Virus record (IMG/VR): IMGVR_UViG_3300032156_000040
Span: 1 to 36,295 of that record
Direction: 5' to 3' (one strand)
From: a virus
Length of the DNA stretch: 36,295 nucleotides
Part shown: piece by piece, positions 1 to 36,295 of the stretch
Layout of the letters: each line of letters opens with the position of its first letter
How positions within the stretch are numbered: the stretch's first letter is position 1
Made by a program: the position numbers and the translations under genes
Notes under the pieces: generated by a model
Database searches by the model: none
What the model saw: the letters and a program-made list of their open reading frames with translations, nothing else
What the model was told of the DNA's origin: nothing

Positions 1-1
1 A

Positions 2-292
2 GGCCTCAAGAAGTCCGGGCTGGCCCCGAACGCTCCCAGCTACGAAGACATCATCCGCGCGGTCGACCCGGAGTGTTTGCCGCACATGGAGTACACGGTC
101 TACTCAAGCCCCGGCGGACGGAACCTCGCCAACGCCACGGAGATCGCGCGGGCTATCGCTGCTACGAACCCGGACGAGACGACTATCAGGTCGGCCTGCG
201 GGTTGAAATACCGGTGGCTCCACGTGGAGATGCCGGGCCGCAAGTTCTGCATCTTTTACCACGAACCGGAGGGGGCGGCCAAAGATGCCTGA
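2..292 (+). CDS. Hypothetical phage protein, 5' truncated
   Basis: Open frame running in from the window edge and ending at TGA 290-292, giving the last 96 residues of a longer protein. A TTG at 77 is an internal possible start, but the frame is open upstream and its composition fits coding sequence. The C-terminal part contains a conserved-looking stretch (ACGLKYRWLHVEMPG, then KFCIFYHEPEG). I do not recognise the family and see no membrane segment or catalytic motif. The stop overlaps the ATG of the next gene at 285, which suggests translational coupling in an early-region operon. Confidence 0.6.
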   Translation, partial: GLKKSGLAPNAPSYEDIIRAVDPECLPHMEYTVYSSPGGRNLANATEIARAIAATNPDETTIRSACGLKYRWLHVEMPGRKFCIFYHEPEGAAKDA

Positions 293-755
293 GATCAAGC
301 CCGTCACCACCTGCGCCAGGTGCAGCCGCCGCCTCACGGATCCACAGTCGATCCTCCGGGGCATGGGCCCCGTCTGCTGGGGCCATTCCAAAGGCGACGT
401 ATTCGAGCGAGACCTCGAGGCCGCGCCCCAAGAGTGGGCCCGCCGCGAGGACTGCCTCCGCTCCGGAGGAGAGATCGACCTCGGGTGCAACTGGCGGTTC
501 GACCCGAGCACCCGGGAAGAGCCCTGCCTGCCCTGCCACATCCGCATCAGCCTGAGGCACATCGGCGGGGAGTTCGAGGCCTACGGGACGCTCCTGGACT
601 CGCACGAGTACGTGAGCCGGACCGAGGTCGTGTTCTGCAGATCCGAGGACCTCAAGACCGCCTACAGGGCCGCCGTCAACGCCGGCCCCAGGTGCGAGGC
701 CGAGGTCTACAGGCTTCAGAGAGCTGCCCGGCGGGCCCGCCGCCGGGCGGCGTGA
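285..755 (+). CDS. Zinc-ribbon phage protein (DUF6011-like N-terminus)
   Basis: 156 residues, ATG overlapping the preceding stop. The N-terminus has Cys10-x2-Cys13, then a GMGPVCWGH motif with Cys31 and His34, the pattern of the small DUF6011-type zinc-binding domain common in phage early regions. A second CxxC (CLPC) lies near residue 86, so two metal sites are possible. The C-terminus is basic (RRARRRAA). Probably a small nucleic-acid or protein-binding accessory factor; that role is inferred only from the zinc-ribbon look and the position upstream of recombination genes. No clear SD, consistent with coupling to the upstream gene. Confidence 0.7.
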   Translation: MPEIKPVTTCARCSRRLTDPQSILRGMGPVCWGHSKGDVFERDLEAAPQEWARREDCLRSGGEIDLGCNWRFDPSTREEPCLPCHIRISLRHIGGEFEAYGTLLDSHEYVSRTEVVFCRSEDLKTAYRAAVNAGPRCEAEVYRLQRAARRARRRAA

Positions 756-768
756 GGAGGGTCGAGTC

Positions 769-1122
769 ATGGCTACCGAAGTTGAAGTTTCCTATGCCCC
801 GGCGCAGCAGGGAGAGAAGAGCTACGTGATGGTCCGGGAGGGCGGCGAGGCCGTCGCATACGTCGTGGACGCGGGCGGGCGCCGGGAACTGCCGCACGTC
901 GTCCTTCATAGCCCTGACGGCTACGAATGGAGTTATGGAGGCAGCGGCCCGGCCGACCTGGCCAGGTCCATCCTGACGGACGCGGTGGGGCCGGAGCTCG
1001 CGGACCGTTGGTACCAGGCGTTCAAGTGGGAGTTCATCGCCAGGCTGCCCCGCGTGGGCGGAGTGATACCCCTCTCGCAGGTGAAGGTGTTCTTAAGGAT
1101 GAAGGGGGTGGCTCTGTCGTGA
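769..1122 (+). CDS. DUF6166-like phage protein
   Basis: 117 residues, ATG preceded by GAGGAGGG about 8 nt upstream. The central stretch EWSYGGSGPADLARSIL matches the glycine-rich signature I associate with the phage DUF6166 family, followed by a predicted helix ending in KWEFIARLP. Function of the family is unknown. The stop at 1122 overlaps the GTG of the next gene (GTGA), indicating coupled translation with the nuclease that follows. Confidence 0.7.
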   Translation: MATEVEVSYAPAQQGEKSYVMVREGGEAVAYVVDAGGRRELPHVVLHSPDGYEWSYGGSGPADLARSILTDAVGPELADRWYQAFKWEFIARLPRVGGVIPLSQVKVFLRMKGVALS

Positions 1123-1886
1123 GGAGCCGCAAGCCCCATTTCAGCGTGTCGGAATTGAAGTGCTACCTGACCTGCCCCGAGCAGTGGTACCACAGGTACG
1201 TCGTCAAGACGAAGAAGCCCATGCCGAGCGCGGTCGTGGAGGGCCTGGCATACGACGACGTCTTGAGCCACCTCCACAAGTCGCACCCGACCATGGAAGC
1301 CAGGCGGGCCTTCGTCAAAGGTAGCCCGCAGGCCATGAAGCAGACCGTCGAGGACGCCCTCAACCGGTTTGGCGACATCGAGTACGACGAGGGCGAGACG
1401 CGGGACGCGCTGATCGCCGACGTCTTGGACGCGGTGAACGTCTACCTCGCCAACTCGGACGACGAGCCCACCCTCGCGATCCAGGAGTGGTTCCACGTCG
1501 ACTTCGAGGGCCTGCCCTGGCAGTTCATCGGGGTGATGGACCGGATCCTCCAGGGGGTCGTCGTGGACAACAAGCTCTTCGGCAGGACCCCGACCCAGGA
1601 GGACGTCGATGAGGACCTCCAGCTCACGGCCTACGCCCTGGGCTACATGCACCAGCACGGATCCCTGCCTCAGAAGCTCCGCCTGGACTGCGTCATCAAG
1701 AACAAGGTCAAGAAATTCGTCCAGCTGGAGACGACCAGGACCCAGGCGGACGTCGACCGTTTCCTCAGGATCTTGGTGGCCGCGGCCAAGGCCATGAACG
1801 AAGGCCTGGTCATCCCGCGGCCGATCGGTTGGCAGTGCAAGAAGGCTGCCTGCCAGTACTGGCCGGAGTGCCATGAAAGGTGGTAG
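1119..1886 (+). CDS. PD-(D/E)XK nuclease, Cas4/RecB-like with probable Fe-S cysteines
   Basis: 255 residues from GTG 1119, chosen because SD GGGGGTGG lies 8 nt upstream and the codon overlaps the preceding stop; the frame is open further upstream but that part mirrors the previous gene. The start SVSELKCYLTCPEQWYHRY is typical of PDDEXK_1/RecB-like nucleases. Candidate catalytic residues are Glu41, Asp141 (GVMDRI), Asp150-x-Lys152 (VVDNK) and the Q168-x3-Y172 motif. One cysteine near the N-terminus (15 or 19) plus Cys240, Cys245 and Cys251 resemble the 4Fe-4S arrangement of Cas4 and AddB. Likely a DNA exonuclease acting with the annealing protein and helicase downstream. The cluster is inferred, not proven. 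Confidence 0.8.
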   Translation: MRSRKPHFSVSELKCYLTCPEQWYHRYVVKTKKPMPSAVVEGLAYDDVLSHLHKSHPTMEARRAFVKGSPQAMKQTVEDALNRFGDIEYDEGETRDALIADVLDAVNVYLANSDDEPTLAIQEWFHVDFEGLPWQFIGVMDRILQGVVVDNKLFGRTPTQEDVDEDLQLTAYALGYMHQHGSLPQKLRLDCVIKNKVKKFVQLETTRTQADVDRFLRILVAAAKAMNEGLVIPRPIGWQCKKAACQYWPECHERW

Positions 1887-1891
1887 AGACA

Positions 1892-2905
1892 GTGTCCGCG
1901 ATTGAGATCCAGCCCCAAGCCGTAGGCGGCGAGATCCAGAGCCTGTCGCCCGCCCAGTTCGCCAGGCGGCTCTCCGACATGAAGCTCAAGCTTGAGCTCA
2001 CCCGGCAATTCTTCTCCGAGGTCATGGTGAAGGACATGGACTTCGGTGTGATCCCGGGCACCAACGGGAAGCCGTCGCTCCTGAAGCCGGGCGCCGAGAG
2101 CCTCCTCGAGTTCTATGCCTACGCGGGCGTCATCAAGGAGCAGCAGGAGAAGAAGGACTACGACACCGGGTTCTACGACATCACCGTCATCATCCAGATC
2201 CTCGACAAGGCGACCGGCAGGATCGTGGCCGAGGGCGTCGGGTCGGCCAACGTCTACGAGGCGAGGTACAGGTACCGGTGGGTCTACAAGAACGAGATCC
2301 CCGTCGGCACCGACGTCGCCGGCCTCAAGACCAGGAAGTTCACCAGCAAGAAGAACGGCCAGGAGTACACCCAGTACCGCCTGGAGAACGACGACCTGTT
2401 CAGCCTGTGGAACACCGTCCTCAAGATGGCGAAGAAGCGAGCCCTCGTGGACGGCGCCCTCCAGGCCACCAGGTCGAGCGGCATCTTCACCCAGGACCTC
2501 GAGGACATGGAGGAGTGGATGGAGGGGGAGACCGCTGCCGCCCAGACCGGAGCGACCGCCGAAGGCGGGACTGCCGGCCAGGCTCAGACCAAGGCGCCCG
2601 TCAGGACGCCCCCGCCTCCTCCCAAGGTGACCAAACCCGCCGCAGTCCAGGGCAAGTCCCAGGACCAGGGGCAGAAGGCAGAGGCCTCGCAGCCCGTCGC
2701 CGGCAAGGTCGACTGGACCGCGTTCTGGTCGAAGATGCGCTCCATGAACGTGTCCAAGGACCAGGTCCATACCGAGGCCAGGTCGTTCTTCGACCTGCCG
2801 GAGTTGAAGTCGCTCACCGACGTCAAGGATCTCACCCAGGATCTCCTGGACGAGTTCGCGACGTACCTCGGCACCATCTTCCCGCCTCCTCCGGAGCAGG
2901 GCTAG
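1892..2905 (+). CDS. Probable phage recombination / ssDNA-annealing protein
   Basis: 337 residues. GTG 1892 is preferred over an in-frame GTG at 1880 because the latter lies inside the SD (AAAGGTGG, 1876-1883). Conserved-looking segments are DFGVIPGT, KPSLLKPGAE and VLKMAKKRALVDGAL, which I associate with a widespread phage family found beside exonucleases and sometimes linked to the Rad52/Erf-type annealing proteins; the fold assignment is uncertain. Residues about 210-260 are a Gln/Ala/Pro-rich linker, followed by a short C-terminal helical domain ending FPPPPEQG. Its place between a RecB-like nuclease and a helicase supports a role in homologous recombination. It could instead be a non-enzymatic ssDNA-binding partner. 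Confidence 0.6.
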   Translation: MSAIEIQPQAVGGEIQSLSPAQFARRLSDMKLKLELTRQFFSEVMVKDMDFGVIPGTNGKPSLLKPGAESLLEFYAYAGVIKEQQEKKDYDTGFYDITVIIQILDKATGRIVAEGVGSANVYEARYRYRWVYKNEIPVGTDVAGLKTRKFTSKKNGQEYTQYRLENDDLFSLWNTVLKMAKKRALVDGALQATRSSGIFTQDLEDMEEWMEGETAAAQTGATAEGGTAGQAQTKAPVRTPPPPPKVTKPAAVQGKSQDQGQKAEASQPVAGKVDWTAFWSKMRSMNVSKDQVHTEARSFFDLPELKSLTDVKDLTQDLLDEFATYLGTIFPPPPEQG

Positions 2906-2964
2906 ACGTGACGCCTCCCGGGGACGGGACGGCCCGCTCCCGTGGGGTATGAAAGGTGGTCGCA

Positions 2965-4884
2965 ATGGACCGTTCGACTCTGAACGACCAGCAGCGCGCC
3001 GCGGCCCTCCACGGGCCCGGCCCCGCTTGCGTCATAGCCGGCGCCGGCTCCGGGAAGACCCGGGTGCTGACGTACCGCATAGCCCGCCTCGTCGAGGACG
3101 GCGTCGACCCCGAGAGGATCCTGGCGGTGACTTTCACCCGCAAGGCCGCGGGGGAGATGCTCGACCGCCTCGGCGGGCTCGTGGGATCCTCGGTGGAGGC
3201 GCTCACGGTCGGGACGTTCCACTCGGTGTGCTACCGGGTCATCCGCGAGGAGTACAGGTACCTCGGCCGGGAGATCCCTTCGCCGGCTGAGGAGTACTGG
3301 CAGAAGAGGACCATCCGGGATATCCTGTCTCCCGACTGCATGAATTGGCACCTGGACCTGGCTTTCGCTATGGGCTTCATCTCGGCCCAGAAGAACAACC
3401 TCCTGGGGCCCAGGGATAAGCTCCTGATGCCCGAAGGGCGAGAGTTCGAGGAACAGCGCTTCAGGGACCTCTACCTCGAATACGAGTCCCGGAAGGCCGA
3501 AGAGAACCGCCTGGACTTCGACGACATGCTCCTTTGGTGCCACAGGCTCTTGGCCGAGAACCCGGACATAAGGGCCAAGTACCGGCGGCGGTGGCAGTGG
3601 CTCCTCGTGGACGAGTTCCAGGATACCAACCTCGCTCAGTACGCGATCCTGAGGCAGGTCGCGCCGCCCGAAAACAACCTCTTCGTGGTGGGGGACGACT
3701 ACCAGGCCATCTACGGCTGGCGCAACGCCGTCATCGACTTCATCCTGAACTTCGAGAAGGAATGGCCCGGCGCCCGCGTCTACCGCCTCGAAACCAACTA
3801 CCGGTCCACGGAGAACATCGTGGAGAGCTCCAACACCCTGATCCGCTTCAACGCCCGCCAGGCCAGGAAGGTGTGCAAGGCCATCCGCCCGCCGGCCAGG
3901 GACCCGGTGCTCCTTTCCTCCTCGAGCGAGGACGACGAGGGGCGCCAGGTCGCCGAGCGCGTCGTCAGCCTAGCCCTCCAGGGCCACAAGTACGGCGACA
4001 TGGCCGTCCTCTATCGAACCAACGCCCAGAGCCGCGCCCTCGAGGAGGCCCTGGTCCAGCGCAACGTTCCCTACGTGGTGTTCGGAGGCACAGGCTTCTA
4101 CGAGCGCAAGGAGGTCAAGGACGTCATCGCCTACGTCCGGGCGGCCCTCCGGAAGGACGACGACGCCTTCAGGAGGATCGTCAACGTGCCGTCCCGATAC
4201 CTGGGCAAGGCGTTCCTCGCGGGGCTCTTCTCCTGGGCGAGCGCCCGGGCGGAGTCTCTGGTGCACGCGCTGTGTTCGGGTCAGTGCGCGGTCACGCGGC
4301 AACGGAAGTGGGAGATGGGCGCGTTCCAGCTCGCCTCGGTCCTCACGGAAGTCGAAGCGCACCGCGACGACCCGCCGGCGGCGCTCGTCCGCCGGGTCCG
4401 GGACCTTACCAAGTACGACCGCTACCTCATCGAGGAGGAGGGCGGGGAAGAGGGGCCCGACAACGAGAAGGTCGAGAACCTCAACATGCTGGAGCAGGCG
4501 GCGTCACGGTTCGAGTCGGCGGAGGCCTTCTTGGAGTACGCATCAAGCATGTCCGGCCGCGACCAGGAGAACGGGCCCGACAGGGTCCAACTCATGACCC
4601 TCCACAAAGCCAAGGGCCTGGAGTTCCCCGTCGTGTTCCTGGCCGGCGTTTCCGAGGGGCTCCTCCCTCACAGGCGGTCGGTGGTCTACGGCCCCGATGG
4701 AAGCGTGATCCCCGAGAGCGTCGAGGAGGAGCGCCGCCTCATGTACGTGGGCATGACGCGGGCGATGGACCTCCTCCACGTGTCTTCTCCCGAGACCTAC
4801 ATGGGCAAGCCCACGGCGCCCAGCATGTTCCTAAGCGAGATCGCGGAGGTGACTCAGAGTGCAGATAGCCAAGCTGTCGATTAG
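2965..4884 (+). CDS. UvrD/Rep/PcrA-family superfamily 1 DNA helicase
   Basis: 639 residues from ATG 2965; the alternative GTG 2956 overlaps the SD AAAGGTGG and is rejected. The SF1A motifs appear in order: Q motif LNDQQRAA (6-13), Walker A GAGSGKT (26-32), Ia VTFTRKAA, Ib GTFHSV, II LLVDEFQDTN, III VVGDDYQAIYGWR, IV ETNYRS, V MTLHKAKGLEFPVVF and VI EEERRLMYVGMTRA. The protein ends soon after motif VI, so it lacks the long C-terminal tail of PcrA/UvrD (usual length over 700). An ATP-dependent 3'-5' translocase expected to unwind DNA in phage replication or recombination. It overlaps the next gene by 26 bp. Confidence 0.95.
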   Translation: MDRSTLNDQQRAAALHGPGPACVIAGAGSGKTRVLTYRIARLVEDGVDPERILAVTFTRKAAGEMLDRLGGLVGSSVEALTVGTFHSVCYRVIREEYRYLGREIPSPAEEYWQKRTIRDILSPDCMNWHLDLAFAMGFISAQKNNLLGPRDKLLMPEGREFEEQRFRDLYLEYESRKAEENRLDFDDMLLWCHRLLAENPDIRAKYRRRWQWLLVDEFQDTNLAQYAILRQVAPPENNLFVVGDDYQAIYGWRNAVIDFILNFEKEWPGARVYRLETNYRSTENIVESSNTLIRFNARQARKVCKAIRPPARDPVLLSSSSEDDEGRQVAERVVSLALQGHKYGDMAVLYRTNAQSRALEEALVQRNVPYVVFGGTGFYERKEVKDVIAYVRAALRKDDDAFRRIVNVPSRYLGKAFLAGLFSWASARAESLVHALCSGQCAVTRQRKWEMGAFQLASVLTEVEAHRDDPPAALVRRVRDLTKYDRYLIEEEGGEEGPDNEKVENLNMLEQAASRFESAEAFLEYASSMSGRDQENGPDRVQLMTLHKAKGLEFPVVFLAGVSEGLLPHRRSVVYGPDGSVIPESVEEERRLMYVGMTRAMDLLHVSSPETYMGKPTAPSMFLSEIAEVTQSADSQAVD

Positions 4885-6202
4885 GGACTTCCTCGGCATC
4901 GAGGCCCTGGAGTTCCAGCCGGGCAAGATCAACATGATCGAGGGCGGGAACGGCGAGGGGAAGTCGGCGGTGCTCGAGGCGATCGAGCAGGCCGTCACCA
5001 ACAAGAACAGACGCGTGCGTCTCGTCCGGGACGGAGCCAACAAGTACGTCATCCTGGTCGAGATGGACGACGAGACGACCATAAAGCGCCAGGGCACCGG
5101 CCCCGGGTCCGAGAACACCGTCGACGTGAAGACCGGCGGGATCCCCCGCAAGTCCCCCCAGGCGTGGCTCTCGTCGATCGCCGGCTCCTACTCCTTCAAC
5201 CCTGTGGACTTCATCCTGGAGAAACCCGAGAAGCAGGCGAAGATGCTGCTGGGGCTATTGCCCGTCCAGGTGGCGGAGGAAGAGGTCCGGGAGTGGCTGG
5301 GGTTTCTGCCCGCGGGCATCGACTACGACGCCCACGGTCTGGAGGTCTGCGACAAGCTCTACGACGTGGTCTACGAGATGCGCCGGCAGGCCGACGCCGA
5401 GGCGAAGGCCCTGGAAGCACAGCTCAGAGTGGAGAGCGCCAAGGTTCCCAGGGGCTTCGACGCCGAGACGTACCGGAACCTGAACCTCACCGACAAGTTC
5501 GACGAGCTCGGGCGGGCCCAGGCACACAACGCCGAGATCGAGCGCGTGAGGGACTCCATACCTGCCCTTGAGGCCCAGGCGCAGTCATGCGCCCAGAGGA
5601 ACGAGACCCTGCAGGTGCGGCTCGACGACCTGAAGCGGCAGATGGCCGACATCGTGAAGCAGATGGCGGCCAACAACCGGGAGGCCGACGCGCTGAGAGC
5701 CAAGGTGACCGAAACCCACGAGAAGCTCGCCGGCACGGAGCCCATCGACACCTCGTCCCTCCAGGAAGAGATCCGGACGTTCCAGGAGAACCAGCGCCTG
5801 GTCCACGTGAAAGACCACTGTGACGAGCTCAAGGATCAGCTGGCCCTGGCCGAAGAGACTGCCTCCGGCCTCGACGAGCGCTGCAAGATGCTCAAGCGGA
5901 AGCCCCAGGAGCTCATTGGCTCGGTCACGCTGCCCATCAAGGGTCTGGGTCTCGAGGATGGTCAGGTGACCATCAACGGCCTGCCGATCGTCAATCTCTC
6001 CACCTCCGAGCGTGTCCGTCTTGCCCTGGAGATAGCCCGGGCGAGCGCCGGGGAGCTCAAGGTCGTCTGCGTGGACGGCTTCGAGGCCCTCGATCCGGCG
6101 GCCCAGGCGGAGTTCATGCGCCAGGCGGAGGGTGACGGGTTCCAGTACTTCGTGACCCTACGGACGGAAGGCCCTCTTCAGGTCTCCATGATCCAGGACT
6201 GA
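4859..6202 (+). CDS. SbcC/Rad50/RecF-like SMC-family ATPase
   Basis: 447 residues, GTG 4859 with SD GGAGGTGA ending 6 nt upstream. The N-terminal lobe has Walker A GGNGEGKS (29-36). Residues about 185-350 form Q/A/E/K-rich coiled coil. The C-terminal lobe carries an ABC-signature-like LSTSERV (380-386, weaker than the usual LSGGE) and Walker B VVCVDGFE (402-409). At 447 residues it is far shorter than bacterial SbcC (about 1000), and no CxxC zinc hook is seen, so it is a compact phage version. No SbcD nuclease neighbour is present; the RecB-like nuclease at 1119 may serve instead. Likely binds DNA ends in recombination or repair. Confidence 0.88.
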   Translation: MQIAKLSIRDFLGIEALEFQPGKINMIEGGNGEGKSAVLEAIEQAVTNKNRRVRLVRDGANKYVILVEMDDETTIKRQGTGPGSENTVDVKTGGIPRKSPQAWLSSIAGSYSFNPVDFILEKPEKQAKMLLGLLPVQVAEEEVREWLGFLPAGIDYDAHGLEVCDKLYDVVYEMRRQADAEAKALEAQLRVESAKVPRGFDAETYRNLNLTDKFDELGRAQAHNAEIERVRDSIPALEAQAQSCAQRNETLQVRLDDLKRQMADIVKQMAANNREADALRAKVTETHEKLAGTEPIDTSSLQEEIRTFQENQRLVHVKDHCDELKDQLALAEETASGLDERCKMLKRKPQELIGSVTLPIKGLGLEDGQVTINGLPIVNLSTSERVRLALEIARASAGELKVVCVDGFEALDPAAQAEFMRQAEGDGFQYFVTLRTEGPLQVSMIQD

Positions 6203-6214
6203 GGGGTGGTCGAC

Positions 6215-6532
6215 GTGTTCGGATTCGGGCCCAGCAGCAGAAAACCGGCGTCACCGACCCCGGAGGAACTGGCGGAACGGGAAGTGTCGCAGGCCCTGGC
6301 CAGACTCGAGGCCGCCAGGAACCGGTTCAACGAGATCGCAGGCACCAAGGACCGCACCGAGGAGGTGGACCTGGTCATCCGGGACGAGGACATCGCCCGG
6401 TTTGCGCTCCGCGCGGCCATCAACCGGGCGGGCAACAGCCTCACCAGGGCCACGTCGCTCAGACTCCGGCAGTACTTCTGCACCCACGGGAAAAGGCTCC
6501 GACCCGAGTACCAGGTGGAGAGGGTTATGTGA
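6215..6532 (+). CDS. Small helical protein, DUF2508-like
   Basis: 105 residues. GTG 6215 is chosen because SD GGGGTGGT (6203-6210) covers the alternative in-frame GTG at 6206. After a Pro/Ser-rich start (FGFGPSSRKPASPTP) the protein is a two-helix segment with the pattern A-x2-RFNE then EVDLVIRDEDIARFALRAAI, loosely like DUF2508 family members of Bacillota phages; this is a weak match by eye. No enzyme motif. It closes the early recombination operon; a 270-bp region without a convincing gene follows. Confidence 0.5.
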   Translation: MFGFGPSSRKPASPTPEELAEREVSQALARLEAARNRFNEIAGTKDRTEEVDLVIRDEDIARFALRAAINRAGNSLTRATSLRLRQYFCTHGKRLRPEYQVERVM

Positions 6533-6615
6533 TAGGTACCCCGCGGACGATTCCGGCTTCGCCGGCGCGGGGTTCCAGATGGGCGGGGCAAGCCGACAGG
6601 GAGGAGGGGATCCGG

Positions 6616-6723
6616 ATGCTCAACCAGCGCAGCGTTATCACACGTGGAATAACGGGAGCTTCTGCTGTACGGGCGCCGTGGGGATCCCGGGCCCGGCGGC
6701 CCGGCGAAGCGCGAGAGGACTGA
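6616..6723 (+). CDS. Possible 35-residue peptide
   Basis: ATG 6616 stands 6 nt after a strong SD (AGGAGGGG, 6602-6609) and opens a 35-codon frame ending TGA 6721-6723. The peptide is Arg/Ala/Gly-rich (begins MLNQRSVITRGI) and has no recognisable family; the frame can be extended upstream to a GTG at 6529. Only the SD supports it. The parS-like site lies inside the frame, so coding and site function would be superimposed here. May be spurious. Confidence 0.25.
   Translation: MLNQRSVITRGITGASAVRAPWGSRARRPGEARED
6636..6651. promoter_or_regulatory. parS-like 16-bp site A
   Basis: TATCACACGTGGAATA. The CACGTG core and the right half match the parS pattern TGTTnCACGTGnAACA apart from the C at position 15, while the left half is degenerate. 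Identical in all 16 bases to site B at 11627-11642 inside the ParB-family gene. Candidate binding site for that protein or for host Spo0J/ParB. Confidence 0.55.
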
Positions 6724-6802
6724 GTCAGATGCAGGCTGCCCCGCCTGGTTCATGTTTGAACACCGCAGGCAACTGGGAAAGCGAGAGAGGAGAGAACGAA
6801 GT

Positions 6803-7177
6803 ATGGCACCGGTAGATCCTGTGAATCTGGAAGGTAAGCCCGATCCCCAGACGTGTCCCGAAGCGTACCAGGAACTCGTCCAGGAGCCCGAGATGACCAA
6901 GGGCGAAGCGCTCGTCAATGGCCTGAACCAGATAGACGAGGGGCTCAAGATGATCTCTGCTTTGGGCAACCGCTACGACCTGATCGCCACCATGGTTGGT
7001 TCGAAGACCAGCGCACAGAGGCTCCGAGATGTCATTCGCGGCAACAAGGTCCTGTACAACCTGGTCCTCAACATGGTGAAGGCCAAGAACAATCGCCTGG
7101 CCGCGGATACCGTCGAGAAGGTCGTCACCGACTTCCTGGACACCTTGTTCGACCTGTCGAGCCCGTACAGAGTGTGA
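6803..7177 (+). CDS. Hypothetical phage protein
   Basis: 124 residues from ATG 6803, chosen because AGGAGAG (6788-6794) sits 8 nt upstream; an in-frame ATG at 6752 lacks an SD. The sequence begins MAPVDPVNLEGKPDP and is mostly helical, with GNRYDLIATMVGSKTSAQRLRDVI followed by an Asn/Lys-rich helix. No known family, signal peptide or catalytic motif recognised. It ends 6 bp before a strong hairpin, so it is probably the last gene of its transcript. Confidence 0.6.
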   Translation: MAPVDPVNLEGKPDPQTCPEAYQELVQEPEMTKGEALVNGLNQIDEGLKMISALGNRYDLIATMVGSKTSAQRLRDVIRGNKVLYNLVLNMVKAKNNRLAADTVEKVVTDFLDTLFDLSSPYRV

Positions 7178-7183
7178 AGCCGT

Positions 7184-7221
7184 GGGGCGGGGTGTTGGCT
7201 GAGCATAAACCCCGTCCCTTT
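7184..7221 (+). terminator. Candidate intrinsic terminator
   Basis: GGGGCGGGGT (7184-7193) pairs with ACCCCGTCCC (7209-7218): 10 bp with one G-U, 15-nt loop, followed by only TTT. It lies directly after the stop at 7177. The short U-tract makes it a weak terminator; it may be an attenuator or an mRNA-stabilising stem. Confidence 0.5.
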
Positions 7222-7275
7222 GGGCTTGCGTTGCGTCGGCTCCGGATTCGAGCCCGGGCTACAGATGGAGGCGAT

Positions 7276-7557
7276 ATGAGAGGAGAGGTGGACGTGTTTG
7301 TGTCACAAGCAACCGCCGGGGTCACGCTCGGCCCTTGGGCCGGCGAGCCCGGGTACATATGTTGCCCGCGGGCGGAGAACATCCAAGCCCGCCCCGCGGA
7401 CTGGGAGTTGATCGAGTGCCCCGAGTGCGGAGCCGAATGCTATGTGACCCCGTTGGCCAGGGAGGCCGTGAACGTGCAGCCCCGGCTCAAGGCGGTCTGC
7501 ACCGCATGCGCTTTGAGGCTGGGCGCTCAGGCGAAGGCGGGTGAGGGGCGTGGATAG
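7276..7557 (+). CDS. Small zinc-ribbon protein
   Basis: 93 residues from ATG 7276 (GGAGG 5 nt upstream); GTG 7294 behind AGGAGAGG is an equally good start giving 87 residues. It contains CC near residue 29, CPEC-x3-C around residues 48-55 and C-x2-C near 74-77, a zinc-ribbon pattern. Function unknown, probably a small nucleic-acid or protein-binding accessory factor. The frame is open upstream for over 400 bp, but that part shadows the previous gene. The stop overlaps the next gene's start. Confidence 0.6.
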   Translation: MRGEVDVFVSQATAGVTLGPWAGEPGYICCPRAENIQARPADWELIECPECGAECYVTPLAREAVNVQPRLKAVCTACALRLGAQAKAGEGRG

Positions 7558-7837
7558 ACCCATCACACCCGAGCAGTACCTGGCGACCCAGGCCCAACTG
7601 CTCCTCATGGCCAGACTCGTCCAGCAGTGGGACCTGAACAGCTTCCTCCTAACCATCGCCACCGCGGACACTGTCGGGCCGTTCCTGGACCCCACGCAGT
7701 ACATGCGAGGCAGCAGGAACATGCACTTCATCGAGGACCTGGCCCGGGCTGCGGCGATGTTCCAGCAGTCGGTCAGGGAAGCCTGCGAGCGACACAAGGT
7801 TCAGTTGCCATCACCCGCAGAGGAGGAAAAGGCGTGA
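7541..7837 (+). CDS. Hypothetical phage protein
   Basis: 98 residues from GTG 7541; GTG 7550 in the same frame is also possible and neither has a strong SD, so translation is probably coupled to the upstream gene, which it overlaps. The protein is helical (TPEQYLATQAQLLLMARLVQQW) with an acidic end. No family recognised. It overlaps the ASCH-domain gene by 4 bp (start GTG 7834 inside the stop). Confidence 0.6.
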   Translation: MRGVDRPITPEQYLATQAQLLLMARLVQQWDLNSFLLTIATADTVGPFLDPTQYMRGSRNMHFIEDLARAAAMFQQSVREACERHKVQLPSPAEEEKA

Positions 7838-8286
7838 AGGCTCTTTCCCTTACTCAGCCCTGGGCGTCCCTCGTCGCGACGGGCGCCAAGAAGATCGAGA
7901 CCAGGTCGTGGCGGACGGACTATCGCGGGCCCTTGGCCATACACGCGTCTGCCGAATTCCCGCGGGAGGCCAGGCTCCTCTGCTTCACTGAACCGTTCTA
8001 CAGCGCCCTGAAGAAAGCCAACCTCAACGCCAACCACAGGCCCGAGAAGGTCCTGTCGCTGGGCGCCATCGTCGCGGTGTGCGAACTCGCCGACGTACAG
8101 GTGATCACCGCGGCCAACGTACCCGGCGAACCCGAGGGCTCCTTCGGGGAGTACCGTCCGGGACGGTTCATGTGGGTACTGGAGAACGTCCGTCGCCTGC
8201 CTCGTCCGATCCCGGCGAAGGGTTCGCTGGGGCTGTGGGAGACGGACCTGGTGGACGTGAAGGACGGTGACGTCGTTGTACGCTGA
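7834..8286 (+). CDS. ASCH-domain protein
   Basis: 150 residues, GTG 7834 with SD AGGAGG (7821-7826) 7 nt upstream. The start KALSLTQPWASLVATGAKK followed by IETRSW and YRGPLAIHAS is the classic ASCH signature (a PUA-like beta-barrel fold thought to bind RNA or modified nucleotides). The C-terminal half continues the barrel (LGAIVAVCELADV, FMWVLENVRRL, GLWE). The family occurs in many phages; its function there is unclear, with RNA binding or base amidohydrolysis proposed for relatives. It overlaps the JAB protease gene by 20 bp, suggesting joint expression. Confidence 0.88.
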   Translation: MKALSLTQPWASLVATGAKKIETRSWRTDYRGPLAIHASAEFPREARLLCFTEPFYSALKKANLNANHRPEKVLSLGAIVAVCELADVQVITAANVPGEPEGSFGEYRPGRFMWVLENVRRLPRPIPAKGSLGLWETDLVDVKDGDVVVR

Positions 8287-8863
8287 CGCCATCTTCTTCG
8301 AGATGCCGGCGCTCGAGTACGCCTTCCGCCGCTGGCTCAAGTCGGACGTGGCCAAGGAGGAGCAGGGCGGGTTCTTCCTGTGCGACAGGCCTACCAAGTG
8401 CACACGGACGTCGGCGGGGAGGACCCTCAAAGAGCTCCGGCTGGACACCGCTCTGGTCATAAGAAGCGTGGTGCCAGTGCTGAACCTAGCAGACAACCCT
8501 CGTCGGTCCTTCAACATGAAGAGCTGGCAGAAGTTCGCTAACCTCGGGCACAGCCTGAACTGGGCACGACGGCTAAGCGGCTGGCCCGTGTGGTTCCATA
8601 GTCACCCGTCGGGCAATCCCGAGCCATCCCCCAACGACTGGTCATGCGCCGCCCTCCTGACGCGATACCCGGTGAGTCTGGACATCTTCGCCGTCGTAAC
8701 CGGGCAGCCTTTCGCCATCCGGGCATACAAGCCCGCGGAGGTGGCGTGCGAGACGAGGCTCGTGGAATGGGAGAGGCTTCCCTTCCTGAGCTTCAGGGAG
8801 GGGGTCTTCAGAACGGCCTCCAAGCAGGGGGGATTGTATGGGCCTCCCAGCAGGCATCCGTAA
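8267..8863 (+). CDS. JAB/JAMM-family metalloprotease
   Basis: 198 residues from GTG 8267, overlapping the ASCH gene. A full JAMM metal site is visible: HSHPSGNPEPSPND at 111-124 fits HxHx7SxxD exactly, with the upstream catalytic glutamate at 31 or 32 in EEQGGFFL. Prokaryotic JAB proteins are zinc isopeptidases cleaving ubiquitin-like tails or processing tail proteins, and Cap3-type members belong to anti-phage systems. In this early-region context it could process a phage protein or undo a host conjugation system; both are inference. No E1/E2-like gene is in the window. A second JAMM domain occurs in the minor capsid protein at 20617. Confidence 0.88.
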   Translation: MTSLYADAIFFEMPALEYAFRRWLKSDVAKEEQGGFFLCDRPTKCTRTSAGRTLKELRLDTALVIRSVVPVLNLADNPRRSFNMKSWQKFANLGHSLNWARRLSGWPVWFHSHPSGNPEPSPNDWSCAALLTRYPVSLDIFAVVTGQPFAIRAYKPAEVACETRLVEWERLPFLSFREGVFRTASKQGGLYGPPSRHP

Positions 8864-8878
8864 GTTATCGCAAAGTCA

Positions 8879-8950
8879 TTCGCCCTGGTAGATGGGCGAA
8901 AAGAGGGTCGGATCAGGCCCGAAATACCGCAAACTAACGCAAGTTTGCGG
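8879..8950. promoter_or_regulatory. Two inverted repeats upstream of the replication gene
   Basis: In the 136-bp gap before the DnaD-type gene there are two perfect dyads: TTCGCCC/GGGCGAA (8879-8885 and 8894-8900, 8-nt gap) and CCGCAAACT/AGTTTGCGG (8927-8935 and 8942-8950, 6-nt gap). Neither has a T-tract, so they look more like operator sites or RNA hairpins than terminators. No clear promoter can be named. Position suggests control of the replication operon. Confidence 0.45.
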
Positions 8951-8999
8951 AAGGGATCGTAAACGGCCTGGCAGACATAGAGAACCGGAGGGCGCCAAC

Positions 9000-10055
9000 A
9001 TGCGACTACATAACCGGCAGGTAAAGGCTGAATTCTGGACTGACCCGGACCTCCTCAGGCTGCCTCGGGATGAAAGGACCTTCTACCATGGCCTGTGGCA
9101 CTGCTCCGAGGACAGCGCGTGTCTCGAGGACTCGCCCTTCACTCTGAAGCTGCTGTTGTTCCCGTCCCCCGTGGATGCGGACGTCACCGTCGAAGTCCTG
9201 GCCGGCTGGATTGAGGACCTCATCGGGATGGGCAAGCTTGTCCGCTACGAGGCCAAGGGGAAGCAGTATCTATACCTCACGAACTTCCACCGGCACCAGA
9301 CCTTGCGCAATCCAGGCGCCTCTGAGGTCCCTCTCCCGCGCTGGATAAGGTGGCAGGAGTCCAGAGAGGAGAACGGCAAACGCGTACCAGGCCGGTACAT
9401 CCTGGTTTACGATCCACTAGCGCACGTGGAGAACCCTGATTCGGAGTCGCACCAACCCGGCACCATGACGGCAGAGGAACGGTACCAAGACGGTACCGAC
9501 CCGGTACCAGACTCCAACCAACCCGGCACCGGCCCTAAGGTAAGGGAAGGTAAGGTAATAGAAGCTAAGTCAAGGGAAGGTACTACGTCCTCCGCTACCG
9601 ATCCGGTACCGCAAGGTTCATCCACCGCCGAGCCCGGGAAGTCCATGGTTGATGTTGTTGTGGTCATGGACGATGTCATGAAGTTCTGGCAGCAGAACCT
9701 CCACCCGATCATCACCCCCTACCAGGTGGAAACCCTGTACGACTACGTGAAGCAGGGCATGGAGCCTCCGGTGATCCTCGAGGCCTTGAGGAGGTCTGTC
9801 GGGCAGAACAAGAGGACCCTGTCGTACGTCGAGGGGATCCTGCGGCGCTGGCAGACCGATGGCGTCAAGACGGTGGAGGACATCGAGGTGCTCGACCAAT
9901 CGAGGGAGTTCGAGCGCCGTCAGCGCGACAGCCACAACGACCAGGACCGGCCGCCGCCGAAGCCCATTCCTCTCACTTCCGAGCAGCGCCGCAGGTCGGC
10001 CGAGCTGACCGAGAAGATAAAGGCCCTTGCCGAGAAGATGGAGGTGCCACAGTGA
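9000..10055 (+). CDS. DnaD-domain phage replication initiation protein
   Basis: 351 residues from ATG 9000; CGGAGGGC lies about 9 nt upstream, and the in-frame ATG 8892 is rejected because its extra 36 residues run through the dyads at 8927-8950. Residues 1-115 are a winged-helix-like domain (MRLHNRQVKAEFWTDPDLLRLPRDE; later KQYLYLTNFHRHQT) as in phage replisome organisers. Residues 135-215 are a low-complexity linker whose DNA carries repeats. Residues about 219-297 are a DnaD/DnaB_2 domain (FWQQNLHPIITPYQVETL, EALRRSV, RTLSYVEGILRRW). Expected to bind the origin and recruit the host helicase loader; no DnaC-type loader or helicase is seen nearby. Confidence 0.9.
   Translation: MRLHNRQVKAEFWTDPDLLRLPRDERTFYHGLWHCSEDSACLEDSPFTLKLLLFPSPVDADVTVEVLAGWIEDLIGMGKLVRYEAKGKQYLYLTNFHRHQTLRNPGASEVPLPRWIRWQESREENGKRVPGRYILVYDPLAHVENPDSESHQPGTMTAEERYQDGTDPVPDSNQPGTGPKVREGKVIEAKSREGTTSSATDPVPQGSSTAEPGKSMVDVVVVMDDVMKFWQQNLHPIITPYQVETLYDYVKQGMEPPVILEALRRSVGQNKRTLSYVEGILRRWQTDGVKTVEDIEVLDQSREFERRQRDSHNDQDRPPPKPIPLTSEQRRRSAELTEKIKALAEKMEVPQ
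9452..9610. repeat. Phased GGTACC repeats and purine-rich repeats (possible origin)
   Basis: GGTACC occurs at 9481, 9492 and 9503, exactly 11 bp apart, and again at 9605. CCAACCCGGCACC occurs twice (about 9452 and 9517). Between 9535 and 9585 a purine-rich stretch repeats AAGGTAA and AAGGGAAGGTA. All lie in the linker-coding part of the replication gene, where several phages carry their iteron-type origin. The origin role is inference. Confidence 0.45.
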
Positions 10056-10056
10056 C

Positions 10057-10563
10057 ATGGCAGTCGAACAGCAGGAAGTAGTCCGCGGCAACCCGCCGCA
10101 CTTCCCGGACCACGCAGAGCTCAAGAACGGCTCGCCCAACCGGATCCGCCTGGGCTGTCCCCTCCAGGGCGAGGACCTCGTCCGGCGGTACTTCAGAGTC
10201 TTCGCCGACCTTAGGGACATGGACTACAGGACCTGGGACTTCGAGGCCGGCTTCAACTTCGAGTGGGGTCTGGCCGACCTCCGGGCGTGCGAAGAGTGCC
10301 AGGTGACCGATATCGACCCTCCCGTCATCGGCAAGGATTCTCAAGGTCGGGAGTACAGGCTGTACCATATCCGCGGCTGCCGGACTTTCACCGGCAAGGG
10401 CATGTTCCTGGACCTGGACCGGAAGACCACACGCGCCCTGGGCAAGCCGAAGTTCGTCGTCCGCAACTGCGAAGGACCCGAGTGGAGGAAGGAGCAGCTG
10501 GCTGGGATCTACGAGGGCAGCGCAAGTCATCGCAGGGTAAAAAAGGAGGAGCTTGTGTCGTGA
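10057..10563 (+). CDS. Hypothetical phage protein
   Basis: 168 residues from ATG 10057, 1 nt after the upstream stop, with GGAGGTG (10040-10046) 10 nt before it. A pair CEEC lies near residue 79, and aromatic-rich segments (FRVFADLRDMDYRTWDFEAGFNFEWGL is split by predicted turns) suggest an alpha/beta fold. Additional cysteines occur near 109 and 139. No known family recognised. It lies between the replication initiator and a VRR-NUC nuclease, so a DNA-metabolism role is plausible but unproven. Confidence 0.6.
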   Translation: MAVEQQEVVRGNPPHFPDHAELKNGSPNRIRLGCPLQGEDLVRRYFRVFADLRDMDYRTWDFEAGFNFEWGLADLRACEECQVTDIDPPVIGKDSQGREYRLYHIRGCRTFTGKGMFLDLDRKTTRALGKPKFVVRNCEGPEWRKEQLAGIYEGSASHRRVKKEELVS

Positions 10564-10871
10564 GTAGGACCGGCGCCCCGGTACCCGGCCTGCCGAAGGC
10601 GACCGAGACCGGCATCCTTCGCCAGGTCCGGGACTTCCTGCGTTTGCACGGGTGGATGGTCGTCAGGATCCACCAGTCGCTGGGCTCGGAGAAGGGCATT
10701 CCTGACCTGGTCGCGGTCCGCGAGGGGCAGACTGTCTGGATTGAGGTCAAGGCTCCCAAGGGCCGGCTCAGCGAGTACCAGGAGCGCTGGTTGCAGGACC
10801 TCGAGAACCACGACGGCAGCTGGTTGGTCGTCCGAGGCATCGAGGACGTGGAGCGTCTGTCCCGGAGGTGA
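10560..10871 (+). CDS. VRR-NUC domain nuclease
   Basis: 103 residues, GTG 10560 behind AAAGGAGGAG (10542-10551). The stretch GIPDLVAVREG followed by VWIEVKAPKGRLSEYQ gives the PD-x(n)-ExK core (Asp and Glu-x-Lys) of VRR-NUC proteins, and the ending WLVVRGIEDVERL fits the family. Stand-alone phage VRR-NUC proteins are small PD-(D/E)XK enzymes, some acting on branched DNA like Holliday-junction resolvases. It may resolve recombination or replication intermediates before packaging. Overlaps the next SD and stops 5 nt before the TTG start chosen for the following gene. Confidence 0.88.
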   Translation: MSRTGAPVPGLPKATETGILRQVRDFLRLHGWMVVRIHQSLGSEKGIPDLVAVREGQTVWIEVKAPKGRLSEYQERWLQDLENHDGSWLVVRGIEDVERLSRR

Positions 10872-10876
10872 GCGCG

Positions 10877-11137
10877 TTGTCCAGACCCAGGGTCCGGGTC
10901 TCGAAGCACGCCAGGATCCGCATCGAAGGGCGCCTCGGGATCTCCCGCAACATGCGGCACGAGATCGAGGGACGCCTCAACACTGCGCTGCGCCTGGGAG
11001 TCGTCCCGGGCCCGGACCTGGACGTGTCGGTGTTCCTCGGTGACGGCTACAAGGCCATCTGCTATCCGAGCGCCCAGGGCGGGTGGGTAGTCGCCACCGT
11101 CCTGGGGCCGGAGCCCGAACAGGAAGGAGTGTCGTGA
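10877..11137 (+). CDS. Small basic hypothetical protein
   Basis: 86 residues from TTG 10877, chosen because GGAGGTGA (10864-10871) ends 5 nt upstream; the in-frame GTG 10868 lies inside that SD. The N-terminal half is basic (SRPRVRVSKHARIRIEGRLGI), then beta-strand-like segments (DVSVFLGDGYKAICYP, GGWVVATVLGP). The HA-x2-R pattern recalls the small RelE/DUF4258-type fold, but this is only a loose resemblance. No antitoxin partner is next to it, so a toxin role is not claimed. Ends 1 nt before the ParB-family ATG. Confidence 0.55.
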   Translation: MSRPRVRVSKHARIRIEGRLGISRNMRHEIEGRLNTALRLGVVPGPDLDVSVFLGDGYKAICYPSAQGGWVVATVLGPEPEQEGVS

Positions 11138-11138
11138 A

Positions 11139-12689
11139 ATGAGCGCAGTTGAGAAGAGCGTCGTGGAGACCACTGAGGAGTACCGCTCCATCCCCGTTGA
11201 CCAGGTATCGGTGGCCGTCAACATCAGGCGGACGTTCGACCAGGGGAAGCTGGAGGAACTGGCAGCCAGCCTCAAGGAGTACGGAGTCCTGGAGCCGTTG
11301 GTCGTGAGGTCGCTGGACGGCAAGTACGGGAGGATCTACGAACTGGTCGCCGGCGAGCGCAGGCTCCGGGCGGCGAGGATCGCCGGGCTGCCCGAGGTCC
11401 CCTGCCGTATCGTGCAGCTCGATGCGAAGCAGGTAGCGGAGATCCAGCTGCTCGAGAACCTCCAGCGGGAGGACCTCAATCCGCTCGAGGAGGCGCAGGC
11501 TCTCTCCGACCTCATGTGGGAGCACGGTTATAGCCAGGAGGCCCTGGCGAAGAAGCTGGGCAAGAGCCAACCGTGGGTGGCGTCCAGGACCAGGCTGCTC
11601 GACCTGCCCGAAGCTGTCCGGGACGGTATCACACGTGGAATAGTCTCGGCGTCGGCGGCCGAAGTCATGATGCCGTATGCGAAGGCCGAGGCCGTACTGG
11701 TGGAAGTGGTCAAGCAGATGGAGAAGGAGCAGATCCCCGTAACCCGGGTTGCCCACGAGGTCGGCTGGCGGGTGAGGCGGGACTGCAAGGCCGTCTTCAC
11801 CCGGGGGTACTACGGGGATGCTGAGCCCAAGTTCGAGGTCGGGCCCTGCCAGAATTGCCCCAAGGTCATCCGAATGCGAGAGGAGCACGGCGGGGAGGGC
11901 AACAAGCCCTGGTGCACTGACGTGGCCTGTTGGGAGGGGAAACAGAAGGTCGCCGGAGAGAACGCCGTGGCGAAGGCCCTGGAGGAGGGAGAGGCCGCAG
12001 GGGTAATCGACCTCAACAAGCTGAACGCCAGGCAATACCACGAGTTCAAGTGGGGCGAATCGACGCCTGAGGACTGCCGCGGCTGTGAGCATCTCAAGAA
12101 GGGCAAGTCCTACGGTACAGTCTGCGACACGTGCATGAATCCCAAGTGCTACAACAGGCGGAAGCGGGAGCAGGACAAGGCAAAGAAGCAGGCCGAGGAG
12201 GATGCTCTTAACAGCACGGTGTCGCGGTTCCTCAGCGCCCTTCAGGAGAGGGACGTTGTTGATTCCCTGGCCTTCCTACCGCGGCGGCTGCTCGTGTTCC
12301 TGGCCGGCCTGGTCTTCCTGGAAGTCGAAGCCCCCTACGAGTTCGAGGTCAGGAAGTGGCGCGAGACAAACCTCGGATGGCCGACCGGTACGTCCTTCGG
12401 TGACTTCGCCCTCGGCGGTATCGAATGGGGCAAACTTGCTTCCGCCCTTCACGTCCTCGACAACACAGCCCTGGCAATGAGACTGCTTGAGTGGGTCATA
12501 GCCTGCAGGGCTGCCGGCCCGAGGCAGACGCGCCTCCAGCCGCTCCTCTACCTCACCGGCGAATGGCAGGACGTTTCGAAGCCGGCACCCGGGGACGAGG
12601 ACCTCGTCGAGGACGCGATTGACGATGAGGAGCCTGATCCCGAGGACGATGACGAGGATGACGCGCCGGAAGAAGAGGACCCCGAATGA
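11139..12689 (+). CDS. Large ParB/Spo0J-family DNA-binding protein
   Basis: 516 residues, ATG 11139 with AAGGAG 9 nt upstream. ParB N-terminal domain: [14 protein letters not shown] (18-31), the CTP-binding motif GERRLR (72-77) and [14 protein letters not shown] (106-119). A helix-turn-helix follows at 131-150 ([20 protein letters not shown]). Unlike canonical ParB (about 280-300 residues), the C-terminal half has cysteine pairs (C237/C240, C259/C264, C313/C316, C329/C332/C337), a Lys/Arg/Gln helix, and a strongly acidic tail from about 480. No ParA is present. It could act in segregation, silencing or transcription control. A parS-like site lies within its own coding sequence. Confidence 0.88.
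11627..11642. promoter_or_regulatory. parS-like 16-bp site B (inside ParB-family gene)
   Basis: TATCACACGTGGAATA, identical to site A at 6636-6651, located in codons 163-168 of the ParB-family gene, just after the HTH-coding part. An intragenic site could allow nucleation of its own product or autoregulation; this is inference from motif and location. Confidence 0.55.
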
Positions 12690-13294
12690 TCTTTCGCGTG
12701 GCGCCTGTCCTCCAGAAGGAGGTCCGAGAGCTCTGCCGGCGGCCTTACCCGGGTCACCCACTCGGGTGCCCCAACTACGGCCAAAGACCCGCGTGCCCGC
12801 CGGCAGCTCCTCTGTTTGCTGATGTCTACGACCTCGCGCAGGTGGTCTTCGCCATAGTGACCGAGTTCGACCTTGGGGAGCACGCGGCCAGAATGAAGGT
12901 TGCCCATCCAGGATGGTCTGATGCTCAGTGTCGGTGTTGCCTCTACTGGCAACCGCGGGCGAGGAAGGTTCTGAAGGCCGAGATACTGGAGTTTGCCCGG
13001 AACCACACCGGGTACCACGCGACCTCGGTGCCGGAGGCCATGGGGGTCAACGTTACGGAGACCCTCATGGCTGTCGGCGTCGTCCTGGAGTGGCCGCCCC
13101 TGAAAGTGGCCAGGCAGGTAGCACTGGCCGCGGTTCCGAGGAAGGAGGGTCCCGCACTATGGCCTGGAAGCGCAAGCCTAGCTCCCCACCAACCCGAGTT
13201 GCTGTCGTCGACCGGCGCCGGCCGTTCACTGAGACCACCTGGCTGCTCATCGTCATCCTGCTCGACGAGGAACGGCTCACCTGGCGCGAGATAG
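12686..13294 (+). CDS. Cysteine-rich DUF2284-like metal-binding protein
   Basis: 202 residues as read, ATG 12686 overlapping the ParB-family stop (ATGA). Residues 18-43 hold CRRPYPGHPLGCPNYG then CPP, followed by a CRCC motif near 91; with a PEAMGVNVTETLMAVGVV stretch near 125 this resembles DUF2284-type metal-binding proteins (cysteine-rich, possibly Fe-S). Homology appears to stop near residue 155; the last ~46 residues are Ser/Gly/Arg-rich and lie over the start of the next gene (136-bp overlap). Either the stop was lost or a frameshift occurred. Role unknown; coupling suggests it works with the ParB-family protein. Confidence 0.6.
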   Translation: MIFRVAPVLQKEVRELCRRPYPGHPLGCPNYGQRPACPPAAPLFADVYDLAQVVFAIVTEFDLGEHAARMKVAHPGWSDAQCRCCLYWQPRARKVLKAEILEFARNHTGYHATSVPEAMGVNVTETLMAVGVVLEWPPLKVARQVALAAVPRKEGPALWPGSASLAPHQPELLSSTGAGRSLRPPGCSSSSCSTRNGSPGAR

Positions 13295-13470
13295 CCGAGC
13301 AGCTGCACCGTGACCCCGAGCACGTGGCCGAGAAGATCCGGGAGGGCGCCAAGAGCGGGGTGCTTGACGCAGTGAGGCGGAACCTGATCGTCCGTGACAT
13401 GCTTTATGCCAGGCGCAGGGCCAGGCAGGTCGCGCTCGCAGCCGTGACCAGGGAGGCATGTTCCCGGTGA
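13159..13470 (+). CDS. Small helix-turn-helix protein
   Basis: 103 residues, ATG 13159 with GAAGGAGGG (13141-13149) 9 nt upstream; the frame is open further upstream but that part shadows the previous gene. HTH-like segment at 41-58 (TWREIAEQLHRDPEHVAE) in a basic protein. The C-terminus reads ARQVALAAVTREACSR, strikingly like ARQVALAAVPRKEG in the preceding gene. Probably a DNA-binding regulator; target unknown. Ends over the start of the next small gene. Confidence 0.65.
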   Translation: MAWKRKPSSPPTRVAVVDRRRPFTETTWLLIVILLDEERLTWREIAEQLHRDPEHVAEKIREGAKSGVLDAVRRNLIVRDMLYARRRARQVALAAVTREACSR

Positions 13471-13652
13471 TCGACCCGAAGAGGGAACTGGCAGAACTCG
13501 CCAGAATACTGTCGCAGAAGCCGGAAATCGCACCCACACTCATCTCCGTCGTGAAGGCATTGGCCACAGTCGAATACGGCGAGATCACCATCAAGATGCA
13601 GGCGGGCAAGCCGGTTTGGGTGGACTCCGTGAAACGGGAGAGGGTGGGGTAG
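13467..13652 (+). CDS. DUF2292-like small protein
   Basis: 61 residues from GTG 13467; the ATG at 13458 is only 1 nt after the SD GGGAGG (13451-13456), so the GTG, 10 nt downstream, is preferred (64 residues otherwise). The ending EYGEITIKMQAGKPVWVDSVKRERVG matches the short DUF2292 pattern (YGeI-I-IqdGk-v-I) of Bacillota. Family function unknown. Stop directly abuts the next ATG. Confidence 0.65.
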   Translation: MIDPKRELAELARILSQKPEIAPTLISVVKALATVEYGEITIKMQAGKPVWVDSVKRERVG

Positions 13653-14354
13653 ATGCTCGCCGGGATTATCGTGGGTATCGAAGCCGCGGACCCCGCAGCC
13701 GCGAACGAGGCAATCACGGTCGGGATATTCACGATTCTCGGAGTGATTGTAGGTGCGGCCTCCAACTACCTTGTGCCGCTTTTGACAGACAAGTTTCGCG
13801 CACGTAGCCTGATCAAGTCGGCCCGGAACGAGCTTGTAGTAAACGCAGAAGTGCTCTACCAGGAGTTGCCGGCCTACACTTCGGTCGGCATCCATCATTT
13901 CTTCATTGACAAGGTTCTGGAAATGCCTGAGTTGTGTTCACACTCCGAAGTCTTTCATTCTCTCGCACGGGTTCGATCACAAGTCAGCAAACTCGAGGAG
14001 TTCGAGCAGTACCTCAAGGCTTACAGCAGCAGAGAGCAGAAGGAAGTGCTAACAACGCTAATCGTGCATTTTCAGAAGGCGACGGCCGAACGGATCGTCC
14101 ACTGTATAGGTCTCATGGATCAGCACCTGCATACCAGAGGAGATAAGCCAACTCTACCGGAACTAAAGGTGTTCAGCGAATTCGCCTATGAAACAATGAG
14201 TCCCTACTTCGAGCGGGTTGCTCAGTTGATGGACAGGGCAAAAGACGTGGGCATACCAAACGAAGAGCTCAGAGTCTTGCTCGCCTTCCAAGAAGGCATT
14301 GTGCGGAAGGCGAAAGATGCAGCAAAGGCCGCGAAGCACGCGAAGAACAAATGA
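13653..14354 (+). CDS. Membrane-anchored helical protein of unknown function
   Basis: 233 residues, ATG immediately after the previous stop, with a G-rich SD (GAGAGGGTGGGG). One clear transmembrane segment at residues 21-44 (ITVGIFTILGVIVGAASNYL) leaves a long cytoplasmic helical domain. The C-terminus is Ala/Lys-rich (KAKDAAKAAKHAKNK). Base composition from about 13800 looks less GC-rich than flanking genes, and a terminator-like hairpin follows, so it may be a separately acquired cargo gene, for example a superinfection or defence-related membrane protein. I do not recognise the family. Confidence 0.6.
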   Translation: MLAGIIVGIEAADPAAANEAITVGIFTILGVIVGAASNYLVPLLTDKFRARSLIKSARNELVVNAEVLYQELPAYTSVGIHHFFIDKVLEMPELCSHSEVFHSLARVRSQVSKLEEFEQYLKAYSSREQKEVLTTLIVHFQKATAERIVHCIGLMDQHLHTRGDKPTLPELKVFSEFAYETMSPYFERVAQLMDRAKDVGIPNEELRVLLAFQEGIVRKAKDAAKAAKHAKNK

Positions 14355-14432
14355 GTTTCTCGGTCCTGATAGACGACGTGGGAAGCAGGGACTTGCTCTG
14401 TCGCTCTCGAGAATAGGCTAGGCAAACAAGTC

Positions 14433-14470
14433 AAGCCGGCAAGGGTACCAACTCTAGCCGGCTTTTCATT
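14433..14470 (+). terminator. Intrinsic terminator-like hairpin before the late regulator
   Basis: AAGCCGGC (14433-14440) pairs perfectly with GCCGGCTT (14457-14464), 16-nt loop, followed by TTCATTT. It lies between the membrane-protein gene and the SD of the RinA/ArpU-like regulator, in a 131-bp gap with no gene. Likely ends the upstream transcript, or acts as an attenuator for late expression. Confidence 0.6.
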
Positions 14471-14485
14471 TCGGGAGGTGAGGGA

Positions 14486-14923
14486 ATGGTCTACCAGCTG
14501 CCAGTCCGGGCAATCGACTACCTGTTGTACAACTGTCTGTACCTCCGCAAAGAGGTCGACCTCCTCGGCTCCACAGGCGGCGGCCTGGTCAGGATCCCGT
14601 CTCGAGCGAGAAGGCACGGTAGTCCCGTTGAGGTGCTGGCCATCCAGAGGGCCGAACTGACCATCGTCCTGGACGCGGTGGACCGCGCGTGGCAGTCCCT
14701 CACCTCCGACCTGAAGCAGATCGCCAGGGCCAAATACCGGCGCCGGATGAGGAACCGGGAGATCGAAAAACGGTACTTCCTCTCGAAAAGTACCCTTGAT
14801 CGAAAGTTGGGGTGCATTCGTGCGGCAGTAGCAGGCTATTTGGCACTCGTTCCTGAGGCGATATTGAGGCGTTTTTGGGGTGAAAATGAGGCGAGATTCG
14901 AGGATCTCGTGAGGCGAAGGTAG
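14486..14923 (+). CDS. RinA/ArpU-family late transcription regulator
   Basis: 145 residues, ATG 14486 with GGGAGGTG (14473-14480) 5 nt upstream. Helical protein with a C-terminal sigma region 4-like HTH at about 91-116 (REIEKRYFLSKSTLDRKLGC). Length, HTH and position just upstream of the packaging genes fit the RinA/ArpU/YqaQ group, which activates late phage promoters. It faces the minus-strand DUF2321 gene. The product would be expected to act at a promoter near 15500-15590, but no clear promoter elements are readable there. Confidence 0.75.
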   Translation: MVYQLPVRAIDYLLYNCLYLRKEVDLLGSTGGGLVRIPSRARRHGSPVEVLAIQRAELTIVLDAVDRAWQSLTSDLKQIARAKYRRRMRNREIEKRYFLSKSTLDRKLGCIRAAVAGYLALVPEAILRRFWGENEARFEDLVRRR

Positions 14924-15009
14924 TAGAATCAAGGCGGGTCGTACCATCCCCGAGGAGAGGGATGACCAGACAGGGGAAACCCATCTGCCCGAGGCGTTCC
15001 CAAAGCACC

Positions 15010-15492
15010 CTATGACCCCAGGAGCGCCTTCTTCGCGGCTTCACTAGCAATGTCTACCAGGATGTCTCTCAGCGGACCCGCTACGGCCTTGGTTGCTTTG
15101 GACAGGAATAGCTTCAGTCTAGTTGCCCCAACAGCCGTCTGCGGAGTATCGGTCATGATCTCTTTCACGCTGCGTTTCAGAGTGTCTCTCTCCTGCTCAC
15201 TGAGGCCATCTTGAAGGTCAATGAGGTCCTGGGCAGCCTGCATTCGAGACTCCGTCCAAGGGAACGCTTTTCCGCAGCTGTGGCAGAAAGCGGGGGCAGG
15301 GGTCATGCCTCCGATAACCACTACGCCTGATTCATAGTCTCCCCGAATCGCCTGACCGCAGGCGGGGCAGGCCGTAATGGTGGGGGCGCCGCATTCCGGG
15401 CAGAACTTGCTTCCGTGCTCTGGGAACCTGTCTACGCGATCCGTGATCATATGACCATTCAAGCAGATCTGGGCCGTATGATAGTACCCCAT
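15010..15492 (-). CDS. DUF2321 zinc-ribbon protein (minus-strand cargo gene)
   Basis: 160 residues on the minus strand. The start at 15492 is fixed by SD GGAGGTG 6 nt upstream; the frame is open well beyond it but that part opposes the methyltransferase gene. The N-terminus GYYHTAQICLNGHMITDR is the DUF2321 signature, followed by zinc-ribbon pairs CPECG and CPACG and a third CHSCG, then a helical C-terminal domain. Function of the family is unknown. It lies between the late regulator and the packaging genes, transcribed against them, which is typical of a moron or accessory gene. Confidence 0.85.
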   Translation of the reverse strand: MGYYHTAQICLNGHMITDRVDRFPEHGSKFCPECGAPTITACPACGQAIRGDYESGVVVIGGMTPAPAFCHSCGKAFPWTESRMQAAQDLIDLQDGLSEQERDTLKRSVKEIMTDTPQTAVGATRLKLFLSKATKAVAGPLRDILVDIASEAAKKALLGS

Positions 15493-15594
15493 GACGGACA
15501 CCTCCAAGGGATTCATCGGCAGAGGGGACATTCCTCGCTGAACGATACGATTCCTTGTCTTCATCCATTCCCACAGAACGAGAGGGGACCCTAT

Positions 15595-16839
15595 ATGCCC
15601 GATGCTGGTCTGATCCGCTGCGCCCACGACGCTCTCGTACCCGTGGACACCCTGAAGGCCAATCCCCGCAACCCCAACAGGCACCCGCCCGAGCAGGTCA
15701 CCCTCCTTGCCAGGATCATCCGGGCCCAGGGGTGGCGGGCCCCGATAACCGTCTCGAACCGGAGCGGCCTGGTGGTCCGCGGCCACTGCCGGCTCCTGGC
15801 CGCGAGGGAACTCGGCCTGGCCGAAGCTCCGGTCGACTTCCAGGACTATGCCACCGAGGAAGAGGAGCTGGCCGACCTGGTCGCCGACAACCGGCTTGCC
15901 GAGCTGGCGGACATGGACGAGGACAGCTTGGCGGCCTTGCTCGAGGAGCTGTCGACCCGGGACATCGACCTCATCCTGACCGGCTATGACGAGGAGTTCG
16001 TGAAGGCTCTTGTCACCCGGACCAGGGCGCTCGAGGCATCCGACGACGAGTTCGACGTCGACGGAGCCCTGGAGGAGGCAAAGGAACGCGGTCTGAGGAC
16101 CGGCCCGGGCGACGTGTGGAGTCTGGGACGGCACCGCCTAGTCTGTGGCGACGCTCGAGATCCTACAGCAGTTGCCCGGCTCATGGATGGGCGGAAAGCG
16201 TGCTGCATGTGGACGGATCCGCCATACGGGGTCAACTACGAGGGCAAGACCGACGACCGTCTCACTCTCGAGAACGACGAGCCGGAGTCCGTCGAGGCGC
16301 TCATCCGGGATGCCTTTGCCGCCTGCGACCAGGTCCTCGAGGAAGGCGCCGCCATCTACGTAGCCCATCCTGCCGGGCCCTTGTCGGAGACCTTCATCCG
16401 GTGCTTCGCCGGCCAAGGTTGGAGGCTTCACCAGACCTTGGTCTGGGTCAAGGATTCGCTCGTGCTGGGTCACTCGGACTATCACTACCGGCATGAGCCC
16501 ACTCTCTTTGGCTACAAGCCGGGGATCGGCCGCAGGGGTCGCGGGGCTGCCGGCTGGTACGGAGACGACGCCCAATCGAGCGTCTTCGAGGTGCCGAGGC
16601 CCAAGGCATCAAGAGAGCACCCCACGATGAAGCCGGTAGAGCTCGTCGCGGCCCATCTTAGGAACAGCTCGCCCATCGGAGGGCTAGTCGCCGACTTCTT
16701 CCTGGGATCCGGCACCACACTCATTGCAGCCGAGCAGCTGCAGAGGATCTGCTACGGCATGGACATCGACCCTGTCTACTGCGATGTCGCCGTGACACGT
16801 TGGGAGAACCTCACAGGAGAACACGCAACAAGACTCTAG
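15595..16839 (+). CDS. ParB-domain fused DNA methyltransferase (N6-adenine/N4-cytosine)
   Basis: 414 residues, ATG 15595 with AGAGGGG 7 nt upstream; longer readings upstream are shadows of the minus-strand gene. Residues 15-140 form a ParB/Srx-like domain (LKANPRNPNRHPPEQV, RGHCRLLAARELG). Residues 170-414 are a beta-class methyltransferase: DPPY at 208-211, then the SAM-binding FLGSGTT at 369-375 (motif IV before motif I), and GMDIDPVYCDVA near the end. This fusion is common beside phage terminase genes. It likely methylates phage DNA, protecting it from restriction or marking it; the target sequence cannot be read from the gene. Confidence 0.92.
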   Translation: MPDAGLIRCAHDALVPVDTLKANPRNPNRHPPEQVTLLARIIRAQGWRAPITVSNRSGLVVRGHCRLLAARELGLAEAPVDFQDYATEEEELADLVADNRLAELADMDEDSLAALLEELSTRDIDLILTGYDEEFVKALVTRTRALEASDDEFDVDGALEEAKERGLRTGPGDVWSLGRHRLVCGDARDPTAVARLMDGRKACCMWTDPPYGVNYEGKTDDRLTLENDEPESVEALIRDAFAACDQVLEEGAAIYVAHPAGPLSETFIRCFAGQGWRLHQTLVWVKDSLVLGHSDYHYRHEPTLFGYKPGIGRRGRGAAGWYGDDAQSSVFEVPRPKASREHPTMKPVELVAAHLRNSSPIGGLVADFFLGSGTTLIAAEQLQRICYGMDIDPVYCDVAVTRWENLTGEHATRL

Positions 16840-16858
16840 CAAGGGACGCAGATACGCG

Positions 16859-17281
16859 ATGGACAGACCGGCTTCTCAACTGCTTTCAGCCCTCCGGGCA
16901 GGCGCACACCTTGAGACCGCCCTAGCCTATGACGGACAGAGTCCCAGCATCTTCGGGCTGTGGCTTCTTCTCGGTGGGCCCCGGATGATGGGGAGATTCG
17001 TGCCATTCGCCAGGGCGCTGAGCCGCGCCGTGACTGAGGCCGAGGTGCGCAACATCGCCCTCATAAGCAAGGCAGCCGAGAAGGACTGGCGGGCGGGAGC
17101 GTGGCTCCTTCAGCACAGGTTCCCCGACAGGTGGGGCGGCAAGACTCCGACTCGCCAACCCGCCGGCGCAACTCTGGCAGCCGGACTCTGCATGAGAAAG
17201 CTCGGTGAGATCAGTGGCCAGAAAGCGCTGGACAGACCTCGACAAAGAGAAAGCCCTGGCCATCTACGCAACCACAGGTAA
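16859..17281 (+). CDS. Small-terminase-like protein or its partner
   Basis: 140 residues as read, ATG 16859 with AAGGGACG upstream. The core FVPFARALSRAVTEAEVRNIALISKAAEKDW followed by WLLQHRFPDRWG (here listed in pieces) is a pattern seen in phage proteins next to terminases, in which a helical segment precedes an RFPxRWG motif. The last ~25 residues overlap the next gene and look like out-of-frame sequence. Either a first small-terminase subunit or a DNA-binding packaging accessory; which of this and the next gene is the true TerS cannot be settled by eye. Confidence 0.6.
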   Translation: MDRPASQLLSALRAGAHLETALAYDGQSPSIFGLWLLLGGPRMMGRFVPFARALSRAVTEAEVRNIALISKAAEKDWRAGAWLLQHRFPDRWGGKTPTRQPAGATLAAGLCMRKLGEISGQKALDRPRQRESPGHLRNHR

Positions 17282-17786
17282 CCTGTCGGAGACATCGCGG
17301 CAGACCGGTGTTCCCATCTCGACGATCCGAGGGTGGCTGGCGGAGAAGCCCACAGAGGAAGTCGCCAAGGCCAGACTTGATGCCAAGCAGCGGTTCATCG
17401 ACGCCGCCTGGGATACCGTTCTCAAGGGCATTCGGGTAGGCGATACGATGATGGGGTTTGTCTTGGAGAACGGGGAGGAGCTCTCGAAGGCCTTCAAGGC
17501 TGTCGCCTCCGCGGACATCGATCCCGAGGAGAAGGCAGACATACTGCGGACCATGGCCTCCCTCAGCAAGATCAGCCTCAAGGACCTCGCCATCTACATC
17601 GGCACCGTATACGACAAGATAGCCCTGGCCACTGGCAAGCCCACCGGCATTAACCGGCTGGAGGGGCAGGTGACGAACACGCATGAGTTCAAAGTCACGC
17701 AGGAGATCGTCACCAGGCACCCCGAGGTCCTCGACCTCATCTTTGCCCGGGATCAGCGACGACCTGTGGAGGATAGGGGCAGCTAA
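17214..17786 (+). CDS. terS: Terminase small subunit (HTH)
   Basis: 190 residues from GTG 17214, preferred to GTG 17205 because GGTGAG lies 5 nt upstream of it. An HTH sits at residues 12-42 (EKALAIYATTGNLSETSRQ, then STIRGWL), the usual DNA-recognition module of TerS. A long helical middle (FKAVASADIDPEEKADILR) suits oligomerisation, and the C-terminus DLIFARDQRR may contact the large subunit. Directly upstream of and overlapping the large terminase. It would bind the packaging start site on concatemeric phage DNA. Confidence 0.75.
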   Translation: MARKRWTDLDKEKALAIYATTGNLSETSRQTGVPISTIRGWLAEKPTEEVAKARLDAKQRFIDAAWDTVLKGIRVGDTMMGFVLENGEELSKAFKAVASADIDPEEKADILRTMASLSKISLKDLAIYIGTVYDKIALATGKPTGINRLEGQVTNTHEFKVTQEIVTRHPEVLDLIFARDQRRPVEDRGS

Positions 17787-19161
17787 GGCTCACCCCCTCG
17801 GATGGGGCAGTTTCGTCGACCCGACGTACCGGCGACCCCCGCACATCCTGCTCCTGGGCGAATACCTGGCCAAGGTCGAGCGAGGAGAGATCCTCCGGCT
17901 CATCGTCGAGATGCCGCCCAGGCACGGCAAGTCGGAGACCACCACGATCAAGTTCCCCGCCTACTACCTGGGGAAGCACCCGGACAGGCGGGTCATCATA
18001 GCCTCCCACACCGCGAACCTTGCGGCCAGGTTCTCGATGCGGGCCCGAAACGACTTCGACCAGTACGCGCCCGAGGTGTTCGGCCTCCGGGTCAACCCCG
18101 AGGTCGCGGCGATGTACCGGTGGGACGTCCTGGACCCCAATGCCCCGCCCGGGCAGCCTCCGGGAGGCATGGTCGCAGCCGGCATCGGGGGCCCGATCAC
18201 CGGTCAGGGAGCACACTTGGCCGTCATAGACGACCCGGTCAAGGACGCCGAGGCGGCCAACAGCAAGCTCCAGCGCGACGCCATCTGGGACTGGTACCGG
18301 TTCGTCCTTCGCACGAGGCTCTTCCCGGGGGCCGCGGTGATCCTGGTGCTTACCAGGTGGCACGAAGACGACCTGGCGGGGCGGCTTCTCAAGCAGGCGG
18401 CGGAAGACCCGTTGGCGGACCAGTGGACGATCGTGAGGCTGCCGGCGATCGCGGAAGAGGGAGACCCTCTCGGACGCGAGATAGGCAAAGCCCTGTGGGG
18501 CGAGCAGTACGACGTGAGGGCACTCGCGGCAGTCAAAGCGAGCGTGGGGAGCTACGTCTGGGCCGCGCTCTATCAGCAGAGGCCGGCTCCGCCCGAAGGC
18601 AACATCCTCAAACGCGAGTGGTGGAAGTTCTACCGCCAGGCCCCGGAGGCCTTCGACGAGATCATCCAGTCCTGGGACTGCGCCTTCAAAGACCACAAGG
18701 ACGACGACTACGTCGTGGGGCAGGTGTGGGGCCGGAAGAAGGCCGACAAGTATCTCCTGGACCAGGTGCGGGGGCGGATGAGTTTCACCGCCACCTTGAC
18801 CGCCATCCGCACGTTGAGCGCGAAGTGGCCCCGGGCAAGGGCCAAACTCGTGGAAGACAAGGCCAACGGCACTGCCGTCATGGACACGCTCAAGCACGAG
18901 ATACCCGGCCTGATCGCCGTGGAGCCGGAGGGCGGGAAGGAAGTCAGGGCCCAAGCGGTGAGCCCGGACATCGAGGCGGGCAACGTGTACCTCCCGGATC
19001 CGTCAACAGCCCCGTGGATCCACGACTTTCTCGAGGAGTGCACGGCGTTCCCCAAGGCCCCCAACGACGACCAGGTCGACGCGATGACCCAGGCCCTGTT
19101 GAGACTCGGATCTTCCGGTTGGCAGGCCCGCGCCCTCGGCAAGAAGCCGGCAGGATGGTGA
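17683..19161 (+). CDS. terL: Terminase large subunit
   Basis: 492 residues from ATG 17683 (AGGTGA 9 nt upstream), overlapping terS by 104 bp; the first ~20 residues are Ser/Arg-rich, so TTG 17743 is a possible shorter start. ATPase: Walker A PPRHGKSE (79-86), Walker B LAVIDDP (179-185). RNase H-like nuclease: SWDCAFKD with Asp332, the DDD at 340-342, and NDDQVDA near 461. These are the motor and cutting centres that package DNA into procapsids. Normal length for the family, all key residues present. The stop is 4 nt before the portal ATG. Confidence 0.95.
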   Translation: MSSKSRRRSSPGTPRSSTSSLPGISDDLWRIGAAKAHPLGWGSFVDPTYRRPPHILLLGEYLAKVERGEILRLIVEMPPRHGKSETTTIKFPAYYLGKHPDRRVIIASHTANLAARFSMRARNDFDQYAPEVFGLRVNPEVAAMYRWDVLDPNAPPGQPPGGMVAAGIGGPITGQGAHLAVIDDPVKDAEAANSKLQRDAIWDWYRFVLRTRLFPGAAVILVLTRWHEDDLAGRLLKQAAEDPLADQWTIVRLPAIAEEGDPLGREIGKALWGEQYDVRALAAVKASVGSYVWAALYQQRPAPPEGNILKREWWKFYRQAPEAFDEIIQSWDCAFKDHKDDDYVVGQVWGRKKADKYLLDQVRGRMSFTATLTAIRTLSAKWPRARAKLVEDKANGTAVMDTLKHEIPGLIAVEPEGGKEVRAQAVSPDIEAGNVYLPDPSTAPWIHDFLEECTAFPKAPNDDQVDAMTQALLRLGSSGWQARALGKKPAGW

Positions 19162-19165
19162 GAAC

Positions 19166-20620
19166 ATGGCGGAAGAGAAATGGGAAACCTGGCCTCCGGA
19201 GGGCCACGAGAAGCGCCTCGAGAGCTACGCCAGGTTCCGGCTGCTCTTCATGGGACGTCACGACGACGTCTACGCCCGGGTCCAGCAGTGGCTCGAGCGC
19301 GAGGTCGACAAGACCCTCATCTACATCGTCTGCAACTTCGCCGCTCTCATCTCGAAGATCTGCGCCGACCTCCTGTTCGGCGAACAGATCAGGGTCGTAG
19401 CCGGCGACGAGGGTAGTGCGGAACAACTGGGCATTGATGCGATCGTGACCGGAAACAACCTCCACACCAGGGCCTACGAGATGGCTCTCTCCAGTTCGTG
19501 GCGAGGGGATGCGGTGCTGAAGGCGCGGTTCGGGAAGCCCGCGGCGTGGGAAAGGGAACGAGTCATCCTGGAGTCGGTGCCGGCGTCGTGCTTCTTCCCG
19601 CACCTGAACGGCGACAACGTGCAGGAGATGACGGGCACGACCCTGGCATGGGTAAAGGAGTCCGGCGGGAAGAAGTACCTCCGCAAGGAGGTCCACGAGC
19701 CGGGCGTCATCCGCAACGAACTCTGGCTCCTGGACGGCAGCCGACTCAAGGAGCAGGTGCCCCTCAAGACCCTCGACGAGTACGCCGATCTGCCCGAGGG
19801 TCAGGACACCGGGTACCAGGGCCTACTGGTAGAGCACGTTCCCAACTGGCGTCTCGACGACATGTTCTGGGGCATCTCCGACTATCAGGACCTGGAGAGC
19901 CTCTTCGACGAACTCAACAACCGGGTGAGCCGGATCTCCCGGATCCTCGACAAGCACAGCGACCCCAAGTTGATCGTCCCGCCCGGGCTCATGAAGTACG
20001 ACCCGGGCCTTAAGCGCTGGTATGTCGAGAAGGAGGACCTGCAGGTTGTCGAGGTCGACCAGGTCGAGGTCGGGGACCTTCCCAGGTATCTGGTATGGGA
20101 CGCCCAGCTTGAGGCCGCGTTCAAGCAGATAGACAAGCTGCTGGAACTCCTCATGATGACTTCGGAGGTCTCGCCCGCGGCTTTCGGCCTGGACAAGAAC
20201 GGAGTGGCGGAGAGCGGTAGGGCCCTCAGGTTCCGGCTTCTCCGGACCCTTGCCAAGGTGAACCGCAAGAAGCTCTACTTTGACCAGGGCCTCAAGCGCA
20301 TCCTGTACGCTGCTCAGGTCTTGGACGCGACTCACGGCAAGGGCGGTTACGAGCCGAAGGTTCCGCGCATCGAGTGGGCGGACGGTCTGCCGGCAGACGA
20401 CCTTGAACAGTCGCAGGTGGAGCAGGCCAGGCTCGCCGCGGGCAACACGAGCCTTGAAAGCAGCGTGCGGAGGTTGGACGGCCTCGACGGCAAGGCGCTG
20501 CAGGAGGAATTGGAGCGGATCAAGGGTGACCGGCCGCAGGTATCTTCTCCCGACGGCGCAACCAGGCCAAAGGTGACGCTGCCCAACGCGACCACGCCGG
20601 CGACAGGTGAGCCGCGGTGA
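19166..20620 (+). CDS. Portal protein (SPP1 gp6-like)
   Basis: 484 residues, ATG 19166 behind GGTGAG. The N-terminal part (FRLLFMGRHDDVYARVQQW; VCNFAALISKICADLLFGE), then a beta-rich wing and a long helix with ELLMMTSEVSPAAFGLDKNG and ESGRALRFRLLRTL, fit the SPP1-type portal family (Phage_prot_Gp6). It forms the dodecameric channel at the capsid vertex that docks terminase and later the connector proteins. It is slightly overlapped by the minor capsid gene (GTGA at 20617). Confidence 0.9.
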   Translation: MAEEKWETWPPEGHEKRLESYARFRLLFMGRHDDVYARVQQWLEREVDKTLIYIVCNFAALISKICADLLFGEQIRVVAGDEGSAEQLGIDAIVTGNNLHTRAYEMALSSSWRGDAVLKARFGKPAAWERERVILESVPASCFFPHLNGDNVQEMTGTTLAWVKESGGKKYLRKEVHEPGVIRNELWLLDGSRLKEQVPLKTLDEYADLPEGQDTGYQGLLVEHVPNWRLDDMFWGISDYQDLESLFDELNNRVSRISRILDKHSDPKLIVPPGLMKYDPGLKRWYVEKEDLQVVEVDQVEVGDLPRYLVWDAQLEAAFKQIDKLLELLMMTSEVSPAAFGLDKNGVAESGRALRFRLLRTLAKVNRKKLYFDQGLKRILYAAQVLDATHGKGGYEPKVPRIEWADGLPADDLEQSQVEQARLAAGNTSLESSVRRLDGLDGKALQEELERIKGDRPQVSSPDGATRPKVTLPNATTPATGEPR

Positions 20621-22056
20621 GCCGGAACCCCAGCGACCTGGTCAGGCTGAGCGAGGCGGAGGCCCAGAGGCTCGCCAAGCTGTACATGGAGGCGGAGCTG
20701 GAGATTCTCCGCGACGTCGACCGGGCTATGGCCCGCGGCAACGACCTCAGGTATCTCCGCGGCATGCTCGACAACGTGCAGGCCATCCTCGAGGACCTCC
20801 TCACCGGCAACAGGCAGTGGTGCGAGCAGGCGATTCCTCGGATCTACATCGAGGGCGCCAAGTTCGCCGACGAGCTGGCAGGCAAGGCAGTGGCAGGCTT
20901 CGGCGCTATCCACCAGCAGGCCGTGAAGGTCCTGGCGGACAACACGTTCGACAGGCTGGACAGCGTGCGGCAGGTCATAGGCCGGCGCGTGGAGGACGTC
21001 TACCGCCGGTACGCCCTGGAGGCGACGAGGCAGAGCATCATCGGGTACAAGACCTGGCAGCAGGTGTCCAGGGAGTTCCGGGACAACTTGCGGGCCGAGG
21101 GGATAACCGGTTTTACCGATGCGGCCGGCCGCAAGTGGAACATGAAGACCTACGCCGACACGGTAGCCAGAACGACGACCATGGAGGCGCATCTCATCGG
21201 TACCGCGAACCGGCTCCTCGAACATGGGCATGACCTGGTCAAGGTGAGCACCCACGCGGGCGCTTGCGAGCTGTGCCAACCTTGGCAGGGGAAGATCCTG
21301 AGCCTGACGGGCGCCACGCCCGGATACCCGACGCTGGAGGATGCCAGGGGCACCGGGCTCTTCCACCCAAGGTGTCGGCATGCCTACGGTCTGTACATCG
21401 ACCTCGATGCGGAGATTGAGGAGCTAGAGCGCGATCTCGGCGAGAAGAGCCTCGAGGGCGAGAGGGGGAAGGGAGGACCAACATCTCAAAGGAGTTCTGT
21501 GAACATCCCCGCTAAGAGTATCCCTGACGCAGCGAAGTCCGGCATCCGCCAGGCCATGTCCGATGCCCTGGCGCACGGATTCAAGACACAGACCGAGTGC
21601 CTGTTGACGCTGGATGCGGCAACGGGCGAGGCAGTATATAATCAGGTCAACGGGGTGGCTGACCATGTTCAGTTCCCTGAAGAGCTAGTCGACCTACTCA
21701 ACAAGGCATCTGTCCGCAGCATAGTGCTCATTCACAACCACCCCAGCAGCGCGGCGTTTTCCGATGCCGACATCGGCCTGCTCGGCGAGTACGGCTCGAT
21801 CCAGGGGTTGTTCGTCACAGGGCACGACGGCACGCATCACTTCATCGGTAAGACGGATAGCACTCGGGCTCTGGAGAGAGACTCACTCACGCTGGACTAC
21901 CAGAAATACCTGACCAAGTACTTCAAGCACTATAAGGACCTGGTGGTTGGCGGGAAGATGAAGCCGGAGGACGCTTGGAAGGAGCATACGCACCGGATGA
22001 TGCAGGACATAGCCCAGGCCAACAGGCTCGAGTATGCGAGGTGGTCTCAGCCATGA
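20617..22056 (+). CDS. Minor capsid protein (Phage_min_cap2/SPP1 gp7-like) fused to JAMM domain
   Basis: 479 residues, GTG 20617 overlapping the portal stop, with AGGTGAG 5 nt upstream. Residues 1-275 are a Phage_min_cap2-like minor head protein: TYADTVARTTTMEAH, CELCQPWQGK and FHPRCRH. Residues about 295-410 form a JAB/JAMM-like domain: Glu327 (TQTECLL) and HNHPSSAAFSDAD at 373-385, one residue shorter between HxH and S than the classical spacing, as in some toxin-type JAMM domains. The capsid part connects DNA and portal; the tail domain could be a protease delivered with DNA or used in head maturation. An SD (21488-21494) precedes an in-frame GTG at 21499. Confidence 0.88.
   Translation: MSRNPSDLVRLSEAEAQRLAKLYMEAELEILRDVDRAMARGNDLRYLRGMLDNVQAILEDLLTGNRQWCEQAIPRIYIEGAKFADELAGKAVAGFGAIHQQAVKVLADNTFDRLDSVRQVIGRRVEDVYRRYALEATRQSIIGYKTWQQVSREFRDNLRAEGITGFTDAAGRKWNMKTYADTVARTTTMEAHLIGTANRLLEHGHDLVKVSTHAGACELCQPWQGKILSLTGATPGYPTLEDARGTGLFHPRCRHAYGLYIDLDAEIEELERDLGEKSLEGERGKGGPTSQRSSVNIPAKSIPDAAKSGIRQAMSDALAHGFKTQTECLLTLDAATGEAVYNQVNGVADHVQFPEELVDLLNKASVRSIVLIHNHPSSAAFSDADIGLLGEYGSIQGLFVTGHDGTHHFIGKTDSTRALERDSLTLDYQKYLTKYFKHYKDLVVGGKMKPEDAWKEHTHRMMQDIAQANRLEYARWSQP
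21499..22056 (+). CDS. Possible separately translated JAMM protein (internal start)
   Basis: AAAGGAG at 21488-21494 stands 4 nt upstream of GTG 21499, in frame with the minor capsid gene. Initiation there would give a 185-residue protein consisting only of the JAMM-like domain with its Glu, HNHP and SxxD residues. This may be a true second product, or a relic of two fused genes. Evidence is limited to the SD and the domain border coinciding. Confidence 0.4.
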   Translation: MNIPAKSIPDAAKSGIRQAMSDALAHGFKTQTECLLTLDAATGEAVYNQVNGVADHVQFPEELVDLLNKASVRSIVLIHNHPSSAAFSDADIGLLGEYGSIQGLFVTGHDGTHHFIGKTDSTRALERDSLTLDYQKYLTKYFKHYKDLVVGGKMKPEDAWKEHTHRMMQDIAQANRLEYARWSQP

Positions 22057-22238
22057 CGAGAAACGTGCATGGCCTCGACTTGGTAGGATTTCGGCCTGAC
22101 TATAGCAAGTCGGCGGAGGAAAACCTCAAGGCTTACCGCGAGGCGTACCGCAGAGTCTACGGCGAGTATCCCCCTACCCCGAACCAAGGTGGCGGGGAGG
22201 GCGGGAAAGTGATTCCCCTTCCACCGCGACCCCGATGA
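22053..22238 (+). CDS. Small phage protein of unknown function
   Basis: 61 residues, ATG 22053 overlapping the previous stop (ATGA), with GAGGTGGTC 7-8 nt upstream. It begins MTRNVHGLDLVGFRPDYSKS, contains a Tyr-rich helix (YREAYRRVYGEYP) and ends in Pro/Arg (PLPPRPR). No family recognised. Its 3' end overlaps the tail of the minus-strand gene by 65 bp. Confidence 0.5.
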   Translation: MTRNVHGLDLVGFRPDYSKSAEENLKAYREAYRRVYGEYPPTPNQGGGEGGKVIPLPPRPR

Positions 22239-22524
22239 TCTTCGGGTCGTTGAACACGATAGGGATCATCCGTTTCGAGTAGCACAACTGCCGATTCTCC
22301 TCATCCCAGAGTAGATGCCCCGAGATGAGTCTCCGGGGCCTTTTGTTTGGGATGACATACAGGGAGTGCTCGCGCAGGAACAAGCGGGTGTGCTCACGGC
22401 CCAGCCGGATCAGCGTAGGTTTCATCCCCTGCCGCCGGCACAGCCAAAGCCTCGTGTTTATCCCGACCGTCACCGATAGGCGGTCATTATGGATGGTCCA
22501 GTCCGGATCGAGGTAGGCGTCCAT
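22174..22524 (-). CDS. Minus-strand hypothetical protein
   Basis: 116 residues, ATG at 22522-22524 with AGGGGTG 4 nt upstream on the minus strand. Third codon positions are clearly GC-biased along this frame, supporting real coding. Segments VTVGINTRLWLC, GMKPTLIRLGREH and IPIVFNDPKIIGVAVEG suggest a small mixed alpha/beta protein; I do not know the family. The last residues overlap the plus-strand gene and may be non-functional. The gene is transcribed against the late operon, between two plus-strand terminator hairpins, so it looks like an inserted cargo gene. Confidence 0.6.
   Translation of the reverse strand: MDAYLDPDWTIHNDRLSVTVGINTRLWLCRRQGMKPTLIRLGREHTRLFLREHSLYVIPNKRPRRLISGHLLWDEENRQLCYSKRMIPIVFNDPKIIGVAVEGESLSRPPRHLGSG
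22317..22348 (+). terminator. Intrinsic terminator (plus strand)
   Basis: GCCCCGAGA (22317-22325) pairs with TCTCCGGGGC (22330-22339) with one bulged base and a TGAG loop, followed by C then TTTTGTTT. Canonical plus-strand terminator after the head operon, although it sits inside the coding region of the minus-strand gene. Confidence 0.7.
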
Positions 22525-22529
22525 AGGTC

Positions 22530-22562
22530 ACCCCTGGGAGACTTCGCCAGGGGTATTTTGTT
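22530..22562 (+). terminator. Second intrinsic terminator (plus strand)
   Basis: ACCCCTGG (22530-22537) pairs perfectly with CCAGGGGT (22547-22554), 9-nt loop, followed by ATTTTGTT. It lies 45 bp before the scaffold gene and covers the ribosome-binding region of the minus-strand gene, so its stem could also influence that gene's translation. Confidence 0.65.
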
Positions 22563-22606
22563 CCCTTCATATTGATGGGCCGGGAGCCCGAAGGAGGAGG
22601 AGCCAG

Positions 22607-23281
22607 GTGCTCGACAGAGTGCTGGAAGGACTGATTGATCTGCAGTTGTTTGGTGAGGGTGAGAACCCTAATCCGAACCCCAATCCCGCCGGTGGAGGAA
22701 GCGGCAGTGGCGGAAACAACAACCCCAACCTGCCTCCCTCGCCGGCAGCCGGCAAGACCTTCACCGAAGAGTACGTCGGGGCCCTGCGGAACGAGTCTGC
22801 GGGGTACCGGACGCAGCTCCGGGCCGCGGAGAAGGCCGTTCGAGACTTCCTGGGCCTGAAGTCCGAGGACAAGCTCGACGACGTGAGCCAGGCGCTCACC
22901 GCCCATAGGACGGCTTCCCAACAGGCCCTCGAGAAGGCCACGATCGGCGCGAAGCAGTTCCTCGTCAGGGCCGAGGTCAAGGTGCTCGCCAAAGACCTCG
23001 GGATCGTTGATTCCGACGCGGCGATGTTGCTGGCCGACCTGTCCAAAGTCCAGGTGGCCGACGACGGGAAGGTGACCGGGGTGAAAGAGGCGCTTGAGGC
23101 GCTCGTGAAAGCCAAGCCGTACCTCGCAGGCAAGCCCGGCAACACGCAGGTCGGCTCCGGCAGTAATCCCGGTCCCGGCGAACCGGCTGACCCGGTGGCT
23201 GCGGCCAGGAAGCTGGCGGAGGAGCGGAACAAGAAACCGGCGCCCCAGGGCGGGTTCGACCCCTGGGCTAAGCAGCAGTAA
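22607..23281 (+). CDS. Capsid scaffolding protein (GP20-like)
   Basis: 224 residues, GTG 22607 with AAGGAGGAGG (22591-22600) 6 nt upstream. After a disordered Asn/Pro/Gly region (22-48) comes a coiled-coil domain (FTEEYVGALRNESAGYRTQL, GLKSEDKLDDVSQALTAH), a helix-rich section and a Gly/Pro-rich C-terminus ending DPWAKQQ. Composition, size and position just before the capsid genes fit the phage minor structural GP20/scaffold family, which guides coat assembly and is later removed. A protease gene is not obvious nearby, unless a JAMM domain serves. Confidence 0.8.
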   Translation: MLDRVLEGLIDLQLFGEGENPNPNPNPAGGGSGSGGNNNPNLPPSPAAGKTFTEEYVGALRNESAGYRTQLRAAEKAVRDFLGLKSEDKLDDVSQALTAHRTASQQALEKATIGAKQFLVRAEVKVLAKDLGIVDSDAAMLLADLSKVQVADDGKVTGVKEALEALVKAKPYLAGKPGNTQVGSGSNPGPGEPADPVAAARKLAEERNKKPAPQGGFDPWAKQQ

Positions 23282-23300
23282 CTAAGGAGAGTGAGAAGAA

Positions 23301-24029
23301 GTGGGTTACAACCTCGGTTTGAAGACCACCACGTTCGGGGGCCAGGTCGCGTTCCTGGACAGCGCCATGGTGCGCTATGTCCGGGGCGGCGTGACACTGG
23401 ACGCGACGCAGGTGGCAGCCGACGAGAACGGGCTGAAGAGGCTCCTGGCCGGGTCGTTCATCGGCAAGAGCGGGGGCAAGTACCGCAAGTACATTGCGGC
23501 AGTGGCTTCGCACATGCATACCGGCGTCATCGCCAACAACAACGCCATTCTCTGGACGGCGTGTGCCGGCGGAGCCGCGGGCAACGCCATCAAGGTCGCC
23601 CTGCTCGACCCGGCCGGGAACAACAAGCCCCTGGAGGTCACCGTGGTCAACGACGAGATCAGGGTGTCGTTGGCTACGGGCGGCGCCGGGGGCATCACGT
23701 CCACCGCGGCGGAGGTCATCGCCGCAGTCAACGCGTCCATCCTGGCCAAGGGCCTGGTGGTTGCTACCAATGATGGGGCGAGTACAGGCGCCGGAGTCGT
23801 GGTTGCCGCTGCGGCAGCCCCACTCGCGCAGGGTGTCGATGCGAACGTCACGCCCACCCTCATGCTTGCCGATGACATCGTGTTTACGACTTTCACGGCG
23901 AGCGGCGGGGTGATCCATGCGGATCAGGTGGCGACCGCCATCGACCAGGCCCGCGTCATCGCGTCCCGGTTGCCGGCGGCCCCTGACAGCGCGGTGCGGG
24001 CAAACATGCCCGGCATCACGTTCGCGTAA
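23301..24029 (+). CDS. Head decoration-like structural protein
   Basis: 242 residues, GTG 23301 with AAGGAGAG 9 nt upstream. The N-terminal part begins GYNLGLKTTTFGGQVAFLDS; in the middle GNAIKVALLDPAGNNKPLEV and TSTAAEVIAAVNAS resemble a beta-rich domain that I have seen repeated in phage structural proteins; the C-terminus runs AVRANMPGITFA. Position between scaffold and major capsid suggests a decoration or capsid-stabilising protein on the head surface. The family name is not certain. Confidence 0.65.
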   Translation: MGYNLGLKTTTFGGQVAFLDSAMVRYVRGGVTLDATQVAADENGLKRLLAGSFIGKSGGKYRKYIAAVASHMHTGVIANNNAILWTACAGGAAGNAIKVALLDPAGNNKPLEVTVVNDEIRVSLATGGAGGITSTAAEVIAAVNASILAKGLVVATNDGASTGAGVVVAAAAAPLAQGVDANVTPTLMLADDIVFTTFTASGGVIHADQVATAIDQARVIASRLPAAPDSAVRANMPGITFA

Positions 24030-24046
24030 TCCTGGAGGTGACATAG

Positions 24047-25090
24047 ATGCTCAATGCTCTGTTGAAGGAGTTCTCTCGGAAGGCGGCTCTCGCCTACGCG
24101 CGGGCCAGGCAGCCCCGGAACTACGTCGGGGCGACCCTTTTCCCGGCCACCACGGTCAACGAGCTCACGTTCGAGTACTGGAAGTCCCTGAACCTCTTGC
24201 CGGTCATGGCTTCGTTGCAGGCATACGGCGCGGAGGCCCAGATCGCTTCCAGGGACGGCGCGACCAAGATCAGCGGCGAGATCCCGCCCATCAAGCGGAA
24301 GATCAACCTGGATGAGCGGATGCTCATCGCACTGAAGAGGGAAGGCGCCGGCGACAATGAGATGGTTCGTGCCCAGCTGTACAACGACCTCGACAACATG
24401 ATCGACTCCGTCCTCGCCCGCATCGAGAAGATGCGGACGGACGCCGTGGCCTACGGCGCCCTGGCCCTTAACGAGAACGGCGTGGTCATGTCCGTGGACT
24501 ACGGCGTGCCCGCGGGCAACAAGGCTATCCTCGACGGGGATAACGACAAGGACGGCCAGTGGGATAAGGCCAATGCCGAGCCCATCACCAAGATCCAGGA
24601 GTGGGTCGACGCGGTTATCGGGGCCTCGGGCATTCGTCCGACCCGGGCGCTCACGTCGAACACCGTGGTCGCCCACATGATCAAGAACGCGCAGATCCGC
24701 AAGATGATCTACGGCGACAGCGGCGGCAGCCGCGCCGTGAACCTGAGCATGATGAACGCCCTCCTGGCGACTCTGGATCTCCCGCAGATCGCCACCTACG
24801 ACCTGCAGGTGAGGAGCCAGGCCGAGAACGGCGTGGTGAGTTCGGTTAGGTTCTTCCCGGCGACGCGGTTTGTTCTGCTGCCTCCTGATGGGCTAGGGCA
24901 GACCCTCATGGGGCCCACGGCCGAAGCCCTCTTGGATACCGAGGTGGAGGCGCGCGAGGCTGCCGGCATCTACGCCGTCGTGACGCAGGAGACGGAGCCA
25001 CCGATGATCTGGACCAAGGCGGCAGCCACCAGCATCCCGACGTTCCCCATGGCTGACGCCGTGTTCCAGGCCGCGGTGCTGGCAGAGTAA
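24047..25090 (+). CDS. Major capsid protein (lambda gpE-like, Phage_cap_E)
   Basis: 347 residues, ATG 24047 behind TGGAGGTGAC with 5-nt spacing, one of the strongest SDs in the window as expected for an abundant product. Features of the Phage_cap_E family: an early GATLFPATTVNELTFEYW segment, IPPIKRKINLDERML, then a helix (LYNDLDNMIDSVLARIEKMR), a central alpha/beta domain with TRALTSNTVVAHM, and the closing beta strands (AGIYAVVTQETEPPMIWTKA). HK97-type fold expected. A hairpin follows the gene. Confidence 0.9.
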   Translation: MLNALLKEFSRKAALAYARARQPRNYVGATLFPATTVNELTFEYWKSLNLLPVMASLQAYGAEAQIASRDGATKISGEIPPIKRKINLDERMLIALKREGAGDNEMVRAQLYNDLDNMIDSVLARIEKMRTDAVAYGALALNENGVVMSVDYGVPAGNKAILDGDNDKDGQWDKANAEPITKIQEWVDAVIGASGIRPTRALTSNTVVAHMIKNAQIRKMIYGDSGGSRAVNLSMMNALLATLDLPQIATYDLQVRSQAENGVVSSVRFFPATRFVLLPPDGLGQTLMGPTAEALLDTEVEAREAAGIYAVVTQETEPPMIWTKAAATSIPTFPMADAVFQAAVLAE

Positions 25091-25114
25091 CAGGACGGGT
25101 TGGGTTAGCGGGCT

Positions 25115-25142
25115 GGGCCTCGGGAGATCCTTCTCGGGGCCC
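25115..25142 (+). terminator. Hairpin after the major capsid gene
   Basis: Outer stem GGGCC/GGCCC (25115-25119 with 25138-25142) and inner stem GAGA/TCTC (25124-25127 with 25132-25135), TCCT-like loop. No T-tract, so more likely an mRNA-stabilising or partial-termination element that raises capsid yield over downstream genes. Confidence 0.4.
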
Positions 25143-25173
25143 ATTGCTTAAGCGGCTTGCGAGGTGAACCGCG

Positions 25174-25521
25174 ATGGCAGACCTTGCCGGATCAACGGCA
25201 TACTTCGCGACGAGGCTGGGCAGCCAGGCGTGGGATGCTGCAAGCGATACCGACAAGACCAAGGCGCTGGCGACCGCGGAGAGGCAGCTCCGGACGTACG
25301 AAGATCGCACAGACCCGGCCACGTTCACGAACGCCGTGTACGAGCAGGCCCTGTGGCTCCTCTCGGGCGACAACCGGGCCGAGTTGCAGCAGGCTGGGGT
25401 AGTCAGTGCCACCCTCGGGAGTCTGTCGGAGACCTATCAACTCCGCCGCGACCCGACCATCGCTCCGCAGGCTTGGGCATTTCTCAGGGGGCGGAGCCTC
25501 AAAGCGGGTGGTCTGCGGTGA
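25174..25521 (+). CDS. Head-tail connector (DnaT_2-like adaptor)
   Basis: 115 residues, ATG 25174 with GAGGTGAAC upstream. The start TAYFATRLGSQAWDAASDTDKTKAL (in pieces) and the helices AERQLRTYEDR and AVYEQALWLL are the pattern of phage head-tail connector proteins often labelled DnaT-like (DnaT_2), analogous to HK97 gp6/SPP1 gp15. It would bind below the portal as the adaptor ring. The stop overlaps the next GTG start. Confidence 0.8.
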   Translation: MADLAGSTAYFATRLGSQAWDAASDTDKTKALATAERQLRTYEDRTDPATFTNAVYEQALWLLSGDNRAELQQAGVVSATLGSLSETYQLRRDPTIAPQAWAFLRGRSLKAGGLR

Positions 25522-25811
25522 TCAACGCCTACCTCAACCAGACCGCGGTCTGGAAGCAGATGGTCTCCGACGACGGCTATCCTCCACAACCCGGGCCCGG
25601 CACTGAGATAAAGGTGCGCTGGGAGGCGAAGAGGCGCCTGGTCCGTGACGCGCAGGGCCAGGAAGTGGTCTCGGAAGCCCGGGTGTTCTGCCTGGAGGCT
25701 GTGGAGTCTGGCGACGTCATGAACTACGGCGGCCGGGACTGGCCCGTCATAGTGGTGAGCGAGACGCCGGGACTGGACGGCACGGTGCGGTTCCGGGAGG
25801 TGGCGGTGTGA
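25518..25811 (+). CDS. Head closure / minor capsid protein
   Basis: 97 residues from GTG 25518, overlapping the adaptor stop; SD GGGTGGTC just upstream. A small beta-rich protein (TEIKVRWEAKRRLVRDAQG; VFCLEAVESGDVMNYGGRDW; VIVVSETPGLDGTVRFREV) with the appearance of the minor capsid or head-completion proteins that occupy this slot (SPP1 gp16-like stopper). Identity rests on position, size and predicted beta content. Longer upstream readings shadow the previous gene. Confidence 0.7.
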   Translation: MINAYLNQTAVWKQMVSDDGYPPQPGPGTEIKVRWEAKRRLVRDAQGQEVVSEARVFCLEAVESGDVMNYGGRDWPVIVVSETPGLDGTVRFREVAV

Positions 25812-26185
25812 CCAAGTATTCCACGTGGAATAGCGGCAAGGCAAAGGCCGTTGCCCGGAAAGCCGCAATGCAGGCGCTGTCGGATGGTGGTGAGGAGGTT
25901 CTCACCGAGAGCCAGAAGGAGATACCCCACGCAACCGGCACTATGCAGCGGACGGGGACTGTCACCCCGGCCCCGAGCGAAGACGCCGTCTACGTCTCCC
26001 ACAACACTCTCTACGCGGTGAGGCAGCACGAGGACCTGACACTGAGACACCCCGACCCGCGCAACCCATTGTCTACGCCCGGGCGCAAGGCGAAGTTCCT
26101 CGAAGACCCGTTCAACAGGCTCAAGGACAAGATATTCCGCCTCGCGGACCTCCGGGTCAAGAAGGCGCTTCAGGATGCGAGGTGA
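25808..26185 (+). CDS. HK97 gp10-like / minor capsid neck protein
   Basis: 125 residues from GTG 25808 (GGGAGGTGG upstream), overlapping the previous stop. Basic helical start, a GGEEVLTESQKEIPHATGTMQRTG segment (in pieces) and a Tyr/His region ALYAVRQHEDLTLRH-like (real text LYAVRQHEDLTLRH) as in gp10-type neck/tail-completion proteins, ending in a helix with KARKFLEDPFNRLKDKI-like sequence. Positioned between head closure and tail terminator as expected. A parS-like site occupies codons 4-9. Confidence 0.75.
   Translation: MTKYSTWNSGKAKAVARKAAMQALSDGGEEVLTESQKEIPHATGTMQRTGTVTPAPSEDAVYVSHNTLYAVRQHEDLTLRHPDPRNPLSTPGRKAKFLEDPFNRLKDKIFRLADLRVKKALQDAR
25817..25832. promoter_or_regulatory. parS-like 16-bp site C (perfect palindrome)
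   Basis: TATTCCACGTGGAATA, fully symmetric, differing from TGTTnCACGTGnAACA only by the symmetric pair at positions 2 and 15 (A/T instead of G/C). It lies in the first codons of the neck-protein gene, about 14 kb from site B. Confidence 0.6.
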
Positions 26186-26190
26186 TGCGG

Positions 26191-26580
26191 ATGTTGCTGG
26201 ACGACATAGCTGCTTACCTCCAGTCGAAGGGCGTCGGCACGGTCAACACGGATCTGTTCAAGGGTTACTTGCCCGACCAACCCGACAACCTGGCGGCCCT
26301 CTTCGAGTACGCCGGCGAACCTACCGAGTTAACCATGGGAGACGATGATCCGACGCTGGAGCGTCCCGGCCTCCAGGTCCGAGTGCGAAACAAGAGTTAC
26401 CCGGCGGGCAGGGCCAAGATCGGGGCGGTGGTTGACGCTCTTCACGGCCTCGCCGAGTCCGTCCTCGGAGGCAAGCGGTACCTCCTAATCCGCGCGAACC
26501 AGAGCCCGGAGAGCATCGGGCAGGATGCGAACGGGCGCAACGAGTGGGTAGTCAACTTCTCAGTCCTAAAGGAGAGGTGA
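26191..26580 (+). CDS. Tail terminator / minor capsid protein (Minor_capsid_3-like)
   Basis: 129 residues from ATG 26191; the SD GAGGTGAT (26179-26186) overlaps the alternative starts GTG 26182 and ATG 26185, so these are rejected. The pattern LLDDIAAYLQSKGVG, then LPDQPDNLAALFEYAGEP, RPGLQVRVRNKSYPAGRAK and YLLIRANQSPESIGQDANGR matches the Minor_capsid_3/tail-terminator group in siphoviruses. It should cap the tail tube and join it to the head. Next gene starts 6 nt downstream. Confidence 0.82.
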   Translation: MLLDDIAAYLQSKGVGTVNTDLFKGYLPDQPDNLAALFEYAGEPTELTMGDDDPTLERPGLQVRVRNKSYPAGRAKIGAVVDALHGLAESVLGGKRYLLIRANQSPESIGQDANGRNEWVVNFSVLKER

Positions 26581-26586
26581 TCCATA

Positions 26587-26973
26587 GTGGCACTAACCGG
26601 AAAGAGCGGCAGCGTATACATCGGCGCCAACAAGGTGGCCGAGATCAACCAGTGGTCGCTGGACTGCAAGGCCGACAACACCGACGTCACCAGCTTTGAC
26701 AGCAACGGCTGGAAGGAGTTTCTGGCCGGCCTCAAAGAGTGGTCCGGGTCGTTTGAAGGCAACCTCAAGCCCGACGATACCAATGGGCAGAAGGCGCTCA
26801 TCGACGCCTGGGTGGCCGGGACCTCCGTATCCCTGGAATGCCGGCTCGACGCGAGCAAGAAGTTCGCGGGTACCGCCCTGGTCAATTTCGGCATCGAGAT
26901 GCCCGTGGACGATAAGGCCGGCTTCAAGTGCGACTTCCAGGGGACCGGCGCGCTGACCCCGACGTTGACCTAA
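26587..26973 (+). CDS. Major tail (tube) protein
   Basis: 128 residues, GTG 26587 with GAGAGGTGATC upstream. Beta-rich protein beginning ALTGKSGSVYIGANKVAEI with NTDVTSFDSNGWKEF and WSGSFEGNL, the pattern of siphovirus tail tube proteins that polymerise as hexameric rings around the tape measure. Length is short but in range. A longer paralogue with the same GWKEF-x-L-x2-WSGS motif follows immediately. Confidence 0.82.
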   Translation: MALTGKSGSVYIGANKVAEINQWSLDCKADNTDVTSFDSNGWKEFLAGLKEWSGSFEGNLKPDDTNGQKALIDAWVAGTSVSLECRLDASKKFAGTALVNFGIEMPVDDKAGFKCDFQGTGALTPTLT

Positions 26974-26985
26974 GGGGTGGTCTGA

Positions 26986-27600
26986 ATGGCTATCAGCGGG
27001 AAGATCGGGGCGGTATACGTCTCTGACGTGGACACCGCCCCAGTGACCTTTGCGGACAAGGCGACGACCGCGGACGCCGAGCGCAAGCGCTACCAGGTTA
27101 CAGACCCAGCGTTCAGGTATTGGCCCCTAGATGAGCCGATCACGGTCAAGAAGAACGCCCAGGTGATCACGACAGGGTTCACGCTAGAGAGGGCCGGCGG
27201 GTTTGTGGTGTTCGACGCGCCCCTTCTGGTCGAGGACGTCGTTACCGTCTCCGGTAAGGCCCTTACGCTCGTCCAGTGCGGCGGCTTCTTCAACTGGAGC
27301 GCGGATCCCAAGGGTGAGGACGTGGACGCCACGACGTTCGCCTCGGAAGGTTGGAAGGAGTTTCAGCGGGTCCTGAGCGGCTGGAGCGGCAGCGCGGAGG
27401 CCTACTGGGGCGATGGTCGGTTCTTCGACAACCTGGGCGAGATCATCGTCGTGAAGCTCTTCGCGGACGCCGGCGCGTCCCAGCGCTGCCTCGAGGGATT
27501 CGCGCTCATCACTGCGGAGGGCATAGATACGGCCGTCGATGCCCTGGTCAAGGAGAAGATCGACTTCGAGGGAGTAGGATCTCTCTATCCACGTTTATAG
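26986..27600 (+). CDS. Second tail tube-like protein (paralogue)
   Basis: 204 residues, ATG 26986 with GGGGTGGTC upstream. Starts AISGKIGAVYVSDVD, similar to the preceding protein, and near residues 115-140 has DVDATTFASEGWKEF and WSGSAEAYW, aligned with DVTSFDSNGWKEF and WSGSFEG. Between them is an extra ~70-residue segment with beta-like content. Either a second tube component, a tail-tip or neck-proximal ring, or a decorated tube variant. Tandem duplication with an insertion is the simplest history. Confidence 0.7.
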   Translation: MAISGKIGAVYVSDVDTAPVTFADKATTADAERKRYQVTDPAFRYWPLDEPITVKKNAQVITTGFTLERAGGFVVFDAPLLVEDVVTVSGKALTLVQCGGFFNWSADPKGEDVDATTFASEGWKEFQRVLSGWSGSAEAYWGDGRFFDNLGEIIVVKLFADAGASQRCLEGFALITAEGIDTAVDALVKEKIDFEGVGSLYPRL

Positions 27601-27611
27601 GAGGGGAGAAG

Positions 27612-27830
27612 GTGAGATTCCGGATGGTCGTCCCGGAGATGACGGGCGCGGGCGCCCAGATCTTCCTGGACGGCAAGAAGCTTGAAGGGGTCACGAAGGT
27701 CGTCGTAGAGACGAGCGCGGATGACGTCAACCGTGTCTCGCTGTCGTTCATACCGGAGTCCATGGAAGTGGAATTGGCGGGCTCGACTGTGCACAGGGGC
27801 CAAGGAGGCAAGCCATGCGAAACAAGGTAG
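27612..27830 (+). CDS. Small tail-module protein
   Basis: 72 residues from GTG 27612, 5 nt after AGGAGGGG. Mostly beta (FRMVVPEMTGAGAQIFLDGK, VTKVVVETSADDVNRVSL). Unknown family; position after the tube genes and just before the assembly chaperone suggests a tail component or assembly helper. Longer in-frame readings upstream shadow the tube paralogue. Its stop overlaps the chaperone start by 16 bp. Confidence 0.55.
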   Translation: MRFRMVVPEMTGAGAQIFLDGKKLEGVTKVVVETSADDVNRVSLSFIPESMEVELAGSTVHRGQGGKPCETR

Positions 27831-28159
27831 TTACCGTCAACGGGAAAGAGGTCAACGTCCAGGAGAAACGGATCGGGGAGCTCGAGAAGCTGATCGCCGA
27901 CTTGTTCCCCGGTTCGGGCGGCAACGTCACCAAGATAGACATCGCCAAATTCCTGGAGAAGGCAGACACCAATGACCTCCTCTACAAGAAGCTGCCGACC
28001 ATGTTCCCTGAACTCACGAAAGAGGATGTGAAGAACGCCTACATGAGCGAGCTCGAGGGTCTATTGGAGGCGTTCGTCGACGTCAGTTTTTTCGGCATCA
28101 AGAGGCTGGTGAAGCCCCTCCTGGGCTTGATTCAGACTGGCTTGACGCAGAAACAGTAG
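27815..28159 (+). CDS. Tail assembly chaperone, short form (gpG-like)
   Basis: 114 residues, ATG 27815 with AAGGAGGC 6 nt upstream. Begins RNKVVTVNGKEVNVQEKRIG, then helical (LIADLFPGSGG, NAYMSELEGLLEAFVDVSFF). Placed between tail tube and tape measure, the slot of the gpG/gpT-type chaperones that coat the tape measure before tube polymerisation. A slippery heptamer near the 3' end allows a longer -1 frame product. Confidence 0.8.
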   Translation: MRNKVVTVNGKEVNVQEKRIGELEKLIADLFPGSGGNVTKIDIAKFLEKADTNDLLYKKLPTMFPELTKEDVKNAYMSELEGLLEAFVDVSFFGIKRLVKPLLGLIQTGLTQKQ

Positions 28160-28509
28160 TCCTGCTGGCCAGAGAGTTCGGCTGGACTCTCGACCAGATC
28201 AAGGCCCACAGGCAGAGCGAACTCGCGGCCATCCTCCTCGAGCTGAAGCGGCAGAAGACCGCCGAAGAATATCACGAGCAGCGCAACAGGTGGGCGTTCC
28301 TGGCTTCAGTGATAGCTAATGGTTTTTCGGCGATCGCCGGGATGTTCTCGCGGCGGAGGCCCAAGATGACCTCGCCTGACGACTTCATCGACAAGGACTT
28401 CAAGCGGTTGGCGGAAGAGCTGTACGGGGGAGCCCGGTCCGGAAGGAAACCGGACTGGGCCTCTCTCATTGAGAACGCCAGGGCGAAGGGGCTCAAAGGA
28501 CCGTGGTAG
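27815..28509 (+). CDS. Tail assembly chaperone, frameshifted long form (gpGT-like)
   Basis: Reading 93 codons of the short form to 28093, then slipping -1, gives a 231-residue fusion. The -1 frame is open without stops from 28093 to TAG at 28509 and continues as HQEAGEAPPGLDSDWLDAE, then REFGWTLDQIKAHRQSELAA, a helical domain typical of the T part of gpGT. The downstream frame has no good start of its own except ATG 28309, which would cut off most of it. Not a sequencing frameshift: this two-frame layout is normal for siphovirus chaperones. Confidence 0.82.
28087..28128 (+). promoter_or_regulatory. Programmed -1 ribosomal frameshift site
   Basis: T TTT TTC (28087-28093, spaces mark the zero frame) is a canonical X-XXY-YYZ slippery heptamer. 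Eighteen nt downstream, AAGCCC (28112-28117) pairs with GGGCTT (28123-28128) over a 5-nt loop and may pause the ribosome; the distance is longer than usual. No internal SD was seen that would act as stimulator. Confidence 0.8.
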
Positions 28510-28515
28510 GGGTTC

Positions 28516-28848
28516 TCAAAACAGACATCTTACCATGGTCTTGTAGATCTTCTCATCGACTTCTAGCAGGCTTTTCCCGCCGTTCTTGAACTGGACAGCA
28601 ATGATGTAAGCGTCCTTCGTTTTTGAAGATAAAGCTCCGGCGAGCATGCCTGCTGGTCCGAGAAAAAAGCCACCGACAAGAGCGCGGCTAGCGGCGCTCG
28701 TAGTGCTCTTGGCGTGGGTTTCGTCTACCACCTCATATGTCTCGACATTGTTCTTGTCTAACCAGATGCTCTTTGTAAGGCCGGTCGAAATCTGGGGTAT
28801 GCCAAGCACCTGCATGACAGAGCAACCTGCGTGGTCCCCTGCGATCAC
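28516..28848 (-). CDS. Minus-strand small protein with glycine-rich hydrophobic segment
   Basis: 110 residues from GTG at 28846-28848, or 99 from ATG at 28813-28815; neither SD is strong. The middle has ASRALVGGFFLGPAGMLAGA, a Gly-rich hydrophobic stretch that could insert in a membrane, then beta-like AYIIAVQFKNGGKSLLEV. This combination recalls small unnamed bacterial proteins with a GPAG-type motif. Composition is clearly less GC-rich than the flanking tail genes, and it is transcribed against them between the chaperone and tape measure, an unusual place for a gene; a recent acquisition is likely. Confidence 0.6.
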   Translation of the reverse strand: MIAGDHAGCSVMQVLGIPQISTGLTKSIWLDKNNVETYEVVDETHAKSTTSAASRALVGGFFLGPAGMLAGALSSKTKDAYIIAVQFKNGGKSLLEVDEKIYKTMVRCLF

Positions 28849-28930
28849 CTTGTTTCTTGCCGTCCTTCACGCACCTCTTTTCGGTACGTTTCGATTGCTG
28901 CTCGGGAATTCCTCCCATCGGAGGTGAACG

Positions 28931-31900
28931 ATGATGAAGGTCGGCGAGCTCTTCGTCCGGCTGGCGATGGACTACAGCCAGTATGACAAGGACGAGACTA
29001 CGGCCAAGCACCGGGTCGAGGGCCTTGGTGGCTCCCTTTCCGGGATCCTGAAGAACGCCTTCTCGTTCACGGTCGGCATGGGCTTCTTTCAGGCTATCCA
29101 GGCCGGGTTCAAGGCCACCGTGGGCTCGGCTCTGGGCTTCAATGTAATGGTGCAGAACGCCCAGATAGGGTTCAAGACCATGCTGGGGAGTGCGTCGGCT
29201 GCCGAAGCCATGCTGACCGATCTGGCTGATTTCGCGGCGAAGAATCAGTTTGAGCTGCCTGACCTCCTCGACGCTGCGAAGAGGATGCTAGCCATGGGGT
29301 TCGCCGCTGACGACGTCTTGCCCACGCTGAAGTCGGTGGGCGATGCCGCGGCAGGGCTGGGCCTGGGGGCAGCGGGAGTGAACCGCATCATCCTGGCCCT
29401 CGGACAGATGCAGGCAAAAGGCAAGGTGTCCGGGGAGGAAATGCGGCAACTGATGGAAGCCGGCGTGCCGGCGTGGAAGATCCTGGCCCAGGCTATGGGC
29501 AAGTCTGTTCAGGAAGTCACGGCCCTGGGCGAAAAAGGGCTCCTTCCCGCGGACAAGGCCATCCAGGCGCTCGTCGCCGGGATGGAGGCACGATTCCCCG
29601 ACATGATGAAGCAGATGCAGAACGGTTGGCGTGGGGTCACGTCCGCGATCAAGAGCGTCTGGCAGATGACCCTCGGAGCTCTGACCTCGGGGCTATTCAA
29701 GAGCGCGAATGACTGGCTGAAGAAGGTCAGGGACGTGGCGACCGGCTTCTATGAGGCGTTCCAAAAGGGCGGGCTGACGTACGCCATAAGCCAGGCATTT
29801 GGACCACAGGCCGCCGCCAGCATCCAGACGGTAGCGTCGGTGCTGCGCGGGTTGTGGGGCGTGGTCGTCGGCGTGTGCAGGACCATCATAGCCAACTGGA
29901 GTGTGATCGGGCCACTAACCGCGTGGGTGGTCAAGGCGTTTCTCGCATTCAGGGTCGCAATGCTCGTTGTCAATCTCGCGACTAGCGCAGTACGGACCTT
30001 CACGCGAGCCAATCTGGCCATGCATGGCGCGCTGACCACGGGCGCCGGATTGCTGAAAATCATCAGCGATGTCGTGCTGTACTATAAGGTGCTGATGGCC
30101 GAGGCTGCTGTGACAACATCAATTACCACGGTTGCAGTTCATGGTCTACGATCAGCTCTTTTGGCTCTGTATACGACTCTGGGGCCGATCGGCATAGCGT
30201 TGATCGCCATTTCCGCCGTGCTCATGGCGGGCACGTCGCTCTGGAGCAAGTACAGCAGCCAAGTGCAGGCAGCCGCGCAGAAGGCGCGGATGGACAAGAT
30301 CGCTGCCAGTCAGAAAGCGTACGTGGATAGCGTCAACAAGGCCGCCACGGGTACGAACGCTCAGGCAGACGCTCTGGGTAATCTTGGCAAGGCTTCTCAG
30401 GACAACCTGCAGTCTTTCGACGAGGTCCATCAGCTCATGGACCAGACGGCGGACGCGACTATGCCTGGAATGCCGGACACGGGTGCCGGCGCGCCCGAGT
30501 TCCCCGAGTTCGAGATGCCGGAGGATCTGTTTGCCGGGACCGAGATCGAGGCGATGTCGTTCGGCGAGAAGCTGAAAGGTTTCTTCGCTTGGCTCTGGGA
30601 CGGCATCAAGGGTGGGGCTGTCAGCGCCTGGAATGGCATCACAGGGTTCCTGAGCAAAACCTGGCAGGGAATAGTCAATCTGACTCGACCCATCTGGGAG
30701 CCTCTGGCGCGGTTCTTCACTACGCTCTGGGCGGGCATTCAGGCAGTCGCCGCGACCGTCTGGACCGTAATAGGCCCGGTGTTGTCCGGGATCTGGACCG
30801 GCATTGTCACGGCAGCTCAGACCGTATGGGGAACGCTAGGCCCATTCTTCTCCATGCTCTGGGCAGGCATCAAAGCCGTAGTTCTGGGTGTCTGGAGCGT
30901 GCTCAGTACCGTGCTCCCGCCGATATGGACCGGCATCGTTACCGTCGCCCAGACAGTCTGGAGCGTCCTGGATCCGTTCTTCAGTGGGCTATGGCAGGCC
31001 ATCAAGACGGCGGCGACAGTCGTTTGGGGACTCATACAGTACGTCCTCGGGACGTCCTGGTTCGCGACCGTGGCTATGGCGCAAGCTGTCTGGTCCGCCT
31101 TGGGGCCGTTCTTCGGCGGTCTGTGGGAGGGCATCAAGACGGTGGCCACTGTCGCCTGGAGCCTCATTCAGTACTTCCTTACGGCGTACTGGTTCCGCAT
31201 CGTCGAGTCCGCCAAAGCGGTGTGGACTGTTCTAGGCCCGTTCTTCTCCGGGCTCTGGGAAGGTGTCAAGGCCGTTGCACTGGGCGTCTGGGGCATCCTG
31301 AGCGCGGTACTTCCTCCGCTCTGGCGCGGTATTGTCGCAGTTGCCGAGGTAATCTGGGCGGTACTACGGCCGTTCTTCGAAGCGCTGTGGGGTTCCGTGA
31401 AATGGATCTTTGAGAATGTATGGCGACCCATCCAAGCATTCCTCGAAGGCGTCTGGAACGGCATCAAGGTCGTGGCGGAAACGACATGGGGAGTCATCGA
31501 GCAGGTCATCGTCGACCCCTTCGCGGCTGCCAAGACTACGGTCGAGTCTATCGCTGATAAGATCCGGTCCACGGTTACTGCCGCGTGGGACGCGATCGTC
31601 GCCGGCGTCAAGGCCGTGAAGGATACCCTCTACGAGTACATCGTCGAGCCGTTCGTGAAAGCCAAGAACTACATCGAGGGCATCATCGCAAAGGCCAGAG
31701 AGTGGGGCAGGAACCTGGTCAGAGCCTTCACCGGCGGTGTGCGAACGGAGACTCCCGCAGCCGTCCAAGCGGCGGGAGACGTCGTCGACGGCATATCAAA
31801 CCAAATGGGGTTTGAGTCTCCCGCCAAAGAGGGTCCCGGCCGCACCGCCGACCGGTGGGCGCCCAACTTAATGAAGATGTACGCCCAAGGCATCCTGGCC

Positions 31901-32173
31901 AACGTGAACATCGTTAAGAATGCAGCCGGCGCGGTGGCTCAGAGCCTGGCGTCGATGGCCGTCGTACCTAGCCCGGCATTCGCGGGGGTGGGCGCGAGCG
32001 GCCTAGGCACAGGCAGGCAGCCTGGCGCGTCCTCGCTCGCGGCGGGGCCGACCCCCGAACTCCACCTTCACGTCGGCACTCTCGTCGCCGACAAACAGGG
32101 GCTTAAGCAGTTGGAGCGCATGCTCCGCGAATTCCGGGTGAGCGAAGACCAGCGTGTAGGCCAGGAGAGGTGA
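28931..32173 (+). CDS. Tail tape measure protein
   Basis: 1080 residues, ATG 28931 with GGAGGTGAACG upstream. The N-terminal domain (about residues 60-230; MLTDLADFAAKNQFELPDLL, MLAMGFAADDV, GKVSGEEMRQLMEAGVPAW) is the conserved TMP_N-type region. Hydrophobic segments follow (about 300-440), then residues 556-853 carry a tryptophan every 11 residues, then charged helices and a Gly/Ala/Ser-rich end with QMGFESPAKEGPGRTADRW, where relatives often have a processing region. It sets tail length and is ejected ahead of DNA. Its size fits a siphovirus tail of moderate length. Confidence 0.93.
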   Translation: MMKVGELFVRLAMDYSQYDKDETTAKHRVEGLGGSLSGILKNAFSFTVGMGFFQAIQAGFKATVGSALGFNVMVQNAQIGFKTMLGSASAAEAMLTDLADFAAKNQFELPDLLDAAKRMLAMGFAADDVLPTLKSVGDAAAGLGLGAAGVNRIILALGQMQAKGKVSGEEMRQLMEAGVPAWKILAQAMGKSVQEVTALGEKGLLPADKAIQALVAGMEARFPDMMKQMQNGWRGVTSAIKSVWQMTLGALTSGLFKSANDWLKKVRDVATGFYEAFQKGGLTYAISQAFGPQAAASIQTVASVLRGLWGVVVGVCRTIIANWSVIGPLTAWVVKAFLAFRVAMLVVNLATSAVRTFTRANLAMHGALTTGAGLLKIISDVVLYYKVLMAEAAVTTSITTVAVHGLRSALLALYTTLGPIGIALIAISAVLMAGTSLWSKYSSQVQAAAQKARMDKIAASQKAYVDSVNKAATGTNAQADALGNLGKASQDNLQSFDEVHQLMDQTADATMPGMPDTGAGAPEFPEFEMPEDLFAGTEIEAMSFGEKLKGFFAWLWDGIKGGAVSAWNGITGFLSKTWQGIVNLTRPIWEPLARFFTTLWAGIQAVAATVWTVIGPVLSGIWTGIVTAAQTVWGTLGPFFSMLWAGIKAVVLGVWSVLSTVLPPIWTGIVTVAQTVWSVLDPFFSGLWQAIKTAATVVWGLIQYVLGTSWFATVAMAQAVWSALGPFFGGLWEGIKTVATVAWSLIQYFLTAYWFRIVESAKAVWTVLGPFFSGLWEGVKAVALGVWGILSAVLPPLWRGIVAVAEVIWAVLRPFFEALWGSVKWIFENVWRPIQAFLEGVWNGIKVVAETTWGVIEQVIVDPFAAAKTTVESIADKIRSTVTAAWDAIVAGVKAVKDTLYEYIVEPFVKAKNYIEGIIAKAREWGRNLVRAFTGGVRTETPAAVQAAGDVVDGISNQMGFESPAKEGPGRTADRWAPNLMKMYAQGILANVNIVKNAAGAVAQSLASMAVVPSPAFAGVGASGLGTGRQPGASSLAAGPTPELHLHVGTLVADKQGLKQLERMLREFRVSEDQRVGQER
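30596..31489 (+). repeat. Exact 11-residue tryptophan repeat in the tape measure
   Basis: Twenty-eight Trp codons stand exactly 33 bp apart, from TGG 30596 to TGG 31487, with no indel. Units alternate types such as WTGIVTAAQTV, WGTLGPFFSML, WAGIKAVVLGV and WSVLSTVLPPI, and the GPFFS-x-L unit returns about every four units, a 44-residue higher-order period. Confidence 0.92.
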
Positions 32174-32179
32174 TGACGT

Positions 32180-32530
32180 TTGCCTGTCCTAATCGACAGC
32201 ACCCAGATCAAGACGCCTACCGGCCTCAAGGTAGGCACCTTCCGGATCACGAAGTCCGAGCGCTTGGCGTCGGGCTTGATGTCGATGGAGGTCATCGCGG
32301 TGAAACGCAGACTGGACCTCTCCTGGGCGGTCATCAAGGACGTGGACCTCGAGCCGATCCTGGACCTGCTCGACTCTAAGGTCTTCCACAGTGTAACCTA
32401 CCCGGATCCTCAGAACGGCGAGAGCGCGACGATCACGGCCTACCTGGGCGATACGGGCCAGGAAGCGGGGCAGAAAATCGCCGGTACGCGGTACTGGCAG
32501 GACGTAAGCATTGCCCTGGTCGAGCGATGA
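32180..32530 (+). CDS. Tail protein (DUF6711-like)
   Basis: 116 residues from TTG 32180, 6 nt after GAGGTGA (32167-32173), overlap-free with the tape measure stop. Begins PVLIDSTQIKTPTGLKVGTF, followed by ERLASGLMSMEVIAVKRRLDL and ATITAYLGDTGQ; this pattern is that of small proteins directly after tape measures in Bacillota siphoviruses (DUF6711). Beta-rich. Probably part of the distal tail or tail-tip; no enzymatic motif. Confidence 0.75.
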   Translation: MPVLIDSTQIKTPTGLKVGTFRITKSERLASGLMSMEVIAVKRRLDLSWAVIKDVDLEPILDLLDSKVFHSVTYPDPQNGESATITAYLGDTGQEAGQKIAGTRYWQDVSIALVER

Positions 32531-32583
32531 GCAAGCAGAGAGACAAGTAGCCGACCGAGCGACAACGGAGGGAGGTTGCTCAC

Positions 32584-32928
32584 ATGGCTCGCGTGAGTCT
32601 GGCAAGGCAGCAACTCACGGACACTGGGCTTTTGGCGGCCTATTCCGCCGCTGTCGCCGAGGGACACTCGGTGGAGAACAACGGCAAGGTGATCCTCCAC
32701 GTCCGCAACGATTCGCAGGCTGAAGTGACGGTTACGGTCAGGGCGGGCTACGTCCGCCAGGGCCTCAAACTCGCGGATCGCCTGGTGACCGTCGCCGCGG
32801 GAACCGCGGTGTTCGTCGGTCCGCTGGATACCACCACCTACAACCAGACGGACGGCGGAGCCGGACAGGTCTATGTCGATTACTCAGCAGTGGACGGCGT
32901 GACAGTGGCTGTGCTGCTCATCCCCTGA
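32584..32928 (+). CDS. Small beta-rich structural protein
   Basis: 114 residues, ATG 32584 behind GGAGGGAGGTT. Sequence ARVSLARQQLTDTGLLAAY, then ENNGKVILHVRNDSQAEVTV and a YVDYSAVDGVTVAVLLIP end, suggesting an immunoglobulin-like or jelly-roll fold as in tail or head decoration proteins. Similar short proteins occur among phage tail genes, with unknown role. A 68-bp gap to the tail hub gene follows, with no feature I can name. Confidence 0.65.
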   Translation: MARVSLARQQLTDTGLLAAYSAAVAEGHSVENNGKVILHVRNDSQAEVTVTVRAGYVRQGLKLADRLVTVAAGTAVFVGPLDTTTYNQTDGGAGQVYVDYSAVDGVTVAVLLIP

Positions 32929-32996
32929 CCTTACGTCATCGTCCAGTGCTATCCCCTTAGGTTACGTTATTTCCTGACGCTGCGAGGTGATCGGCA

Positions 32997-34871
32997 GTGT
33001 ACGCAGTGACGCAGGAGTTCAAAGACAAGATACGGGCCATCGAGCGGCGGACGTACGGCAAGATCCAGATAGATTACACGGACCCCTTCCTGGACCAGTC
33101 CATAGCAGTCTCCGCGTCTGAAGAGGCCGCCGTCTCCTATCCTTCTCAGACCGCCGATGCTGTGGTCGCTCCTCCGCACAAGTGGGCCTCGCTGGACGGC
33201 ACCTGGGTGCTGGACGGCTCATATCACCTGGCCCCGGCGACCGCCGAGGATGCGGTGACTCTCCAGATGGGATGGTGGGGATTGCAGCTGGCAGGGGCGG
33301 GCGGGGCGTTCGCGGCTCCGTATCCAGTTCTTACGGTGACCCACCTTCCGCGCCCGGTGCACTCTCTCAAGGTGGTTGGCGACAGCGCGAGGCAGGAGTA
33401 CCCTGCGGACTTCACCATCAACCTCTACGCTCAGGACAACACGCTCTTGTACTCCAAGGCAGTGACGGGCAATGCGGGGGCCTCGTGGGCCTTCGCCCTC
33501 CCGTCACCCGTGCTTGACGTGGCGAAGCAGGTCCTGACGGTCACAAAGTGGTCTCACGTCGGTCGCCAGGTCAAAATCGTGGAGTTCTTCACCTCGATAC
33601 AGGAGACCTACGAGGGGGACAACGTCCTACTCGTCCACCTCCTGGAGGAGCGAGAAGTCAGCCAGGGAAGCCTCCCGGTCGGCAACATCTCGGCCAACGA
33701 GATAGACGTCCGACTGGACAACTCCTCACGCAAGTTCGACGCGGGGAACACGCAAAGCCCCTTGTACCAGACCCTGAAGGCAAACCGCAGGATCAAGGCC
33801 TGGCTGGGCATCAAGCACGACGATGAGAGCATGGAATACGTTCCCCTCGGCACCTTCTGGTCGGGGGACTGGACGGCACCGGAGGACGAGGTGTACGCGA
33901 GCACAATGGGCAGAGACCGGCTCGAGCTGTTCCGAAAGAGCACCTACAGCACGAGCCAAGTGCAAGTAAACAAGGCGCTGTACGACCTGGCCGTGGCAGT
34001 GCTGCAAGACGCGGGGCTGACTTCAGGGGAGTATTGGGTTGACCCGGAACTTCAGGACCTCATCGTCCCCTACGCCTACTTCGAGCCATACTCTCATCGC
34101 GAATCGCTGCGCACGATCGCGGAGGCTTGCCTGGGACAGGTGTACTGTGACAGAGACGGCGTGGTGCGAGTGGAAGGGCCGTCCTTCCTCGCGTCCAAGT
34201 TGACCAGCGACTTGATGCTGACTTCCGACGACTACTTCCGCAAGGACAACCCGGCGAAGTGGTCGCAGATCGCCAACTACATCGAAGTCGAGACGGCCCC
34301 ACTTAAGCCGGACGTCCTGCAGGAGGTTTACCGGTCGAACGAGCCTGTGCCGATCGCCGCAGGGGAGACCAAGACTCTCACGGTCTACTACAACAGCCCT
34401 CCGTGCATCGAGGCCGCGGCAAGTCTCTCGGGCCAGCCGGCAGGCTGCTCCATAACCGGGACGACCTACTACGCATGGGGGGCGGAGGTCACAGTCTCAA
34501 GTCCTTCGAACGCAGGGACCTTCACCCTGGTCATCAACGCCAAACCGCTCAAAGTGCTTAACAAGGAGCGGGCCATCGCCAAGGACGACCCCTCCATCAC
34601 CGACAACGGCAAACTCAAGTTCACGTTCCCCGAGAACTCGTTACTCCAGACCCTCTCCATGGCCCAGACCATAGCAAATACCCTGCTCGCGTCGGCCAAG
34701 AACGCGAGGCGTGACGCCGAACTTGAGTGGCGGGGCAACCCCGCCCTGTTGCTCGGCGACAGGGTGACTGTGGTCGACCGCAACGAGCAGAACGACTACT
34801 TCGTCACGCGCCAGGAGATTGAGTGGACAGGGGCGCTCAGGGCGAAGATGAGCGGGCGAAGAGTCACGTAA
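32997..34871 (+). CDS. Tail hub / tail-tip protein (DUF5048/Tal-like)
   Basis: 624 residues, GTG 32997 with GAGGTGATC 6 nt upstream. The N-terminal ~220 residues include a jelly-roll-like region with a carbohydrate-binding look (HKWASLDGTWVLDGSYHLA). Residues 230-330 (SQGSLPVGNISANEIDVRLD, YVPLGTFWSGDW) and 340-450 (LAVAVLQDAGL, HRESLRTIAEACLGQVYCDR) match baseplate-hub/tail-tip proteins of siphoviruses. The end resembles a hub tail (LLGDRVTVVDRN). It should form the tail tip that contacts the cell. No peptidoglycan hydrolase motif was found. Confidence 0.75.
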   Translation: MYAVTQEFKDKIRAIERRTYGKIQIDYTDPFLDQSIAVSASEEAAVSYPSQTADAVVAPPHKWASLDGTWVLDGSYHLAPATAEDAVTLQMGWWGLQLAGAGGAFAAPYPVLTVTHLPRPVHSLKVVGDSARQEYPADFTINLYAQDNTLLYSKAVTGNAGASWAFALPSPVLDVAKQVLTVTKWSHVGRQVKIVEFFTSIQETYEGDNVLLVHLLEEREVSQGSLPVGNISANEIDVRLDNSSRKFDAGNTQSPLYQTLKANRRIKAWLGIKHDDESMEYVPLGTFWSGDWTAPEDEVYASTMGRDRLELFRKSTYSTSQVQVNKALYDLAVAVLQDAGLTSGEYWVDPELQDLIVPYAYFEPYSHRESLRTIAEACLGQVYCDRDGVVRVEGPSFLASKLTSDLMLTSDDYFRKDNPAKWSQIANYIEVETAPLKPDVLQEVYRSNEPVPIAAGETKTLTVYYNSPPCIEAAASLSGQPAGCSITGTTYYAWGAEVTVSSPSNAGTFTLVINAKPLKVLNKERAIAKDDPSITDNGKLKFTFPENSLLQTLSMAQTIANTLLASAKNARRDAELEWRGNPALLLGDRVTVVDRNEQNDYFVTRQEIEWTGALRAKMSGRRVT

Positions 34872-34903
34872 GAGGAGAACAGGCAGGGAAGATGGTGAGG
34901 TAG

Positions 34904-36295
34904 ATGCCAGGAACTGCGCCTCAAGGGTGGCAGGACCCTAAGACCACGTGGCAGGCGGCGGACGCGCCGGTGGCCGGGGATCTGAACAGGGTCGAAGGCA
35001 ACATCAACGCCATAGAGACTGGGAGTAGGACCATTGATCCTGCTCAGACACCGACCGGCAACGCAGGCAGTCTGCGGAACCTCTTGGACTGGTTCGCCAA
35101 CCGGATCAAGGTCATCGTGGGCGAGACGAACTGGTATGACGCGCCGGACACCACACTAGCTGCGGCGAAGGGGCATATGGACACGGCGCACGTGCCGGTC
35201 ACGCGGCAGGTCGCCACTAGCGGTGGCCTGACTGGTGGCGGTGATCTCCAGGCCGATCGCACCCTGTCTATCGCGGATGCGGGCGTCACCGATGCGAAGA
35301 TAGGCAACCGCACGGTCGACCCGGCCACGGGGACCGCCTATTCCCTGACGGGCCAGCTGACTCAGCAGCTCTCCTGGATCGTCAAGAACATCAAGGCCCT
35401 CAAAGGCCTGACCGGCAACTGGTGGGACAACGCCACGGCCACGATGGCGGCCATCTGGGACAAGTTCCATGACAGCTCCGGGCATGCACACACCGCGACC
35501 GCCAATAATGGGCCCAAGATAACCTCCTCAGGCCTGGCTGCGGGCGCGGCGACCGACACCGTCCTCGGAAACCGGACGGCCAACCCCGACATAGCAGACG
35601 CGTACTCCCTGACGGGCACTCTCACGCAGCATATCTCATGGATCACGAAAGCCGTCAAGGCCATGAAGGGCACGGTGACCAACTGGTACGACGCACCGGC
35701 GACGACGCTCTCGGCCGCTAAGGCCCATCAGGACGCCGCCGCTCCCCATTCGGGACACGAGACTCCCACTGGCGCCCAGGCCAAGGTGGACGCCCACGTT
35801 GCCGCCCCGGACCCTCACTCGCAGTATGCGCTGGACACGGATCTCGCCGGTCATGCCAATGCCACGTCGGCGCACAGCGCGACTTCGGCTGCGACGGCGA
35901 ACCGCATCGTGATGCGGGACGCCGCCGGCAGGTCCAAGGTGGCAGCGCCTGCTGCTGCCGACGATATAGCGCGGAAGGACACGGTCGATAACGCGGTAGC
36001 TGTCCTGGCCAGCAAAGCTGCCGTCGAAGCGCTGGCCAACGACCAGTATGAACTCCACATGGAGCTCTACTATACCGGGCATCATGGCGGCCCGGACATC
36101 GCGGGCCTCCGCGCTATGACCTTTGACGGCTTTGTGGACACCCAGCGGGTGAACGCGGGCGCGACCACGGCCGTAGTGGACACGACGAACAAGCTGGTCA
36201 AGTGCGCGACGACTACGCCGCTGACGTATACCTTCGTGTCCGCGGCAAACCAGGCGGTGCCGGGACTGGTCGACGAGGCAGACATGTCCAGTCCG
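34904..36295 (+). CDS. Tail fibre protein, 3' truncated by the window end
   Basis: Starts ATG 34904 (GGTGAGG shortly upstream) and stays open to the last base, giving 464 residues with no stop. N-terminus PGTAPQGWQDPKTTWQAADAP is typical of phage fibre anchors. A TSGGLTGGGDLQADRTLSI segment and Ala/His-rich stretches (DPHSQYALDTDLAGHANATS) are fibre signatures. Three ~88-90-residue repeats each carry a Trp-containing helix and NWYDAP-like motif. Expected to bind the host surface receptor. Confidence 0.85.
   Translation, partial: MPGTAPQGWQDPKTTWQAADAPVAGDLNRVEGNINAIETGSRTIDPAQTPTGNAGSLRNLLDWFANRIKVIVGETNWYDAPDTTLAAAKGHMDTAHVPVTRQVATSGGLTGGGDLQADRTLSIADAGVTDAKIGNRTVDPATGTAYSLTGQLTQQLSWIVKNIKALKGLTGNWWDNATATMAAIWDKFHDSSGHAHTATANNGPKITSSGLAAGAATDTVLGNRTANPDIADAYSLTGTLTQHISWITKAVKAMKGTVTNWYDAPATTLSAAKAHQDAAAPHSGHETPTGAQAKVDAHVAAPDPHSQYALDTDLAGHANATSAHSATSAATANRIVMRDAAGRSKVAAPAAADDIARKDTVDNAVAVLASKAAVEALANDQYELHMELYYTGHHGGPDIAGLRAMTFDGFVDTQRVNAGATTAVVDTTNKLVKCATTTPLTYTFVSAANQAVPGLVDEADMSSP
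35036..35733 (+). repeat. Three imperfect fibre repeats
   Basis: Units begin near 35036, 35306 and 35570 (270 and 264 bp apart). Units 2 and 3 share NRTxxP, AYSLTG-x-LTQ, SWI and a basic helix, followed by NWYD/NWWD; unit 1 is more diverged (LLDWFANRIKVI then TNWYDAPDTTLAAAKGH, matching DAPATTLSAAKAH in unit 3). Confidence 0.7.

What the first reader, a model, noticed from the sequence alone, without database searches (positions are those of the whole stretch)
28087..28509. Programmed -1 frameshift in the tail chaperone gene
TTTTTTC in the correct zero-frame phasing and a stop-free -1 frame up to 28509 give a 231-residue gpGT-like protein. A 6-bp stem begins 18 nt downstream. Annotation programs would call two unrelated genes or miss the second.
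Basis: seen in the sequence. Interest (0 to 1): 0.55.

Follow-up and report, generated by a model that had tools for sequence, protein, structure and literature searches.

The report
Frameshift makes a phage tail chaperone
A virus of bacteria appears to make a short and a long version of a tail-building helper protein by letting a few ribosomes slip back one base, a known trick whose exact slip site has here moved by one codon between relatives.

Summary
T TTT TTC (28087-28093) sits in the right phase near the end of a 114-codon gene before the tape-measure gene. The -1 frame runs to 28509 and gives a 231-residue G-T product. In the window alone the heptamer is weak evidence (p = 0.185, synonymous shuffle), but comparison is strong. 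Of 57 distinct sequences (window included), 53 carry a canonical heptamer at this place: A AAT TTT only in 25, overlapping A AAT TTT TTN in 21, T TTT TTC only in 7, the window among them. Another has A AAA AAA a little further on; three sisters keep AAT TTT and have a covarying hairpin. So the exact heptamer is not conserved, but a slip site is. A Shine-Dalgarno-like sequence upstream is better supported as stimulator: 39 of 57 against 25.3 expected. This is a new member of the lambda G/GT kind. The modest novelty is the slip-site move through an overlapping double heptamer and an apparent swap of stimulator between clades. In passing: a variable gene slot between this gene and the tape measure.

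The parts
27815..28159 (+). gene G: tail assembly chaperone, zero frame, 114 aa
   Evidence: ORF; relatives; phrog_1442 'tail assembly chaperone' matches 2 of 35 members; fold search in a viral library gives weak matches (best E 0.018) of which 12 of the best 50 are named tail/tape-measure chaperone or frameshift protein G
28087..28093 (+). slippery heptamer T TTT TTC (site 2)
28084..28090 (+). place of the usual heptamer A AAT TTT (site 1), here C AGT TTT, not a canonical heptamer
   Evidence: 46 of 57 distinct sequences have A AAT TTT here
28066..28070 (+). Shine-Dalgarno-like GGAGG, 13 nt before site 1, 16 nt before site 2; proposed stimulator
28093..28509 (+). T part in the -1 frame, 138 codons and stop; frame open from 28012
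28112..28128 (+).
   Evidence: all six pairs in 1 of 36 representatives, taken at the same distance from the slip
26587..26973 (+). major tail (tube) protein, upstream neighbour
   Evidence: Phage_tail_2 E 2.5e-13, phrog_1407 E 2.8e-28
28931..32173 (+). tape measure protein, downstream neighbour
   Evidence: TMP_3 E 1.2e-30; phrog_12798 E 2.8e-53

Best explanation
This is a gpG/gpGT-type tail assembly chaperone gene. Most ribosomes read G and stop at 28159. A minority, with tRNAs on TTT and TTC, slip back one base onto TTT TTT and read the T frame to 28509, giving G-T in a small proportion. By analogy with lambda, G would bind the tape measure protein and the T part of G-T would bring in the tail tube protein (inferred). 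In the window the slip is probably helped by a Shine-Dalgarno-like GGAGG 16 nt upstream that pairs with 16S rRNA, and not by the 6-bp stem. The ancestral site in this family was probably A AAT TTT one codon earlier. An overlapping form A AAT TTT TTC, which gives the same fusion protein by either slip, probably let the site move without loss of frameshifting. Shown here: phase, open frame, conservation of a slip site and of T, lack of stem conservation. Inferred: the slip itself, its rate, the role of the GGAGG, the direction of change and the protein functions.
For: Of 57 distinct sequences, 53 have a canonical heptamer at the same place and 54 have one in the overlap; the -1 frame is open from the site past the zero-frame stop in 57 of 57. 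Of 104 columns with enough pairs, residues 91 and 92 have the highest synonymous identity, 1.00 and 0.94 against a mean of 0.43 (sd 0.17). Val90 is GTA in 46 of 55 rows with Val there, against 114 of 408 elsewhere; Phe92 is TTT in 56 of 57, against 138 of 265 elsewhere. The -1 frame encodes a conserved protein (33 rows). In the window its conserved block lies before any in-frame ATG/GTG/TTG. The gene lies between tail tube and tape measure. The window's clade of 7 (SH-aLRT 99) is 6 with site 2 only and L011 with both sites. SD-like element by the Sharma criterion: 39 of 57, expected 25.3 (sd 3.1), 0 of 500 shuffles reach it. Glu85 is GAG 28: GAA 4, against 256: 325 for other Glu. U_UU.U_UU.C is on the list of motifs chosen as shifting above 0.10% without stimulators in E. 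coli (PMC4066793, section 20).
Against: No translation data. The heptamer alone has an 18.5% chance rate in this gene. L037, L038 and L112 keep an open -1 frame without a canonical heptamer. A_AA.U_UU.U, the commonest site here, is not on that E. coli list, though the text calls R_RR.U_UU.Y motifs shifty. Family matches of G to known chaperones are weak; T of the window matches no PHROG. 18 of 57 lack the SD-like element, and relatedness of rows inflates the SD and codon counts. In the window the GGAGG lies at the far edge of the 6-17 nt range. Codon choice at residue 93 may also reflect the overlapping T frame.
Confidence: 0.9

Rival explanations
1. T is a separate protein started inside the -1 frame (internal or coupled initiation), with no fusion.
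For: 17 of 57 distinct sequences have an ATG/GTG/TTG in the T frame within the first 27 codons after the slip, near the end of G, and 17 more in the next 14 codons. The public record of TVCOM_ph1 is annotated this way.
Against: In the window the first such codon is 72 codons after the slip, in L002 91, in L024 and L026 73, beyond the conserved LAREFGWT block. Separate initiation would not explain the slip-site codons.
Confidence: 0.05
2. The frame change is made by RNA polymerase slippage on the T run, not by the ribosome.
For: The window has six T in a row; tandem forms have A3 followed by six or more T.
Against: 25 of 57 have only A3T4, short for polymerase slippage (recalled, not tested). 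The codon phase of the motif is fixed, which slippage does not need.
Confidence: 0.02
3. The stimulator in the window is the downstream structure, including the stem named by the reader.
For: A 17-pair hairpin with compensatory changes follows the site by 6 nt in 8 distant rows: 6 of 17 pairs changed on both sides (20 of 500 shuffles reach that), covariation score reached by 0 of 500, 92.6% of cells paired (the structure came from five of the eight rows). The window's own downstream fold is slightly better than shuffled (z -1.46).
Against: Four rows of the window's clade: consensus fold z -0.47, 33 of 100 column shuffles as good. The named stem is complete in 1 of 36.
Confidence: 0.15

Closest known systems
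Phage lambda G / GT (and the conserved tail-gene frameshift of long-tailed phages)
   Same: -1 frameshift near the end of the gene before the tape measure, giving short G and long G-T (passages of PMC5009743)
   Different: different heptamer (lambda's own is recalled, not looked up); lambda G itself was not compared here, and no named chaperone family matches strongly; SD-like element upstream; slip site moved by one codon among relatives
HK97 gp13/gp14 and a GeneTack cluster of HK97-like tail chaperones (7% frameshifting measured)
   Same: tail chaperone frameshift gene (cluster and 7% from a passage of PMC3711429; gp13/gp14 roles recalled)
   Different: HK97 was not compared directly; no strong family match found here
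E. coli dnaX and IS911 -1 frameshift signals
   Same: heptamer with an upstream SD-like stimulator (passages of PMC4066793 and PMC3711429)
   Different: those also have a downstream stem-loop; none is conserved in the window's clade
Terrisporobacter phage TVCOM_ph1 CDS0013/CDS0014 (PP197245.1)
   Same: homologous G (39% identity) with A AAT TTT and T in the -1 frame
   Different: has the long hairpin, lacks the SD-like element; annotated as two hypothetical proteins

Membership tests
gpG/gpGT tail assembly chaperone with -1 frameshift | gene pair between major tail protein and tape measure protein | tested here: met
gpG/gpGT tail assembly chaperone with -1 frameshift | second frame overlaps the end of the first in -1 and is conserved as protein | tested here: met
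   open in 57 of 57
gpG/gpGT tail assembly chaperone with -1 frameshift | conserved slip site in correct phase | tested here: met
   53 of 57 at one place; exact heptamer varies
gpG/gpGT tail assembly chaperone with -1 frameshift | homology of G to a known chaperone | tested here: inconclusive
   phrog_1442 'tail assembly chaperone' in 2 of 35 members, best E 1.9e-4; the window's own best hit is phrog_7947, unknown function, E 0.0044; no chaperone model in Pfam; no PDB fold match at E 0.001; weak but chaperone-rich viral fold matches
gpG/gpGT tail assembly chaperone with -1 frameshift | both G and G-T made, in a needed ratio; G binds tape measure, T binds tube | not testable with these tools
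   needs expression and binding assays
SD-stimulated bacterial -1 frameshift signal (dnaX/IS911 type) | SD-like sequence 6-17 nt before second base of the motif | tested here: met
   window yes, at 17 nt; 39 of 57
SD-stimulated bacterial -1 frameshift signal (dnaX/IS911 type) | conserved downstream stem | tested here: not met
   window clade z -0.47; 1 of 36 keep the named stem; so not filed as dnaX-type in full

The most novel reading that the evidence does not exclude
One homologous frameshift signal has kept its job while both of its parts were replaced. The slip site moved one codon downstream at least twice through an overlapping double heptamer (A AAT TTT TTC) whose two slips give the same protein. 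The stimulator differs between clades: an upstream SD-like element in most rows, and a downstream hairpin in a clade (Terrisporobacter and Clostridium among its hosts) that mostly lacks the SD-like element and in three members also lacks the full heptamer.
Probability: 0.45. Interest if true: 0.55.

Novelty: new member of a known kind. Interest (0 to 1): 0.4.

Why it matters
It proposes a function for a gene pair left unnamed in the one public phage record found and in most of the PHROGs it matches. Three queries of this family hit one record among 50,697 phage records at E 0.01, so it is almost unsampled among isolates. The relatives, with single, double and lost heptamers and with either SD-like element or hairpin, are a natural series in which the contribution of each part of a bacterial -1 frameshift signal can be measured on one homologous gene.

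Tried and rejected
Rejected: the named 6-bp stem as a conserved stimulator. Separate initiation of T in the window. No structural match in the PDB for the G model (mean pLDDT 77; best Foldseek E 1.3) and no useful PDB sequence match (best E 0.03). Pfam gave a Gal4_dimer hit below its cut-off in 8 of 35 members, taken as chance. A search of 391 genomes of the class of the Caldicoprobacter genome found 2 with a relative, one of them the genome it started from.

A trade-off of SD-like element against hairpin (1 of 8 hairpin rows with SD, 38 of 49 others; Fisher p 0.0008) rests on essentially one clade: 1 independent pair on starred branches, 2 on all branches, sign test p 1, so the tree test cannot confirm it. 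Preference for TTC at Phe93 (20 of 21 against 48 of 88 elsewhere in the same genes, p 0.0003) and TTR at Leu93 (7 of 8 against 39 of 121, p 0.003) may mean that site 2 is kept in tandem forms, but the overlapping T frame is another possible cause.

Papers: PMC5009743 passages and part 1 of 4 of its section 9; PMC10885494 passages; PMC3711429 passages; PMC4066793 abstract and outline, sections 16, 17, 20 and passages; PMC10884400 passages; others as search listings only. Lambda's heptamer, the HK97 gp13/gp14 roles and the HK97 gp15 position are recalled; the HK97 gp15 paper was not held. In the listings of searches for tandem or overlapping slippery sites I saw no paper on such sites in tail genes (10 of 313 papers listed; 2; none found; 1); this does not show that it is unpublished.

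Full report
The window is a 36,295-base virus record, GC 63%. From 26587 to 32173 it carries tail genes: a tube protein (Phage_tail_2), a second tube-like protein, the gene in question, a small minus-strand ORF, then the tape measure protein.

What is there. G (27815-28159) encodes 114 residues. Its codons 90-93 are GTC AGT TTT TTC, so T TTT TTC at 28087-28093 is in slippage phase. The -1 frame is open from 28012 to 28509 with no ATG, GTG or TTG before 28309. A slip gives 93 + 138 = 231 residues with junction FF-RHQEAG. On its own, however, a canonical heptamer would fall in this overlap in 18.5% of synonymous shuffles.

Relatives. Of these 113 with the window, 109 have a readable G and 57 are distinct. 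In 57 of 57 the -1 frame is open from the site past the end of G. At the codons homologous to 90-93, 25 have A AAT TTT only ('site 1'), 21 have both A AAT TTT and an overlapping T TTT TTN, 7 have T TTT TTC only ('site 2'; window, L002, L007, L010, L016, L031, L041), and 4 have neither. Of these 4, L035 has A AAA AAA a few codons on, and the sisters L037, L038 and L112 keep AAT TTT after GCC, GCT or GTT.

Selection on the site. Among 36 representatives, synonymous identity is highest of 104 columns at residues 91 and 92 (1.00 and 0.94; mean 0.43, sd 0.17). Val90 is GTA in 46 of 55 rows with Val, against 114 of 408 elsewhere (Fisher p 2e-15), and Phe92 is TTT in 56 of 57, against 138 of 265 elsewhere. 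Relatedness of rows makes such p-values too small, but the contrast is large. 34 of 36 representatives have a heptamer in the overlap, where 14.0 are expected.

Movement of the site. On a tree of G and T without the slip columns (quick search, SH-aLRT only, several long branches and open forks), the window lies in a clade of 7 (support 99): six with site 2 only, and L011 with both. L031, also site 2 only, groups with two tandem forms (support 91). Presence of site 1 needs at least 5 changes. By my reading of the drawn tree these are two in the window's clade (one may be a regain in L011), one in L031, one in L035, which has A AAA AAA, and one in the hairpin sisters L037, L038 and L112. In A AAT TTT TTC, slipping at either site gives Val-Asn-Phe-Phe-Arg, so the move need not change the protein; in the TTA and TTG forms the two slips differ by one residue. 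Of 21 tandem rows 13 have TTC, 6 TTA, 1 TTG and 1 TTT. The direction from site 1 to site 2 is inferred.

Stimulators. Consensus folds are no better than column shuffles in four rows of the window's clade (z -0.47), eight site-1 rows (-0.61) and eleven rows of mainly tandem type (0.45), but strong in five distant rows (z -6.6, 0 of 100). Eight rows (L006, L013, L014, L037, L038, L112, L086, L087) have individual fold z of -2.9 to -6.4. On an alignment of these, a 17-pair stem starting 6 nt after AAT TTT has 92.6% of cells paired and 6 pairs changed on both sides; sliding the partner by 1 to 3 columns gives 41 to 64%. Upstream, SD-like sequences ending 13 nt before site 1 occur 39 times against 25.1 expected (z 4.5), with smaller excesses at 12, 14 and 17 nt, none at 25 nt where residue 81 gives similar letters (22 against 20.2), and a deficit at 26 nt (2 against 7.2). 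[quoted passage not shown] Glu85 uses GAG 28: GAA 4. The window has GGAGG at 28066-28070, at the far limit of that range for its site 2. Only 1 of 8 hairpin rows has the SD-like element, against 38 of 49 others; the hairpin rows are essentially one clade, so this is a lead and not proof.

Identity of G. Sequence matches are weak: phrog_1442 'tail assembly chaperone' in 2 of 35 members, unnamed phrog_7608 in 10. The model (beta hairpin then helices, mean pLDDT 77) finds nothing in the PDB. In the viral library the matches are weak (best E 0.018), but 12 of the best 50 are named tail assembly or tape measure chaperone or 'frameshift protein G'. Gene position and architecture carry most of the weight.

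Mechanism and comparison. The parts match the lambda G/GT scheme as reviewed in PMC5009743: most ribosomes make G, few make G-T, and their ratio matters for tail assembly. U_UU.U_UU.C is among the motifs selected as shifting above 0.10% unaided in E. coli; A_AA.U_UU.U is not on that list, but R_RR.U_UU.Y motifs are noted as shifty. The U_UU.U tetramer left in L037, L038 and L112 is of a type that shifted there only with a strong downstream structure, which fits their hairpin.

Verdict. The finding is real and correctly read in its main point; it is a new member of a known kind. What a specialist may find worth having is the family series: single, overlapping and relocated heptamers, with the stimulator on either side.

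Noticed in passing
window 28510-28930; L002 4696-5466; also L003, L006-L008, L011, L013, L014, L017, L020, L025, L028, L030, L031, L036, L037, L062, L073, L086, L095, L097, L099, L100: Variable gene slot between the T stop and the tape measure start: 24 of 45 measurable distinct sequences (12 of 57 not measurable) have an insert of 405-1127 bp, 21 have none. The longest ORF (70 aa or more) is on the minus strand in 16, plus in 7, absent in 1. Contents differ even between the window and L002 (94% identical in G). Pfam on 20 of 25 slot proteins: SHOCT, copper-amine-oxidase-N, DUF4352, BLIP/DUF3862, TM2, weak zinc ribbons, several with none; many have hydrophobic stretches. Of 25, one or two match PHROGs named superinfection exclusion (phrog_8545, phrog_4980; 25 of 39 families shown); PADLOC gave three weak single hits. 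HK97 gp15, a superinfection-exclusion moron, is recalled to lie at the same place. A possible hotspot of prophage-expressed exclusion genes beside the tape measure gene.
   Followed up: partly
window 28516-28848 (-): 110-aa minus-strand ORF in that slot, phrog_20920 (E 1.5e-34, unknown function); among the loci held a homologue only in L025/L064, two loci of one contig (66% identity).
   Followed up: partly
window 26587-26973 and 26986-27600 (+): Two adjacent tail-tube-like genes, 37% identical over 109 aa, both matching phrog_1407. Queries hit 113 and 99 loci, but each also hits its paralogue, so these are upper counts.
   Followed up: partly
L085 and L092: Both lie in or next to the hairpin clade but have the overlapping double heptamer and no hairpin (fold z 0.47 and -0.38), as if the double heptamer could stand in for the hairpin; only two rows.
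   Followed up: no
L034, T frame from about 1490 to the end of the locus: The T frame stays open for 1021 codons to the end of the locus, past the place where the tape measure gene starts: T and tape measure fused, or a sequence error.
   Followed up: no
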